A stretch of DNA of 44,121 nt from a virus (IMGVR_UViG_3300045049_000218:1-44121), one strand, 5' to 3'. Positions 1 through 44,121 are shown, numbered from the stretch's first letter. Numbers and translations are program-made. The notes: generated from the sequence alone by a model not told the origin.

Positions 1-126
1 GATCAGTCGTCATCCCGCTCGCCCGAGGCCGCGCGCTTGCGGTCGAGGCCCGCGGGCGCGGTGGTGGCGCGCTGCAGCGGCGCGTGCTGCTGCATGTGGC
101 GTAGGGGCGCGTCGGGCCAGCGCCGG
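1..126. repeat. Terminal direct repeat, left copy (contig closure overlap)
   Basis: Bases 1-126 are identical to 43984-44109. The leftward gene ending at base 3 and the leftward gene starting at 43996 join naturally across this overlap with a short stop/start overlap. The simplest reading is a circular or circularly permuted molecule assembled with a k-mer-sized overlap. A biological terminal repeat is less likely, because the Nu1/A-type terminase predicts cos packaging and the repeat lies inside coding sequence. Confidence 0.9.
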
Positions 127-347
127 CCCGGCACGGCCTGTACAGCCGCCGTGCCGGGCCCTTGCTTCGCCCGCTCGGCGATCTGGCGGTTGATGGCGGC
201 CTGACCCGCGAGCACGCGCACCAGCCGGCCGTGTAGGGGGTGCTGCAGCGCCTGGTCGAGCGTGAGCGCGGGGTCGTGGTGGCGCAGGGATTCCCACGCA
301 GCGCCGAGCTGCTCGCGCGTGGGTTCCACCCGGGTGATGGCGGCCAT
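3..347 (-). CDS. Hypothetical early protein, 114 aa
   Basis: Unrecognised soluble protein of the leftward early operon. The N-terminal half (about residues 8-62) is predicted helical and rich in Leu and Gln; the C-terminal third is Arg/Ala-rich and ends in a short acidic tail (ERDDD). It has no cysteine pairs and no membrane segment. It starts 9 bp after the stop of the 104-aa membrane protein. Its stop codon lies inside the terminal repeat, so on the circle the next gene is the HD hydrolase at 43996, whose ATG overlaps this gene's last codons. The ordered overlaps support a real gene; no function can be assigned. Confidence 0.7.
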   Translation of the reverse strand: MAAITRVEPTREQLGAAWESLRHHDPALTLDQALQHPLHGRLVRVLAGQAAINRQIAERAKQGPGTAAVQAVPGRRWPDAPLRHMQQHAPLQRATTAPAGLDRKRAASGERDDD

Positions 348-356
348 GGCGGCGGC

Positions 357-671
357 TCAGTGATGCGCGACGAGCGCGACGCGGGCCAGCAGCAGGCCGC
401 AGATCAGCAGCGCCGTGACGGCCATGGTGATGCGCGCGCGCCGCACCATGCGCGGGTTGGGCGCGGTGCCGGGCGCGTCGGCGAGCAGCTCGCTGCAGGC
501 GCTGGCCGCGGTGGGCGTGAGCGGATCGAGGCGGCCGTAGTCGCTGTTGTGCAGGTCGAGCTCGGCTTCGGTGAGGCCGGGGGCGCGCTGCGCGGCCTGG
601 CGCGCCATGCGGTGCGTGTCGATCGAGATCACCTTGGGCGTGTTGCGCGTGTGCAGGGGCGTGGCGTTCAT
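357..671 (-). CDS. Small membrane protein, 104 aa, C-terminal TM segment
   Basis: A hydrophilic N-terminal region of about 80 residues is followed by one hydrophobic segment (residues 81-101, rich in Ala/Leu/Val) and the short tail AHH. This predicts a tail-anchored inner-membrane protein with most of its mass in the cytoplasm. An AAAGG ribosome site lies 6 bp before the ATG at 671, and that ATG overlaps the stop of the preceding 77-aa gene (ATGA), implying translational coupling. No family is recognised. Small early membrane proteins in temperate phages often act in exclusion or host takeover, but that is only analogy here. Confidence 0.7.
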   Translation of the reverse strand: MNATPLHTRNTPKVISIDTHRMARQAAQRAPGLTEAELDLHNSDYGRLDPLTPTAASACSELLADAPGTAPNPRMVRRARITMAVTALLICGLLLARVALVAHH

Positions 672-901
672 GGCGTGCCTTTCGTGCAGGGCGGTGGGAG
701 AAGCAGGGCCTGCGCGAAGAGCGCGGAATGGCTCACGAGCAGGGCGTGGTTGGCGGCGACCTGGTAGCGCAGGCCGATGGCGACGCGGCCGGTCCAGTAC
801 ACGCGGCGGCCGGTGCCGGGCAGCTCGACGGGGCCGACGTAGCCGCGCGGCACGAGCACCGGCGGCGCGTCTGCGGCGTGGATGACGGCGTGCTGGCTCA
901 T
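668..901 (-). CDS. Hypothetical early protein, 77 aa
   Basis: Small protein with the central stretch PRGYVGPVELPGTGRRVYWT (residues 19-38), probably a compact beta fold, followed by an Ala/Leu-rich C-terminal half (AIGLRYQVAANHALLVSH). The ATG at 901 overlaps the stop of the upstream zinc protein (ATGA), and its own stop overlaps the next ATG at 671. The longer open frame upstream of 901 is low-complexity Arg/Pro/Ala sequence, so the coupled start is preferred. No function assigned. Confidence 0.7.
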   Translation of the reverse strand: MSQHAVIHAADAPPVLVPRGYVGPVELPGTGRRVYWTGRVAIGLRYQVAANHALLVSHSALFAQALLLPPPCTKGTP

Positions 902-1224
902 GTGCGCACCCCGGTGGGAAACAGCGCGCGGTTGAGCGCCAGGCCGACTTCGGCGTAGGCCGTGAAGGCGTCGGCCACGCTCTGCGCGGTGCGCGTGCGG
1001 CCTTCCGGGTAGCGGTGCGCGAGGTAGCAGGCCTTGCACCACGGATAGGTGCCGTCGTCTTGCGAGCCGGCCGAGTACCAGAACTCGGTATCCAGCGGCC
1101 AGTAGGTGGCGCACTTGGCGCAGCGCTTTTCGAGCTGGCCGTCTTCCATGCGGCACTTGCCGGAAGACAGGCGCTTGACCAGCAGCGCCGGCGGCATGAG
1201 GGGGCAGAAGTAGCCGTCGCTCAT
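898..1224 (-). CDS. Zinc-ribbon-like protein, 108 aa
   Basis: Two Cys pairs (C35-x2-C38 and C63-x2-C66) separated by 24 residues form a likely single zinc site, with aromatic residues between them (YWPLDTEFWY). The layout resembles small phage zinc proteins and the zinc part of endonuclease VII-like proteins, but no nuclease residues can be pointed to. The ATG at 1224 overlaps the stop of the 49-aa gene and is preceded by GAGG. The C-terminal helix (about residues 78-100) is Ala-rich. Probably binds nucleic acid or protein; role unknown. Confidence 0.75.
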   Translation of the reverse strand: MSDGYFCPLMPPALLVKRLSSGKCRMEDGQLEKRCAKCATYWPLDTEFWYSAGSQDDGTYPWCKACYLAHRYPEGRTRTAQSVADAFTAYAEVGLALNRALFPTGVRT

Positions 1225-1370
1225 TGCGCTGGCCTCGCGCTGCAGCTGCGCAGCTCGTCGCCGAAGTGGTCGATGAGCGCGATGAGGGCGTCGCAGGAAT
1301 GGCGCGCGAGCACGTCGAGCGTGCCGGCCGTGCCGTTGCGAAGGCGGAAACGGGCGATGTAGATGCGCAT
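1221..1370 (-). CDS. Small early protein, 49 aa
   Basis: A 49-codon gene with ATG at 1370 behind GGGAG (spacing about 7) and a stop that overlaps the next ATG (ATGA at 1224-1221). It begins MRIYIARFRLRNGTAGTLDV, suggesting two short beta strands, followed by the helix CDALIALIDHFGDEL. The start/stop coupling at the 3' end and the lack of any other gene in 1225-1370 support it. No family recognised. Confidence 0.65.
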   Translation of the reverse strand: MRIYIARFRLRNGTAGTLDVLARHSCDALIALIDHFGDELRSCSARPAQ

Positions 1371-1382
1371 GGCCTGCTCCCG

Positions 1383-1580
1383 TCAGCGCACGGGCACGTC
1401 GTGGTGCGTGCCGGGCGGCACGCAGACGTGGCGTTGCGTGGCCTGGTCGAAGACCCAGGCGTTGTGCTGGGCCTCGCACTGCTTGCGCGCGCTGGCCTCG
1501 TGGTCGGGCAGCCAGCCCAACGCCCAGAGCACGCACAGCGCGATGAGCAGGGCCGTGAGCCAGGTGGCGATGTCATCCAT
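1383..1580 (-). CDS. Small membrane-anchored protein, 65 aa
   Basis: One N-terminal hydrophobic segment (about residues 6-24, TWLTALLIALCVLWALGWL) is followed by a 40-residue soluble tail with two cysteines (C35, C53). This predicts a single-pass inner-membrane protein. The ATG at 1580 overlaps the preceding gene by 8 bp and has GAGGTG just upstream. Two Cys in the tail could form a disulphide if it lies in the periplasm. A role in exclusion or lysis control is possible but unsupported. Confidence 0.65.
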   Translation of the reverse strand: MDDIATWLTALLIALCVLWALGWLPDHEASARKQCEAQHNAWVFDQATQRHVCVPPGTHHDVPVR

Positions 1581-2118
1581 GCGCCACCTCGCTGCCTTCA
1601 GCCGGAACGAGGATGGGGCCCGCGGCGGCCACCAGCGCGGCGAGCTGGGCGCGCGTGAGCCAGAGCTCGTCGCAGTTGCCCGCGGCGTCAATGCGGTAGA
1701 TCTGCTGGTTGGCCAGCGGCGAGAGGTCCTCGCTGATCGTGATGCGCTGGACCAGCGGGCCCGGGAAGGTGGTGTCGGTGCAGACGCCGACGCGCACGGG
1801 CGGCGGAGACTCCCGCGCCCCGTGGTGCTGGCGATCCCGCGCCTCAAACCAGGCGCAAGCGGGTTCGCATGCGCCGTGAAATTGGCTGAAGAAGTACTCG
1901 GTGTGGGCCGCAACGGCCTCGGCGCTCAACTCATGAAGTTGGCCGAAGTCGTCGGTGACGAAGGTCTTCTCGCGCTGGAACCAGTGGCCCCATGGACGAA
2001 GTTCGATGTAGACCTTTTGGTCTGGCGAAAAGATCACCCCATCAAGGCCGAAGTACCACCGGCGCGGTGTGTCGGTAAGGCTTTGCGCCCTGTCCTCGGG
2101 GTGTGATGCTGTGTGCAC
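1573..2118 (-). CDS. First gene of the leftward early operon, 181 aa, unknown
   Basis: The start is a GTG at 2118, chosen because AAGGAG lies 8 bp upstream. This is the first gene after the PL-like promoter at 2148-2177. The protein is a mixed alpha/beta polypeptide with many aromatic residues near the N terminus (WYFGLDGVIFSPDQKVYIEL) and a segment ELWLTRAQLAALVAAAGPIL near the C terminus. No known domain is recognised. Its position right after an operator-controlled promoter suggests an immediate-early regulator or host-takeover protein; that is inference from context only. Confidence 0.75.
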   Translation of the reverse strand: MHTASHPEDRAQSLTDTPRRWYFGLDGVIFSPDQKVYIELRPWGHWFQREKTFVTDDFGQLHELSAEAVAAHTEYFFSQFHGACEPACAWFEARDRQHHGARESPPPVRVGVCTDTTFPGPLVQRITISEDLSPLANQQIYRIDAAGNCDELWLTRAQLAALVAAAGPILVPAEGSEVAHG

Positions 2119-2147
2119 TTTCAGTTCTCCTTCCCGGATCGGGCCGA

Positions 2148-2177
2148 AGTATGGAACCGAAAGTTAGAAACAGTCAA
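2148..2177 (-). promoter_or_regulatory. PL-like leftward early promoter
   Basis: On the minus strand, TTGACT (complement of 2172-2177) and CATACT (complement of 2148-2153) are separated by 18 bp: 5/6 and 4/6 matches to sigma-70 boxes. The expected start is near 2141, 23 bases before the GTG at 2118. The box lies inside the operator block 2156-2191, as expected for a repressor-controlled early promoter. Confidence 0.65.
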
Positions 2178-2191
2178 GCACCGAAAGTTAG
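2156..2191. promoter_or_regulatory. Left operator block (OL-like), two direct 12-bp repeats
   Basis: ACCGAAAGTTAG occurs at 2156-2167 and again at 2180-2191, a 24-bp period. Bases 2156-2184 match the reverse complement of 3632-3660 at 28 of 29 positions, so the block is a near-perfect inverted copy of the operator region between cI and cro. These are the likely binding sites of the CI-like and Cro-like proteins. Confidence 0.7.
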
Positions 2192-2215
2192 TATGCGACG
2201 CCTCTGATGACGCAA

Positions 2216-2228
2216 GTGAACTGTTCAC
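2216..2228. promoter_or_regulatory. 13-bp palindrome upstream of the glycosyltransferase gene
   Basis: GTGAACTGTTCAC is symmetric about one central base (GTGAAC/GTTCAC). It lies between the PL-like promoter and the glycosyltransferase start, a typical place for an operator. A separate 7-bp stem (ATCCTTT at 2270-2276, AAAGGAT at 2284-2290) ends 14 bases before the ATG and may form a leader hairpin. The regulator is unknown. Confidence 0.4.
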
Positions 2229-2304
2229 ACTGGACGCATAGGGGAGGCATGTCACGCCGATCCCACGCTATCCTTTCGTTACAAAAGGATGGGGAGAGGC
2301 GCCG

Positions 2305-3138
2305 ATGGGAGGCGTGCAGCATTTCGTGTTCACACGCTTCAACCTGCGTGCATCGCCGGCGGCGCCAACCGATACCGCAATCAGCACGGCATGGCTGAAG
2401 CGCCGCTTTGAGCTCTTCGAGCGGTTTTGCCTGCCAACCATGCGGGCGCAGCAGCTGCAGGACTTCACCTGGCTCGTTCTGTTCGATACCGAGACGCCCA
2501 CGTGGGCGCGGACGATCATCGATCAGTACGCGAGCTGGGAGTGTTTCGTGCCGGTGTTTCTGCCGCCGGGATTCGACCATGGTGCGCGGCGGCTGATGCA
2601 ACGGTTCCTGAAGGACGGCACGCGCACGTTGGTCACGACGAGGCTGGACAGCGACGATGGGCTCGCTTCCGACTACGTGTCATCGGTGCGTGTGGTGGAG
2701 CACACGCGTGAGCCGCTTGTGCTGCAGTACCCCACCGGATTCGTGTGGCACGGCGGCCGCCTCTACCTCGATCGGCAAGAGCGCAATGCGTTCTGCACCC
2801 TCATCGAGCCGGTAAGGGCCAAGAGCGAGGTGTCGACGATCTTGCGAGGCTCGCACTCGGAGGTGGACCGCTTGGGCAGGCTGCTGAACATCTCGGCAGA
2901 GCCGGGTTGGCTACAGGTGATCCACGGGGGGAACATCGAGAACCACGTGCGCGGCCGCCGCTGCCGCCGCGAGATGCTGGGGACGCGGTTCGCGATCGAC
3001 GTGCCGGCGCGGAGCGAGAACGCGGGCGCGATCATGCTTGACCGAGCCACCATGCTGGCTCGCTGGGGTGCGATCTGGGGCGCGCGTAAGGTGTGCAGGA
3101 AGCTAGGCTTCCAAGCGGCCAACTGGACGCGTCAATGA
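2305..3138 (+). CDS. Putative glycosyltransferase (rhamnosyltransferase-like), lysogenic conversion candidate
   Basis: 277 aa. The N terminus (HFVFTRFNL at 6-14, then LFERFCLPTMRAQ and FTWLVLFDTETP around 37-65) matches the pattern of the putative rhamnosyltransferase family (PF11316) and other GT-A-like enzymes. TTRLDSDDG at 111-119 supplies a DxD-type metal/nucleotide-sugar motif. It would act in the cytoplasm on a sugar acceptor, most plausibly a host surface glycan. GGGGAGAGG precedes the ATG. The gene lies between the left operator and the repressor, opposite in direction to cI, with the two stops overlapping by 7 bp; this is where lambda carries rexAB, an accessory slot expressed in lysogens. 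Change of the surface receptor and superinfection exclusion is the inferred role. Confidence 0.7.
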   Translation: MGGVQHFVFTRFNLRASPAAPTDTAISTAWLKRRFELFERFCLPTMRAQQLQDFTWLVLFDTETPTWARTIIDQYASWECFVPVFLPPGFDHGARRLMQRFLKDGTRTLVTTRLDSDDGLASDYVSSVRVVEHTREPLVLQYPTGFVWHGGRLYLDRQERNAFCTLIEPVRAKSEVSTILRGSHSEVDRLGRLLNISAEPGWLQVIHGGNIENHVRGRRCRREMLGTRFAIDVPARSENAGAIMLDRATMLARWGAIWGARKVCRKLGFQAANWTRQ

Positions 3139-3599
3139 CGTTCGCGCGTGGGGCCGGCCGGCCGAGGTTCGGGAGGCTGCTCGGGTAGAAACTGATCGAG
3201 TGCCACGCTATAGCGCGCGATCTGCTCGCCGGTCAACACCGCGCGGGCCCGTTCCAGCTTGTACTTGATGTAGTCGAGGGCCTCGCGGCGTTCCTCCGCC
3301 GGAAGGGTGCGTAAGGCCTCGTCCAGGATGAGTGCCTTGGTGGCCACCAGGTTGCCGCGCTTTGGGCCGCGGCCTGAGAGGAGCCATTCGACATTGACAT
3401 TGCCCCACTTGGCGATGGCGATGGCCACGTCGAGCTCAGGCATTCCGAGGCCGAGCAGCCACTTTCGCGCCGCGTTGGGTGTGACCTTGAAGACGGCCGC
3501 GAGGGCGCTTTGCCGCCCACGTTCGACCGGCAATTCCATATCCGAGCACACCTCATTGAGGCGTTCGGCGAATCCCGTCTTTTCCGCGGACTGTTCCAT
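3132..3599 (-). CDS. CI-like phage repressor, 155 aa, without peptidase domain
   Basis: The N-terminal half carries a helix-turn-helix region (about residues 8-75: FAERLNEVCSDMELPVERGR, then ALAAVFKVTPNAARKWLLGL) followed by the segment NVEWLLSGRGPKRG common in phage HTH repressors. The C-terminal half is a helical region (EERREALDYIKYKLERARAV) and ends in a Pro-rich tail. No S24/LexA Ser-Lys peptidase motif is present, so RecA-driven self-cleavage is not expected. The ATG at 3599 abuts an operator-like repeat (3602-3613) and has no clear ribosome site, compatible with a leaderless lysogen transcript; an ATG at 3617 is the alternative. It is divergent from cro and convergent with the glycosyltransferase. 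Confidence 0.8.
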   Translation of the reverse strand: MEQSAEKTGFAERLNEVCSDMELPVERGRQSALAAVFKVTPNAARKWLLGLGMPELDVAIAIAKWGNVNVEWLLSGRGPKRGNLVATKALILDEALRTLPAEERREALDYIKYKLERARAVLTGEQIARYSVALDQFLPEQPPEPRPAGPTRERH

Positions 3600-3601
3600 G
3601 C

Positions 3602-3660
3602 ACCAAAGGTTAGGCATTTGATGCCGAACAATCGGTGCTTGACTGTTTCTAACTATCGGT
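3602..3660. promoter_or_regulatory. Right operator region (OR-like), three 12-bp sites
   Basis: Three related 12-mers lie between cI and cro: ACCAAAGGTTAG (3602-3613, plus strand), ACCGATTGTTCG (complement of 3625-3636) and ACCGATAGTTAG (complement of 3649-3660). The last two have the same 24-bp period seen in the left block. The first almost touches the cI start and the last overlaps the PR-like promoter, the geometry needed for a CI/Cro switch. Confidence 0.7.
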
Positions 3661-3668
3661 GCGAACAT
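3639..3668 (+). promoter_or_regulatory. PR-like rightward early promoter
   Basis: TTGACT at 3639-3644 is the mirror of the PL -35 box. The best -10 is the weak GAACAT at 3663-3668 after 18 bp. The start point would fall at about 3675, exactly at the cro ATG, so the cro transcript may be leaderless. The -35 call is firm because it is shared with PL; the -10 call is weak. Confidence 0.5.
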
Positions 3669-3674
3669 GAGGGG

Positions 3675-4430
3675 ATGAAACTGAGCGATTACCTCGGCGC
3701 GCGCCGAGGCAGGACGCAGGAACTGGCCGCCATGCTTGGCGTCAGCGGCTCACTGGTCACCCAGTGGGGACGCGGCAAGCAGGTCGCGGCCGAGCGATGC
3801 ACTGCAATCGAAGTTGCCACGGGCGGCCTCGTCGCACGCTGGGACCTGCGGCCGAGTGACTGGTGGGAAATTTGGCCGGAGCTCATCGGCAAAAACGGCG
3901 CGCCCTCGGTGCCCTCATTGAGTCAAGGCAAAGCCGGTCGGCCGCATCTGCCTGGAACTACCGACATGCTCCAGCCAGACCTCGACGCGCAGGTGCTCGG
4001 TGTTCTGCCACTCGTGGATCACCATGGCCACGCCCCAGGCGCTGGAGCTGCTCAGGTAGATGACCTCACCCGCGCGCGGCAGCGGGGCGCTGAGCGGCAG
4101 GTGGATGGGCGCGCGGCGGCGGCGCGGGAGGAATCGCTCCTGGTCGTGAGGGATGCAAAGGTGCACTTCGATCATGAGGCCGGTGACTGTCTTCTTCACG
4201 CTAACGAGCCTCCATCATCGATAGACCACGGCGCGCAGAAGCACAGCGCAAGTCCCCATGCACCGTCGCGGCCGGATGCCGACTGCGCGCGCGAGGGAGC
4301 CGAAAGGCAATACGTCACTCGTGGTGCCGACAGGCGCGGGCCTGAGCCGCGTGCGCTGCTGGTGCCTGATTTCGAGCGGCGCAGCGGCGTGGAGCCGCGC
4401 GCTCGCGCAGTGAACGAGCGGGCGCGTTGA
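3675..4430 (+). CDS. YdaS-type Cro repressor with a long, doubtful C-terminal extension
   Basis: The first 75 or so residues are a YdaS-antitoxin-family (PF15943) Cro-like domain: MKLSDYLGARRGRTQELAAM, HTH around 12-35, then ERCTAIEVATGG and DLRPSDWWEIWPEL. Such proteins usually end soon after that motif. Here no in-frame stop occurs until 4428-4430, giving 251 aa whose last 170 residues are Arg/Ala/Gly-rich, look non-globular, and lie antisense to the leftward gene 3915-4199. Either an unusual extended protein is made, or a stop was lost by a frameshift or sequence error. It is divergent from cI and likely under the PR-like promoter. Confidence is high for the N-terminal domain and low for the tail. 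Confidence 0.6.
   Translation: MKLSDYLGARRGRTQELAAMLGVSGSLVTQWGRGKQVAAERCTAIEVATGGLVARWDLRPSDWWEIWPELIGKNGAPSVPSLSQGKAGRPHLPGTTDMLQPDLDAQVLGVLPLVDHHGHAPGAGAAQVDDLTRARQRGAERQVDGRAAAAREESLLVVRDAKVHFDHEAGDCLLHANEPPSSIDHGAQKHSASPHAPSRPDADCAREGAERQYVTRGADRRGPEPRALLVPDFERRSGVEPRARAVNERAR
3915..4199 (-). CDS. Conserved-looking phage protein, 94 aa, antisense to cro extension
   Basis: GTG start at 4199 with GGAGG 9 bp upstream; an internal ATG at residue 9 (MIEVHLCIPHDQ) is the alternative. The sequence has a normal globular composition with a striking core, LPRAGEVIYLSSSSAWGVAM, followed by VIHEW and LRVEVWLEHVG, suggesting a small beta-rich protein. I recognise the pattern as one seen in uncharacterised phage proteins but cannot name a family. 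It is convergent with cro and wholly overlapped by the open cro frame. Composition and ribosome site favour this strand as the coding one here. Confidence 0.6.
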   Translation of the reverse strand: MKKTVTGLMIEVHLCIPHDQERFLPRRRRAPIHLPLSAPLPRAGEVIYLSSSSAWGVAMVIHEWQNTEHLRVEVWLEHVGSSRQMRPTGFALTQ

Positions 4431-4593
4431 GCGCTCGGCAGATCGTGATGCGTGACGCTGTCAACGGGCCAACGGTCTTCGACCGGCCGCCGTTGCTCGT
4501 CCGCCATTTTGGTCTGCAGCAATGCAATCGCCATGTGAGCAGTTTGCACATGGCGCGTCCATCGATCCATGGCAGCACGAGGAGAGGAATGCC
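4200..4593. other. 394-bp region without a convincing gene
   Basis: No frame on either strand has a credible start plus protein-like composition. A leftward 124-codon frame (4570-4196) is Ser/Arg-rich and lacks a ribosome site. The region should hold the promoter of the leftward gene at 4199 and possibly one for the rightward replication operon. The only clear structure is the inverted repeat at 4529-4555. Confidence 0.5.
4529..4555. promoter_or_regulatory. 27-bp inverted repeat, candidate operator of the replication operon
   Basis: CGCCATGTG (4529-4537) and CACATGGCG (4547-4555) are perfect 9-bp arms around a 9-base spacer. Whole helical-turn spacing suits a dimeric regulator. It ends 39 bp before the CP76/CII-like start, so it may be the target of that protein or of Cro. 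It could also form a leader hairpin. Confidence 0.5.
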
Positions 4594-5082
4594 ATGCACC
4601 CGTTGTTGACCGCTGCGCGCCTGCTGGTGCGCGACATGGGCGGCGCTGAAGACGCCGCCAAGCACTTGGGCAAGCGCGGCAGCTCGCTGAACCACGAGCT
4701 GGACCCGAACTACGAGGGCGCGAAGTTCGGGCTGCTGGACGCCGCCACGCTCACGCAGGCAGCGCTGGCCGAGGGCGTGCGTGACGCGGCGCGCATCGCC
4801 ACGGCGTTTGCAGCGGAGTGCGGCGGCACGTTCCTGCCGTTGCCGCAGAGCGCGCAGACGCATGACGACACGCTGCGCCACGTGAGCGAGCTGGTCACCG
4901 CGTTCGGCCAGGCGCTGGCTGAGGTGACGAAGGCGGTGGAAGACGGCAAGGTCAACGACAACGAGCTGGCCACCGTGCAGGCCGAGAGCCTGCAGGTGAT
5001 CGGCGCGCTGCAGCGCCTGGTGGTGCACCTGGGGCAGCTGAACGCGGCCGGCAAGCCGGCGCACATTCGGCGCGCGGCATGA
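4594..5082 (+). CDS. CP76/CII-like phage regulatory protein, 162 aa
   Basis: Resembles the phage regulatory protein family CII/CP76 (PF06892). The motif NHELDPNYEGAKFGLLDAAT (about residues 33-52) is typical of the family, which carries an HTH region near the N terminus (AEDAAKHLGKRGSSL). The C-terminal half is a long predicted helix (about residues 90-150) suited to oligomerisation. The ATG at 4594 was chosen for the strong AGGAGAGG 7-10 bp upstream; a longer start at 4522 lacks one. The gene leads a rightward operon with the zinc protein (ATGA overlap at 5079) and the primase-helicase. Likely role: transcription control of lysogeny or replication. Confidence 0.75.
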   Translation: MHPLLTAARLLVRDMGGAEDAAKHLGKRGSSLNHELDPNYEGAKFGLLDAATLTQAALAEGVRDAARIATAFAAECGGTFLPLPQSAQTHDDTLRHVSELVTAFGQALAEVTKAVEDGKVNDNELATVQAESLQVIGALQRLVVHLGQLNAAGKPAHIRRAA

Positions 5083-5387
5083 GCGGCACGCGCCGTGAGG
5101 CTTATGGCCTGGAGCTGGAGCGCGATCCGCTCGAGCGGCTGAGCGCCGATGACCAGGCGACGCAGCGCGAGGAGGAATTCCTGGCCGACGCGCTGATCGA
5201 GCAGCAGCGCCAGGCGCGAGCCGAGGCCGCGCTGGCCAAGCCCGGCGTGTGCAGCAACTGCGGCCAGGCCTGCCTGCCGGCCGCGGTGTACTGCGACGCC
5301 GACTGTCGTGATGACCATGAGAAGCGCCGGGCCGTGAAGGCCAGAACGAGCGCCGGGCGTTGGGGGACAGGTGGCATCGACGCTTGA
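5079..5387 (+). CDS. Zinc-ribbon-like protein, 102 aa
   Basis: An N-terminal acidic helix (about residues 10-55, rich in Glu/Gln/Ala) is followed by CSNCGQACLPAAVYCDADCR (58-77). The cysteines C58, C61, C72 and C76 form a C4 site like DUF2116-type zinc ribbons. The tail is basic (HEKRRAVKAR). The ATG overlaps the previous stop, and the 3' end overlaps the primase start by 17 bp, so it is translationally coupled to replication. A DNA-binding accessory of the replication protein is plausible; no function is known. Confidence 0.7.
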   Translation: MSGTRREAYGLELERDPLERLSADDQATQREEEFLADALIEQQRQARAEAALAKPGVCSNCGQACLPAAVYCDADCRDDHEKRRAVKARTSAGRWGTGGIDA

Positions 5388-7839
5388 CGACACACCCCAA
5401 GCGCCGAGCGAGCGCGAGCAGCTCGTGCAGCGCCTCGCCGCGAACATGCCCGAGGCCATGCGCGGGCTGCCGCAATGGCTGCTCTGGCGGTTCGAGCAGC
5501 ACGAGGGCGAGAAGAAGCCGCGCAAGGTGCCGTATTACGCCGCCGGGCATCGCCGCACCGGCGGTCAGGGCAGCGACGAGGATCGCGGGCACCTCGTCAG
5601 CTTCGATCGAGCGCTGCACGTGCTTGCGCGCGCGTCACGCTTCGACGGCATCGGTTTCGCGTTCCTGCCTGGCGATGGGCTGATCGGCATCGACGTTGAT
5701 GGCGCGATCGACCCGGAATCCGGCGAGATCTCCGAGCTGTGCAGTGAGGTGATCCGGCGCGCGGCCAGCTACACCGAGCTCAGCCCGAGCGGCAGAGGCG
5801 TGCACGTGATCGTGGCCGGCCAGACGCGCAGCAACAAGGACAACGTCATCGGCCTGGAGGTCTTCTGCGGCCGTCAGTTCTTCACCTGCTCCGGCAAGCA
5901 CTGGCCAGGCAGCCCAGCCACAGTTGAGCCGGTGAGTGCCGAGGCGCTGGCCTGGATGCACGCGGCTGTCGATGAAGCGAAGCAGCGCAAGCGGGCGCCG
6001 GCGGCTGAGCCGATTGTGGCGCCGATGGCGACGGCCGGTCAGACCGGTGATTGGGTGCGCCAGGCGCTCCAGGCTGTGCCTGCCGACTGCGACTACAACC
6101 AGTGGATCGGCATCGGCATGGCGATCAAGAGCGCGCTCGGCGATGGCGCGCTCGGCGTCTGGGACGAGTGGTCGCAGCGCGCGGCAGGCAAATACCCTGG
6201 CACGGAGCGTTTGCAGGCGCATTGGAAGAGCTTCTCGGGCAATGACCCGGACGGCGCGACCACGATCTTCAAGATCGCGCGGCGAGGCGGCGCATGGAAG
6301 CCGCCGATCGAGTACCTGGCCGTGCACGGGGCCGATCGCGAGCGCGAGGCCGCGCTGCGCAAGCTGCAGGGCAAGCCGCGCCTGGTGCTCGCGCACTCGG
6401 CGCCGGAACCTGCTGACGATGGCCAACCGACTCCTCCCCCTCCCTCCGATGAGGAAGTCGACGCGGCGCGCGGCGGCCGCGCGCACGACAAGGGGGGAGG
6501 GGGCCATGGGCTGGAGCGGCTGCAGGAGCACTACGCGCTGATCTATGGCACCGACACGGTGTGGGACGGCGAGAAGCGTCGCGTGATGAAGGTGGCCAAC
6601 CTGCGGCTGCTCTTCGGCAACGACACGGTCAAGATGTGGCTGCGCGGCGATGCGCGCCGCGTGGTGCTGCCGGAACACCTGGTGTTCGAGCCGGGCAAGA
6701 AACTGCCGCCGGACCATGTGAACCTCTTCGACGGCTTCGCGGTTGAGCCGATCAAATGCACGAAGGACGACGTTGCGCCGATGCTGGAGCTGCTCTGGCA
6801 CCTGTGCAGCGCCAGCGCGGATACCACCGACGGCGTGAAAGGCGTATTCAGGTGGGTGCTGCGCTGGCTCGCGCTGCCGTTGCAGAAGCCCGGCGCCAAG
6901 CTGCGTTCGGCGCTCGTCTTCCACGGCCCGCAGGGCACGGGCAAGAACCTGTTCTTTGACGGCGTGGCGTCGATCTATGGCAAGTACGGCTGCATGGTCG
7001 GCCAGACGGAGCTCGAAGACAAGTTCAACGACTGGCTCAGCGCGAAGCTGATGATTATCGGCAATGAGGTGGTGACACGGCAGGAGCTCTACCACCACAA
7101 GAACAAGCTGAAATGGATCATCACCGAGCCGCGCATCCCGATCCGGCCGATGCAGCAGAGCGTGCGCTGGGAGAGCAACCACGCACAGGTGGTGTTTCTG
7201 TCGAACGAGCAGCAGCCGCTGGCGCTCGAGCAGGACGATCGGCGCTACCTGGTGGTCTACACGCCGGCCGCGCGCGACGATGACCTCTACAAGCGCGTGG
7301 CGGCCTTTCTGGACGCAGATGGCGCGGCGAAGTTCATGCACTACCTGCTGAACTACCCGCTGGGCGACTTCGACGAGCACACCAAGCCGGTGATGACCGA
7401 GGCCAAGCTGGCGCTGATCGACCTGAGCCTCAAGCCGGCCGAGCGGTTCATCAACGACTGGCTAGGCGGCTTTCTGTCTCTACCCGTGCACCCGTGCGAG
7501 TCCGGCCAGCTGTACCGCGTGTTCACGCGCTGGTGCAGCCAGTGCGGTGAGCGCTATCCGCCGAACCAGGCGGCGTTCACCAATACCGCGAAACGGCACG
7601 TGCAGGAGCGTCTGGAGCGCGACGAGGAAGGCCAGCGCATGGCGCCGCGCCTTGAGCATCGCGCGGTGACGTATGACCTTGCCGACGGCAAGCGCCGGTC
7701 GATCCGCGTGTGGATTCCGCGCGAGTGCGCGCCGCCCGAAGGCGTGAAGCTTGGCGACTGGGCTGCCGCGTGCGTCGACCAGTTCGAGCGCCACGTCAAC
7801 GCGTTCGGCCGCACGGCGATGCCGGAGGAAACCTCATGA
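5371..7839 (+). CDS. PrimPol-helicase replication protein (primase/D5-type), 822 aa
   Basis: Three domains are visible. Residues 30-180 are an archaeo-eukaryotic-type primase-polymerase with the metal pair in GLIGIDVDG (D108, D110), the segment YTELSPSGRGVHVIV and EVFCGRQFFTCSG. Residues 225-300 match a PriCT_2-like linker (DYNQWIGIGMAIKSALGDGA). Residues 400-700 are an SF3/D5-like ATPase (DUF5906 type) with Walker A GPQGTGKN (519-526), Walker B-like LMIIGNE (560-566) and the sensor-like VFLSNEQQPLALEQDDRRYL. A Pro/Glu-rich, low-complexity linker (345-380) separates primase and helicase. It should prime and unwind DNA at the phage origin in the cytoplasm. The GTG start follows GGGGGA. Confidence 0.85.
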   Translation: MASTLDDTPQAPSEREQLVQRLAANMPEAMRGLPQWLLWRFEQHEGEKKPRKVPYYAAGHRRTGGQGSDEDRGHLVSFDRALHVLARASRFDGIGFAFLPGDGLIGIDVDGAIDPESGEISELCSEVIRRAASYTELSPSGRGVHVIVAGQTRSNKDNVIGLEVFCGRQFFTCSGKHWPGSPATVEPVSAEALAWMHAAVDEAKQRKRAPAAEPIVAPMATAGQTGDWVRQALQAVPADCDYNQWIGIGMAIKSALGDGALGVWDEWSQRAAGKYPGTERLQAHWKSFSGNDPDGATTIFKIARRGGAWKPPIEYLAVHGADREREAALRKLQGKPRLVLAHSAPEPADDGQPTPPPPSDEEVDAARGGRAHDKGGGGHGLERLQEHYALIYGTDTVWDGEKRRVMKVANLRLLFGNDTVKMWLRGDARRVVLPEHLVFEPGKKLPPDHVNLFDGFAVEPIKCTKDDVAPMLELLWHLCSASADTTDGVKGVFRWVLRWLALPLQKPGAKLRSALVFHGPQGTGKNLFFDGVASIYGKYGCMVGQTELEDKFNDWLSAKLMIIGNEVVTRQELYHHKNKLKWIITEPRIPIRPMQQSVRWESNHAQVVFLSNEQQPLALEQDDRRYLVVYTPAARDDDLYKRVAAFLDADGAAKFMHYLLNYPLGDFDEHTKPVMTEAKLALIDLSLKPAERFINDWLGGFLSLPVHPCESGQLYRVFTRWCSQCGERYPPNQAAFTNTAKRHVQERLERDEEGQRMAPRLEHRAVTYDLADGKRRSIRVWIPRECAPPEGVKLGDWAAACVDQFERHVNAFGRTAMPEETS

Positions 7840-8111
7840 GGCGCCGTCTGTTGCGGCTGTTGCGTTGGCCTGTTGCGCCGCAAACCCGCGCCGTTGCGTG
7901 CGTTGCGCCGTTTCAGCTACTTCCGTGCCTCACGTGCGAGCGCGCGCACGCGGGAAGTGTCGCGCGTGCCCTCGCTCTCGTGAGGCGAAGAACCCCGCGC
8001 AACGGCGCAACGCACGCAACGGCGCGGGTTTGCGGCGCAACGCGCGCCGCAACGCGCGCAACAAGCCTCTCTCTTTCCTTGTTGGAAGAGAGGAAGAGAA
8101 GTTGGAGGTAG
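7836..8111 (+). CDS. Doubtful 91-aa ORF across the large inverted repeat
   Basis: The ATG at 7836 overlaps the primase stop (ATGA) and has GGAGG 7 bp upstream, the signals of a coupled gene. The predicted product is very Arg/Ala/Leu-rich with no recognisable fold, and its middle is dictated by the 41-bp inverted repeat (7872-8041). The start signals may be a relic of a gene replaced by the repeat, or may direct a short basic peptide. Treat as possible, not established. Confidence 0.3.
   Translation: MRRRLLRLLRWPVAPQTRAVACVAPFQLLPCLTCERAHAGSVARALALVRRRTPRNGATHATARVCGATRAATRATSLSLSLLEERKRSWR
7872..8041. repeat. Perfect 41-bp inverted repeat with 88-bp loop; candidate replication origin
   Basis: Bases 7872-7912 are the exact reverse complement of 8001-8041. 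The arms contain repeated GTTGCG-type words, and further TTGCG/CGCAA copies flank them (about eleven in 7850-8061). Inside the loop a second pair of arms, GCCTCACG (7927-7934) and CGTGAGGC (7979-7986), allows a stacked cruciform. The element sits directly after the primase-helicase gene and before the virion genes. Initiation site, strong terminator or transcription boundary are the realistic roles. Confidence 0.8.
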
Positions 8112-8116
8112 GGCGG

Positions 8117-8956
8117 ATGGCCACAAAGATCGTCACGAACGTCGACCAGGTGATGCGCACGGTGCGATCGATCCCCAAGCAGGCGCGCTTTGCATCGGTC
8201 AAGGCGCTCAACGAAACCGGCTTCGTCGCGCGGCGCGAGCTGCAGGCGGAAATGGGCCGTGTATTCGATCGGCCCACGCCGTGGATGCTGAACTCGGTGC
8301 AGGTCGACGTGGCCACGCGCGACAAGCCGGTGGTCACGATCAGCTTCGCGTACCGTGGCGGCAAGGGCGTCGATCCCAACGACGTGCTGCGCGCGGAGAT
8401 CTTCGGCGGCGTGCGGCGCACCAAGCGCTTCGAGGTCGCCTTGCAGCGCGCGGGGCTGCTGCTTCCCGGCATGGCGGCCGTGCCCGCCAAGGCCTGCCCG
8501 CTGGATGCATACGGCAACGTGCCGGGGCCGTTCATCGTCCAGCTGCTGTCCTACCTGCAGGCGTTCGGCGAGCAGGGCTACCGGGCCAACATGACCGACC
8601 GCAACCGCGCCAAGCTCTCAGGTCGCGGCAAGTGGATCAACGGTCGCTTCGTCGCTGCTGGCACCAAGGCATACGCCAAGGGCAAAGGGCCGCTGGCCTA
8701 CCGACAGGGCGGCGTCGAGTACTTCGTGAGCTTCGGTCGTGGCGAGCGCAACGGCCGCATGCAGCATCTGCCGCGTGGCATCTGGCAGCGCTCAGGCCTG
8801 CGCGGCGCAGTGGTCAAGCCTGTGTTCCTGTTCGTCAACGTGCCGGCCTACAAGGTGCGTTTTGATCCTGCGACGGTCATCGAGCGCACCGTCGCGCGCG
8901 AGTACGGCCCGCGCTTCGCGGCGTCGTTCGTGCAGGCGCTGGAGACCGCGCGATGA
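8117..8956 (+). CDS. Conserved phage protein preceding terminase, 279 aa, possible virion morphogenesis
   Basis: Starts behind GGAGGTAGGGCGG. The N terminus (VDQVMRTVRSIPKQARFASV then KALNETGFVARRELQAEM, about residues 8-46) is a helical region like those in small tail-completion and minor-tail proteins. It is followed by beta-rich sequence (PVVTISFAYRGGKGVDPNDV) and a basic middle. No enzyme motif is seen. A distant resemblance to the minor tail protein Z/HK97 gp10 group is possible, but I would not assign it. First gene of the virion operon and coupled (ATGA) to the next frame at 8953. Confidence 0.7.
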   Translation: MATKIVTNVDQVMRTVRSIPKQARFASVKALNETGFVARRELQAEMGRVFDRPTPWMLNSVQVDVATRDKPVVTISFAYRGGKGVDPNDVLRAEIFGGVRRTKRFEVALQRAGLLLPGMAAVPAKACPLDAYGNVPGPFIVQLLSYLQAFGEQGYRANMTDRNRAKLSGRGKWINGRFVAAGTKAYAKGKGPLAYRQGGVEYFVSFGRGERNGRMQHLPRGIWQRSGLRGAVVKPVFLFVNVPAYKVRFDPATVIERTVAREYGPRFAASFVQALETAR

Positions 8957-9132
8957 AGCTCACAGCCATCGCGATCGCGGCTCGTCTAGCCTGCGCGTTC
9001 GGCCGGCAGGCGCCCGATGTGAGCGGCCACCCCCACCCCTTTTCGGGTCCTTCCGGGAAGGCTCGAATGCGGGTAATTCGAGCCCCGATCAAAGCGAATT
9101 TGCAGCGTGATTCCAAGGGGGTTGTGCAGTGA
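8953..9132 (+). CDS. Possible 59-aa protein over a candidate cos region
   Basis: The ATG at 8953 overlaps the preceding stop and the TGA overlaps the GTG of the terminase small subunit, so both ends are coupled. The product starts with a short hydrophobic run (MKLTAIAIAARLACAFG) and then has a basic tail without features. The DNA beneath it contains a 9-bp-arm hairpin at 9060-9084, which suggests the segment may be packaging DNA rather than, or as well as, coding. Moderate to low confidence. Confidence 0.4.
   Translation: MKLTAIAIAARLACAFGRQAPDVSGHPHPFSGPSGKARMRVIRAPIKANLQRDSKGVVQ
9060..9084. other. Inverted repeat 45 bp upstream of terS; candidate cos element
   Basis: GGCTCGAAT (9060-9068) and ATTCGAGCC (9076-9084) are perfect 9-bp arms around GCGGGTA. 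A second small dyad, CCTTCCGGGAAGG, lies just upstream (about 9049-9061). Lambda-type cos nicking sites have dyad symmetry and lie shortly upstream of the small-subunit gene, as here. Without end mapping this is only a candidate; a leader hairpin is the alternative. Confidence 0.4.
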
Positions 9133-9641
9133 CTGAGCCTGTGCAGACGGTCGATTTGCAGGCTACCTGCACGCAGGAAGCCTTCGGCCGGCTGGTGGGG
9201 ATAAGCCAGCAGGCAGTGAGCGACCTCGCGTCACGCGGCGTGCTCACCGCTGGCCAGACCATCGGCACCTGGCTGCTCGCGTACTGCGCGCACATCCGCG
9301 AACAGGCGGCCGGCCGCAGCGAAAGCGAGCTCACCTCAGAGCGTGCGCGCCTGGCTCGCGAGCAGGCCGACCGGGTCGCGATGCACAACGCGCTGCGCCG
9401 CAAAGAGGTCGCTCCGGTGGCCATCCTCGAGGAGGTGCTGGCGCACGTCGCCCGCCAGATCTCGGCCAGGCTTGACGCGCTGGTGCCGGAGCTGAAACGC
9501 TGCATCCCTGATCTGCCGCCCGAGGCCCTGCAGCTGGTGGGCGAGCGGGTGGCAGTAGTGCGCGCCGCCGCCGCCGGCGTTCGCCTGTCGACCGCCGACG
9601 AGATCGCCGCGCAAGAGGCGCAGGACGAGGCCGACGCCTGA
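9129..9641 (+). CDS. terS: Terminase small subunit, Nu1-like
   Basis: 170 aa. The N-terminal region has the winged-helix character of Nu1 (PF07471): TQEAFGRLVGISQQAVSDLA (about 16-35) then RGVLTAGQTIGTWLLAYCAH. The middle (about 65-95) is a charged helix (ERARLAREQADRVAMHNALR), and the C-terminal part should contact the large subunit. It binds the packaging site and guides the large subunit to cut concatemers. The GTG start overlaps the previous stop; the stop overlaps the terL ATG by one base. Length is close to lambda Nu1 (181 aa). Confidence 0.85.
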   Translation: MTEPVQTVDLQATCTQEAFGRLVGISQQAVSDLASRGVLTAGQTIGTWLLAYCAHIREQAAGRSESELTSERARLAREQADRVAMHNALRRKEVAPVAILEEVLAHVARQISARLDALVPELKRCIPDLPPEALQLVGERVAVVRAAAAGVRLSTADEIAAQEAQDEADA

Positions 9642-11725
9642 TGGATCACTCCGAGCTGGCCAGCCTCATCGCCGCGGCATCGCCGGAGCTGCGCGCCGAG
9701 CTCGACGCCGCGATCGCGCGCGGCCTGCGCGCCCTCGAGGTGCCCCCGCCTGTGCGCATGTCCGTCTGGGCCGAGGAGCACTTCTACTTGTCGGCCGAGA
9801 GCAGCTATGTGGAGGGCCGGTGGAAGTGCTGGCCGTTCCAGCGCGCCATGATGGACGTGATCGGCAGCGACGCGGTGCAGATCGTCACCGTGCGCAAGTC
9901 CGCCCGCGTCGGCTACACCAAGATCCTGCTCGCGGCGATCGCCTACTTCGCGCAGCACAAGCGCCGCAACCAAGGCCTCTACCAGCCGACCGACGACGAC
10001 CGCGACGAGTTCGTCAACACCGAGCTCGACCCGATGATCCGCGACGTGAAGGTGCTGCGCACCGTCTTTCGCGACGCCGGCCGCAAGAGCAAGAACAACA
10101 CCGTCAAGTTCAAAAAGTTCTCCACCGGCGTGCTGCACGTGCGCGGCGGCAAGGCGGCCAAGAACTATCGCCGCCTCACGCTTGACACCGTCTACTACGA
10201 CGAGCTCAGCGGCTTCGACCGCGACATCGAGAAGGAAGGCGCGGCCACCAAGCTCGGCGACAAGCGCCTGGAGGGCAGCACCTTCCCCAAGAGCGTGCGC
10301 GGCAGCACGCCCAAGATCAAGGGCCATTGCAACGTCGAAGACAGCGAGGCCAGCGCGGACCTGCGCCTGCGCTACCACGTGCGCTGCCCCGGCTGCGACG
10401 AAGAGCACCCGCTGGAGTGGGGCGGCAAGGGCGCCAAGAACGGCATGCGCTGGCAGGGCGGCAATCCCGACTCCGTGGCTCACATTCACCACTGCGGCTA
10501 CCTGCTCACGCAGGCCGAATACCTGCAGATCTGGGGGGAGGGGCGCTGGAAGTCCGACACCGGCGTCTCCATCGACGCCGAAGGCCGCTTCGTCGACGCC
10601 GCCGGCCAGGTCATCCCGGCGCCGCGCCACGTCGCCTTTCACGTGTGGACGGCCTACGCGCCGCAAGCCACCTGGCCGCAGCTGGTGCGCGAGTTCCTGG
10701 ATGCGAAGGCCAAGGCCAAGCGCGGCGACATCGCCGACCTGAAAACCTTCGTCAACACCACGCTCGGCGAGACCTGGGAGGAAAAAGGCGACACCGCCGA
10801 CGAGCACGAGCTGCAGAAGCGCGCCGAGCCCTACGCGCTGAAGACCGTGCCCGTCGGCGCGCTCATCCTCACCGCCGGCATCGACGTGCAGGACAAGCGC
10901 TGGGAGATCGGCGTCTGGGGCTGGGGCCGCGGCATGGAATCCTGGGCCGTCGACCACCACATCATCGAAGGCAACCCCGCCAGCGAGGAAGACTGGGACC
11001 CGGTCGCCGAGTACCTGCGCCGGCGCTACCCGCAAGCCTGGCGCGAAGGCAACAGCCTGCCGATCGAGGCCAGCTCGATCGACAGCGGCCACCACACCCA
11101 GGCCGTCTACAACTTCGTGCGCAAGTACGCCGGCCAGCTGCGCCTGCATGCCGTCAAGGGCAGCAGCGACGAAGGCAAGCCCATCAAAGGCGTGGCCAGC
11201 GCGCAGGACGTGAGCTGGCAGGGCAAGACCTACAAGAACGGCGTGAAGCTCTGGCTGATCGGCACCGACACCGCCAAGGACCTGCTCCACGGCCAGCTGC
11301 AGATCGCGCCGCCACTGCCTGGCCAGCCATGCCCCGGCTACGTGCACACCAGCACCGACCTGCCGCGCGAGTGGTACGAGCAGCTCACCGCCGAGACCCG
11401 CATCCCGGTCAAGACGCCGCGCGGCGAGGTCCTGCGCTGGATCAAGCGCCGCCCGCGCAACGAGGTGCTGGACACCCGCAACTACGCCACGCACGCGGCC
11501 CACATGCTCGATCTGCACCGCTACCCCGACAAGCTCTGGACGCGCCTGGAGGCCGCCGTGCAGCCCGCGCCCGACCTTTTCACCGCCGCGCCGGCCAAGC
11601 CCGCGCGGCCCGCAAAGCCTGACGCACGCGAGACCGAAATGGCCGCTGTGCACACGTCTGCAGTCGCCGGGGGCGATAGCGGCTGGCGCTCCTGGAACCG
11701 CAACGAAGGAAAAAGCCCATGGTGA
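9641..11725 (+). CDS. terL: Terminase large subunit, lambda gpA-like
   Basis: 694 aa, close to lambda gpA (641 aa), family PF05876. The ATPase shows the gpA-style Walker A KSARVGYTK (86-94) and Walker B DTVYYDE (182-188). Zinc-ribbon-like CPGCDEEH follows in mid-protein, and the nuclease half opens with TAGIDVQDKRWE (about residue 411). It pumps DNA into the prohead and makes staggered cuts, pairing with the Nu1-like subunit. The last 50 residues are Pro/Ala-rich and overlap the next gene by 7 bp. This type predicts cos packaging. Confidence 0.93.
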   Translation: MDHSELASLIAAASPELRAELDAAIARGLRALEVPPPVRMSVWAEEHFYLSAESSYVEGRWKCWPFQRAMMDVIGSDAVQIVTVRKSARVGYTKILLAAIAYFAQHKRRNQGLYQPTDDDRDEFVNTELDPMIRDVKVLRTVFRDAGRKSKNNTVKFKKFSTGVLHVRGGKAAKNYRRLTLDTVYYDELSGFDRDIEKEGAATKLGDKRLEGSTFPKSVRGSTPKIKGHCNVEDSEASADLRLRYHVRCPGCDEEHPLEWGGKGAKNGMRWQGGNPDSVAHIHHCGYLLTQAEYLQIWGEGRWKSDTGVSIDAEGRFVDAAGQVIPAPRHVAFHVWTAYAPQATWPQLVREFLDAKAKAKRGDIADLKTFVNTTLGETWEEKGDTADEHELQKRAEPYALKTVPVGALILTAGIDVQDKRWEIGVWGWGRGMESWAVDHHIIEGNPASEEDWDPVAEYLRRRYPQAWREGNSLPIEASSIDSGHHTQAVYNFVRKYAGQLRLHAVKGSSDEGKPIKGVASAQDVSWQGKTYKNGVKLWLIGTDTAKDLLHGQLQIAPPLPGQPCPGYVHTSTDLPREWYEQLTAETRIPVKTPRGEVLRWIKRRPRNEVLDTRNYATHAAHMLDLHRYPDKLWTRLEAAVQPAPDLFTAAPAKPARPAKPDARETEMAAVHTSAVAGGDSGWRSWNRNEGKSPW
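11648..11662. promoter_or_regulatory. GTGCACACGTCTGCA site (copy 1 of 3 related sites)
   Basis: The 15-mer recurs as reverse complement at 42286-42300 and differs by one base from the core of the 22-bp palindrome at 19968-19989. It lies within the terL 3' end, 57 bp upstream of the Mor-like gene. Candidate binding site for a phage regulator, possibly the ParB-like protein. Confidence 0.35.
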
Positions 11726-12081
11726 CCCGCACAGCGCCAGCGCCCGTCGCCGAGCCGTCCGAGCACGTGAGGGACGTGCTGGCCGGCCGCGCGAGCGACC
11801 CCGACCTGGTCGACCGCATCTTCGAGCTGCTGCTGGAGATGTGCCCGGAGATCCCGCGTGATCGCGTGCCCGAGCTGAAGCAGGCCACGCGCGAGGAGTT
11901 CGGTGGCACCGACAACTACGTGCCCAAGCGCTCGCCGACCGAGCGGCAGCGGCAAGTGCAATACGTGCTGCGCCACTTCAATGGCCGCAACGCCACCGAG
12001 ATCGCGCGCCGGCTGGAGAAAAGCCGGGCGTGGGTGTACCGAGTGCTGAAGCAACCTGGAAAGCCAGAAGGGACCACATAG
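11719..12081 (+). CDS. Mor-like transcription activator, 120 aa
   Basis: Matches the Mor transcription activator family (PF08765). The N-terminal dimerisation part is DPDLVDRIFELLLEMCPEIP (about 27-46). A conserved turn GGTDNYVPK (about 61-70) is followed by a C-terminal helix-turn-helix, ERQRQVQYVLRHFNGRNATE, then IARRLEKSRAWVYRVLKQ (about 74-113). Mu Mor (129 aa) binds a dyad near -43 of its target promoter and recruits RNA polymerase. The gene overlaps terL by 7 bp and sits inside the virion operon, so it probably reinforces late transcription. Two duplicated hairpin elements before gpW and capsid are candidate targets. Confidence 0.8.
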   Translation: MVTRTAPAPVAEPSEHVRDVLAGRASDPDLVDRIFELLLEMCPEIPRDRVPELKQATREEFGGTDNYVPKRSPTERQRQVQYVLRHFNGRNATEIARRLEKSRAWVYRVLKQPGKPEGTT

Positions 12082-12082
12082 C

Positions 12083-13123
12083 ATGGCCGAAAATTCTGCG
12101 ATCGAATGGTGCGACCACACCTTCAACCCCTGGGAAGGCTGCACTAAGGTTTCGCCCGGCTGCGACCACTGCTATGCTGAGGCCCGCAATGCGCGATTCG
12201 CCGGCGGCACGGCGAGCAACTGGGGACCTGGCGCACCCCGGCGCCGCACTAGTGAGGCTAACTGGAAGCTGCCGCTGAAGTGGAACGCGCTGGCCGCGGC
12301 CGAAGGCCGGCGCTACCGCGTGTTCTGCGCTTCGCTGGCCGACGTGTTCGACAACGAGGTGCAGCCCGAATGGCGCCGCGACCTGCTGCGACTGATCCTG
12401 AACACGCCGCATCTCGACTGGTTGCTGCTGACGAAGCGCATCGGCAACGCGGCCGCAATGCTTGAAGAAGCATCGCAGGCGATCGACGGAGTGGGCTGGC
12501 AGCGCCACCCGTGGTCGAACGTCTGGCTCGGCGCGACGGTGGTGAACCAGACGGAGGCCGACCGCGACATCCCGAAGCTGCTCGCGGTGCCCGCGCGCGT
12601 GCGCTTCCTGTCGATCGAGCCAATGCTGGGGCCCATCGACCTAACGGGCATCGGCCGCTACACGAACAGTTCGCAGAACATCGACGCTCTGCGGGGTATC
12701 GACACGCGGGGCGTGCTGGCCATGAGCGCAAACGAGGCCTCCAGCATGGTGTCGTCGTCACTCGGTGGCCCTCGTGTCCACTGGGTCATCGCCGGCGGCG
12801 AGAGCGGCCCGCACGCGCGGCCGATGCACCCGGACTGGGCCCGCTCGCTGCGCGACCAGTGCGCGGCCGCCGGCGTGCCGTTCCTGTTCAAGCAGCACGG
12901 GGAATGGGCGCCGGGCAGCGGCTTCGACATGAGGCCACGCGCGTGGATCGATCGCGCCGGCCGCTTGGTGACCGAGCAGTCAGGCGACGACTTCCCGAAG
13001 GGCGCCTCGGCCGCCGACGGCTGGGCTGCGATCCATCGCGCCGGCAAAGCCGCCGCCGGCCGCCTGCTCGACGGTATCGAGCACACCGCCTTTCCGAAAC
13101 CGTCTCACTTTTCCGGGAAATGA
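12083..13123 (+). CDS. DUF5131 (phage Gp37/Gp68 family) Cys-motif protein, 346 aa
   Basis: Family PF07505. The N terminus AIEWCDHTFNPWEGC is followed by TKVSPGCDHCYAEA, giving C20-x6-C27-x2-C30, a radical-SAM-like iron-sulphur cluster motif. Later family landmarks are SKRIGNAA-type DWLLLTKR, WLGATVVNQ, RFLSIEPMLGPID and HWVIAGGESGPHARP. The biochemical reaction is not established. The gene separates Mor from gpW/portal and is not a virion component, so it is a cargo gene in the head operon. Its stop codon lies inside the duplicated hairpin element (13095-13127). The protein end FSGK is encoded by that element. Confidence 0.85.
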   Translation: MAENSAIEWCDHTFNPWEGCTKVSPGCDHCYAEARNARFAGGTASNWGPGAPRRRTSEANWKLPLKWNALAAAEGRRYRVFCASLADVFDNEVQPEWRRDLLRLILNTPHLDWLLLTKRIGNAAAMLEEASQAIDGVGWQRHPWSNVWLGATVVNQTEADRDIPKLLAVPARVRFLSIEPMLGPIDLTGIGRYTNSSQNIDALRGIDTRGVLAMSANEASSMVSSSLGGPRVHWVIAGGESGPHARPMHPDWARSLRDQCAAAGVPFLFKQHGEWAPGSGFDMRPRAWIDRAGRLVTEQSGDDFPKGASAADGWAAIHRAGKAAAGRLLDGIEHTAFPKPSHFSGK

Positions 13124-13127
13124 GACA
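13095..13127 (+). promoter_or_regulatory. 33-bp hairpin element, copy 1 (upstream of gpW-like gene)
   Basis: Identical to 19995-20027 except for one base. The core GTCTCA (13102-13107) and TGAGAC (13121-13126) close a stem that continues with TTTCC/GGAAA. Its centre lies 36 bp before the gpW-like ATG, matching 37 bp at the other copy. No U-tract follows, so it is not a standard terminator. A late-promoter operator or an mRNA control element is more likely. Confidence 0.7.
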
Positions 13128-13149
13128 GCCCGCACCGTAGCGTGCGGGC
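13128..13149 (+). promoter_or_regulatory. 8-bp stem hairpin abutting the gpW start
   Basis: GCCCGCAC (13128-13135) pairs with GTGCGGGC (13142-13149) around CGTAGC; the next base is the A of the gpW-like ATG. No Shine-Dalgarno sequence is present. Either the mRNA begins at or near the ATG, or the structure controls translation. Confidence 0.55.
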
Positions 13150-13362
13150 ATGGCCTACACCCAATCCGATCTCGACAACCTCGATGCGGCGATCGCCGCC
13201 AGCGAGCTCGAGGTCGAAGTCGACGGGCAGCGCACCCGCTACCGCAGCATCGCCGAGCTGAAGGCCGCGCGCTCCCACGTGGCCGCCGTGCTGTCCGCCG
13301 CGCAGCAGCCCACCGGCCGCAGCAGCTTCCGCTTCGACTTCACCAGCCAGCGGGAGTGCTGA
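13150..13362 (+). CDS. gpW-like head-tail joining protein, 70 aa
   Basis: Size (lambda gpW is 68 aa) and order (terminase, W, portal) match. Helix 1, YTQSDLDNLDAAIAASELEV, is followed by a strand pair (VEVDGQRTRYRSI) and helix 2, AELKAARSHVAAVL, the alpha/beta pattern of gpW (PF02831). It should plug the portal and stabilise packaged DNA before tail joining. The stop overlaps the portal ATG. The start has no Shine-Dalgarno but is directly preceded by two hairpins. Confidence 0.8.
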   Translation: MAYTQSDLDNLDAAIAASELEVEVDGQRTRYRSIAELKAARSHVAAVLSAAQQPTGRSSFRFDFTSQREC

Positions 13363-14891
13363 TGGCCACGGCGCTGCACCGCATCGGCTCCGCGATCGAC
13401 CAGGTCATCGGTCTTTTCTCGCCGCGCGCCGGCCTTCTGCGCCAGCACCAGCGCAAAGCCCTGGCCCGCGCCTACGAGGCCGCCGCGCCCCGCGACCGAT
13501 GGAAGCCGCGACGCGCCGGCGCCAGCCCCAACGCCGACCACCTTGGTGACGCCAGCATCATCCGCAACAAGGCGCGCTTCCTGGTGCAGAACGTGCCGTA
13601 CCTGGCCGCCGCGCTGGAAGACGGCATGGTGGCCTACACCATCGGCACCGGCATCATCCCGCGGGCCACCGGCAAAGGCGCTGTGCGCCTCAACGCCGCC
13701 TATGCCGACTGGATCAAGGTCTGCGACGCCGACGGCAAGCTCGACTTCTACGGCATCCAGGCCGCTGCCTGGCGCGCCTGCGAGCAGGACGGCGAGGTCC
13801 TCATCCGCCTGCGCTCGCGCCTGCCGGCTGACGGCCTGCCCGTGCCGCTGCAGCTGCAGCTGCTCGAGATCGACTACCTCGATACCAACCGCAACTACGG
13901 CGGCCTCAACAACAACATCGTCATCGAGGGCATCGAGTACGACCTGCTCAACAACGTCGTCGCCTACTGGCTCTTCGATCAGCACCCCGGCGACGTGACC
14001 CTGCGCAACGGCGTGCGCGTCATGAGCCACCGCGTGCCGGCCGAGAAGATCATCCATCTGTACCGCCCGGCGCGGCCAGGCCAGGGCCGCGGCTTCAGCC
14101 GCTTCGCGCCCGTCATCACCCGGACGCGCGACCTGCAGCTCTACGAAGACGCCGAGCTCGCGCGCAAGAACCTCGAGCAGCGCCTGGGTGTCGTCGTCAG
14201 CGGCGACGCCACGCTCATGGCCAACCCAGGCCTCACCACCGGCGGCAGCACCGACCCGGTAGGCAACGCGCAGCAGACCGGCGACCTCGGCAGCCTGCCC
14301 AGCGGCGGCGTGTTCCAGCTGCCCGTGGGCATGAGCAACATGCAGTTCGTGCAGCCCACCGCCGTGCCCGGCCACGTCGACCACGTGCGGCTGCAGTTGC
14401 ACCTGATCGCCTCCGGCCTCGGCGTGCCCTACGAGATCCTCACCGGCGACATGAGCCAGGTGAACTTCAGCAGCTCGCGCATGCGCTGGATGAGCTTCAA
14501 GCGCCGCGTGGAGGCCGACCAGTGGCTCACCTTCATTCCGCGTTTCATGGTGCCGGTGTGGCAGGCCTTCGCCGAGGCAGCCTTCATGGCCGGCAAGGCG
14601 CCCTCGCTCGACTACAGCGTCGACTTCGCTGTGCCGCGCTGGGACTACGTCAACCCTGTCGACGATCTCAAGGCCGACACCGCCGAAGTCGCCCTCGGCG
14701 TCGCAAGCATCAGCGACAAGATCCGCGCCCGCGGTGACCGCCCCGAGCGCGTCTTCGCCGAGCTGGCCAGCGACATCGAGCAGTTCAAGAAGACCGGAAT
14801 CCTCGAGGTGCTCCTGCGCATGCAGAAGACGCACCCCGACCCCGCCCAATCCCAACAAGCGGCCAGCGACACGTCGGCCACCACACCCTAG
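13362..14891 (+). CDS. Portal protein, lambda gpB-like
   Basis: 509 aa (lambda gpB is 533), family PF05136. Landmarks include DASIIRNKARFLVQNVPYL near 65, the catalytic-like clip region EQDGEVLIRLRSRL, HLYRPARPGQGRGFSRFAP, and the wing/stem segment YEILTGDMSQVNFSSSRMRW near 365-384. Dodecameric ring at the capsid vertex for DNA entry and tail attachment. ATG at 13362 chosen (overlap with gpW stop, GGGAG upstream); a GTG two codons earlier is possible. In lambda the protease C follows; here the lysis/fibre cassette intervenes. Confidence 0.92.
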   Translation: MATALHRIGSAIDQVIGLFSPRAGLLRQHQRKALARAYEAAAPRDRWKPRRAGASPNADHLGDASIIRNKARFLVQNVPYLAAALEDGMVAYTIGTGIIPRATGKGAVRLNAAYADWIKVCDADGKLDFYGIQAAAWRACEQDGEVLIRLRSRLPADGLPVPLQLQLLEIDYLDTNRNYGGLNNNIVIEGIEYDLLNNVVAYWLFDQHPGDVTLRNGVRVMSHRVPAEKIIHLYRPARPGQGRGFSRFAPVITRTRDLQLYEDAELARKNLEQRLGVVVSGDATLMANPGLTTGGSTDPVGNAQQTGDLGSLPSGGVFQLPVGMSNMQFVQPTAVPGHVDHVRLQLHLIASGLGVPYEILTGDMSQVNFSSSRMRWMSFKRRVEADQWLTFIPRFMVPVWQAFAEAAFMAGKAPSLDYSVDFAVPRWDYVNPVDDLKADTAEVALGVASISDKIRARGDRPERVFAELASDIEQFKKTGILEVLLRMQKTHPDPAQSQQAASDTSATTP

Positions 14892-14900
14892 GAGCCGTCT

Positions 14901-15149
14901 TTGTCGCTCGACGCCCAGAAACATCACGAGGCCGTGCGCGTCGCCGTGGAGGCAGTCCCTGCCGCCGGCGTCGTTGTCTACACCAAGGTGCTCGGCTACT
15001 CGCTCAACGACCTGGCCGCGCTGGCCGGCATGGGCCTGATCTTCCTGCAGGCCCTGTACCTCCTCTGGCGCTGGCGCCGCGATGCGCGCCGCGAGCGGCG
15101 CCGCCAGTTCCTCGAACGCGCGCACGACGAAGCCGCACCCGAAGACTGA
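14901..15149 (+). CDS. T7-type (class II) holin, 82 aa
   Basis: TTG start with AGGAG 7 bp upstream. Two short hydrophobic stretches (about residues 21-33 and 38-56: LAALAGMGLIFLQALYLLW) flank GYSLNDL, the same order as the GLSLNEW motif of T7 gp17.5 holin. A strongly basic helix (RWRRDARRERRR) and acidic end follow. This predicts an inner-membrane holin that times lysis by releasing the endolysin. It stands 3 kb before a second holin candidate (18244) and directly after the portal. Confidence 0.6.
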   Translation: MSLDAQKHHEAVRVAVEAVPAAGVVVYTKVLGYSLNDLAALAGMGLIFLQALYLLWRWRRDARRERRRQFLERAHDEAAPED

Positions 15150-15177
15150 CCCTTTCCCACCGAAGGACCTTGCAACC

Positions 15178-15714
15178 ATGAAGCTCATGCACTCCACCTC
15201 GAAGAAGCTCCTCTCGCTCGCCGCGGCCCTGATGATCGGCCTGGCGGCCCTCGTCGCAACCGTGCCCGCGATGGCCGGCGCGCTCAGCGACTACGCCGAG
15301 AACCATCTGATCGACGCGTTCCTGCGCGGCCAGACCTACACGATGCCGGCGACCACGTATGTGGCGCTCACCACCACGACGCCCAGCGATTCCAGCTGCG
15401 GCACCGAGGTCAGCGGCGGCAGCTATGCGCGCGTGGCGGTCACCAGCAGCCTGGCCAACTGGGCCGGCACGCAGAGCACGGGATCGACAACCGCCTCCAC
15501 CGGCACCGGCGGCACCACGTCGAACAACAACACCATCACCTTCCCTGCGCCCACGGCGAACTGGGGCACCGTGGTGGGCTTCTGCGTGTTCGACGCCAGC
15601 ACCAGCGGCAACCTGCTCTTCTACAGCACGCTGACCACCAGCAAGACGATCAACAACGGCGACGCCGCGCCCAGCTTCGCCGCCGGCGCGCTCACCTTCC
15701 AGATCGACAACTGA
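15178..15714 (+). CDS. Signal-peptide protein with phage fibre-like domain, 178 aa
   Basis: Residues 1-33 are a classical Sec signal peptide: basic start, hydrophobic core LLSLAAALMIGLAALVA and cleavage after VPAMA. The mature part begins GALSDYAENHLIDAFLRGQT and runs on with VALTTTTPSDSSCGTEVSGG, a pattern found in phage tail-fibre or capsid-fibre-like proteins. The rest is Ser/Thr/Gly-rich beta sequence with two Cys. A virion-like domain carrying an export signal is odd: the protein may be shown at the cell surface or in the periplasm. The stop overlaps the next ATG by one base (TGATG). Confidence 0.75.
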   Translation: MKLMHSTSKKLLSLAAALMIGLAALVATVPAMAGALSDYAENHLIDAFLRGQTYTMPATTYVALTTTTPSDSSCGTEVSGGSYARVAVTSSLANWAGTQSTGSTTASTGTGGTTSNNNTITFPAPTANWGTVVGFCVFDASTSGNLLFYSTLTTSKTINNGDAAPSFAAGALTFQIDN

Positions 15715-16154
15715 TGCAGCCCCGCATGACGCAGCTGCGCCACCTCTTCGTCGCGCTGCTGCTGGCCGCGCTCTCAACCCTCGGGCATGCACAAGTGATC
15801 CTCTACGAGCAAACCAACGTGCAGCTGCCCAAGGGCGCCTTCACGTCGCCGGCGCTGACCGTCCCCGCGAATCTCACCACCAACGAGATCGACATCAGCA
15901 TCAGCGCCGAAAACTGGCCTGCAGGGGGCGTCGACGTGTCGCTGCTGGCCTCGTTCGATGGTGGCACCACCTACGTCACCGTCTTCGGCCCGCAAACCAT
16001 GCAGAAGCCGCTGGTGGACAAGGCTGGAGTACTGCCGCCCGTGCGCGTGGGCTATTCCTGGGGCAGCAGCGCCAAGCCCACGCACATGAAGGGTCAGGCC
16101 AACTCGCCGGCGCGCTTCACGGCGGCCGATCTGCAGGTCGTGTCGCCGCAGTAG
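15714..16154 (+). CDS. Exported protein of unknown function, 146 aa
   Basis: Signal peptide at residues 1-26 (basic MQPRMTQLRHLF, core VALLLAALSTLG, cleavage after GHA). The mature domain is beta-rich (VILYEQTNVQLPKGAFTSPA, then EIDISISAENWPAGGVDVSL and FDGGTTYVTV), resembling phage jelly-roll or adhesin-like modules, without cysteines or enzyme motifs. It is translationally coupled to the preceding exported protein and followed after 5 bp by the repeat protein, suggesting a three-protein set. Function unknown. Confidence 0.7.
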   Translation: MQPRMTQLRHLFVALLLAALSTLGHAQVILYEQTNVQLPKGAFTSPALTVPANLTTNEIDISISAENWPAGGVDVSLLASFDGGTTYVTVFGPQTMQKPLVDKAGVLPPVRVGYSWGSSAKPTHMKGQANSPARFTAADLQVVSPQ

Positions 16155-16159
16155 ATGGC

Positions 16160-17857
16160 ATGGCAGTCGCCCTCCGCACCGCGTGGTCCAACTCCACGCC
16201 GGCACAACCGTACAACCTCACGGTCAGTGCGGCGGCGGGCGACTTCCTGCTCCTCTACTACGTAGACGACAACACCACTGCCGAGACCAACACCTGGCCC
16301 TCCGGCTTCGTCGAGCGATGCAACATCCTCCTCTCGGCGATCGACGGCTCCACGCTCGCCGCGTCCACCAAGACGAGCGCGAGCGGCACTGAGACATCCC
16401 TCAGCACCAGCCTCTCGCCCAACACCGGCGCAATGGGCGGCTGCCTCGCCTTTACCGGCGTCGACACCACCACGCCGCTCGACGTGGCCGTGGCCACCAA
16501 CAAGGCCGACACCACCGGCGCGGGCCCGTGGAGCGTCAGCGCGACCATCACGCCCACCACCGACGGCTGCATGCTCGTGGTGCTGGCGGACATGGACCCG
16601 TCCACCTCGCAGGACAGCGTCTTCAGCATCAGCACGTCCAGCGGCTCAACGGGCGCGTGGACCAAGCAGCAGGACCTCAACAGCGGCTTCTACAACTGCG
16701 CCGCGTTCACCAGCCTGCAGAGCACGGCCGGCGCGGTGACCGTCCAGGTCACGGGCTCCAACCCCAGCGGCGGCAACGCGGGTCGCTCCATCGCCATCTT
16801 CGCGTTGCGGCCGGCAGGCGGCGGCAGCACAGGTGCAGCGCTCGCCGGCTCGGCGACCGACTCTGCAGCAGCCACCGGCGCGCTCACCACGCAGATCAAG
16901 CTCGCGGGCGCAGCGCTGGCCATCGCCACCGCGACCGGCGCGCTCACCGCCCAGATCAAGCTCGCCGGCGCCGCGGCTGACACTGCAGCCGCCAGCGGCG
17001 CGCTCACCACGCAGATCCCGCTCGCAGGGGCCGCGGCTGACGCGGCCACAGCCTCCGGCAGCCTCACCGCGCAGATCCAGCTCGCCGGCGCCGCCTCGGC
17101 CACCGCCGCGGCGGCGGCCACGCTCACCACCTCCATCCAGCTCGGCGGCACCGCGCTCGCCCAAGCCGTGGCCAGCGCGCTGCTGTCCACCGGCATCAAC
17201 ATGGACGCGCAGGCCGTCGCGCAGGCGGCCGCATCGGGCACGCTCACCACGGCCATCCAGCTGGCCGCGAGCGCAGCCGCGAGCGCAGCGGCCAGCGGCT
17301 CGCTCAACGGCAGCGGCGCCAGCCTGGCGGCCTCTGCGGTGGCGCAGGCGCTGGCCAGCGGCGCGCTCGGTACCGGCATCACCTTGGTGGGCAATGCCAA
17401 CGCTTCAGCCGGCGCGAGCGGCGACCTCACCGCGATCATCCTGCTCGACGGCGCATCGGTCGCGCAGGCGATCGCCACCGCCAGCCTGCAGACCGGCATC
17501 CCGCTCTCTGGCGCCGCGCTCGACCAGGTCACAGCCACCGGCACGCTCGCGGTGCCCGTTGACCTGTCAGCTGACGCGCTCGCCCAGGCCATCGCCACCG
17601 GAGCGCTTACCGCGCAGATCTCGCTCACCGGCTTCGCCGGCGCGCAGGTGTCGGCTAGCGGCAGCCTGTCCACCGGCATCGCGCTCGCCGGCGCCGCGGC
17701 GGCCAGCGCCACGGCCACCGGGCACCTCGCCCAGTTCGTCTCCGGCGTGCTGAACACCTGGCACCTGGCCGAGCGCAACCGCGCCGCCGTGCTAGCGCCG
17801 CGCGGCCGCGTGGCCCAGCTGGCGTCCCGGCCGCGCGCCTGGCACATCGAACCCTGA
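16160..17857 (+). CDS. Repeat-rich fibre-like protein, 565 aa
   Basis: Residues 1-225 form a beta-rich domain (NLTVSAAAGDFLLLYYVDDN near 19-38, CLAFTGVDTTTPLDVAVAT mid-way) like domains of phage tail and fibre proteins. Residues 228-524 are about fifteen tandem 20-residue repeats of the type LAGAALAxAxATGxLTTxI, small-residue rich and regular enough for a beta-solenoid or extended stalk. The last 40 residues are different and basic. A long fibre or cell-surface stalk is the best guess. The repeats give 60-bp DNA repeats. Placement between portal and capsid genes is unusual for a fibre. Confidence 0.7.
   Translation: MAVALRTAWSNSTPAQPYNLTVSAAAGDFLLLYYVDDNTTAETNTWPSGFVERCNILLSAIDGSTLAASTKTSASGTETSLSTSLSPNTGAMGGCLAFTGVDTTTPLDVAVATNKADTTGAGPWSVSATITPTTDGCMLVVLADMDPSTSQDSVFSISTSSGSTGAWTKQQDLNSGFYNCAAFTSLQSTAGAVTVQVTGSNPSGGNAGRSIAIFALRPAGGGSTGAALAGSATDSAAATGALTTQIKLAGAALAIATATGALTAQIKLAGAAADTAAASGALTTQIPLAGAAADAATASGSLTAQIQLAGAASATAAAAATLTTSIQLGGTALAQAVASALLSTGINMDAQAVAQAAASGTLTTAIQLAASAAASAAASGSLNGSGASLAASAVAQALASGALGTGITLVGNANASAGASGDLTAIILLDGASVAQAIATASLQTGIPLSGAALDQVTATGTLAVPVDLSADALAQAIATGALTAQISLTGFAGAQVSASGSLSTGIALAGAAAASATATGHLAQFVSGVLNTWHLAERNRAAVLAPRGRVAQLASRPRAWHIEP
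16841..17731 (+). repeat. About fifteen tandem 60-bp coding repeats
   Basis: Each unit encodes 20 residues. Units at the 5' side (16900-17100) are the most alike at DNA level, sharing GGCGCGCTCACC and CAGATC words, while the distal ones are diverged. One unit is 21 residues long (starts at residue 368). This suggests past expansion by slippage or recombination with possible length variation between relatives. Confidence 0.8.
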
Positions 17858-17868
17858 AAGGCGCCCAC

Positions 17869-18228
17869 GTGAAAGCCCCCATCCTCTACAAACCGTCGTT
17901 CGACGATGACCTGTTCGACATCGACTGCAGTGCGGCGCTGCCCCCTGGCGTCACGCTGACCAGTGTGGGCGAGATCACCTGCACGCCGGTCACCGACCCG
18001 CCGCTGACCTTCGCCAACCCGGTCATCAGCACCGCTGACATCACCTACAGCGACCACGTCGCCCCCGCCGGCACCGTCATCCAGGTCGACATCGCCGGCG
18101 GCTACGTGCCGACAACTGCCGGTGGCAGCTACGGCAACACCGAGTACCTCGTGATCGCACGGGCTACGCGCTCCGATGGCCGCGCCTTCAGCGCGCCGGT
18201 GCGCCTCATCCTCAAAGACGCACCCTGA
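17869..18228 (+). CDS. Hypothetical phage protein with Ig-like character, 119 aa
   Basis: GTG start behind a weak GAAAGG. The sequence is beta-rich: DDDLFDIDCSAALPPGVTLT, ITCTPVTDPPLTF, a turn-rich middle and the final strand FSAPVRLIL. The order of strands resembles small Ig-like phage proteins that follow fibre genes. Two cysteines (C20, C38) could pair if exported, but no signal peptide is present. It sits between the repeat protein and the DUF7940-like holin. No specific role assigned. Confidence 0.7.
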   Translation: MKAPILYKPSFDDDLFDIDCSAALPPGVTLTSVGEITCTPVTDPPLTFANPVISTADITYSDHVAPAGTVIQVDIAGGYVPTTAGGSYGNTEYLVIARATRSDGRAFSAPVRLILKDAP

Positions 18229-18243
18229 AAGGAGGGCCACACC

Positions 18244-18468
18244 ATGGTCAAGCTCATCCCCAACTGGAACCGCGCGCACCGCATGATCAGCGTGCAGTGC
18301 AACGCCGCTGCCGTGGCGCTGCTCGGCGCCTGGCAGGCCCTGCCGGCCGATCTCAAGGCCGCGGTGCCGCCCGAGCTCGTGCACTACGGCGCGATCGCGC
18401 TGGTGGCCCTCGGCCTGGCCGGCCGGCTGGTGCAGCAGGCCAGCGTGCAGCCGGAGCAGCCGCAATGA
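18244..18468 (+). CDS. Putative holin (DUF7940-like), 74 aa
   Basis: Strong AAAGGAGGGCC ribosome site. The sequence MVKLIPNWNRAHRMISVQCN followed by AAAVALLGAWQALPADLKAA and a second hydrophobic helix YGAIALVALGLAGRLV matches the two-helix pattern of small phage holins near endolysins. Inner membrane. Its stop overlaps the endolysin ATG (ATGA), so the two are co-translated, the usual holin/endolysin pairing. The T7-type protein at 14901 may be an antiholin or a second holin. Confidence 0.7.
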   Translation: MVKLIPNWNRAHRMISVQCNAAAVALLGAWQALPADLKAAVPPELVHYGAIALVALGLAGRLVQQASVQPEQPQ

Positions 18469-19115
18469 TCACGCTGCAGCAGCTCGCCGCCGCGGTGCAG
18501 TGCACCACGATGACCGCCGAGGCCTGGCATGTGCCGCTGAGCGTGGCCATGGCCGAGTGCAACATCACCACGCCGCTGCGCATGGCCGCCTTCCTCGCGC
18601 AGCTCGGGCACGAGTCCATCTCGCTGTCCGTGCTCGAGGAGAACCTCAACTACAGCGCCCAGCGCCTCACCGAGGTCTGGCCGCACCGCTTCCCCACGCT
18701 GCAGGCCGCCGTGTACTACGAGCATTCGCCGCCCCGGCTGGCCAACCTGGTCTACGCCAACCGCATGGGCAACGGCGACTACAGCAGCGGCGACGGCTGG
18801 CGCTACCACGGCCGTGGCCCCATCCAGCTCACCGGCGCCGACAACTACCGCGCCGCCGGCGACGCGCTTGGCCTGCAGCTGCTCGAGCTGCCCGAGATCG
18901 TGGGCCAGATCGACACGGGCGCGCGTGTGAGCGCGTGGTTCTGGCAGCACGCCGGCTGCAACGCGCCGGCCGACGCCGGCGACTTCGACCAGGTCAGCGA
19001 CCTGATCAACATCGGGCGGCACACCGAGCGCGTGGGCGACGCGCAAGGGTATGCCGACCGCCATCAGCGCTACGAGCGCGCCTTGAAGGTACTGTCATGC
19101 ACACCAACAGCGTGA
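18465..19115 (+). CDS. GH19 chitinase-like endolysin, 216 aa
   Basis: Glycoside hydrolase family 19-type endolysin. The catalytic Glu region FLAQLGHESISLSVLEENLN (about 43-62, acid E50) is followed by NRMGNGDYSSGDGWRYHGRG (about 100-119), PIQLTGADNY, and the C-terminal HTERV..YADRHQRYERAL. It lacks a signal peptide and transmembrane segment, so it needs a holin to reach peptidoglycan, where it cuts glycan strands. ATG overlaps the holin stop; its 3' end overlaps the DUF6527 gene by 19 bp. Confidence 0.88.
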   Translation: MITLQQLAAAVQCTTMTAEAWHVPLSVAMAECNITTPLRMAAFLAQLGHESISLSVLEENLNYSAQRLTEVWPHRFPTLQAAVYYEHSPPRLANLVYANRMGNGDYSSGDGWRYHGRGPIQLTGADNYRAAGDALGLQLLELPEIVGQIDTGARVSAWFWQHAGCNAPADAGDFDQVSDLINIGRHTERVGDAQGYADRHQRYERALKVLSCTPTA

Positions 19116-19411
19116 AGGCCACCCACTTTCCGGGCCTCTGGGACCGCTGGGAGCACGACGAGAGCTTCGCTGAATACGAGCACCCTGGCGCATACGAGTT
19201 CACCGTCAATACGCAGGGCCAGAAGCGCATGGTCTTCGTGTGCCCCGGCTGCAAGGGGTTGACGTTCATCGCCATCCGGCCGGTGGTCGACGGCAGCGAG
19301 CAGTCCTGGGAGTGGGACGGCAACGAGGAGGTGCCAACCCTCACGCCGTCCATTCACCACGTCGGTTGCTGGCACGGCTTCCTCACCAACGGCGAGTTCA
19401 AGTCGTGCTGA
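19097..19411 (+). CDS. DUF6527-like zinc protein, 104 aa
   Basis: Contains FVCPGCKGLTFIAI (C49, C52) and, near the end, WEWDGNEEVPTLTPSIHH followed by GCWHGFLTNGEF (C91, H93), the order of the DUF6527 family, in which PTL.PSI and a late C/H pair probably complete a zinc site. Function is not known. It lies inside the lysis cassette between endolysin and Rz and overlaps both, so it is probably made at the same time. No signal peptide, hence cytoplasmic. Confidence 0.75.
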   Translation: MHTNSVKATHFPGLWDRWEHDESFAEYEHPGAYEFTVNTQGQKRMVFVCPGCKGLTFIAIRPVVDGSEQSWEWDGNEEVPTLTPSIHHVGCWHGFLTNGEFKSC

Positions 19412-19962
19412 CCGATCTCATCCCCGCTCCCTACCGCCTCGCGCTCGAGCTGCTCACCGCGGCCGCGGTGCTCGGCGGCATCTTCTACCTCGGCCACCGC
19501 GGCGGCGTCGAGGCAGAGCGCGTGGTGATGCAAGCCAAGCTCGACGAGCTGCAGCACCGCTGGGACAGCGAAAAGCTCACCCTCCAGCAGGCCGCCATCA
19601 AGGCCCAGCAAGACGCGCAGGCCGAAACCGCCAGGCGCATCGCCGCCGCAAAGGACCAGGACCATGAAGACCTCACGCGCGCGGAGCGCCGCGCGGATGA
19701 TGCCGTTGCTGTCGCTGCTGGCGATCGCGGCCTGCAGCAGCGTTTCGCAGCCGTCGCCGCCGCCGGTTGTGGTCGCCCCGCCGGCGATCCCGCCGCTGCC
19801 AGTGTCGGCCAGGCCGCCAGCTCGTCCGGCGATCTGCTCGCCGACGTGCAGCGCCGGATGGGCGAGGCTGCTGCAACAGTTGTCCGATTCGCTGACGAGT
19901 CAGCCGACGCAGCCAGCAGCTGCGCCGCACGCTACGACTCCCTGAGCGCGGCCGCGCACTGA
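19405..19962 (+). CDS. Rz: Rz-like inner-membrane spanin (DUF2514 type), 185 aa
   Basis: GTG start overlapping the previous stop. An N-terminal signal-anchor (about residues 9-30: YRLALELLTAAAVLGGIFYL) is followed by a long coiled coil rich in Glu/Gln/Ala (about 36-95) in the periplasm, then an Ala-rich C-terminal part. This matches the DUF2514/Rz spanin family. Together with the outer-membrane lipoprotein encoded in another frame inside it, it fuses the two membranes in the last lysis step. Last gene before the capsid block, followed by a 22-bp palindrome. Confidence 0.8.
   Translation: MLTDLIPAPYRLALELLTAAAVLGGIFYLGHRGGVEAERVVMQAKLDELQHRWDSEKLTLQQAAIKAQQDAQAETARRIAAAKDQDHEDLTRAERRADDAVAVAAGDRGLQQRFAAVAAAGCGRPAGDPAAASVGQAASSSGDLLADVQRRMGEAAATVVRFADESADAASSCAARYDSLSAAAH
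19664..19945 (+). CDS. Rz1: Rz1-like outer-membrane lipoprotein spanin, nested in Rz
   Basis: 93 aa, wholly inside the Rz gene in another frame. The signal sequence MPLLSLLAIAAC ends in a lipobox with C24 as the lipidated residue, followed by a Pro-rich mature region (SQPSPPPVVVAPPAIPPLPV), hallmarks of Rz1. Ser at +2 favours transport to the outer membrane. A full nested arrangement as in lambda supports both calls. The ATG follows GGACCAGGACC, a fair ribosome site. Confidence 0.85.
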   Translation: MKTSRARSAARMMPLLSLLAIAACSSVSQPSPPPVVVAPPAIPPLPVSARPPARPAICSPTCSAGWARLLQQLSDSLTSQPTQPAAAPHATTP

Positions 19963-19967
19963 GCGCC

Positions 19968-19989
19968 GCGGTGCACACGTGTGCACCGC
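19968..19989. promoter_or_regulatory. Perfect 22-bp palindrome with CACGTG centre; parS-like or terminator
   Basis: The left half GCGGTGCACAC is exactly complementary to the right half GTGTGCACCGC; the centre reads ACACGTGT. Bacterial ParB sites also centre on CACGTG, and this phage encodes a ParB-like protein. Two one-sided variants occur at 11648 and 42286. It lies 6 bp after the Rz stop, so a terminator hairpin without U-tract is the alternative. Confidence 0.5.
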
Positions 19990-19994
19990 TCCCG

Positions 19995-20027
19995 CGAAAT
20001 CGTCTCACTTTTCCGGGAAATGAGACA
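19995..20027 (+). promoter_or_regulatory. 33-bp hairpin element, copy 2 (upstream of protease/capsid gene)
   Basis: Same sequence as 13095-13127 with one difference (T for C at 20000). GTCTCA at 20002-20007 pairs with TGAGAC at 20021-20026. Its centre is 37 bp before the ATG at 20051. In this copy the element is intergenic, so its conservation is not due to protein coding. The leader has no Shine-Dalgarno and a short CGCC/GGCG dyad before the ATG. Confidence 0.7.
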
Positions 20028-20050
20028 ACCCGCCGCCTACCGTGGCGTGC

Positions 20051-22123
20051 ATGACGAGCCAAGCCACTGCCGCCCCTGCCGCTGAGAAGCGCGACATGCC
20101 CATGCAGCTGCGCGAAGCGCAGATCATGCCGGCCACCTTCAACGACGCGGACAACACCGTCGAATGCGTGTGGACCACCGGCGCGCAGGTCCGCCGCTAC
20201 GACTACTGGAACGACACCGACTACGACGAGGCGCTCTCGCTCGATGCCGGCGCCGTCGACATGAGCCGCTTCGACGCCGGCGCCGTGCCGGTGCTCGACA
20301 GCCACCGCAGCTATGGCGGCATCGGCGCACAGCTCGGCATCGTGGCCAGCGCGCAGGTGCAGAACGGCAAGGGCACCGCGGTGCTGCGCCTGAGCCAGCG
20401 CCCCGATCTCGCCGGCGTGGTGCAGGACATCAAGGCCGGGATCATCCGCAACATCTCGGTCGGCTACGCCGTCAACAAGTACCAGGTCACGCCGGCCAAC
20501 GCGCGCGACGACGGCGGCACCGTGCCGCTGTACACCGCCGTCGACTGGACGCCGATGGAGCTGTCTTTCGTGACCATCCCCGCGGATGTCGACGCCGGCA
20601 CCCGCGCCCACCAGCAACGCTCGCAGGCCGTACGGCCGTGCGAGTTCATCCGGGCAGCCGCCCAATCCACCCAGGAGCAAACCATGTCGAACCCGCAGGG
20701 CGGCACCAACCCGACGCCCGCCAATCCGCAACCTTCGGACGAGGCCGCCCGCGCTGCAGCCGAAGCCCAAGCCCGCGAAGCCGCCGCTGCCGCCGAGCGT
20801 GAACGCAGTGCGGAGATCACCGCGCTGTGCAAGCGCTTCAACATCACCGACAAGGCCGAGACCTTCATCCGCGAGAACAAGACCGTTCAGCAGGTGAAGG
20901 ACTTCATCCTGGAGCAGCGCGCCCAGGAAGACGCCACGCCGCGCCACCCCAACGTGCGCGGCATCCACACCACCCAAGACGCGGTCGAAACGCAGATGCG
21001 CGGCCTGGAGGAGGCCATCCTGCATCGCATCGATGCGCGCACGAAGATCACCGACAACGGCCGCCAGTTTCGCGGCATGTCGCTCCTCGAGTTGGGCCGC
21101 GAGTTCCTGGAATCGCGCGGTGTCAGCACCCGCGGCATGGATCGCATGACGCTGGCCGCGCGCATGCTGCACTTCCGCGACGATCGCCAGTTCCGCTCGG
21201 CCATCATGCAGGAGCGTGACGGCGCCGGCTACATGGTCACGGCCGACTTCGCCAGTCTGCTGGCCAACGTGGCCAACAAGCGCCTGCGCAACGTGTACGA
21301 GGAGAACCCGGGCACCTACACCCGCTGGGCTCGCCGCGCACCGAACGCCCCGGACTTCAAGAGCATGAGCGTCATCCAGCTGTCGGCCATGCCCGACCTG
21401 CTGCAGACCAACGAAGCGGGCGAGTTCAAGTACGGCGCGCTGAGCGATGGCGCCGAGACCTATTCGCTGCTGACCTACGGCCGCATCGTGGCGCTGTCGC
21501 GCCAGGCCATCATCAACGATGACCTGCGCGGCTTCGATCGCATCCTGGCTGGCTTCGGTGGCAGCGCGGCGCGTCTGGAAAACCGCACGGTGTACGCGCA
21601 GCTCACTGCCAACGCCAACATGGCCGACGGGCACGCGCTGTTCGACAACACCAACCACGGCAACTACGGCACCGGCGCCGGCTCGGCGCTCCAGGCGTCT
21701 GCGCTGGCCACCGCGCGCACCGCGATGCGCAAGCAGAAGGGCCTGCAGAAGGAAGAGCTCAACCTGGTGCCCACCACGCTGATCGTGCCGGCTGCCCTGG
21801 AGCAGACGGCCTACCAGCTGACCAGCGCGAACTACACCCCGACCAAGCAGAGCGACGTGAGCGAGTTCCGCTCCGGTGGCCGCACGGCGCTGGACCCCGT
21901 GGTCGAGCCGGTGCTGGACGCCGCCAGCGCAACGGCCTGGTACCTGGCCGCCAGCAACGGCCAGGTCGACACCGTCGAGTACTGCTGGCTGGATGGCGCC
22001 GAAGGTCCCATGGTCGACACGCAGGTCGGCTTCGAAGTCGATGGCATCCAGTTCAAGTGCCGCGAAGACTTCGCCGCCAAGGTCATCGACTACCGCGGCC
22101 TCTACCTGGCGGCCGGCGCCTGA
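20051..22123 (+). CDS. Prohead protease-scaffold-major capsid fusion, 690 aa
   Basis: Residues 1-190 are an HK97-type (U35) prohead protease: VPVLDSHRSYGGIG with candidate His85, and GIIRNISVGYAV with candidate Ser136. Residues 212-330 are an Ala/Glu-rich helical scaffold-like region. Residues about 380-690 are a Mu gpT-like major capsid protein (DFASLLANVANKRLRNVYEE, FKYGALSDGAETYSLLTYGR and GRIVALSRQAIINDDL). Fusion of all three is known in many phages; the protease should trim itself and the scaffold during maturation. A strong internal start exists at 20684. ATG 20051 chosen; GTG 20042 is alternative. Confidence 0.9.
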   Translation: MTSQATAAPAAEKRDMPMQLREAQIMPATFNDADNTVECVWTTGAQVRRYDYWNDTDYDEALSLDAGAVDMSRFDAGAVPVLDSHRSYGGIGAQLGIVASAQVQNGKGTAVLRLSQRPDLAGVVQDIKAGIIRNISVGYAVNKYQVTPANARDDGGTVPLYTAVDWTPMELSFVTIPADVDAGTRAHQQRSQAVRPCEFIRAAAQSTQEQTMSNPQGGTNPTPANPQPSDEAARAAAEAQAREAAAAAERERSAEITALCKRFNITDKAETFIRENKTVQQVKDFILEQRAQEDATPRHPNVRGIHTTQDAVETQMRGLEEAILHRIDARTKITDNGRQFRGMSLLELGREFLESRGVSTRGMDRMTLAARMLHFRDDRQFRSAIMQERDGAGYMVTADFASLLANVANKRLRNVYEENPGTYTRWARRAPNAPDFKSMSVIQLSAMPDLLQTNEAGEFKYGALSDGAETYSLLTYGRIVALSRQAIINDDLRGFDRILAGFGGSAARLENRTVYAQLTANANMADGHALFDNTNHGNYGTGAGSALQASALATARTAMRKQKGLQKEELNLVPTTLIVPAALEQTAYQLTSANYTPTKQSDVSEFRSGGRTALDPVVEPVLDAASATAWYLAASNGQVDTVEYCWLDGAEGPMVDTQVGFEVDGIQFKCREDFAAKVIDYRGLYLAAGA
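20673..20686 (+). promoter_or_regulatory. Internal ribosome site and start for scaffold-capsid product
   Basis: AGGAG (20673-20677) precedes an in-frame ATG at 20684 by 6 bases, much better than the leader of the full gene. Translation from here would give a 479-aa protein starting MSNPQGGTNPTPANPQPSDE, exactly at the junction between protease and scaffold. It would supply excess capsid subunits without protease. Confidence 0.7.
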
Positions 22124-22133
22124 TCGCCTTGAG

Positions 22134-22160
22134 CGTGGCGCGTTTGCATAGCGCGCCACG
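22134..22160 (+). terminator. Hairpin after the capsid gene
   Basis: CGTGGCGCG (22134-22142) and CGCGCCACG (22152-22160) form a perfect 9-bp G+C-rich stem with a 9-base loop. There is no U-tract, and the tail genes continue downstream, so it may be a 3' stabiliser or attenuator raising capsid mRNA over tail mRNA rather than a full stop. Confidence 0.5.
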
Positions 22161-22195
22161 TCGGGCCTACCCGCAACACCTCTGAAAGGCACGCA

Positions 22196-22528
22196 ATGAA
22201 AGGCTTTGTTGAATCCGGCGAGGTGATCACCGTCGCCGCCCCCTACGACCGCAGCTCGGGCGACGGCTGCCTGGTCGGTTCCCTGTTCGGCGTCTGCCAG
22301 AGCTCGGCCACGAGCGGCAACAACGTCGACATCAAGCTCGAAGGCGTCTTCGACATCACGGCGCTGAGCACCGACACCGGCACGGTCGGCACCAAGATGT
22401 ACTGGGACGACACCAACAAGCGGCTGACGACCACGAGCACCAGCAACCGTCTGGTGGGCGTGCTCACGGCCGCCAAGGGCGGCACGGACACCACCGCGCG
22501 CGTGTACCTCGACGGCGCCATCCGCTGA
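22196..22528 (+). CDS. DUF2190 capsid-associated protein, 110 aa
   Basis: Matches the DUF2190 pattern (PF09956): starts FVESGEVITVAAPYD, has repeated small beta strands (GTVGTKMYWDDTNKRLTT), and ends with RLVGVLTAAKGGTDTTARVY. Members sit right after the major capsid gene and are considered capsid decoration or stabilising proteins. AAAGG precedes the ATG by 6 bp. Position and size (about 110 aa) fit the family. Confidence 0.85.
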   Translation: MKGFVESGEVITVAAPYDRSSGDGCLVGSLFGVCQSSATSGNNVDIKLEGVFDITALSTDTGTVGTKMYWDDTNKRLTTTSTSNRLVGVLTAAKGGTDTTARVYLDGAIR

Positions 22529-22542
22529 TCGCTGACCTGGCC

Positions 22543-22866
22543 ATGTCCACGCCATTCGCCGCCGCCCAAAGCCGTCTCGGTCAGAGCACCGTGCGGCGGC
22601 AGGCGAACGCGCTCATGGCCCTCCCCGGCGGCCAGCAGGTCGCCGGCATCTTTCGCCAGGACGCCGCGCAGGGCTCGGTCGGCACCGCCGGCATGAGCTC
22701 GCGCGACGTCACCTTCCGCTGCCTCAGCGCCGACCTCACCGCGGCCCTCATCAAGGGCTCGCAGGTGTCGGTGACCTTCCGCGGCGAAAACACGACCTGG
22801 CTCGTCGCCAAGGCCACCGAGCAGCACGAGCTCGGCCAGATGCTCTACGAGCTGGAGCAGCCGTGA
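22543..22866 (+). CDS. Head-tail joining protein, lambda FII-like position, 107 aa
   Basis: The N-terminal helix (AAAQSRLGQSTVRRQANALM) is followed by beta strands (DVTFRCLSADLTAALIKGSQ then VSVTFRGENTTWLVAKATE). Size and place between capsid and tail genes match connector proteins of the gpFII/tail-attachment group. It should form the ring joining portal-gpW and tail. No strong Shine-Dalgarno is seen; coupling to the DUF2190 gene over 14 bp is likely. The assignment rests on context as much as sequence. Confidence 0.65.
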   Translation: MSTPFAAAQSRLGQSTVRRQANALMALPGGQQVAGIFRQDAAQGSVGTAGMSSRDVTFRCLSADLTAALIKGSQVSVTFRGENTTWLVAKATEQHELGQMLYELEQP

Positions 22867-23312
22867 GCGCCACCAACGCCGTCGACGACATCATCAACGC
22901 GATGATCGCCACGCTGCAGGCCGCCGCGGCCCTGTCGGACACGATCGTCGAAGACGACGACACCGCCATCGGCGAAGACGCCAGCGACGCCATCGTGATC
23001 ACATACGTGCGCAGCGTGCCGGCCGATCCGCTCGTCTACCTGGGCCAGCCGATCGACTGGGACACCGAGATCTCGATCGAGTGCTACGCCCGCGCCGACA
23101 ACACCACGTCCAACGGCCGCGCGAGCCGCCAGCTGCACGCCGCCGCCTACGCGCGCCTGATGGCCGAGCCCTCGCTCGGCGGCCGCCTGCAGGACCTGGT
23201 GTGCATCGGCATCACCCACGACCAGGAGCGCCGAGCCAGCCGCCTGGGCTGCTGCATCGGCCAGTACCGCACGCGCCACCGCACCCAGAGCGCCACGCTC
23301 GACGCCGCCTGA
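22863..23312 (+). CDS. Tail terminator-like minor tail protein, 149 aa
   Basis: GTG start overlapping the previous stop (GTGA). An N-terminal helix (AVDDIINAMIATLQAAAALS) precedes acidic and beta-rich sequence (AIVITYVRSVPADPLVYLGQ then DWDTEISIECYARAD) and a C-terminal strand (LVCIGITHDQERRAS). The fold order and position before the tail tube gene match lambda gpU/tail terminator proteins, which cap the tail tube. Confidence moderate because sequence identity to a named family is not evident by eye. Confidence 0.6.
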   Translation: MSATNAVDDIINAMIATLQAAAALSDTIVEDDDTAIGEDASDAIVITYVRSVPADPLVYLGQPIDWDTEISIECYARADNTTSNGRASRQLHAAAYARLMAEPSLGGRLQDLVCIGITHDQERRASRLGCCIGQYRTRHRTQSATLDAA

Positions 23313-23339
23313 CACCCAACACGCCCGGAGCCGCCCGCC

Positions 23340-24308
23340 ATGTCCCGCTACATCCGCAAGACCGCGATCCTCTCCAAGATCGAGGCCGTCTATGGCACTG
23401 ACGCCGTGCCCACCGGCAGCAGCAATGCCCTGCTGGTCAGCAACTGCACCGTCAACCCGCTCAACGCCAACAACGTCAAGCGCGACCTCGTGCGGCCGTA
23501 CTTCGGCGGCAGCGAGGAGCTCGTCGGCACCGCGTTCAAGGAAGTGAGCTTCGACGTGGAACTGGTGGGCTCCGGCACCGCCGGCACCGCGCCGGCCTGG
23601 GGCCCGCTGCTGCGCGCCGCCGGCATGGCCGAAACGGTCACTGCCGCCACGCGGGTGGACTACCTGCCGCTCACCGATTCGCCCGAGTCGGCCACCATCT
23701 ACTACTACCTCGACGGGCTGCTCTACAGCCTGCTCGGCGCGCGTGGCACCTTCACCTGCAAGCTCGACGTTGGCGGCCGCCCGCTGCTGAGCTTCAAATT
23801 CACCGGCATCGACGGCGGCGAAACGGCCAGCGCCAACCCCACCGTGGACCTCACCAGCTGGAAGACCCCGCGCGTGGTCACCAGCGCCAACAGCGGCAGC
23901 GTCACCATCGGCGCCACGCACAGCGCCATCGGCGCGCCTGAGCTCACCGGCGGCACGGCCTACACCTCCCAGGGCCTGGAGCTCGACATCGGCAACACCG
24001 TGAGCTTCATTCCGCTGCTGGGCAACGAGAGCGTGGACATCACCGACCGCGAGACCACCGGCAAGCTCACGCTGGACCTGAGCGCGGCCGATGAAGTCAC
24101 CTTCATGGGCGACGTGCGCGGCGCCACGTTGCAGAGCGTGGGCCTCGTGCACGGCGTCACTGCCGGTCTCAAGGTGCTCGTCTTCGCGCCCAGCGTGCAG
24201 TTCATCAACCCCAGCAAGCAAGACGTGAGCGGCCGGGCGATGAGCGCCTTCGACCTGCGCGCGTTGCCGGTCGCCGGCAACGACGAGCTGCGCATCGTCG
24301 CGTTCTGA
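23340..24308 (+). CDS. Major tail tube protein, 322 aa
   Basis: Begins SRYIRKTAILSKIEAVYGTD, the usual opening of this group of siphophage tube proteins. The body is beta-rich with an N-terminal tube domain (to about residue 160: GTFTCKLDVGGRPLLSFKFT) and a C-terminal part (AYTSQGLELDIGNTVSFIPL) that may be a surface domain. Many copies stack to form the tail tube. It lies just before the frameshift chaperone pair and tape measure, the canonical order. GGAG precedes the ATG. Confidence 0.85.
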   Translation: MSRYIRKTAILSKIEAVYGTDAVPTGSSNALLVSNCTVNPLNANNVKRDLVRPYFGGSEELVGTAFKEVSFDVELVGSGTAGTAPAWGPLLRAAGMAETVTAATRVDYLPLTDSPESATIYYYLDGLLYSLLGARGTFTCKLDVGGRPLLSFKFTGIDGGETASANPTVDLTSWKTPRVVTSANSGSVTIGATHSAIGAPELTGGTAYTSQGLELDIGNTVSFIPLLGNESVDITDRETTGKLTLDLSAADEVTFMGDVRGATLQSVGLVHGVTAGLKVLVFAPSVQFINPSKQDVSGRAMSAFDLRALPVAGNDELRIVAF

Positions 24309-24321
24309 GGGGCCGCCCAGC

Positions 24322-24666
24322 ATGTTCATGCTCGACCAATCCCCCAGCTACTGGTGGCCCGTGACCTTCACGCTGCCCGCGCCCGACGGCGGCCAGCACC
24401 AGTCGCACACCTTCGACGTGCAGCTGCGCCGCAAGGATGGCGAGGAGATCAACAAGCTCTTCGAACGCGGCCAGAAGGGCCAGATCAACGATGTGAACGT
24501 CTGTCGCGAGCTCGTGGTCGGCTGGCGCGGCGTGCAGGACGCTGACGGCCGCGAGGTGGTCTTCAGCACCGCGGCGCTGGAGCGCGTGCTGCGCATGCCC
24601 AACGTGGCCACGGCGATCGTGCGGGCGCTGATCGACAGCCTCGCCGACGCGCCCAAAAAAAACTGA
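24322..24666 (+). CDS. Tail assembly chaperone, gpG-like, 114 aa
   Basis: Encodes the short chaperone form: SYWWPVTFTLPAPDGGQHQS and VQLRRKDGEEINKLFERGQK are typical of gpG-like proteins, which bind the tape measure protein before the tube forms. It ends DAPKKN with a stop at 24664-24666, right after the A8 run at 24655-24662. A -1 shift on that run reads into the next frame and gives a longer G-T product. Size and position match lambda G. Confidence 0.85.
   Translation: MFMLDQSPSYWWPVTFTLPAPDGGQHQSHTFDVQLRRKDGEEINKLFERGQKGQINDVNVCRELVVGWRGVQDADGREVVFSTAALERVLRMPNVATAIVRALIDSLADAPKKN
24655..24662 (+). other. Slippery A8 run for programmed -1 frameshift
   Basis: Eight adenines follow GCGCCC at the very end of gpG. 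The downstream frame (-1) is open from here through 25043, and the join reads DAPKKK then LIEAAEAWASGGPPLDEEPI. An A-rich heptamer just before the zero-frame stop at the G/T position is the textbook signature of this family. Confidence 0.85.
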
Positions 24667-25043
24667 TCGAGGCCGCCGAAGCATGGGCGAGCGGTGGCCC
24701 TCCCTTGGACGAAGAGCCCATCAAGGCGCTGCAGGCCATGGGCCTGCCGGACGAGCTCATCGAGCAGGCGCGCGAGGAGCTGCAGCGCGAGCGCAAGCAG
24801 GCCGAGGTGCCCGTCTGGCCGGAGCACTGGCACGCGGTGACGGCGTTCTGCGCCATGTCGTCGCAGTGGCGCGCGCATGCACTGCCCAACGGACGCCTGT
24901 TCTTCCAGGGCTTGGAGTACTCCGCGCTGCCGATCGTGCTGGCCAGCCTGCGCGAGCTGCCGCATCGTCAACCGCTCACCGAGCTGCTGCCGCAACTGCG
25001 TGTGATGGAAACCGCGGCGCGCGAGCGCCTCAACGCTGACTGA
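24663..25043 (+). CDS. gpT-like extension of the tail chaperone (DUF1799), made by -1 frameshift
   Basis: The frame gives LIEAAEAWASGGPPLDEEPI then KALQAMGLPDELIEQAREEL, and contains VWPEHWHAVTAFCAMSSQWR and GLEYSALPIVLASLRELP, matching DUF1799 (PF08809), which is the T part of G-T in related phages. It has no convincing independent start (an ATG at 24705 lacks a ribosome site), so it is expected only as the G-T fusion of about 240 aa. G-T recruits tube subunits to the tape measure. The next ORF begins 9 bp after its stop. Confidence 0.85.
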   Translation: MIEAAEAWASGGPPLDEEPIKALQAMGLPDELIEQAREELQRERKQAEVPVWPEHWHAVTAFCAMSSQWRAHALPNGRLFFQGLEYSALPIVLASLRELPHRQPLTELLPQLRVMETAARERLNAD

Positions 25044-25052
25044 GGAACCACC

Positions 25053-27581
25053 ATGGGCGCCGCACAACAGGATTTCGTCTTCCGCCTGGTCGCCGACGAC
25101 ACGCTGCTGCAGGCCACCACGCAGGCCGCCGGCAAGTCGCTGCAGGACCTGGGCGCCCAGGCCGTCAGCGTGGGCCAGAAGCAGCTGCCGGCGGTGGCCA
25201 ACACGGCCAAGTTCACCTCGCAGGAAATCCAGTCGCTCACGCACGCCGTGCGCGCCTCGGTCGACCAGTTGAGCGCCGGCGGCAGCCCGTTCACCGTGCT
25301 GATCCAGCAGGGCGGCAAGCTGGTCAGCGGCTTCGGGGGCGTGCAGAACGTCTTCAGCAAGCTCGGCACCTTCGTCAACCCGCTCACGGTCGGCCTGGCC
25401 GCGCTGGCGGCCGCCATCGGCAGCGTGGGCTACGCGTTCTACAAGGGCGCCGAGCAGACCGACGAACTCAACCGCAGCCTGGCGCTCACAGGCAATTTCG
25501 CCGGCTCCAGCGCCGACCAGGTCGAGCGCCTGAGCGTTGCGCTCGGTGATGCCACCGGCCGCGGCCGTGCCTTCGCGCGCGAGGCCGTCACCGCGGTCAC
25601 CAGCAGCGGCCAGTTTGGTCCGCAGTCGATCGAGCAGGTGAGCGCCGCGGTGATCCAGCTGCAGCGCCTCAGCGGCGAGAGTGCCGACGCGATCGTGAAG
25701 GACTTCGGCTCCATGTCCCAGGGCGTGGCCAAGTGGGCGGCCGAGCACAACCGCCAGTACAACTACCTCACGGTGGCGCAGTACCAGTACATCCGGCAGC
25801 TGGAGGCGCAGGGCCGCACCGAAGAGGCCATCACCGTCAACGCCAAGGCGCTCACCGATTCGCTCGCCGCGCGCAATGTGCAGCTGGGCACGCTGGGCAA
25901 CACCCTGGGCAAGCTCAAGCAGGGCTGGAAGGACTTCTGGGACGCCGCCTTCGACATCGGCCGGCCGCAGACGATCGACCAGAAGATCGACGATCTGCAG
26001 AAGCACCTGCAGGTGCTGCAGGGCGCGCCGCAGGGCAAAGCCATCCTCGGGCCTGGTGACTTTGCCGGGTACGTGTTCAAAGGCGGCCAGCAATACATCG
26101 ACCAGCAGACTCAGCAGACCAGCGAGGCGCTGCAGGACCTGCAGCGTGAACGCTTCAAGGACCTGGACCGCCAGAACGAGCAGGCCATCGCGCAGCAACA
26201 GGTGCAGGAGAAGATCCAGGAAAGCTCCAAGTCCTTCGCGGAGACGCAGATCTCTCTCGAGCGCGCGAAGAACGAGCAGCTGCACGCGCTGTTCCAGGCG
26301 CGTCTCGACGACGAGCAGCGCGCCAACGAACGCCGCTACCAGCAGATGGAGGAGAGCGCCTCCGCCTTCCGGCAGCGCAGCATCGAGATCGAGCGCGCGC
26401 GCTTGGCTGACAAGCAGTCGGCGATCGACCAGGAGATCGCGATCGAGCAGCGCCGCGTGCCGGAGAACCGGCAGGATTCGATCGCGCAGCAGGCCAAGCT
26501 CATCCAGCTCGGCACGCAGCGCAACGCCGTGCTCGAGGAGCGCGCCAAGCTCGAAGACCGCATCCGCGCCGGCGAGCTCGACGCCAAGCCGCGCGACGTG
26601 CAGAACAGCCCGCTGGAGGCCTTCCGCGTCAGCGAGGAAGCACAGAGCGACGCGATCCTGAAGGCGTCGCAGGAGCGCCGCGATGCGGCCCTGGCCAACG
26701 CCCACGACCTGCTCAACACGAACCGCCAGCTCAACATCGACCTGATCCAGGACGATCGCGCGCGCGGCGAGGCCCAGATCGCCTTCGACGAGGAGCAGCT
26801 GCGCAAGCGGCTGGACCTGTCGTCGCTCAACGCCGACGAGCGCAAGCAGGTCGAGGAAAGCCTGGCGCAGTGGCGCATCGCCCGCGAGAAGCAGCTCACC
26901 GAGCAGCTGAAGCCACAGTACCAGCAGGAGCTGGACCTCTTCGCCGACACCATGCGCTACATGAAGCAGGAGAGCGACAGCTTCCACCAGCAATTCATCG
27001 ACAGCGGCCGGGATGCCTTCACTCAGTGGATCACCACTGGCAAGCTCAGTGCGCACACGCTGGTGCAGGCCATCGAATCCGAGTTCGCCAAGATGGTCTA
27101 TGACAAGTTCCTGGCGCAGAGCGTCAGCAACTTCGCGGGCAACATCTTCAGCGCGTTTGCCGGCGCGATTGGCGGCGGTGGCGGTGACGCCGGCGCATCT
27201 TCTGCGGTGGGCTCGGGCCTGAGTGCGACGGGCTACTCCCTTGCCGTCGGCACCAACTACGTGCCCTATGACGGCATGCGCGCCACTCTACACGAAGGCG
27301 AGGCTGTGGTGCCCAAGGCCTACAACCCGGCAGCTGGGGGGCGCGCACCTGGCGGCGTCGACGCGCCCGTGGTGGTCAACGTCCACAACAACACCGGCGT
27401 GCAGGCCAACGCGCGCACGCAGCGCCGGCAGGACGGCAGCATCGACGTGATGCTCGACGCCGTCGAAACCGGCCTGGCGGCCCGCGTGCAGTCGGGCAGC
27501 AGCATCCTCGGCCGCGCGCTCGCGCAGCGCCATGGCCTGGATCCTGTGGCCGGCTCGCCCAACCGGCCGCGCAGCTTCTGA
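25053..27581 (+). CDS. Tape measure protein, lambda gpH-like, 842 aa
   Basis: N-terminal TMP_2-type region (GAAQQDFVFRLVADDTLLQA to about 200) with hydrophobic segment NPLTVGLAALAAAIGSVGYA near 110. The middle (about 320-640) is a long alpha-helical coiled coil rich in Gln/Glu/Arg. The C-terminal lambda-type domain reads FHQQFIDSGRDAFTQWITTG then FAKMVYDKFLAQSVSNFAGN (about 648-695), with a Gly-rich end. It sets tail length: 842 residues against 853 in lambda gpH predicts a tail of about lambda length (near 130 nm). GAGGA lies before the ATG. Confidence 0.93.
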   Translation: MGAAQQDFVFRLVADDTLLQATTQAAGKSLQDLGAQAVSVGQKQLPAVANTAKFTSQEIQSLTHAVRASVDQLSAGGSPFTVLIQQGGKLVSGFGGVQNVFSKLGTFVNPLTVGLAALAAAIGSVGYAFYKGAEQTDELNRSLALTGNFAGSSADQVERLSVALGDATGRGRAFAREAVTAVTSSGQFGPQSIEQVSAAVIQLQRLSGESADAIVKDFGSMSQGVAKWAAEHNRQYNYLTVAQYQYIRQLEAQGRTEEAITVNAKALTDSLAARNVQLGTLGNTLGKLKQGWKDFWDAAFDIGRPQTIDQKIDDLQKHLQVLQGAPQGKAILGPGDFAGYVFKGGQQYIDQQTQQTSEALQDLQRERFKDLDRQNEQAIAQQQVQEKIQESSKSFAETQISLERAKNEQLHALFQARLDDEQRANERRYQQMEESASAFRQRSIEIERARLADKQSAIDQEIAIEQRRVPENRQDSIAQQAKLIQLGTQRNAVLEERAKLEDRIRAGELDAKPRDVQNSPLEAFRVSEEAQSDAILKASQERRDAALANAHDLLNTNRQLNIDLIQDDRARGEAQIAFDEEQLRKRLDLSSLNADERKQVEESLAQWRIAREKQLTEQLKPQYQQELDLFADTMRYMKQESDSFHQQFIDSGRDAFTQWITTGKLSAHTLVQAIESEFAKMVYDKFLAQSVSNFAGNIFSAFAGAIGGGGGDAGASSAVGSGLSATGYSLAVGTNYVPYDGMRATLHEGEAVVPKAYNPAAGGRAPGGVDAPVVVNVHNNTGVQANARTQRRQDGSIDVMLDAVETGLAARVQSGSSILGRALAQRHGLDPVAGSPNRPRSF

Positions 27582-27979
27582 TGGCCACCACGCTCAGCTA
27601 CCCCGCCACGCTGCCCGCGCTCCAGGCGCAGGCCTGCCAGCGCTCCGGCCTGACACAAATGCTGCGCACGCCCATGGAAACCGGCGCGCCCCGCGTCGAA
27701 TCCGAGTTCACCACCACGCCGCGCTTCCTGCAGGCGCAGACGCTGCTCACCCAGGCGCAGTTCGACGCGTTCTATGACTTCTTCGAGCTCGACCTGCAGG
27801 CCGGCGCGCTGAGCTTCTACATCGCGGCGCCGGGCCCGTCGTATTCGTCCGGCATCGAGTGGTGGGAAGCGGCCTTCGCCGCGCCCTACCGCGCGCAGCC
27901 GCAGCCCGGCGGCCGCTACCTCGTGACCATGGCGCTCCGTCTGATCGGCGGCCCCAGCGCCACCAACCCGGCAGCGTGA
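27581..27979 (+). CDS. Minor tail protein, lambda gpM-like position, 132 aa
   Basis: Beta-rich: LSYPATLPALQAQACQRSGL, VESEFTTTPRFLQAQTLLTQ, FDAFYDFFELDLQAGALSFY, and a final strand RYLVTMALRLIG. The order is that of short distal-tail or gpM-type proteins placed after the tape measure. The ATG overlaps the tape measure stop by one base (TGATG). It shows weak resemblance to the C-terminal part of the 507-aa protein at 29861, so both may share a tail-tip domain. Function inferred from place. Confidence 0.7.
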   Translation: MATTLSYPATLPALQAQACQRSGLTQMLRTPMETGAPRVESEFTTTPRFLQAQTLLTQAQFDAFYDFFELDLQAGALSFYIAAPGPSYSSGIEWWEAAFAAPYRAQPQPGGRYLVTMALRLIGGPSATNPAA

Positions 27980-27980
27980 C

Positions 27981-29864
27981 ATGGCGAAGGCGATCGTCAG
28001 CAAGTACTGGAACGAGGTGCTCGAAGGCTGGGACGGCCAGAAGCGCACCTGGGACCCGGCGGGCATCCTCCCCAGCGGCTGGCAGACCCAGCCGCGCGTG
28101 GTCATCGTGGGGCGCCGGGCGGTGAGCCCCACGGGCGGCGAATTCAATGCGGGCAGCTACCTGCGCATCTACGGGTACAACTTCGGCCGGCGCGCCGATC
28201 TGGGCACCGACGCCGGCTGCCGCCTGTTCCTGCGTGATCCGCTTGGCGATAACGCCTGGCATGAGGTCGCCAACTACCGCGAGTTGAGTCGCAGCCGTAC
28301 CTACAACGTCAACCAGCTGGTGCGCGTCACCGTGCAAGTCGGCGCACTCGGTGGCGGCATGGTGGCTGGGCACCCGCTGGACTTGAAGGTCAGGGTCAAT
28401 GGCGTCGACTCACCGGTCAAGACTGCGTGCCTCGTGGTGCACTTCCGCGACACCTGGTTCGCGTCGCCCACGGGCGACGATGCCAGCGGCGTGAAGAACG
28501 ACATTGCGCACCCGTTCCGTTATGTCCAGCACTACACCACTGATTTCGTCGGCATCTGGACCCCGACCACAGGCATCCAGCCGGGCGATGACCTCGTGAT
28601 GATGGGTGGCGACTGGTCCGACCAGGTCGGTTTCGATGGCAAGTTCCTGCGGCCGCTCACGCAGACCGGCAGCGCGCCCACCGGCGCCGCGGGCACGGGG
28701 CCGTACCACATCACCAGCTATCCGGGCCCCGTGCTCGCGCACGCGCCGGCCGACGCGCACATTACCGTGCCCTCCGGCGGCGGCGGCGGCATCACCGGGC
28801 CAAGCGAGACCCGCAGCGGTGAGGGCTACGGCAAATGGTTCGAGGTGTGCGAGCTGCGCATCGACTGCGACCCCAACGCCAACGCCGACGCTGCGCCGAT
28901 CAACCTGCAGACGAACGCCGACGACTGGTGGGTGATCGGCTGCGAGTGCGGCCCGTGGCTTTCCACACTGCCCACGCCGGACAACGCGCGCGCCGGCGGC
29001 ATCGCCGGCTCCAGCCGGCGCGGCAAGATCCTCGCGTGCCACATCCACGACATCGACTGCGACGCCAACGCGGTGAACCTGGATGTCACCAACAAGGAAA
29101 ACCACGGCATCTACATGGACCAGGGCCACGTGGCGCCCAGCGACTCGGTGGAGATCGCCTACAACTGGATTCACGACATCCCGGGCGGCTCTGGCCTGCA
29201 GTACTACGACTCGGGCGGCGGCTGGATGACCGGCATGCTCTGCCACCACAACTGGATCGAGCAGGTCAACAAGTACTGCCTGAACCTGGCAAACGGCATT
29301 CAGAGCATCGACGCCTGGTGCAACGTGCTGGTGCAGCCCAACGGCCGCAACGCCTTGCGCTGGGGGCAGGACAGCACCGCGGACACCGTGCACCGCCTGG
29401 TGCACAACACCATCGTCATGGGCACCAGCACCAGCGGCTATCAGGCCGCGGTGACACAGGAGGGCTCGCACCTTGACCTCGGCGAGCTCGTCTTCCAGCA
29501 CAACATCGTGGCGCTGTTCAGCGGCGCCGCGGCGGCCGGCACGATCTGGATGGACGTGGGCGCGGCGAGCACCGCGGCCGCCTTCACCAGCGAACAGAAC
29601 CTGTACTACGACCCCGACGGCGTGCGCACCACCGCGCCGGCGATCGACAGCAGCTCCATCGTGGGCGACCCGGTCTTCGCCAGCATGGCCAAGCGCCTGT
29701 TCAACTGCCTCACGGGGGGCGCCGGCATCAACGCCTGCACGCTCGCCGAGCGCCTGGCAGAGCCTGACGACTACTACGGCATCGACTTCCCGGTGCAGGA
29801 CACCAGCACGCCGGGCGCCACGCGCAACGACATCGGCGCCATCCAGTTCGTGGAGGGCGCGTGA
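27981..29864 (+). CDS. Right-handed beta-helix tail protein, 627 aa
   Basis: Residues 35-150 form an IPT/TIG-like or Ig-like domain (QPRVVIVGRRAVSPTGGEFN then YLRIYGYNFGRRADLG). Residues 160-600 have the repeated turns of a pectate-lyase-like parallel beta-helix (WWVIGCECGPWL, KILACHIHDIDCDANAVNLD, VEIAYNWIHDIPGGSGLQYY, CNVLVQPNGRNALRW and VHNTIVMGTSTSGYQAAV). Such domains in phage tails often bind or degrade surface polysaccharide; catalytic residues cannot be fixed by eye. An insertion relative to lambda between tape measure and tail tip. Stop overlaps the next GTG. Confidence 0.75.
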   Translation: MAKAIVSKYWNEVLEGWDGQKRTWDPAGILPSGWQTQPRVVIVGRRAVSPTGGEFNAGSYLRIYGYNFGRRADLGTDAGCRLFLRDPLGDNAWHEVANYRELSRSRTYNVNQLVRVTVQVGALGGGMVAGHPLDLKVRVNGVDSPVKTACLVVHFRDTWFASPTGDDASGVKNDIAHPFRYVQHYTTDFVGIWTPTTGIQPGDDLVMMGGDWSDQVGFDGKFLRPLTQTGSAPTGAAGTGPYHITSYPGPVLAHAPADAHITVPSGGGGGITGPSETRSGEGYGKWFEVCELRIDCDPNANADAAPINLQTNADDWWVIGCECGPWLSTLPTPDNARAGGIAGSSRRGKILACHIHDIDCDANAVNLDVTNKENHGIYMDQGHVAPSDSVEIAYNWIHDIPGGSGLQYYDSGGGWMTGMLCHHNWIEQVNKYCLNLANGIQSIDAWCNVLVQPNGRNALRWGQDSTADTVHRLVHNTIVMGTSTSGYQAAVTQEGSHLDLGELVFQHNIVALFSGAAAAGTIWMDVGAASTAAAFTSEQNLYYDPDGVRTTAPAIDSSSIVGDPVFASMAKRLFNCLTGGAGINACTLAERLAEPDDYYGIDFPVQDTSTPGATRNDIGAIQFVEGA

Positions 29865-31384
29865 GCAATCCGCCCGTCATCAACCGCTGGATCGACGGCT
29901 CGCCGTTCGACGCCGTCGACTGGTCCACCACGCTCACCGGCGTGACGGCCGGCCATGTGCTGCTGATCACCGTCTGCACATCGAGCGCGGCCTACTACTC
30001 GGTGCCGTTCACCGACAACAAGGGCAACACCTACACCCTGATCAATGGCGGCTACACCGACCCGGTGGGTATCGCCTTCTTCGTCTGCACGGTGGCCACC
30101 GGCGGCGACCTGGTGCTCACCTTCCAGAAGCAGGGCGCCACCTGCTACGTGGGCATCATCGCGCGCGAGGTGAGCGGGCTCGATACCGGCCTTTACGACG
30201 GCGCCCCGGTCTTCCGCACCGCGACGGATGCGGCGCCCGAGCTGGTGATGACCGAGAACAGCGTGCCCAATGACCTGCTGGTGTGCGACTACATCAGCTT
30301 CGCGCCCGTCACCTTCGGCACACCGGTGGCCGGCTGGTCGCAGGTGGAATCTGGCACCTTCGGCGGCGGCGGCATCCAGATGGCAGGGCTGGAGCAGTTC
30401 CCCAACGCGCTGAACGAGGACGGCTTCACCGCAGGTTGGCAATCTCTGACCAACTCGTTCACGCGTCGCTATTACATGGGCGCGATCGCGCTCATTGGCG
30501 TGCCGGTCACGCCCACGGTGCAGGGCTTCAGCACGCCGACGCCGCAGAACGGCGGCAACCTCACCGTGCACGGGGTGTACTTCGGCGCCCCGGCAGGCCA
30601 GGCGCTGCTGATCGGCGACGTGACGGCCAGCATCACGAGCTGGAGCGACACGGACATCGAGTGCGTGTGCCGCCTTGGCAAGAACCAGTACCTCGTGCCG
30701 CTCAAGGTGCAGGTGATCACGGCTGCCGGCGTCAAGAGCAACCGCCGTCCGCTCACCGCCATGCTGCCGCCCACTGGCCGCATCTGCGTCAACGTGGTCG
30801 AGCCTTATGCGATCGCCGACCAGCGGCTGCAGGCAGTGACAGACGCGGCCACCGGTGACCAGGTCGAGGTCGATGACGTGATCGACCTCCAGGAGGACCT
30901 GCGCTTCAGCTGGACCACGGCCACGCAGGCCAGCGCACGGCTCTGGAGCCCGGGCCTGGGCTGGGGCCCCTGGGGTGTGCAAAGCTTCAGCGCCGGCACC
31001 GTCACCACGGTGCTGCCGGTGTACCCGAGCACGCTGCCGCGCCTGCAAGTCGACGAGATCGACCCGGCCGAGCGCGCAGCGCGCACACCGTTCCAGTCGG
31101 GCCCCGAAGTGCGCCGCGCGCGATCGCGCGACTACCACGCCACGCTCTCGGCCTGGACGGTGCTCAGCCGCGCCGAGCTCGAAACCTTCAACACCTTCGG
31201 CGTGACCACCTGCGAGCGCTGGAGCGGCTGGTTCAACGCCAGCATGCCCGGCCGCAGCGGCCCGCTGTATCGCACCTTCCGCTTCGTCGACGAGCCGCAG
31301 CTCGAGTACCTCGGCCACGGGGCCCTGGGCGGCCTGTACCGCGTCACGTTCCAGCTCGAGGAGCGCGGCCTCGGCGTCACCTGA
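29861..31384 (+). CDS. Tail tip protein with IPT/TIG domain, 507 aa
   Basis: GTG start overlapping the previous stop. The N-terminal 210 residues form a beta-rich domain (VLLITVCTSSAAYYSVPFTD, SFTRRYYMGAIALIGVPV). An IPT/TIG-like domain follows (PTVQGFSTPTPQNGGNLTVH, FGAPAGQALLIGDVTASITS, about 215-290). The C-terminal 130 residues (RDYHATLSAWTVLSRAELET, FRFVDEPQLEYLGHGALGGL, YRVTFQLEERG) resemble the 132-aa protein encoded at 27581. Likely in the tail tip complex, next to DUF1833 and NlpC/P60 proteins. Confidence 0.7.
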   Translation: MSNPPVINRWIDGSPFDAVDWSTTLTGVTAGHVLLITVCTSSAAYYSVPFTDNKGNTYTLINGGYTDPVGIAFFVCTVATGGDLVLTFQKQGATCYVGIIAREVSGLDTGLYDGAPVFRTATDAAPELVMTENSVPNDLLVCDYISFAPVTFGTPVAGWSQVESGTFGGGGIQMAGLEQFPNALNEDGFTAGWQSLTNSFTRRYYMGAIALIGVPVTPTVQGFSTPTPQNGGNLTVHGVYFGAPAGQALLIGDVTASITSWSDTDIECVCRLGKNQYLVPLKVQVITAAGVKSNRRPLTAMLPPTGRICVNVVEPYAIADQRLQAVTDAATGDQVEVDDVIDLQEDLRFSWTTATQASARLWSPGLGWGPWGVQSFSAGTVTTVLPVYPSTLPRLQVDEIDPAERAARTPFQSGPEVRRARSRDYHATLSAWTVLSRAELETFNTFGVTTCERWSGWFNASMPGRSGPLYRTFRFVDEPQLEYLGHGALGGLYRVTFQLEERGLGVT

Positions 31385-31389
31385 GCACC

Positions 31390-31962
31390 ATGCCCACCTA
31401 TGACCCGCCGCAAAGCGGCATCTCCTACTCCCAGGCTCTGAAGCAGGCCTGGGTGCATGCCGATACCAACGTCACCGTGCTGGAGACGCTGGCCTTCGCC
31501 ATGTCGCCCACGCCGTTCCTGGATGCGAACGGCAACCCCACCGAGGTGTACGTGGTGCGCGACTACCAGGCGCTCACGGCCACGCTGGAAGACAACGCCC
31601 CGATGCATGCTGGCCAGCCGGTGACGTTCCAGCCGGTGGCCTTCGAGATGGACCTGGCGGCCGAGAAGGAAGGCGGCATCCCGACCATTCAGCTCAAGAT
31701 CGACAACGTGAGCCGGCAGATCTACAGCCTGCTCGCGCAGCTGCAGGGCACGCTCAACAAGGTCACGGTCACGCACCGCACCTACCTGAGCAGCGATACG
31801 AGCGGCCCGCACGTCCTGCCGGTCACCATTCTCACGCTGCAGCAGGTCAACGTGCTGGTCGACAGCGTGGAGGCCACCTGCGGCCTCGGCGACATTCACA
31901 ACAGCCGCTTCCCCGCCGACGTGCACGACGTGGTGCGTTTCCCAGGGCTCACCGCGCGATGA
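31390..31962 (+). CDS. DUF1833 minor tail protein, 190 aa
   Basis: Matches DUF1833 (PF08875): ALKQAWVHADTNVTVLETLA near the start, DYQALTATLEDNAPMHAGQP and GGIPTIQLKIDNVSRQIYSL in mid-protein. Family members occur in siphophage tail tip clusters in the place of lambda gpL, ahead of the K-type peptidase. Its stop overlaps the ATG of the NlpC/P60 gene (ATGA). It should be part of the tail tip; exact role unknown. Confidence 0.8.
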   Translation: MPTYDPPQSGISYSQALKQAWVHADTNVTVLETLAFAMSPTPFLDANGNPTEVYVVRDYQALTATLEDNAPMHAGQPVTFQPVAFEMDLAAEKEGGIPTIQLKIDNVSRQIYSLLAQLQGTLNKVTVTHRTYLSSDTSGPHVLPVTILTLQQVNVLVDSVEATCGLGDIHNSRFPADVHDVVRFPGLTAR

Positions 31963-32396
31963 GCACGCAACACTGGGCCTTTGCCCTCATCGGCAAGCCC
32001 TGGCGCGAAGGCGCAGACGGCCCCGAGGCCTTCGACTGCCGCGGCCTGGTGCGCCACGTATGGCTCACCCGGCGCGGCCTCGAGGTACCGGCGCTCGAGC
32101 GAGGCCTGGGCGCGGCGCAGGTGCTGGACGCCGCCGCGGCGCATGGCTGGCAGTGCGTGGGTCAGGGCCCGAACGCGGCCGCGCGCGAGCTCGACATCGT
32201 GACCATGAACGGCCGCGACGGCCTGCACGTGGGCGTGATGGTGCGCGCGGATCTGCAGCTGGGCGTGCTGCACAGCGTGGGCGCCCGCGACGAGCGCAGC
32301 GGCCGGGAAGAGGGCGCAGTGATCTTCACGCCGCGCCTCGGCGAGCTGGCGATGCTGGGCTTCGGCCACATCAAGATCTGGAGAAAGACCTCGTGA
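31959..32396 (+). CDS. NlpC/P60 tail protein, lambda gpK-like, 145 aa
   Basis: AFDCRGLVRHVW contains the catalytic Cys27 of NlpC/P60 peptidases, and RDGLHVGVMV the catalytic His90, with D79 upstream as possible third residue. In lambda gpK, this fold is tail-associated and helps tail assembly and peptidoglycan passage. At 145 aa only the peptidase domain is present (lambda gpK also has a Mov34 domain). ATG overlaps the previous stop; its own stop overlaps the next GTG. Confidence 0.85.
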   Translation: MSTQHWAFALIGKPWREGADGPEAFDCRGLVRHVWLTRRGLEVPALERGLGAAQVLDAAAAHGWQCVGQGPNAAARELDIVTMNGRDGLHVGVMVRADLQLGVLHSVGARDERSGREEGAVIFTPRLGELAMLGFGHIKIWRKTS

Positions 32397-35176
32397 CGCC
32401 TTGCGCCATCGCTCCCGTGGCCACCCTGGTGGTGGTCGACGAACCTTTCCAGCCGGTGGACAGCCGCTGTGCGCGCCAGGTGCATGCCGGTGTGCCGCTG
32501 CGCGCGATCATCGAGCCCGAGCTGCGCCGGCGGCCCGGCCACCGCATGACGGTCAGCGTCAACGGCGAGTACGTGCTGCCGAGCATGGGCGATCGCGAAG
32601 TGCGCGGCGGCGACGTGGTGGTGCTGGTCGACGAGATGCTGGGCGGTCGCGGCGCGTCGCAGGCCGTGGTGTTCGTCATCGCGCTGGCCGTGGCGTACTT
32701 CTCGGGAGGCACGCTGGGCCAGTTCGCGCTGAAGGTCGCGGAGTACGAGGCTGTACAAGCGCTGGCCAACAGCCTGGTGCCTGGGCAGAAGCACAACACC
32801 GGCGGTCAGACGGCCGGTGGCACCACATACAGCTTTGCGCTCGACGGCAACGCGCTGGCCAGCCAGGGCGACCCGATTGCGGTTGGCTACGGGTTCATGC
32901 GCAGCTTCCCGCGCTTCGCGGGCCAGCCATACATCCAGTACGACAACAGCACGAGCGACCAGTACTACTACGCGATCCTCGAGGTGGGGCAGGGCACCTA
33001 CGACATCCCCCGCATCGAGATCGCCGACACCTCCATCAGCCACTTCGACGGCGTCACCTACAACATCCTGCCGCCGGGCACCGCGCCGAGCATCGTGGCG
33101 GCCAACGTGGTGGCTTCGGCCGAGGTGGTGGGCCAGGAGCTGCTCACCGGCGTCACCAGCGGCCCGTTCGCGGCGTGCGGCCCGGGCCTGCGCGTGAAGA
33201 CGCTGCAAGTGGACGTGGTCTTCAACGGCTTGGGCAAGCAGAACGACACCGGCGGCATCGACACCGTCACCACGCACATCCGCGTGTACTACCGGGAGAT
33301 CGATGACTACGGCGCCGCGCTCACCGGCAACACGCTGGTCATCGACGAGACCATCAGCGGCGCCACCACCAGCGACGTGCGCCGCACCTTCAGCTACACC
33401 TTCGACACGGCCAAGCGCATCGAGGTCTTCGCGGTGCGCGTCGACGTGAAGGACCAGTCGCTGGGCGCCATCAACGCCATGCTCTGGGCGGGCATGCGCG
33501 CCTTCCTGGACGAGCCGGCGCCGCTGTGCGCCACGGCCACCTACATCGAGCTCAAGGCCAAGGCGAGCCAGCAGCTGGGCGGCCTCTCGCAGCGCCGCTT
33601 TGCGGTCTTCGCGCAGCGGCTGCTGCGCACCTGGAATCCCGACACCGGCTGGAGCCTGGCGCCAGTGGAAACGCGCTCCATCGCCTGGGCGATCGCCGAC
33701 GCGCTGTCCAACACCGCCTACGGCGGCGGCCTGCCGGACAGCCGCATCGATCTGCAAACGCTCTATGACCTGGACCAGGTCTGGGCGAGCCGGCAAGACC
33801 GCTTCGACTACGTCTTCGATTCGGCCACCACCTTCCAGCAGGCCGTCAACCTCATGGCCCGCGCGGGCCGCGCGGTGTGCATGCCCCGCGGCGGCGTCTG
33901 GACGGTGATCCGCGACCAGCAGCAGACGCTCCCGGTGGCCATGTACATCCCCCGCAACATGGCGGCCGGCAACGGAAGCAACAGCTTCGGCATGGGCTTC
34001 ACGCTGGTCAACGACCAGACCCCCGACGGCGTGATCGTGGAGTACTACGACAACAAGGTCTGGGACTGGCGGCACATCCTCTGCCCGGCGCCCGGTCTGA
34101 CCGCCGGCGACGTGAAGAATCCCGTCACCGAGCGCATCGACGGTGTCTGCGGCGCCACACAGGCGCAGCGTGAGGGCATCTACATGATCGCCGACACCTA
34201 CTACCGGCGCTGCCAGCCGAAATGGACCTCGGCGAGCGACGGCCGCCTGCCGGCCTATGGTGCGCTGGTGCTGGTGGGCCACGATCTGCCCAACTGGGGC
34301 CAGGGCGGCGACGTGGTCGACTGGGACGAAGACAGCGCCACCATCACGCTCAGCGAGCCGGTGGACTGGTCCAGCGCCGGCCAGTACTACATCCAGCTGC
34401 AGCGGCCCAACGGCACCGCGCACCCGTCGATCATGTGCGAGGAGGGCCCGGCCTCAAACCAGGCCTACCTGGCCGCCTATCCCGACTTCACGCCGATCTT
34501 CAGCAGCGGCACCCAGGAGCGCACCAAGTACACGATCGGCACCACCAGTACCGCGGCGATGCCCTGCCGCGTCAAGAGCCTGGTGCCGCGCGGCACGCGC
34601 AGCGTGGAGATCACCTGCGTGCAGGAAGACAACCGCGTGCACACGGCCGACAACGCGCTGCTGCCGGCGCCGGGCGAGATCCAGGACCCGATCAGCGGCA
34701 ACTACGGCGACACGCCGGACACCGGCGTGATCTTCCCGAACCTGTCGAACCACAGCTTCTACATCGACACCGCCGACGTCGACCCCTACTGCACCATCAG
34801 CTTCAACAACAACGGCACGCTCAGCTTCACCCACAACAACGGCGCCACCGACACCAACCCGTCCACCACCTCGGGCACGTTCGCCGGCGAGTGGCAGCTG
34901 CTGCCGTCCATCACGTCGACGCGCGCGGCCGACTTCGAGGTGGTCTTCCACCATGTGAGCGGCGTGGCGCTCGATGTGACACCGGGCATGGATACGCCGC
35001 TGAACCTGGGCACCACCCAGACCATCGAGCTCGGGCCGCTGGGCGACGGCGATCCCGAATACGTGGCTGCGGAGGGCACCACCTTCAACGTGGCCATTCA
35101 GGACGTGGCGACCCACTCGGTGCAGGTGTCTGCGCAGTTCACCATCACCCTCAACCGCCGCAACGTTCACACCTGA
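32393..35176 (+). CDS. Tail tip/host specificity protein J-like with gpI-like N terminus, 927 aa
   Basis: GTG start at 32393 overlapping the K-like stop. Residues 1-125 carry a gpI-type ubiquitin-like segment (RMTVSVNGEYVLPSMGDREV, RGGDVVVLVDEMLGG) and a hydrophobic helix (ASQAVVFVIALAVAYFSGG), so gpI-like and gpJ-like parts appear fused. The J-like core includes GDPIAVGYGFMRSFPRFAGQ, SLAPVETRSIAWAIADALSN and ATTFQQAVNLMARAGRAVCM. The last 200 residues are a beta-rich receptor-binding candidate. It forms the tail hub and tip. Shorter than lambda gpJ (1132 aa), with the host-range part probably at the C terminus. Confidence 0.85.
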   Translation: MTPCAIAPVATLVVVDEPFQPVDSRCARQVHAGVPLRAIIEPELRRRPGHRMTVSVNGEYVLPSMGDREVRGGDVVVLVDEMLGGRGASQAVVFVIALAVAYFSGGTLGQFALKVAEYEAVQALANSLVPGQKHNTGGQTAGGTTYSFALDGNALASQGDPIAVGYGFMRSFPRFAGQPYIQYDNSTSDQYYYAILEVGQGTYDIPRIEIADTSISHFDGVTYNILPPGTAPSIVAANVVASAEVVGQELLTGVTSGPFAACGPGLRVKTLQVDVVFNGLGKQNDTGGIDTVTTHIRVYYREIDDYGAALTGNTLVIDETISGATTSDVRRTFSYTFDTAKRIEVFAVRVDVKDQSLGAINAMLWAGMRAFLDEPAPLCATATYIELKAKASQQLGGLSQRRFAVFAQRLLRTWNPDTGWSLAPVETRSIAWAIADALSNTAYGGGLPDSRIDLQTLYDLDQVWASRQDRFDYVFDSATTFQQAVNLMARAGRAVCMPRGGVWTVIRDQQQTLPVAMYIPRNMAAGNGSNSFGMGFTLVNDQTPDGVIVEYYDNKVWDWRHILCPAPGLTAGDVKNPVTERIDGVCGATQAQREGIYMIADTYYRRCQPKWTSASDGRLPAYGALVLVGHDLPNWGQGGDVVDWDEDSATITLSEPVDWSSAGQYYIQLQRPNGTAHPSIMCEEGPASNQAYLAAYPDFTPIFSSGTQERTKYTIGTTSTAAMPCRVKSLVPRGTRSVEITCVQEDNRVHTADNALLPAPGEIQDPISGNYGDTPDTGVIFPNLSNHSFYIDTADVDPYCTISFNNNGTLSFTHNNGATDTNPSTTSGTFAGEWQLLPSITSTRAADFEVVFHHVSGVALDVTPGMDTPLNLGTTQTIELGPLGDGDPEYVAAEGTTFNVAIQDVATHSVQVSAQFTITLNRRNVHT

Positions 35177-35385
35177 CCAGGCAGCTTGCCGCGCTGGTAG
35201 TCGCTGGTGTGCTGGTGCTCGTCGATCGACTCCGGCAGGTCGCGCCAGGTCAGTGAGGCATCGATGCGCACGGCGCCGGGGTACTTGGCCGCCTCGGCCT
35301 CGGTCATCTGCCAGCGCGACCGCCGCATGCGGCCTGGCCGGCGCTCGTCGGGGAGCATCCAGTTGTAGAAGGCTGTCCGCTTCAT
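35167..35385 (-). CDS. Small conserved-looking phage protein, 72 aa
   Basis: Starts MKRTAFYNWMLPDERRPGRM then RRSRWQMTEAEAAKYPGAVR, a compact basic protein with a pattern I associate with short uncharacterised phage ORFs of beta-proteobacterial phages. It is transcribed leftward against the J-like gene, with the two stops overlapping by 10 bp, and its upstream side is the att-like region. It may have its own promoter and be expressed in the lysogen. No function assigned. Confidence 0.65.
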   Translation of the reverse strand: MKRTAFYNWMLPDERRPGRMRRSRWQMTEAEAAKYPGAVRIDASLTWRDLPESIDEHQHTSDYQRGKLPGQV

Positions 35386-35399
35386 ACTGCTGCAGCGGG

Positions 35400-35590
35400 T
35401 GACGGTTTGAAAATGACGGTGGTTTTCTAAGTCGTTGATTCTCTTTGTATTAGTTCGATCTTGTAGCCGTCGAATACTGCCCGGGCCAAGATTGAAATAT
35501 TAGGAAAATCAAGCACTTAGCATTTCTCCAGCGCTCTCGAACAAGCTCGAAAAGTGCTCCAACCGTCAGAAACTGGCGGTTCAACCGTCA
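35400..35590. other. AT-rich att-like region with inverted arm repeats
   Basis: The 251 bp between the 72-aa gene and the integrase are much richer in A+T than the rest. TGACGGTT (35400-35407) and TGACGGTG (35414-35421) on the left face two AACCGTCA copies (35561-35568 and 35583-35590) on the right, flanking the most AT-rich part (about 35425-35530). Inverted arm-type sites around a core next to int are the layout of attP. The core cannot be named without a lysogen junction. Confidence 0.5.
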
Positions 35591-35636
35591 CGGGATCGGC
35601 ATAATCTCCGTCCGGTCGAGTTCACCCGGACAGGGC

Positions 35637-36809
35637 ATGAAACCGAGAAAAACGCCGTCGGGCAAATACGAGCTGCAGCTGCGCCACAAGGCGCTCCCGA
35701 AGGGGCGACGGTACTACACCTTCGACACCGAGGCCGAGGCGTTGGACTTCGTCGAGCGCTGGCGCCTGGTGAAGCTCACGGGGCAGCAGCTGCCGGCCGA
35801 GATGCTGCAGCCGGAGCCGGAGCGCCGCACCCTGGGCCTGGCCATCCGCGAGTGGGCCAACTCCGGCCTGGCCGCGCCTACCGAGCAGGTGTCGCTCGGC
35901 ATCCTGATGAGCGATGTGGGCGCCGTGCCGCTGGCCAGCCTGTCGTACAAGTGGGCCGAGCAGTTCGTGCGCGACTGCAAGGTCAAGCGCAACCTGGCGC
36001 CCAGCACCGTGCGCCAACGCGTGCACGCGCTCAGCCACGCGATCGATCACTTCCTGCGGCAGCACCCGGAGGTGACCACGATCGGCAACCCGCTCAAGCT
36101 GCTGCCCAAGGGCTACAGCACCTACTCGAAGGTGGACCGCGAGCTGGCCGAGGCCACCGGCGGCCGCGCCAAGGTCGACCGGGTGCGCGATCGCCGGCTG
36201 CACCCCGGTGAATACGAGGCCATCTGCAAGGCCCTGTCGGGCCACCAGGCGCCCGATCGGCAGCGGCCGCTGGGGCTGCAGCATGGCAACGCCATGCTCG
36301 CGCTGTTCCAGCTGATCCACTACACCGGCCTGCGCCTGAAAGAGGCGCTCACGCTCACGCGTGGCCAGGTCGACATGGAGCAGCGCATCATCCGCGCGCA
36401 GTCATCGAAGCTCTGGCGCGGCCGCGTGGGCTACCGCGACGTGCCGATCCGCAAAGAGCTGCACGCGGCGCTGAAGGCCTACCTGGATACCCGCGCGCTG
36501 CTGCCCGGGGCCTACCTCTTTCCGATGATGGACGAGGCCGAGGAATACAGGGAGGTGGGGCGGCGCGTGTCGTGGCTCTTTGCCACGGCGTTCCGCTACG
36601 CCGGCTGTGAGAACCTCACCGAGCACGATCTGCGGCACGAGGCCACATGCCAATGGTTCGAGCTGCGCGACGGCACCGGCAACTGGCTCTTCCGGCCGGA
36701 GGAGATCAACCGGATCATGGGCTGGACGCAAGGCAGCACGATGGCCCAGCGCTACGCCTCGTTCCGCGCTCAGGACTTCGTCGCGCGGCTGGCCGCGGCC
36801 GGCAGCTGA
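35637..36809 (+). CDS. int: Tyrosine recombinase integrase, 390 aa
   Basis: An N-terminal DNA-binding region (about 1-60), a core-binding domain (about 85-165) and a catalytic domain (about 190-380) are present. Catalytic residues: R233 in YTGLRLKEAL, probable K258, H330-x2-R333 in EHDLRHE, W363 in MGWTQ, and Y373 in AQRYASF. It would integrate and excise the genome at attP/attB. A -10-like CATAAT at 35600-35605 lies 32 bp upstream, overlapped by an AACCGTCA repeat that could allow autoregulation. It is transcribed rightward, opposite to the Xis-like gene, whose 3' end it overlaps by 40 bp. Confidence 0.92.
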   Translation: MKPRKTPSGKYELQLRHKALPKGRRYYTFDTEAEALDFVERWRLVKLTGQQLPAEMLQPEPERRTLGLAIREWANSGLAAPTEQVSLGILMSDVGAVPLASLSYKWAEQFVRDCKVKRNLAPSTVRQRVHALSHAIDHFLRQHPEVTTIGNPLKLLPKGYSTYSKVDRELAEATGGRAKVDRVRDRRLHPGEYEAICKALSGHQAPDRQRPLGLQHGNAMLALFQLIHYTGLRLKEALTLTRGQVDMEQRIIRAQSSKLWRGRVGYRDVPIRKELHAALKAYLDTRALLPGAYLFPMMDEAEEYREVGRRVSWLFATAFRYAGCENLTEHDLRHEATCQWFELRDGTGNWLFRPEEINRIMGWTQGSTMAQRYASFRAQDFVARLAAAGS

Positions 36810-37081
36810 GGGGGCGTTTGCCGGCGGCCGCGGCGCGGCTCGGGCAGCTTGGTCACGCCGGGCGGCAGCGGTGCCTTGCGGCCCATGGCCTCGATGGCGC
36901 GCTCGTTGAGCACCCGCATCAAGGCCTCGCGTGGGTAGCGCCACGAGCGGCCGAGCTTGATGCCCGGCAGGCGCCCCTCGCGCGTCTCGAGCTCCACCGT
37001 TTCCTCGCTGCACTCGAATGCACGCGCCACCTCTGCCACGGTGAGCAGGTCTAGGCCGGCGAGCTGCGCGATCACGTCCAT
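36770..37081 (-). CDS. Excisionase-like HTH protein, 103 aa
   Basis: Residues 12-58 (LLTVAEVARAFECSEETVEL then LPGIKLGRSWRYPREALMRV) are a winged/MerR-type HTH of the excisionase-like HTH_17 class. The C-terminal half is basic and Pro-rich. It ends the leftward early operon next to int, the expected place for an Xis that directs excision after induction. GGGAG precedes the ATG by 9 bp. Its last 40 bp overlap the int 3' end on the other strand. Confidence 0.75.
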   Translation of the reverse strand: MDVIAQLAGLDLLTVAEVARAFECSEETVELETREGRLPGIKLGRSWRYPREALMRVLNERAIEAMGRKAPLPPGVTKLPEPRRGRRQTPPQLPAAASRATKS

Positions 37082-37083
37082 GG

Positions 37084-37539
37084 TCAGCGCTCCCGCGGCC
37101 GCCAGCCGGCGTCGCCGGCGACGGGCACGAACTGGTCGCGTTCGGCGGCGAGCTGCTGGGTCAAGGTCTTGAGGTTGTCCAGCGAGCCGGGCGGCACGAA
37201 CGCGATGACGTGGCCACCCGGGTGATGCAGCCGGTAGCCGGGCAACGGGCGATCAGTGAGCTCGATCGCGAAGCCGGTGTCGGCCAGCTCGAGCCAGTGG
37301 CCGTCGTTGAGGGTGAACCACTGGCGGCCACCAGGTGCCGATGCCGCCGTGGGCTCGGGCGCGGGCTCTGGGGCAGGTGCAGCGGCCGCCGGCGCGGGCG
37401 TGGGCGCCTTGTAGCGCCGCAGCTTGCGGTCGACGAGCCACGAGAAGTAGCGGCCCGCGAGGCGTGTGAACCGCGCGGGCAGGTGGTTTACCCACCAGGC
37501 CGCGCAGATCTCGTAGCGGAGGGCTTCGTCGCGTGTCAT
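37084..37539 (-). CDS. Hypothetical early protein, 151 aa, Pro/Ala linker
   Basis: The N-terminal 45 residues are helical and basic (ALRYEICAAWWVNHLPARFT then RLAGRYFSWLVDRKLRRYK). A Pro/Ala-rich linker (about 46-70) leads to a compact C-terminal domain (RQWFTLNDGHWLELADTGFA, GYRLHHPGGHVIAFVPPGSL). The ATG at 37539 overlaps the stop of the 51-aa RHH-like gene (ATGA); a longer upstream frame is low-complexity and rejected. No family recognised. It lies between the RHH-like and Xis-like genes. Confidence 0.7.
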   Translation of the reverse strand: MTRDEALRYEICAAWWVNHLPARFTRLAGRYFSWLVDRKLRRYKAPTPAPAAAAPAPEPAPEPTAASAPGGRQWFTLNDGHWLELADTGFAIELTDRPLPGYRLHHPGGHVIAFVPPGSLDNLKTLTQQLAAERDQFVPVAGDAGWRPRER

Positions 37540-37691
37540 GGTGCTTTGCGGATCAACTCGCGCACCCATGCGCTGCCGCCCTTGCGCATGACCTTGCGGC
37601 GGTCTGCCGGCGACAGGCGGATGCCGACGCGCTCGGTCTTCTCGGGACGGCCGTGGGGAGCGCGTGGGCCGTGATGCTGTTTCTGCTTCAT
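37536..37691 (-). CDS. Small ribbon-helix-helix-like protein, 51 aa
   Basis: A 51-codon gene with ATG at 37691 overlapping the preceding stop region and a TGA overlapping the next ATG. After a basic His/Pro-rich head (KQKQHHGPRAPHGRPEK) it reads TERVGIRLSPADRRKVMRKG then GSAWVRELIRK: one strand and two helices, as in Arc/MetJ-type RHH regulators. These bind DNA as dimers or higher. A small early repressor of the operon or an Xis helper is plausible. Too short to be found with usual length cut-offs. Confidence 0.65.
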   Translation of the reverse strand: MKQKQHHGPRAPHGRPEKTERVGIRLSPADRRKVMRKGGSAWVRELIRKAP

Positions 37692-38458
37692 GACTTCGGT
37701 CCCTCCACCGCTGGCGCTGCTGCCGACAGCCCGCTCTGGTCTGGGCGCGTGCCTTCGGCACCGGGCTCTTCAGGCTTCGCCCTCGGTGCTTCGCACACTC
37801 TCCCTTCGGGTTCGATCCCTCGCGCGATCGAGTCGTAGCGGAGCGGCGGGTAGAGCGGTTGCCATTCGCACCCGTGCTCACGGGTCGGGATGTCGCTGGC
37901 GTTCTCGGTGTAGACCCAAGTCCCCGAGCCGACGCGGTATCGCCAACCGGCTTGGTCTAGCCTCGCGTGGCCCACCGCCCACAACCTCCGGCACGCTGAG
38001 AGATATTCGCGATGACTCTCCTCCAGGAGTTTCACCACCCCAGCATAGGCGTCGGACAGTTCACCGGTGCCGCCACAGTGCGAGCACGGGCCATCAAACT
38101 CGTAGTCGTCCGGCCCAAGGTGGCTTGTCAAGAAGGTTTCATCCCCCGCCCCGCCGCAATTTGGGCAGACCGCCGCGCCAACGATCGAAGCTGACGCCGC
38201 CGCAGGCGGCTGGAGCGTAGAGCCCGACGGCGAAGCCGGAACGCCCAAAGGATCGGACGACAGCCCTGCCACGCTGGCGGTGGCGGATGTCTCGGCTTCG
38301 GTCAGGCCGTTGATGCCGACAGGATCGACCGCCTCCCGCGCCTGCTCTGGCTGGGCGGCCGACTTGAGTGTGGGGCAGTCTGCGCTATGCCCGACTTCTG
38401 CGTACATGCCATAGCAGCAGTACGTAATGCCGCCTCGCGGCGCTTCACGGTTCGTCAT
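37688..38458 (-). CDS. DnaJ-type zinc-finger protein, 256 aa
   Basis: C98-x2-CGGAG and C125-x2-CGGTG are the CxxCxGxG-type pair of a DnaJ-like zinc site in mid-protein. The N-terminal quarter has a Cys-rich patch (ITYCCYGMYAEVGHSADC). The C-terminal part (WRYRVGSGTWVYTENASDIP then CEWQPLYPPL) resembles short DUF551-like phage modules. The start at 38458 is preferred because AGGAG lies 8 bp before it; 38479 is alternative. It overlaps the upstream gene by 14 bp. Function unknown. Confidence 0.7.
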   Translation of the reverse strand: MTNREAPRGGITYCCYGMYAEVGHSADCPTLKSAAQPEQAREAVDPVGINGLTEAETSATASVAGLSSDPLGVPASPSGSTLQPPAAASASIVGAAVCPNCGGAGDETFLTSHLGPDDYEFDGPCSHCGGTGELSDAYAGVVKLLEESHREYLSACRRLWAVGHARLDQAGWRYRVGSGTWVYTENASDIPTREHGCEWQPLYPPLRYDSIARGIEPEGRVCEAPRAKPEEPGAEGTRPDQSGLSAAAPAVEGPKS

Positions 38459-38717
38459 GCTGATTGCTCCTACCTCCATCAGTCTGAGTCAAATCCCACC
38501 GCAGGGTCGGCTTTTCCGTCGACCACACAATGACCTTTGCGTAATGCCCCTTGCGTAACAGTGAGCGGTACGCATCAAGCTCCATGCAGAAAGAATGGCG
38601 TCCCTTGGTCCACGAGTGGATCGCCATGTCCCCGTTAGCGTAGAAAGCCTTGAACTGGAAGTGCTGGTTTCCGATGCTCCGCGCTACTTCGTCAATGGAA
38701 ATTGGGGGTTCGGCCAT
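38445..38717 (-). CDS. Hypothetical early protein, 90 aa
   Basis: Globular-looking protein: PPISIDEVARSIGNQHFQFK, YANGDMAIHSWTKGRHSFCM, then YRSLLRKGHYAKVIVW. It resembles a small alpha/beta fold without known motif. ATG at 38717 chosen, with GGAGG 6 bp upstream; a GTG one codon earlier is possible. Start overlaps the stop of the 72-aa gene, and its 3' end overlaps the zinc-finger gene. Part of the leftward operon. Confidence 0.7.
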   Translation of the reverse strand: MAEPPISIDEVARSIGNQHFQFKAFYANGDMAIHSWTKGRHSFCMELDAYRSLLRKGHYAKVIVWSTEKPTLRWDLTQTDGGRSNQHDEP

Positions 38718-38935
38718 CACACCCCTCCCTCATCGGCGGATGCCTTGGTGGCGGCTTTGCGAAGAACGCTGGCGTGAAGACGTTGCATGCGTTCAATTTC
38801 CTCGACGATCGCGTCAAGCTCCATGTCGGGCTCAATGCGGTGCTCGTTGCACGACCAGATGCCCTGGCGTCCCTTGGCGTTGACCCGGTATAGCGTATGC
38901 TGGGGCGCGGCCTTCTCGCAGCGGAAGCATTTCAT
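38717..38935 (-). CDS. Small Cys/His protein, 72 aa
   Basis: Starts MKCFRCEKAAPQHTLYRVN, with C3-x2-C6 and later SCNEHR (C29, H32), a likely single zinc site. The C-terminal half is an acidic helix (DMELDAIVEEIERMQRLHAS). The ATG overlaps the stop of the 270-aa gene (ATGA) and AAGGA lies upstream. Resembles small phage zinc proteins; no specific function. Confidence 0.7.
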   Translation of the reverse strand: MKCFRCEKAAPQHTLYRVNAKGRQGIWSCNEHRIEPDMELDAIVEEIERMQRLHASVLRKAATKASADEGGV

Positions 38936-39744
38936 TCCTTGTCCCCCTCGTCGGCCTGTGCCGGGTGAGTGGTGGAGAGGGCGTGAAGCGCTTCGATCAA
39001 TTCGTGGGGGAAGGCGTAGATCGGATGCAACTCGCTATCCTTCATGACTTCTGTGGAGCGCATCCCAGCGAGCTTGTACTCCCCGTTGCTGATGCGTGCG
39101 TAGCCGCAAAAGTACGGCCCCAGGTCCGTCAGTCCCTGCGCCACTGGCTGTGCTGCCGCAGGCTGAGGGGAGGCGAGAGCATCCATGATGCGCAGGACGA
39201 GCTTGCGAGTCGATGGCACAGAAAGGTAGACGGCCTGCTCGTGCTGAAGCCATTGCCGCGCGTCATCAACAGCCTTGTCGAAGCGCTCGTTGTCTTCCGC
39301 CTCTTCTGCCCCCTGCTGCGCCACGGGAGGGCGGGCTGCGAGCATGGCACCGTATACGGCGCGAGGGCCTACCCAATCATGACCATCGCCAGCATCAGAG
39401 CCGGCGGCTTCCATTTCCGGCGTCGGCTCAACCGGCACCAGCACGAGCCCATCGGCCGCCACCGGCTCGGCCTGCGGCTGGGCAGCGAGCACCCGAGCAA
39501 GAGCAGCGCGGTCTATCGGCCTGTTGGGCTCCTCGTTCAGCCACTTGCGCAGCTCGCGCACGTCATCCTCTGCCGGCTCGGCCTGCGGCTGGGCGGCGCG
39601 GATCGCTACGGCTGCTTTGGTCAGCAAGTCAGAAAGCTCTGCATCATGAAGAGCACCAAGCGAGCAACCATCCGCATGCAAAGCTGCGCGCTTCTCCAGC
39701 GCAGACGCCAGCGCCTCGGCCGTCTTGGTGGTGGTGTCGCTCAT
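38932..39744 (-). CDS. Hypothetical early protein, 270 aa, with internal AAQPQAEP duplication
   Basis: ATG at 39744 behind AGGAG (8 bp), overlapping the ParB-like gene's stop (ATGA). The N-terminal half has two similar segments, each ending AAQPQAEP (about residues 50-90), suggesting internal duplication or recombination hot spots. The middle GLVLVPVEPTPEMEAAGSDA is a common phage early-protein module seen near DUF551-like parts. The C-terminal part (YFCGYARISNGEYKLAGMRS, ELHPIYAFP) looks like a small fold. A mosaic protein of exchangeable modules; function unknown. Confidence 0.7.
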   Translation of the reverse strand: MSDTTTKTAEALASALEKRAALHADGCSLGALHDAELSDLLTKAAVAIRAAQPQAEPAEDDVRELRKWLNEEPNRPIDRAALARVLAAQPQAEPVAADGLVLVPVEPTPEMEAAGSDAGDGHDWVGPRAVYGAMLAARPPVAQQGAEEAEDNERFDKAVDDARQWLQHEQAVYLSVPSTRKLVLRIMDALASPQPAAAQPVAQGLTDLGPYFCGYARISNGEYKLAGMRSTEVMKDSELHPIYAFPHELIEALHALSTTHPAQADEGDKE

Positions 39745-41882
39745 GCCGCTTGCTCCTGTTGACCCTTCGGAAACGGCCAAGCACCGACAGGCGAGAGCTG
39801 CGGCGTAGGCGGCTTGGTCGTCGCGTCCTTCACTTCCTTCTTGCCCCCAGCGGCCGCCGGCGTCGGCTTCGCCTTGCTCTTTGCAGGCGCCTTGGGCGTT
39901 TTGTCCTTCACTTCCTTGGACCCCTTCCCCCCTTTGGGCGCGCCGGCGGCGGCTTTCGCTTTGCCTTGTTGCTCCTGTGCGAGGGCGTGGGCCAGGGCCT
40001 GCTCGGGTGTTTGGGGCGCCGATTGCGCGCCCTGCGCGGCAGCGGAAATGGAAGGGGTAGAAGCGCCTGCGCCGGCGATGTCGAACTCGGCCAGCGTGCG
40101 GCCCTCAGCCAGGCGCGCCTTGAGCCACGCGGGCTGCAGGCCGCGGCCGCTCCAGGTGTCGCCGGTGGCCGGATCGCGGTAGCGCATCACCACCTTGCCC
40201 GGGCCCGACTTGCCGGCCTCGGGCTTGGCCTTGGCGCCCTTGCCGAGCGGGGCCTTGAGGGCGTTGATCTCGTCGCGGATGGCGGCGTCGATCTCCGCGG
40301 CCACTTCCTTGCGCAGCGCCGGCAGATCGAAGCCGACTTCCTTTGCCAGCGCGTCGGCGGTCTTGGGCGAGCCGGGCTGAATGCTCCACTGATCGAAGAT
40401 CACGGCGATCAGCACGGCCTGCACCAGCTGCTCGATGGGCGCGTCCTTCAGCCAGTTCGTGCTGAAGCTCGGTTCGTGCTTGCCGGTGACAAGGTTGCCG
40501 ATCTCGCCGCCGTCGATTCCATCCGCGCGCATGAGCATGTCGGCTAGCGCCCGCATCCAGTTGGGCGACTCGTCCGGCAGGCCGAAGGCGCCATCGTCGG
40601 CCAGGTGCTTCGCGAAGGCGCGCGGCAGCCGGCTTTCGATCATGTCGCGGATGCGCCTGTCGCGCTGCCGCTTGATGTCGTCGGGCGTGAGCAGCTTCGT
40701 CGGTTGGCCGGGTGCCTGCTTCACGCCGGGCTTGAATAGGCCTTTTTCCTTGAGCGCGGCCTTCACGTCGTCCAGCTTCGCCACCTTGAGCGTGGTGTCG
40801 CTGTGCTCGGGCTTGAGCAGCACGAGGCCCTTGAAGTCGTCGCCGAGCAGCGTGGTGAGCCGCTGCTTGGTGCCGGTGAGCTCCTCGGCGGCCTGGTCGA
40901 GCCGCACGTGACCGGTCTGCGCCAGGCTGTATTCGCCGTAGGGCATCACCTTCTTGGCCTCGGCACCCACCAGCACGGTGACGCCGCTGGCCTTGGCCTG
41001 CTTGACCTCGCGGTCGGCGTGGGCCTTGGTCTTGGCCTCGAAGCAGTTGGGGTCGGTGCAGGTGTCGGCGCTCTTCACGTCCTCGAAGAGGTCGGGGTTG
41101 GCGCCGGTGCGCTTGGGGCAGGCCGGGCAGGCGCCGGCCTTGGGCAGGAGCTTGGCGTCCTTGATGTCGAACACCGCGCGGCCCAGGCTGAGCATGTACT
41201 TCTTCTGCAGGTGCTCGGCGGCCTGGCGCGCGCTGAAGGGCTCGCCGCCCCAGCCTTGCTGGCATTCCTTGCAGGCCTGCTCGTGCTGGTACTGCGGCAG
41301 CGCGGCGATCTTCAGCGCCACGCTGGCCGAGAGGCGGTCGCTGTAGAGCTCTTCACGCACGAAGGGCGCGAGCTTGAGCAGCGCGAGCCGGTTGTAGATG
41401 TAGCGCACGCTCACGTCGAAGCGGCTGGCCAGCTCCTCAGCCGTGAAGCCCTGTGTGCCGTTGGGCTTGCGCAGCATTTGCTCGTAGCCCTCGGCTTCTT
41501 CCAGCGGGTGCAGGTTGCGCCGCTTGATGTTCTCGGCCATCTGGACCTCGAGCATGGTGAGGTCGTCGAGGTCCTTCACCAGCGCCGGGATCGTGGGCTG
41601 CTCGGCCTTCTGCGACGCACGCCAGCGGCACTCGCCGGCCACCAGCTCGTATTGCGGGCCGCCACGCACGGCGCCGGCGAGCGGCCGCACCACGATCGGC
41701 TGGAACACGCGGACCTTCTTGATGCTCTCGGCGAGGCTGGCGATGTAGCTCTCGTCGAAGCGCTTGCGCGGGTTGGTCTTGCTGGGCTTGATGAGCGAGC
41801 AGGGGATGTGCACGGCGCCGTCGATCGCGGCGCGCGCGATCTCGGCAGCAGGGGCAGCCACGGCTTCGGCGGCTTCGGTCAT
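39741..41882 (-). CDS. ParB-like protein with Cys cluster and H-NS-like C-terminal domain, 713 aa
   Basis: Residues 22-135 are a ParB/Srx-type domain: HIPCSLIKPSKTNPRKRFDE, LVAGECRWRAS (box like the ParB GERRxRA) and AENIKRRNLHPLEEAEGY. Residues 140-200 hold the ParB HTH (FTAEELASRFDVSVRYIYNR). A Cys cluster (C252, C255, C275, C280) follows, in ACPACPKRTG and DTCTDPNCF. Residues 566-602 (VMRYRDPATGDTWSGRGLQP) match the H-NS DNA-binding domain, but the RGR minor-groove motif reads RGL. A Lys/Ala/Pro tail ends the protein. No ParA is present. Likely a DNA-bridging or transcription-control protein rather than a partition partner. GAGGTG precedes the ATG. Confidence 0.85.
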   Translation of the reverse strand: MTEAAEAVAAPAAEIARAAIDGAVHIPCSLIKPSKTNPRKRFDESYIASLAESIKKVRVFQPIVVRPLAGAVRGGPQYELVAGECRWRASQKAEQPTIPALVKDLDDLTMLEVQMAENIKRRNLHPLEEAEGYEQMLRKPNGTQGFTAEELASRFDVSVRYIYNRLALLKLAPFVREELYSDRLSASVALKIAALPQYQHEQACKECQQGWGGEPFSARQAAEHLQKKYMLSLGRAVFDIKDAKLLPKAGACPACPKRTGANPDLFEDVKSADTCTDPNCFEAKTKAHADREVKQAKASGVTVLVGAEAKKVMPYGEYSLAQTGHVRLDQAAEELTGTKQRLTTLLGDDFKGLVLLKPEHSDTTLKVAKLDDVKAALKEKGLFKPGVKQAPGQPTKLLTPDDIKRQRDRRIRDMIESRLPRAFAKHLADDGAFGLPDESPNWMRALADMLMRADGIDGGEIGNLVTGKHEPSFSTNWLKDAPIEQLVQAVLIAVIFDQWSIQPGSPKTADALAKEVGFDLPALRKEVAAEIDAAIRDEINALKAPLGKGAKAKPEAGKSGPGKVVMRYRDPATGDTWSGRGLQPAWLKARLAEGRTLAEFDIAGAGASTPSISAAAQGAQSAPQTPEQALAHALAQEQQGKAKAAAGAPKGGKGSKEVKDKTPKAPAKSKAKPTPAAAGGKKEVKDATTKPPTPQLSPVGAWPFPKGQQEQAA

Positions 41883-42226
41883 TGCGGCACCTCGTCGGCG
41901 AAGTACACAGCGTTGGGCCGCTCATAGATCCGCATGCCATGCTCGGAGGAGACGGTCCAGTCCTCGACGATCGGCGCGTTATTGCAGGCCTCGGTGCGCA
42001 CCGCGTAGTGCACCTGGCAGCCGGCGACGGTGACGTTGCCGATTTCCAAGTACCAGTTGGTGCTGCGGCCGTTGGGCTTGACGCCCAGCGTTTCCTCGGC
42101 GGTGCGCACGCCTTTCACGGTGCCGAAGACGCCGCGGTAGTAGCGGCCATCAGGTGCGAGAAAGAACTGGTCCACGGTGACCAGGGCCTTCTGCCCGATT
42201 TCGATGTTGAGCGGTGGCGTTTGCAT
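41879..42226 (-). CDS. Hypothetical early protein, 115 aa
   Basis: Beta-rich small protein: IEIGQKALVTVDQFFLAPDG, YYRGVFGTVKGV, NWYLEIGNVTVAGCQVHYAV and EHGMRIYERPNAVYFADEV. The strand pattern suggests an SH3-like or OB-like barrel. AAAGG precedes the ATG and the stop overlaps the ParB-like ATG (ATGA), so both are made together. A DNA- or RNA-binding partner is possible; no family recognised. Confidence 0.7.
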   Translation of the reverse strand: MQTPPLNIEIGQKALVTVDQFFLAPDGRYYRGVFGTVKGVRTAEETLGVKPNGRSTNWYLEIGNVTVAGCQVHYAVRTEACNNAPIVEDWTVSSEHGMRIYERPNAVYFADEVPQ

Positions 42227-42235
42227 TGAGGCCTT

Positions 42236-42772
42236 TCAGTGGGGTTGCGGTGGTACTGCGGGTTCGCGGCCGAGCAGGCCGGGCGTGCAGACGTGTGCAC
42301 GGGGGCTCGCGTTGCCGGCCAGGGCTTGCTGCACGCGGCGCTTGACGGTGTCGATCGCGCGCGCGAGCTCGCCCTGGCTGCAGTAGTCGAGCTGGATGCG
42401 GTGCATTTCCACCGCGTCGTCGAGCGCGGTGATCTCGTGGCCGTAGAGCGTGTAGCGGTGGCGCTGCACCGCGCGCTCGTGCACGTCGGCCAGCGCGGCC
42501 TGGGCAGCCTGGAAGACGCCGACGTGGTCGGGCGCGATGTTCAGCTCGCACAGCACCTCGGCCACGTTCATGGCGTCGGCCAGGTCGCGCCAGAGGTCCA
42601 GATCGCCGCGGCCTTCGCGGAAGGCCTGGAAGGCACGGTAGACCGGCACCAGCAGGCTCATGCGCTGCTGGGGCAGGAGCAGCGCGGCGCGCGAGGCGGC
42701 CAGGTCGAAGGGGTCAAGGTCCACGCGCTTGGGCACGTAGCGCTTGCGGGGCTTGTGGGCGGGGCGCGGCAT
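42236..42772 (-). CDS. Hypothetical early protein, 178 aa, helical
   Basis: Starts PRPAHKPRKRYVPKRVDLDP, a very basic head, followed by an almost fully helical body (AASRAALLLPQQRMSLLVPV, LDLWRDLADAMNVAEVLCEL, QAALADVHERAVQRHRYTLY). The ATG at 42772 is preferred because the longer start (42814) overlaps the upstream gene and lacks a ribosome site. The pattern occurs in uncharacterised phage proteins of beta-proteobacteria. A DNA-associated role is plausible from the basic head only. Confidence 0.7.
   Translation of the reverse strand: MPRPAHKPRKRYVPKRVDLDPFDLAASRAALLLPQQRMSLLVPVYRAFQAFREGRGDLDLWRDLADAMNVAEVLCELNIAPDHVGVFQAAQAALADVHERAVQRHRYTLYGHEITALDDAVEMHRIQLDYCSQGELARAIDTVKRRVQQALAGNASPRAHVCTPGLLGREPAVPPQPH
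42286..42300. promoter_or_regulatory. TGCAGACGTGTGCAC site (copy 3 of 3 related sites)
   Basis: Exact reverse complement of 11648-11662 and one base away from the 19968-19989 palindrome core. It lies near the 3' end of the 178-aa gene, 60 bp before the 115-aa gene and about 400 bp before the ParB-like gene. Candidate binding site. Confidence 0.35.
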
Positions 42773-42779
42773 GGTCAGC

Positions 42780-43337
42780 TCACTCGGTGCGCCAGATGCG
42801 CGAGGCCTCAGCATCGATCTGCCGCATCACGAACTTGCGCCCGTGCGCCTTGCCCCAGTTCTGCGCGTTCGAGATCAGGCGCTTGGCGGCGGCCGTGGGC
42901 ATCGGCACGCTGTCGCCCTTTTCCATGCGCGCCCACACCGCGTGGTACTCGGCGCCGCGTGGCTTGGGCGCCGGTACCGGCACATCCTTGGCGATGTTCT
43001 CCAGCAGCTTGTCCGCCGGCGGCAACTGCACGGCCTTCGCCTTGGGCATGCCTTCGGCCGATGCCTGTCCCTTGCTGGCCAGCCACGCCTTGAAGCCGGC
43101 GGGGGGGGGCATGTTGGGGCCGGCCTTCCACACGCGCGCGCCGTCATCGCCGGAGTCGGTCTGCAGGTAGCCCGCGAGCACCGATTGGCGCAGGCTGCTG
43201 TCGATGGTGGTGGCGTTCTCGCTGAACTTCTGCGCGATGTCGGTGCGGCCGAGCTCCTCGTCGGGGTTGAGGCCGAAGAACTCGATCACGCGCGCGGGCA
43301 GGCTGTCGGGCCGCGGCTTGTAGGTGGGCATGTTCAT
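42780..43337 (-). CDS. HTH-like early protein, 185 aa
   Basis: The first 65 residues (SLPARVIEFFGLNPDEELGR, TDIAQKFSENATTIDSSLRQ, SVLAGYLQTD) have a winged-helix pattern with a recognition helix around 38-52. A Pro/Lys-rich linker (about 75-125) and a C-terminal helical region (AAAKRLISNAQNWGKAHGRK) follow. GGAGA precedes the ATG. It likely binds DNA and could regulate early genes or replication; no exact family recognised. Overlaps the HD hydrolase stop by 4 bp. Confidence 0.7.
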   Translation of the reverse strand: MNMPTYKPRPDSLPARVIEFFGLNPDEELGRTDIAQKFSENATTIDSSLRQSVLAGYLQTDSGDDGARVWKAGPNMPPPAGFKAWLASKGQASAEGMPKAKAVQLPPADKLLENIAKDVPVPAPKPRGAEYHAVWARMEKGDSVPMPTAAAKRLISNAQNWGKAHGRKFVMRQIDAEASRIWRTE

Positions 43338-43996
43338 GCGCGTTGCTCTCCAAGGGGGGAAGACGGCTTGCCGCCGTAGGCCGCGACAAGCGCCTGGCGC
43401 TCGTATTCGAGCTCGTGGTACTTGTCGGTGAAGGCCTGGCGCCAGTCGCGCCAGGTGAAGCCGCAGCGGCTGCCCATGAGGTCAGCCCAGGGCACGGGAT
43501 CGATGCCCTGCAGGCAGCCCCAGGCCTCGCCGGGGGGCAGCAGCTGGGCGCGCTCAGTGGCCAGCGCCATCAGGTCGGCGCGGCGCACGGCGTCGCGGTG
43601 CACGGTGCGTGCGGTGCGCAGCGCAAAGGCCGAGTGCACGGCGCCGCTCGCGCGGCGCTCGAGCTCGTGCCAGCCGGTGCCGATCACGCGCTTGGCGATG
43701 GTGGACGCATCGCCCACGTAGGCCTCGTGCGCGTCGTGCATGAGCGCGTAGAGGCGGCCGTGCACGTCCAGGCGCATTTCGCGCTCGGCGATCTCGCAGA
43801 CCAGCAGGCTGTGCTCGGCCACGCTGTAGGGCCGGCAGGTGTGGCCGGTGAAGCGGTTGATCAGCGAGAGGGAATGCGCGATGTCGGGCAGCGTGATGCT
43901 GCGGGGACGCGGCGCGGCCAGGTCGAACTCCTGGCCGCTGATGGTGAGAATCCAGTCTTGGCTCATGCGGTGTGCGGGGTGAAGATCAGTCGTCAT
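43334..43996 (-). CDS. HD-domain phosphohydrolase (YfbR-like), 220 aa
   Basis: HD-superfamily pattern: NRFTGHTCRPYSVAEHSLLV (H62), ALMHDAHEAYVGD (H87-D88 with D96), then a long helical second half. This matches phage HD hydrolases related to the YfbR 5'-deoxynucleotidase group, which act on nucleotides in the cytoplasm and could adjust pools or salvage host nucleotides. Start at 43996 overlaps the end of the 114-aa gene across the circle; ATG at 43966 (MSQDWILTIS) is a shorter alternative. It overlaps the HTH-like gene at its 3' end. Confidence 0.8.
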   Translation of the reverse strand: MTTDLHPAHRMSQDWILTISGQEFDLAAPRPRSITLPDIAHSLSLINRFTGHTCRPYSVAEHSLLVCEIAEREMRLDVHGRLYALMHDAHEAYVGDASTIAKRVIGTGWHELERRASGAVHSAFALRTARTVHRDAVRRADLMALATERAQLLPPGEAWGCLQGIDPVPWADLMGSRCGFTWRDWRQAFTDKYHELEYERQALVAAYGGKPSSPLGEQRA

Positions 43997-44109
43997 CCCG
44001 CTCGCCCGAGGCCGCGCGCTTGCGGTCGAGGCCCGCGGGCGCGGTGGTGGCGCGCTGCAGCGGCGCGTGCTGCTGCATGTGGCGTAGGGGCGCGTCGGGC
44101 CAGCGCCGG
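43984..44109. repeat. Terminal direct repeat, right copy
   Basis: Identical to bases 1-126. From 44110 on the two copies differ: the right end continues with a short palindromic GGCC-rich sequence instead of the sequence at 127 onward. The last 12 bases are therefore likely an assembly artefact rather than phage sequence. Confidence 0.9.
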
Positions 44110-44120
44110 GCCGGCCCGGC
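44105..44120. other. Terminal 16-bp palindrome, probable end artefact
   Basis: GCCGGGCCGGCCCGGC is a perfect palindrome at the contig end and is absent at the matching place in the left copy (122-132 has GCCGGCCCGGC only). Fold-back or misjoined k-mers at a GC-rich hairpin can produce this. Confidence 0.5.
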
Positions 44121-44121
44121 C

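Follow-up and report, generated by a model that had tools for sequence, protein, structure and literature searches.

An orphan ParB-like protein of a phage, fused at its C-terminal side to an H-NS-type DNA-binding domain, was found to belong to a large phage ParB family in which H-NS is one among several exchangeable tails. The Leu that stands at the end of the minor-groove motif of this domain is recurrent among the fused domains and no quirk of one sequence. Both observations go beyond the earlier note on this DNA. The reading we prefer, whose chances we put slightly short of even, is that of a CTP-gated orphan clamp with an exchangeable DNA-contact tail, a KorB/Noc-like regulator or organiser of phage DNA that does not serve partition.

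The fusion gene encodes 713 aa (39741..41882, minus strand; start at 41882, stop at 39741) within the window, i.e. the whole stretch of 44,121 nucleotides of viral DNA that was analysed (IMGVR_UViG_3300045049_000218). The earlier note had reported this ORF without its strand. The codon-position G+C of the ORF (0.68/0.47/0.90) matches that of other window genes, and Pfam matches and relatives further identify it. A search for the same fusion in other phages, which had been proposed as a check, turned up 16 further contigs with ParB-H-NS; these contigs and the continuous codon pattern rule out a sequencing or assembly error that joined two genes. Two more fusions (L096 and L098) were found independently through a DNA pattern. 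Both neighbours overlap the ParB gene by ATGA, the stop of the upstream gene lying at 41879-41881 (41879..42226, minus; phrog_22562, E 1.5e-21) and the start of the downstream gene at 39744 (38932..39744, minus; phrog_5913, E 1.7e-7). The arrangement looks as in a coupled operon; both neighbours are of unassigned function.

The ends of the window have 126 exact bases in common (1-126 = 43984-44109), while its last 12 bases differ; from this overlap the genome appears circular as assembled, and it is probably complete at ~44.0 kb. Terminase, portal, capsid, tape-measure and tail genes are present in this virus record, which by inference would be that of a siphophage-type temperate phage. A leftward gene set runs across the circular junction, headed by a CI-type repressor gene (3132..3668, minus; phrog_4, E 3e-11) and continuing through a deoxyribonucleoside 5'-monophosphate phosphatase-like (HD) gene (43334..43996, minus; phrog_318, E 7e-50) and the ParB gene to an excisionase-like HTH gene (36770..37081, minus; PF12728, E 1.1e-11, phrog_1840), where it adjoins a tyrosine integrase gene (35637..36809, plus; PF00589, E 1.2e-12). 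A putative rhamnosyl transferase gene of opposite strand (2305-3138, plus; PF11316, E 1e-24) separates the repressor gene from the rest of the leftward operon, and a DUF5131 protein (12083-13123, plus; E 3e-90) is encoded between the terminase and portal genes. The hosts of relatives are Variovorax (phage VarioGold), Acidovorax (phage Aval) and Comamonas (a plasmid with phage genes), and the candidate host of this phage is probably a Burkholderiales-type bacterium.

The ParB-type N terminus and HTH region described earlier are borne out by Pfam matches above the curated cut-offs, to the N-terminal domain with the CTPase fold at residues 25-120 (41523..41810, minus; PF02195, E 9.3e-26) and to the helix-turn-helix at residues 123-208 (41259..41516, minus; PF17762, E 1.1e-10), the presumed reader of a loading site. 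From sequence alone, residues 6-199 match structures of Spo0J, ParB and Noc. Box II reads GECRWRA (residues 83-89) and box III ENIKRRNLHPLEEA (residues 117-130). In one alignment of 71 full-length family members, R39, R66, E79, G83, R86, E117, N118, R121, E129 and A130 are invariant, and by alignment of ParB boxes II and III and published ParB work these residues are predicted to form the nucleotide pocket. Residue 85 of box II is Cys in the window protein, where most family members have Arg. Downstream, the four-Cys cluster noted before (C252-x2-C255...C275-x4-C280; 41043..41129, minus) is kept in 71/71 aligned members and is probably zinc-binding. The same pattern occurs in a PRTRC ParB and in an Acidisarcina plasmid ParB; having it in common with PRTRC ParB makes the core look like a PRTRC-like branch, and the fusion scores below the cut-offs of the PRTRC, Noc and RepB models. 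The canonical C-terminal ParB dimerisation domain has no Pfam match in the 713-aa protein, and another mode of dimerisation is possible.

Structure prediction with AlphaFold2 (71 sequences, monomer; mean pLDDT 81.5, pTM 0.63) gave a confident core together with a folded H-NS domain (pLDDT ~73-93 by block). A fold search with the model returned ParB, Noc (E 5e-12) and KorB (E 3e-9). The middle region, residues 300-546 (40245..40985, minus), consists of an alpha/beta part followed by a helical domain, with pLDDT mostly 80-97; modelled separately, it found nothing in the PDB below E 0.38 by fold. Disorder flanks the H-NS domain at 549-562 and 605-624, and the Lys/Ala/Pro-rich tail (residues 605-713; 39744..40070, minus) is mostly disordered, with low pLDDT over most of its length.

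The profile searches suggested for the ParB and PF00816 regions both returned significant matches. The H-NS C-terminal domain spans residues 567-602 (40077..40184, minus; Histone_HNS, PF00816, E 1.7e-13, 50.5 bits against a curated cut-off of 25.6), and residues 564-588 match by sequence an H-NS family structure, PDB 2L92 (Bv3F). Within its core TWSGRGLQPAW, the counterpart of the Q/RGR minor-groove motif is R580-G581-L582 (40137..40145, minus), in agreement with the earlier remark on Leu; the window protein thus has RGL instead of the Q/RGR that marks H-NS. Its N-terminal oligomerisation domain is also absent from the protein, with the ParB core in that place, so that the ParB part would have to supply any H-NS-style bridging.

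Among the 17 fused domains, the motif is RGL in 10, RGR in 4, RGK in 2 and KGK in 1. In 65 chromosomal H-NS domains (28 from the best-scoring loci of a phylum-wide sample plus 37 others, with a few perhaps entered twice), Arg or Lys takes the third position apart from 3 Pro and 1 Ser, and Leu never does (0/65). The excess of RGL gives a Fisher p of ~1e-8, to be read with the knowledge that neither set consists of independent sequences and that the chromosomal set is skewed to high scorers. A DNA pattern for RGL matched 8 viral stretches: 5 are ParB fusions, 1 encodes another protein (L095), and in 2 no H-NS ORF was recognised. The protein in L095 (4225-5268, minus) is a 347-aa phage protein in which an RGL H-NS domain and a WPFP peptide, the tail elements of the ParB fusions, occur on a different protein. 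At the counterpart of this position in Ler, Arg90, the changes R90G and R90Q abolish DNA binding and R90K reduces it strongly, while H-NS R114G loses much of its affinity and keeps some (PMC3219716). From these mutants, a fair prediction by analogy is that RGL would bind more weakly and with less AT selectivity than H-NS. AT-rich H-NS targets were sought on the phage and rejected: its G+C content is 68%, A/T runs of at least 7 bases number only two, and there are only mild dips (to 50-57% G+C at 35.3-35.7 kb, 1.9-2.3 kb and 38.3-38.8 kb).

A search with the window protein alone gave no viral relative and one weak genome relative. The family was therefore gathered with an alignment of the window, VarioGold, Aval and Comamonas plasmid proteins as query, giving 80 loci in viral contigs. 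The members examined have in common the ParB clamp core followed by the Cys4 cluster, and diverge beyond about residue 545. Histone_HNS was found in 17 (window included) and FtsK_gamma in 6 of the 78 C-terminal halves scanned; as the loci were chosen for their likeness to the window protein, 17/79 with H-NS is no measure of prevalence. SH3-like segments occur in 28/79 by our own iterated profile, with Pfam support only singly, and there are also Lys/Ala-rich tails, alone or combined with other modules. H-NS is found together with SH3, whichever comes first, or with FtsK-gamma, and WPFP is combined with H-NS, SH3 or FtsK-gamma. FtsK-gamma ends the phage ParB-like proteins in L035, L040, L046, L048, L057 and L068, following H-NS in L035. 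On a tree of the core (residues 1-440), the distribution of H-NS requires 10 changes, at least 7 of them forced by starred branches, where the tree is a quick one with SH-aLRT support only and the counts do not distinguish gain from loss. These repeated changes indicate that the tail modules have been exchanged. The window protein falls within a supported group of five H-NS members.

The extreme tail holds a further recurring element, W702-P-F-P705 (39768..39779, minus). A W-P-F/Y-P motif (one W-D-F-P included) is present in the C-terminal half of 31/84 proteins, against 0.14 expected by shuffling, mostly near the protein end or directly before an SH3-like segment, and within the gene neighbourhoods it is nearly restricted to ParB ORFs. 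Our literature search on WPFP returned unrelated papers only. It is a reasonable guess that WPFP is a docking peptide for a common partner. Elsewhere, AWPFPTG lies in a linker of a 559-aa phage protein (L130:747-2426, minus) that by eye is YqaJ-type exonuclease-like.

ParB-type clamps slide on DNA during chromosome segregation. For the fusion, the parts can be recognised, while loading, NTP use, sliding and regulation are carried over from KorB, Noc and ParB. The HTH would recognise a loading site, or a small number of them, in the phage DNA; CTP, or else a different NTP, would then close the N-terminal gate, leaving the dimer trapped on DNA and able to slide. The H-NS domain on its flexible tail might add weak contacts in the minor groove, by which clamps are locally held, slowed or bridged, a task for which the weaker and less AT-selective RGL contact would be better suited than for silencing. 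Clamps would in this way coat the lysogeny and early control region locally with protein, regulating transcription and organising phage DNA, much as KorB and Noc work on their own replicons, without ParA. In other phages, SH3-like, FtsK-gamma or Lys/Ala-rich tails take the same position. This reading draws on the domain and fold matches, the invariant pocket and Cys residues, the missing ParA, the place of the gene in the CI-to-integrase operon here and in the three named relatives, and the repeated gain or loss of H-NS next to other DNA-contact modules. KorB itself slides as a clamp in a CTP-dependent manner and represses promoters at distances of up to 1.5 kb (PMC11790492). Of the interpretation offered before, the fusion, the missing ParA and the altered motif stand, while compaction of phage DNA and silencing of host genes are conjectural.

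Several points speak against the clamp. In a survey of ParB-fold proteins, 17 of 28 tested bound no NTP (PMC12704722), and Cys85 in box II, where most members have Arg, may tell against nucleotide gating here; with Leu in its motif, the H-NS domain may bind DNA only feebly. Inverted repeats number 27 in the window against ~13 expected, and no parS-like family was singled out among the palindromes. One 22-base palindrome, GCGGTGCACACGTGTGCACCGC, is intergenic at 19968-19989, directly ahead of the capsid/protease ORF, whose start is at 20042. Finally, when a ParB relative of a plasmid leading region (ParB2) was deleted, SOS induction and transfer of the plasmid were unchanged (PMC8406263).

That last result also weighs on the main rival of the clamp regulator, an establishment or replication/recombination factor, which we hold to be unlikely. 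Here the clamp would accompany ssDNA-processing proteins on incoming or replicating phage DNA, with its tails (WPFP, SH3, FtsK-gamma, H-NS) recruiting phage or host replication partners. Gene neighbourhoods favour such a role: in VarioGold an SSB-like gene and a dNMP kinase gene directly precede the ParB gene, distant E. coli plasmid relatives lie in the leading region between ssb and psiB/psiA, and a ParB relative on an Acidisarcina plasmid comes after an ArdC-like gene. It would also fit the occurrence of WPFP in the exonuclease-like protein of L130 (by eye) and in the RGL H-NS protein of L095. The ParB gene of the window, however, is part of the CI/integrase operon and not a neighbour of the primase gene (5371-7839).

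A counter-silencer like VirB, competing with host H-NS on phage DNA under the guidance of its own H-NS domain, seems improbable. VirB, which is ParB-like and depends on CTP, relieves silencing by H-NS (PMC10770331, PMC10653881), and a fused domain devoid of the H-NS oligomerisation part would suit such competition; yet the base composition of the phage leaves little for H-NS to silence, and RGL should bind AT-rich sites poorly. We also give little credence to the possibility that the RGL domain no longer binds DNA at all and is a protein-contact module or neutral passenger on a clamp driven by its core. The H-NS domain is absent from 62/79 family members, and the position whose mutation abolishes or lowers binding in Ler and H-NS is altered in 10/17 fused domains; against this, the loop Trp, both Gly, the Arg and the Pro are retained, H-NS gains recur, and the alternative tails are also of DNA-contact types or Lys-rich.

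The absence of ParA, taken earlier as an argument against classic partition, holds in this record and well beyond it. A ParA-type ATPase (PF13614) is absent from 50 whole records, some of them fragments, with 14/14 control genomes positive, and the ParA-binding motif (L/F/I)G(K/R)G(L/F/I) does not occur in the N-terminal 60 aa of any of 84 proteins; partition with an own ParA is rejected. An integrase is encoded in 36/46 records, making partition unneeded for maintenance in most. A ParB core and HTH would also befit a partition protein that borrows a host ParA, but the lack of both ParA gene and ParA-binding motif and the presence of an integrase make this highly improbable. The evidence suggests that ParB-H-NS acts in the regulation or organisation of phage DNA and not in partition.

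Regarding known systems, the closest are ParBs of Variovorax phage VarioGold (VG_p35), Acidovorax phage Aval (gp06c) and the Comamonas odontotermitis plasmid NZ_CP083453, with core identities of 39-43%. They resemble the window protein in the Cys4 cluster, the place between CI and integrase and the lack of ParA, and differ by SH3-like tails in place of H-NS. PRTRC ParB (TIGR03734) matches residues 36-295 (E 2e-38), Cys cluster included, but at 132.4 bits against a cut-off of 278.6; the PRTRC context differs, and the PRTRC protein examined has no H-NS match. YfhA/ParB2 of F/IncI leading regions, lying between ssb and psiB and compared here through an IncI relative, likewise has ParB_N and HTH with no adjacent ParA, but its identity of ~31% extends only over residues 24-215, short of the Cys cluster, and it lacks an H-NS domain. 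An orphan ParB-like gene flanked by ssb and psiB/psiA in the leading region also appears among the abundant matches to E. coli plasmids (L091:4896-6854). KorB (RK2) and Noc are alike in fold and presumed way of working, and differ in their C-termini; the KorB domain PF08535 has no match in the window protein (E up to 1), which scores 130.9 bits on the Noc model TIGR04285 against a cut-off of 315. With the H-NS family the protein has PF00816 in common, without the N-terminal oligomerisation domain and with RGL for Q/RGR.

Orphan ParB-fold proteins on mobile elements are known. To our knowledge, CTP clamps and xenogeneic silencers have so far met mainly in VirB versus H-NS, and a ParB-H-NS family would link the two fields. 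Fusions of orphan ParB folds on mobile elements to other domains are described in the ParB-CTPase fold survey (PNAS 2025, PMC12704722), where H-NS, FtsK-gamma and SH3 tails do not appear in the main-text passages and H-NS is mentioned there once, in the title of a VirB reference; its supplement, outside our scope, may list the fusion. Our literature search found no paper describing an H-NS-ParB fusion. One conserved clamp core with repeatedly swapped DNA-contact tails provides a set of natural experiments in which core and tail are separately testable, and with the RGL variant one can ask directly whether an H-NS domain is able to tether a clamp weakly. Perhaps, though we regard this broader proposal as doubtful, temperate phages have a family of CTP-gated sliding clamps onto which chromatin-type modules are interchangeably mounted (H-NS with its minor-groove motif detuned, FtsK-gamma, SH3, tails like histone H1). 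Every such clamp would lay down its own kind of local coat on phage DNA, by which lysogeny or genome processing is controlled, and the W-P-F-P docking peptide would be held in common. Apart from the phage proteins, bacterial proteins of 405-437 aa (L153, L154, L155, L156) carry a SWIM-like CxC..CxH pattern, recognised by eye, and a C-terminal H-NS domain.
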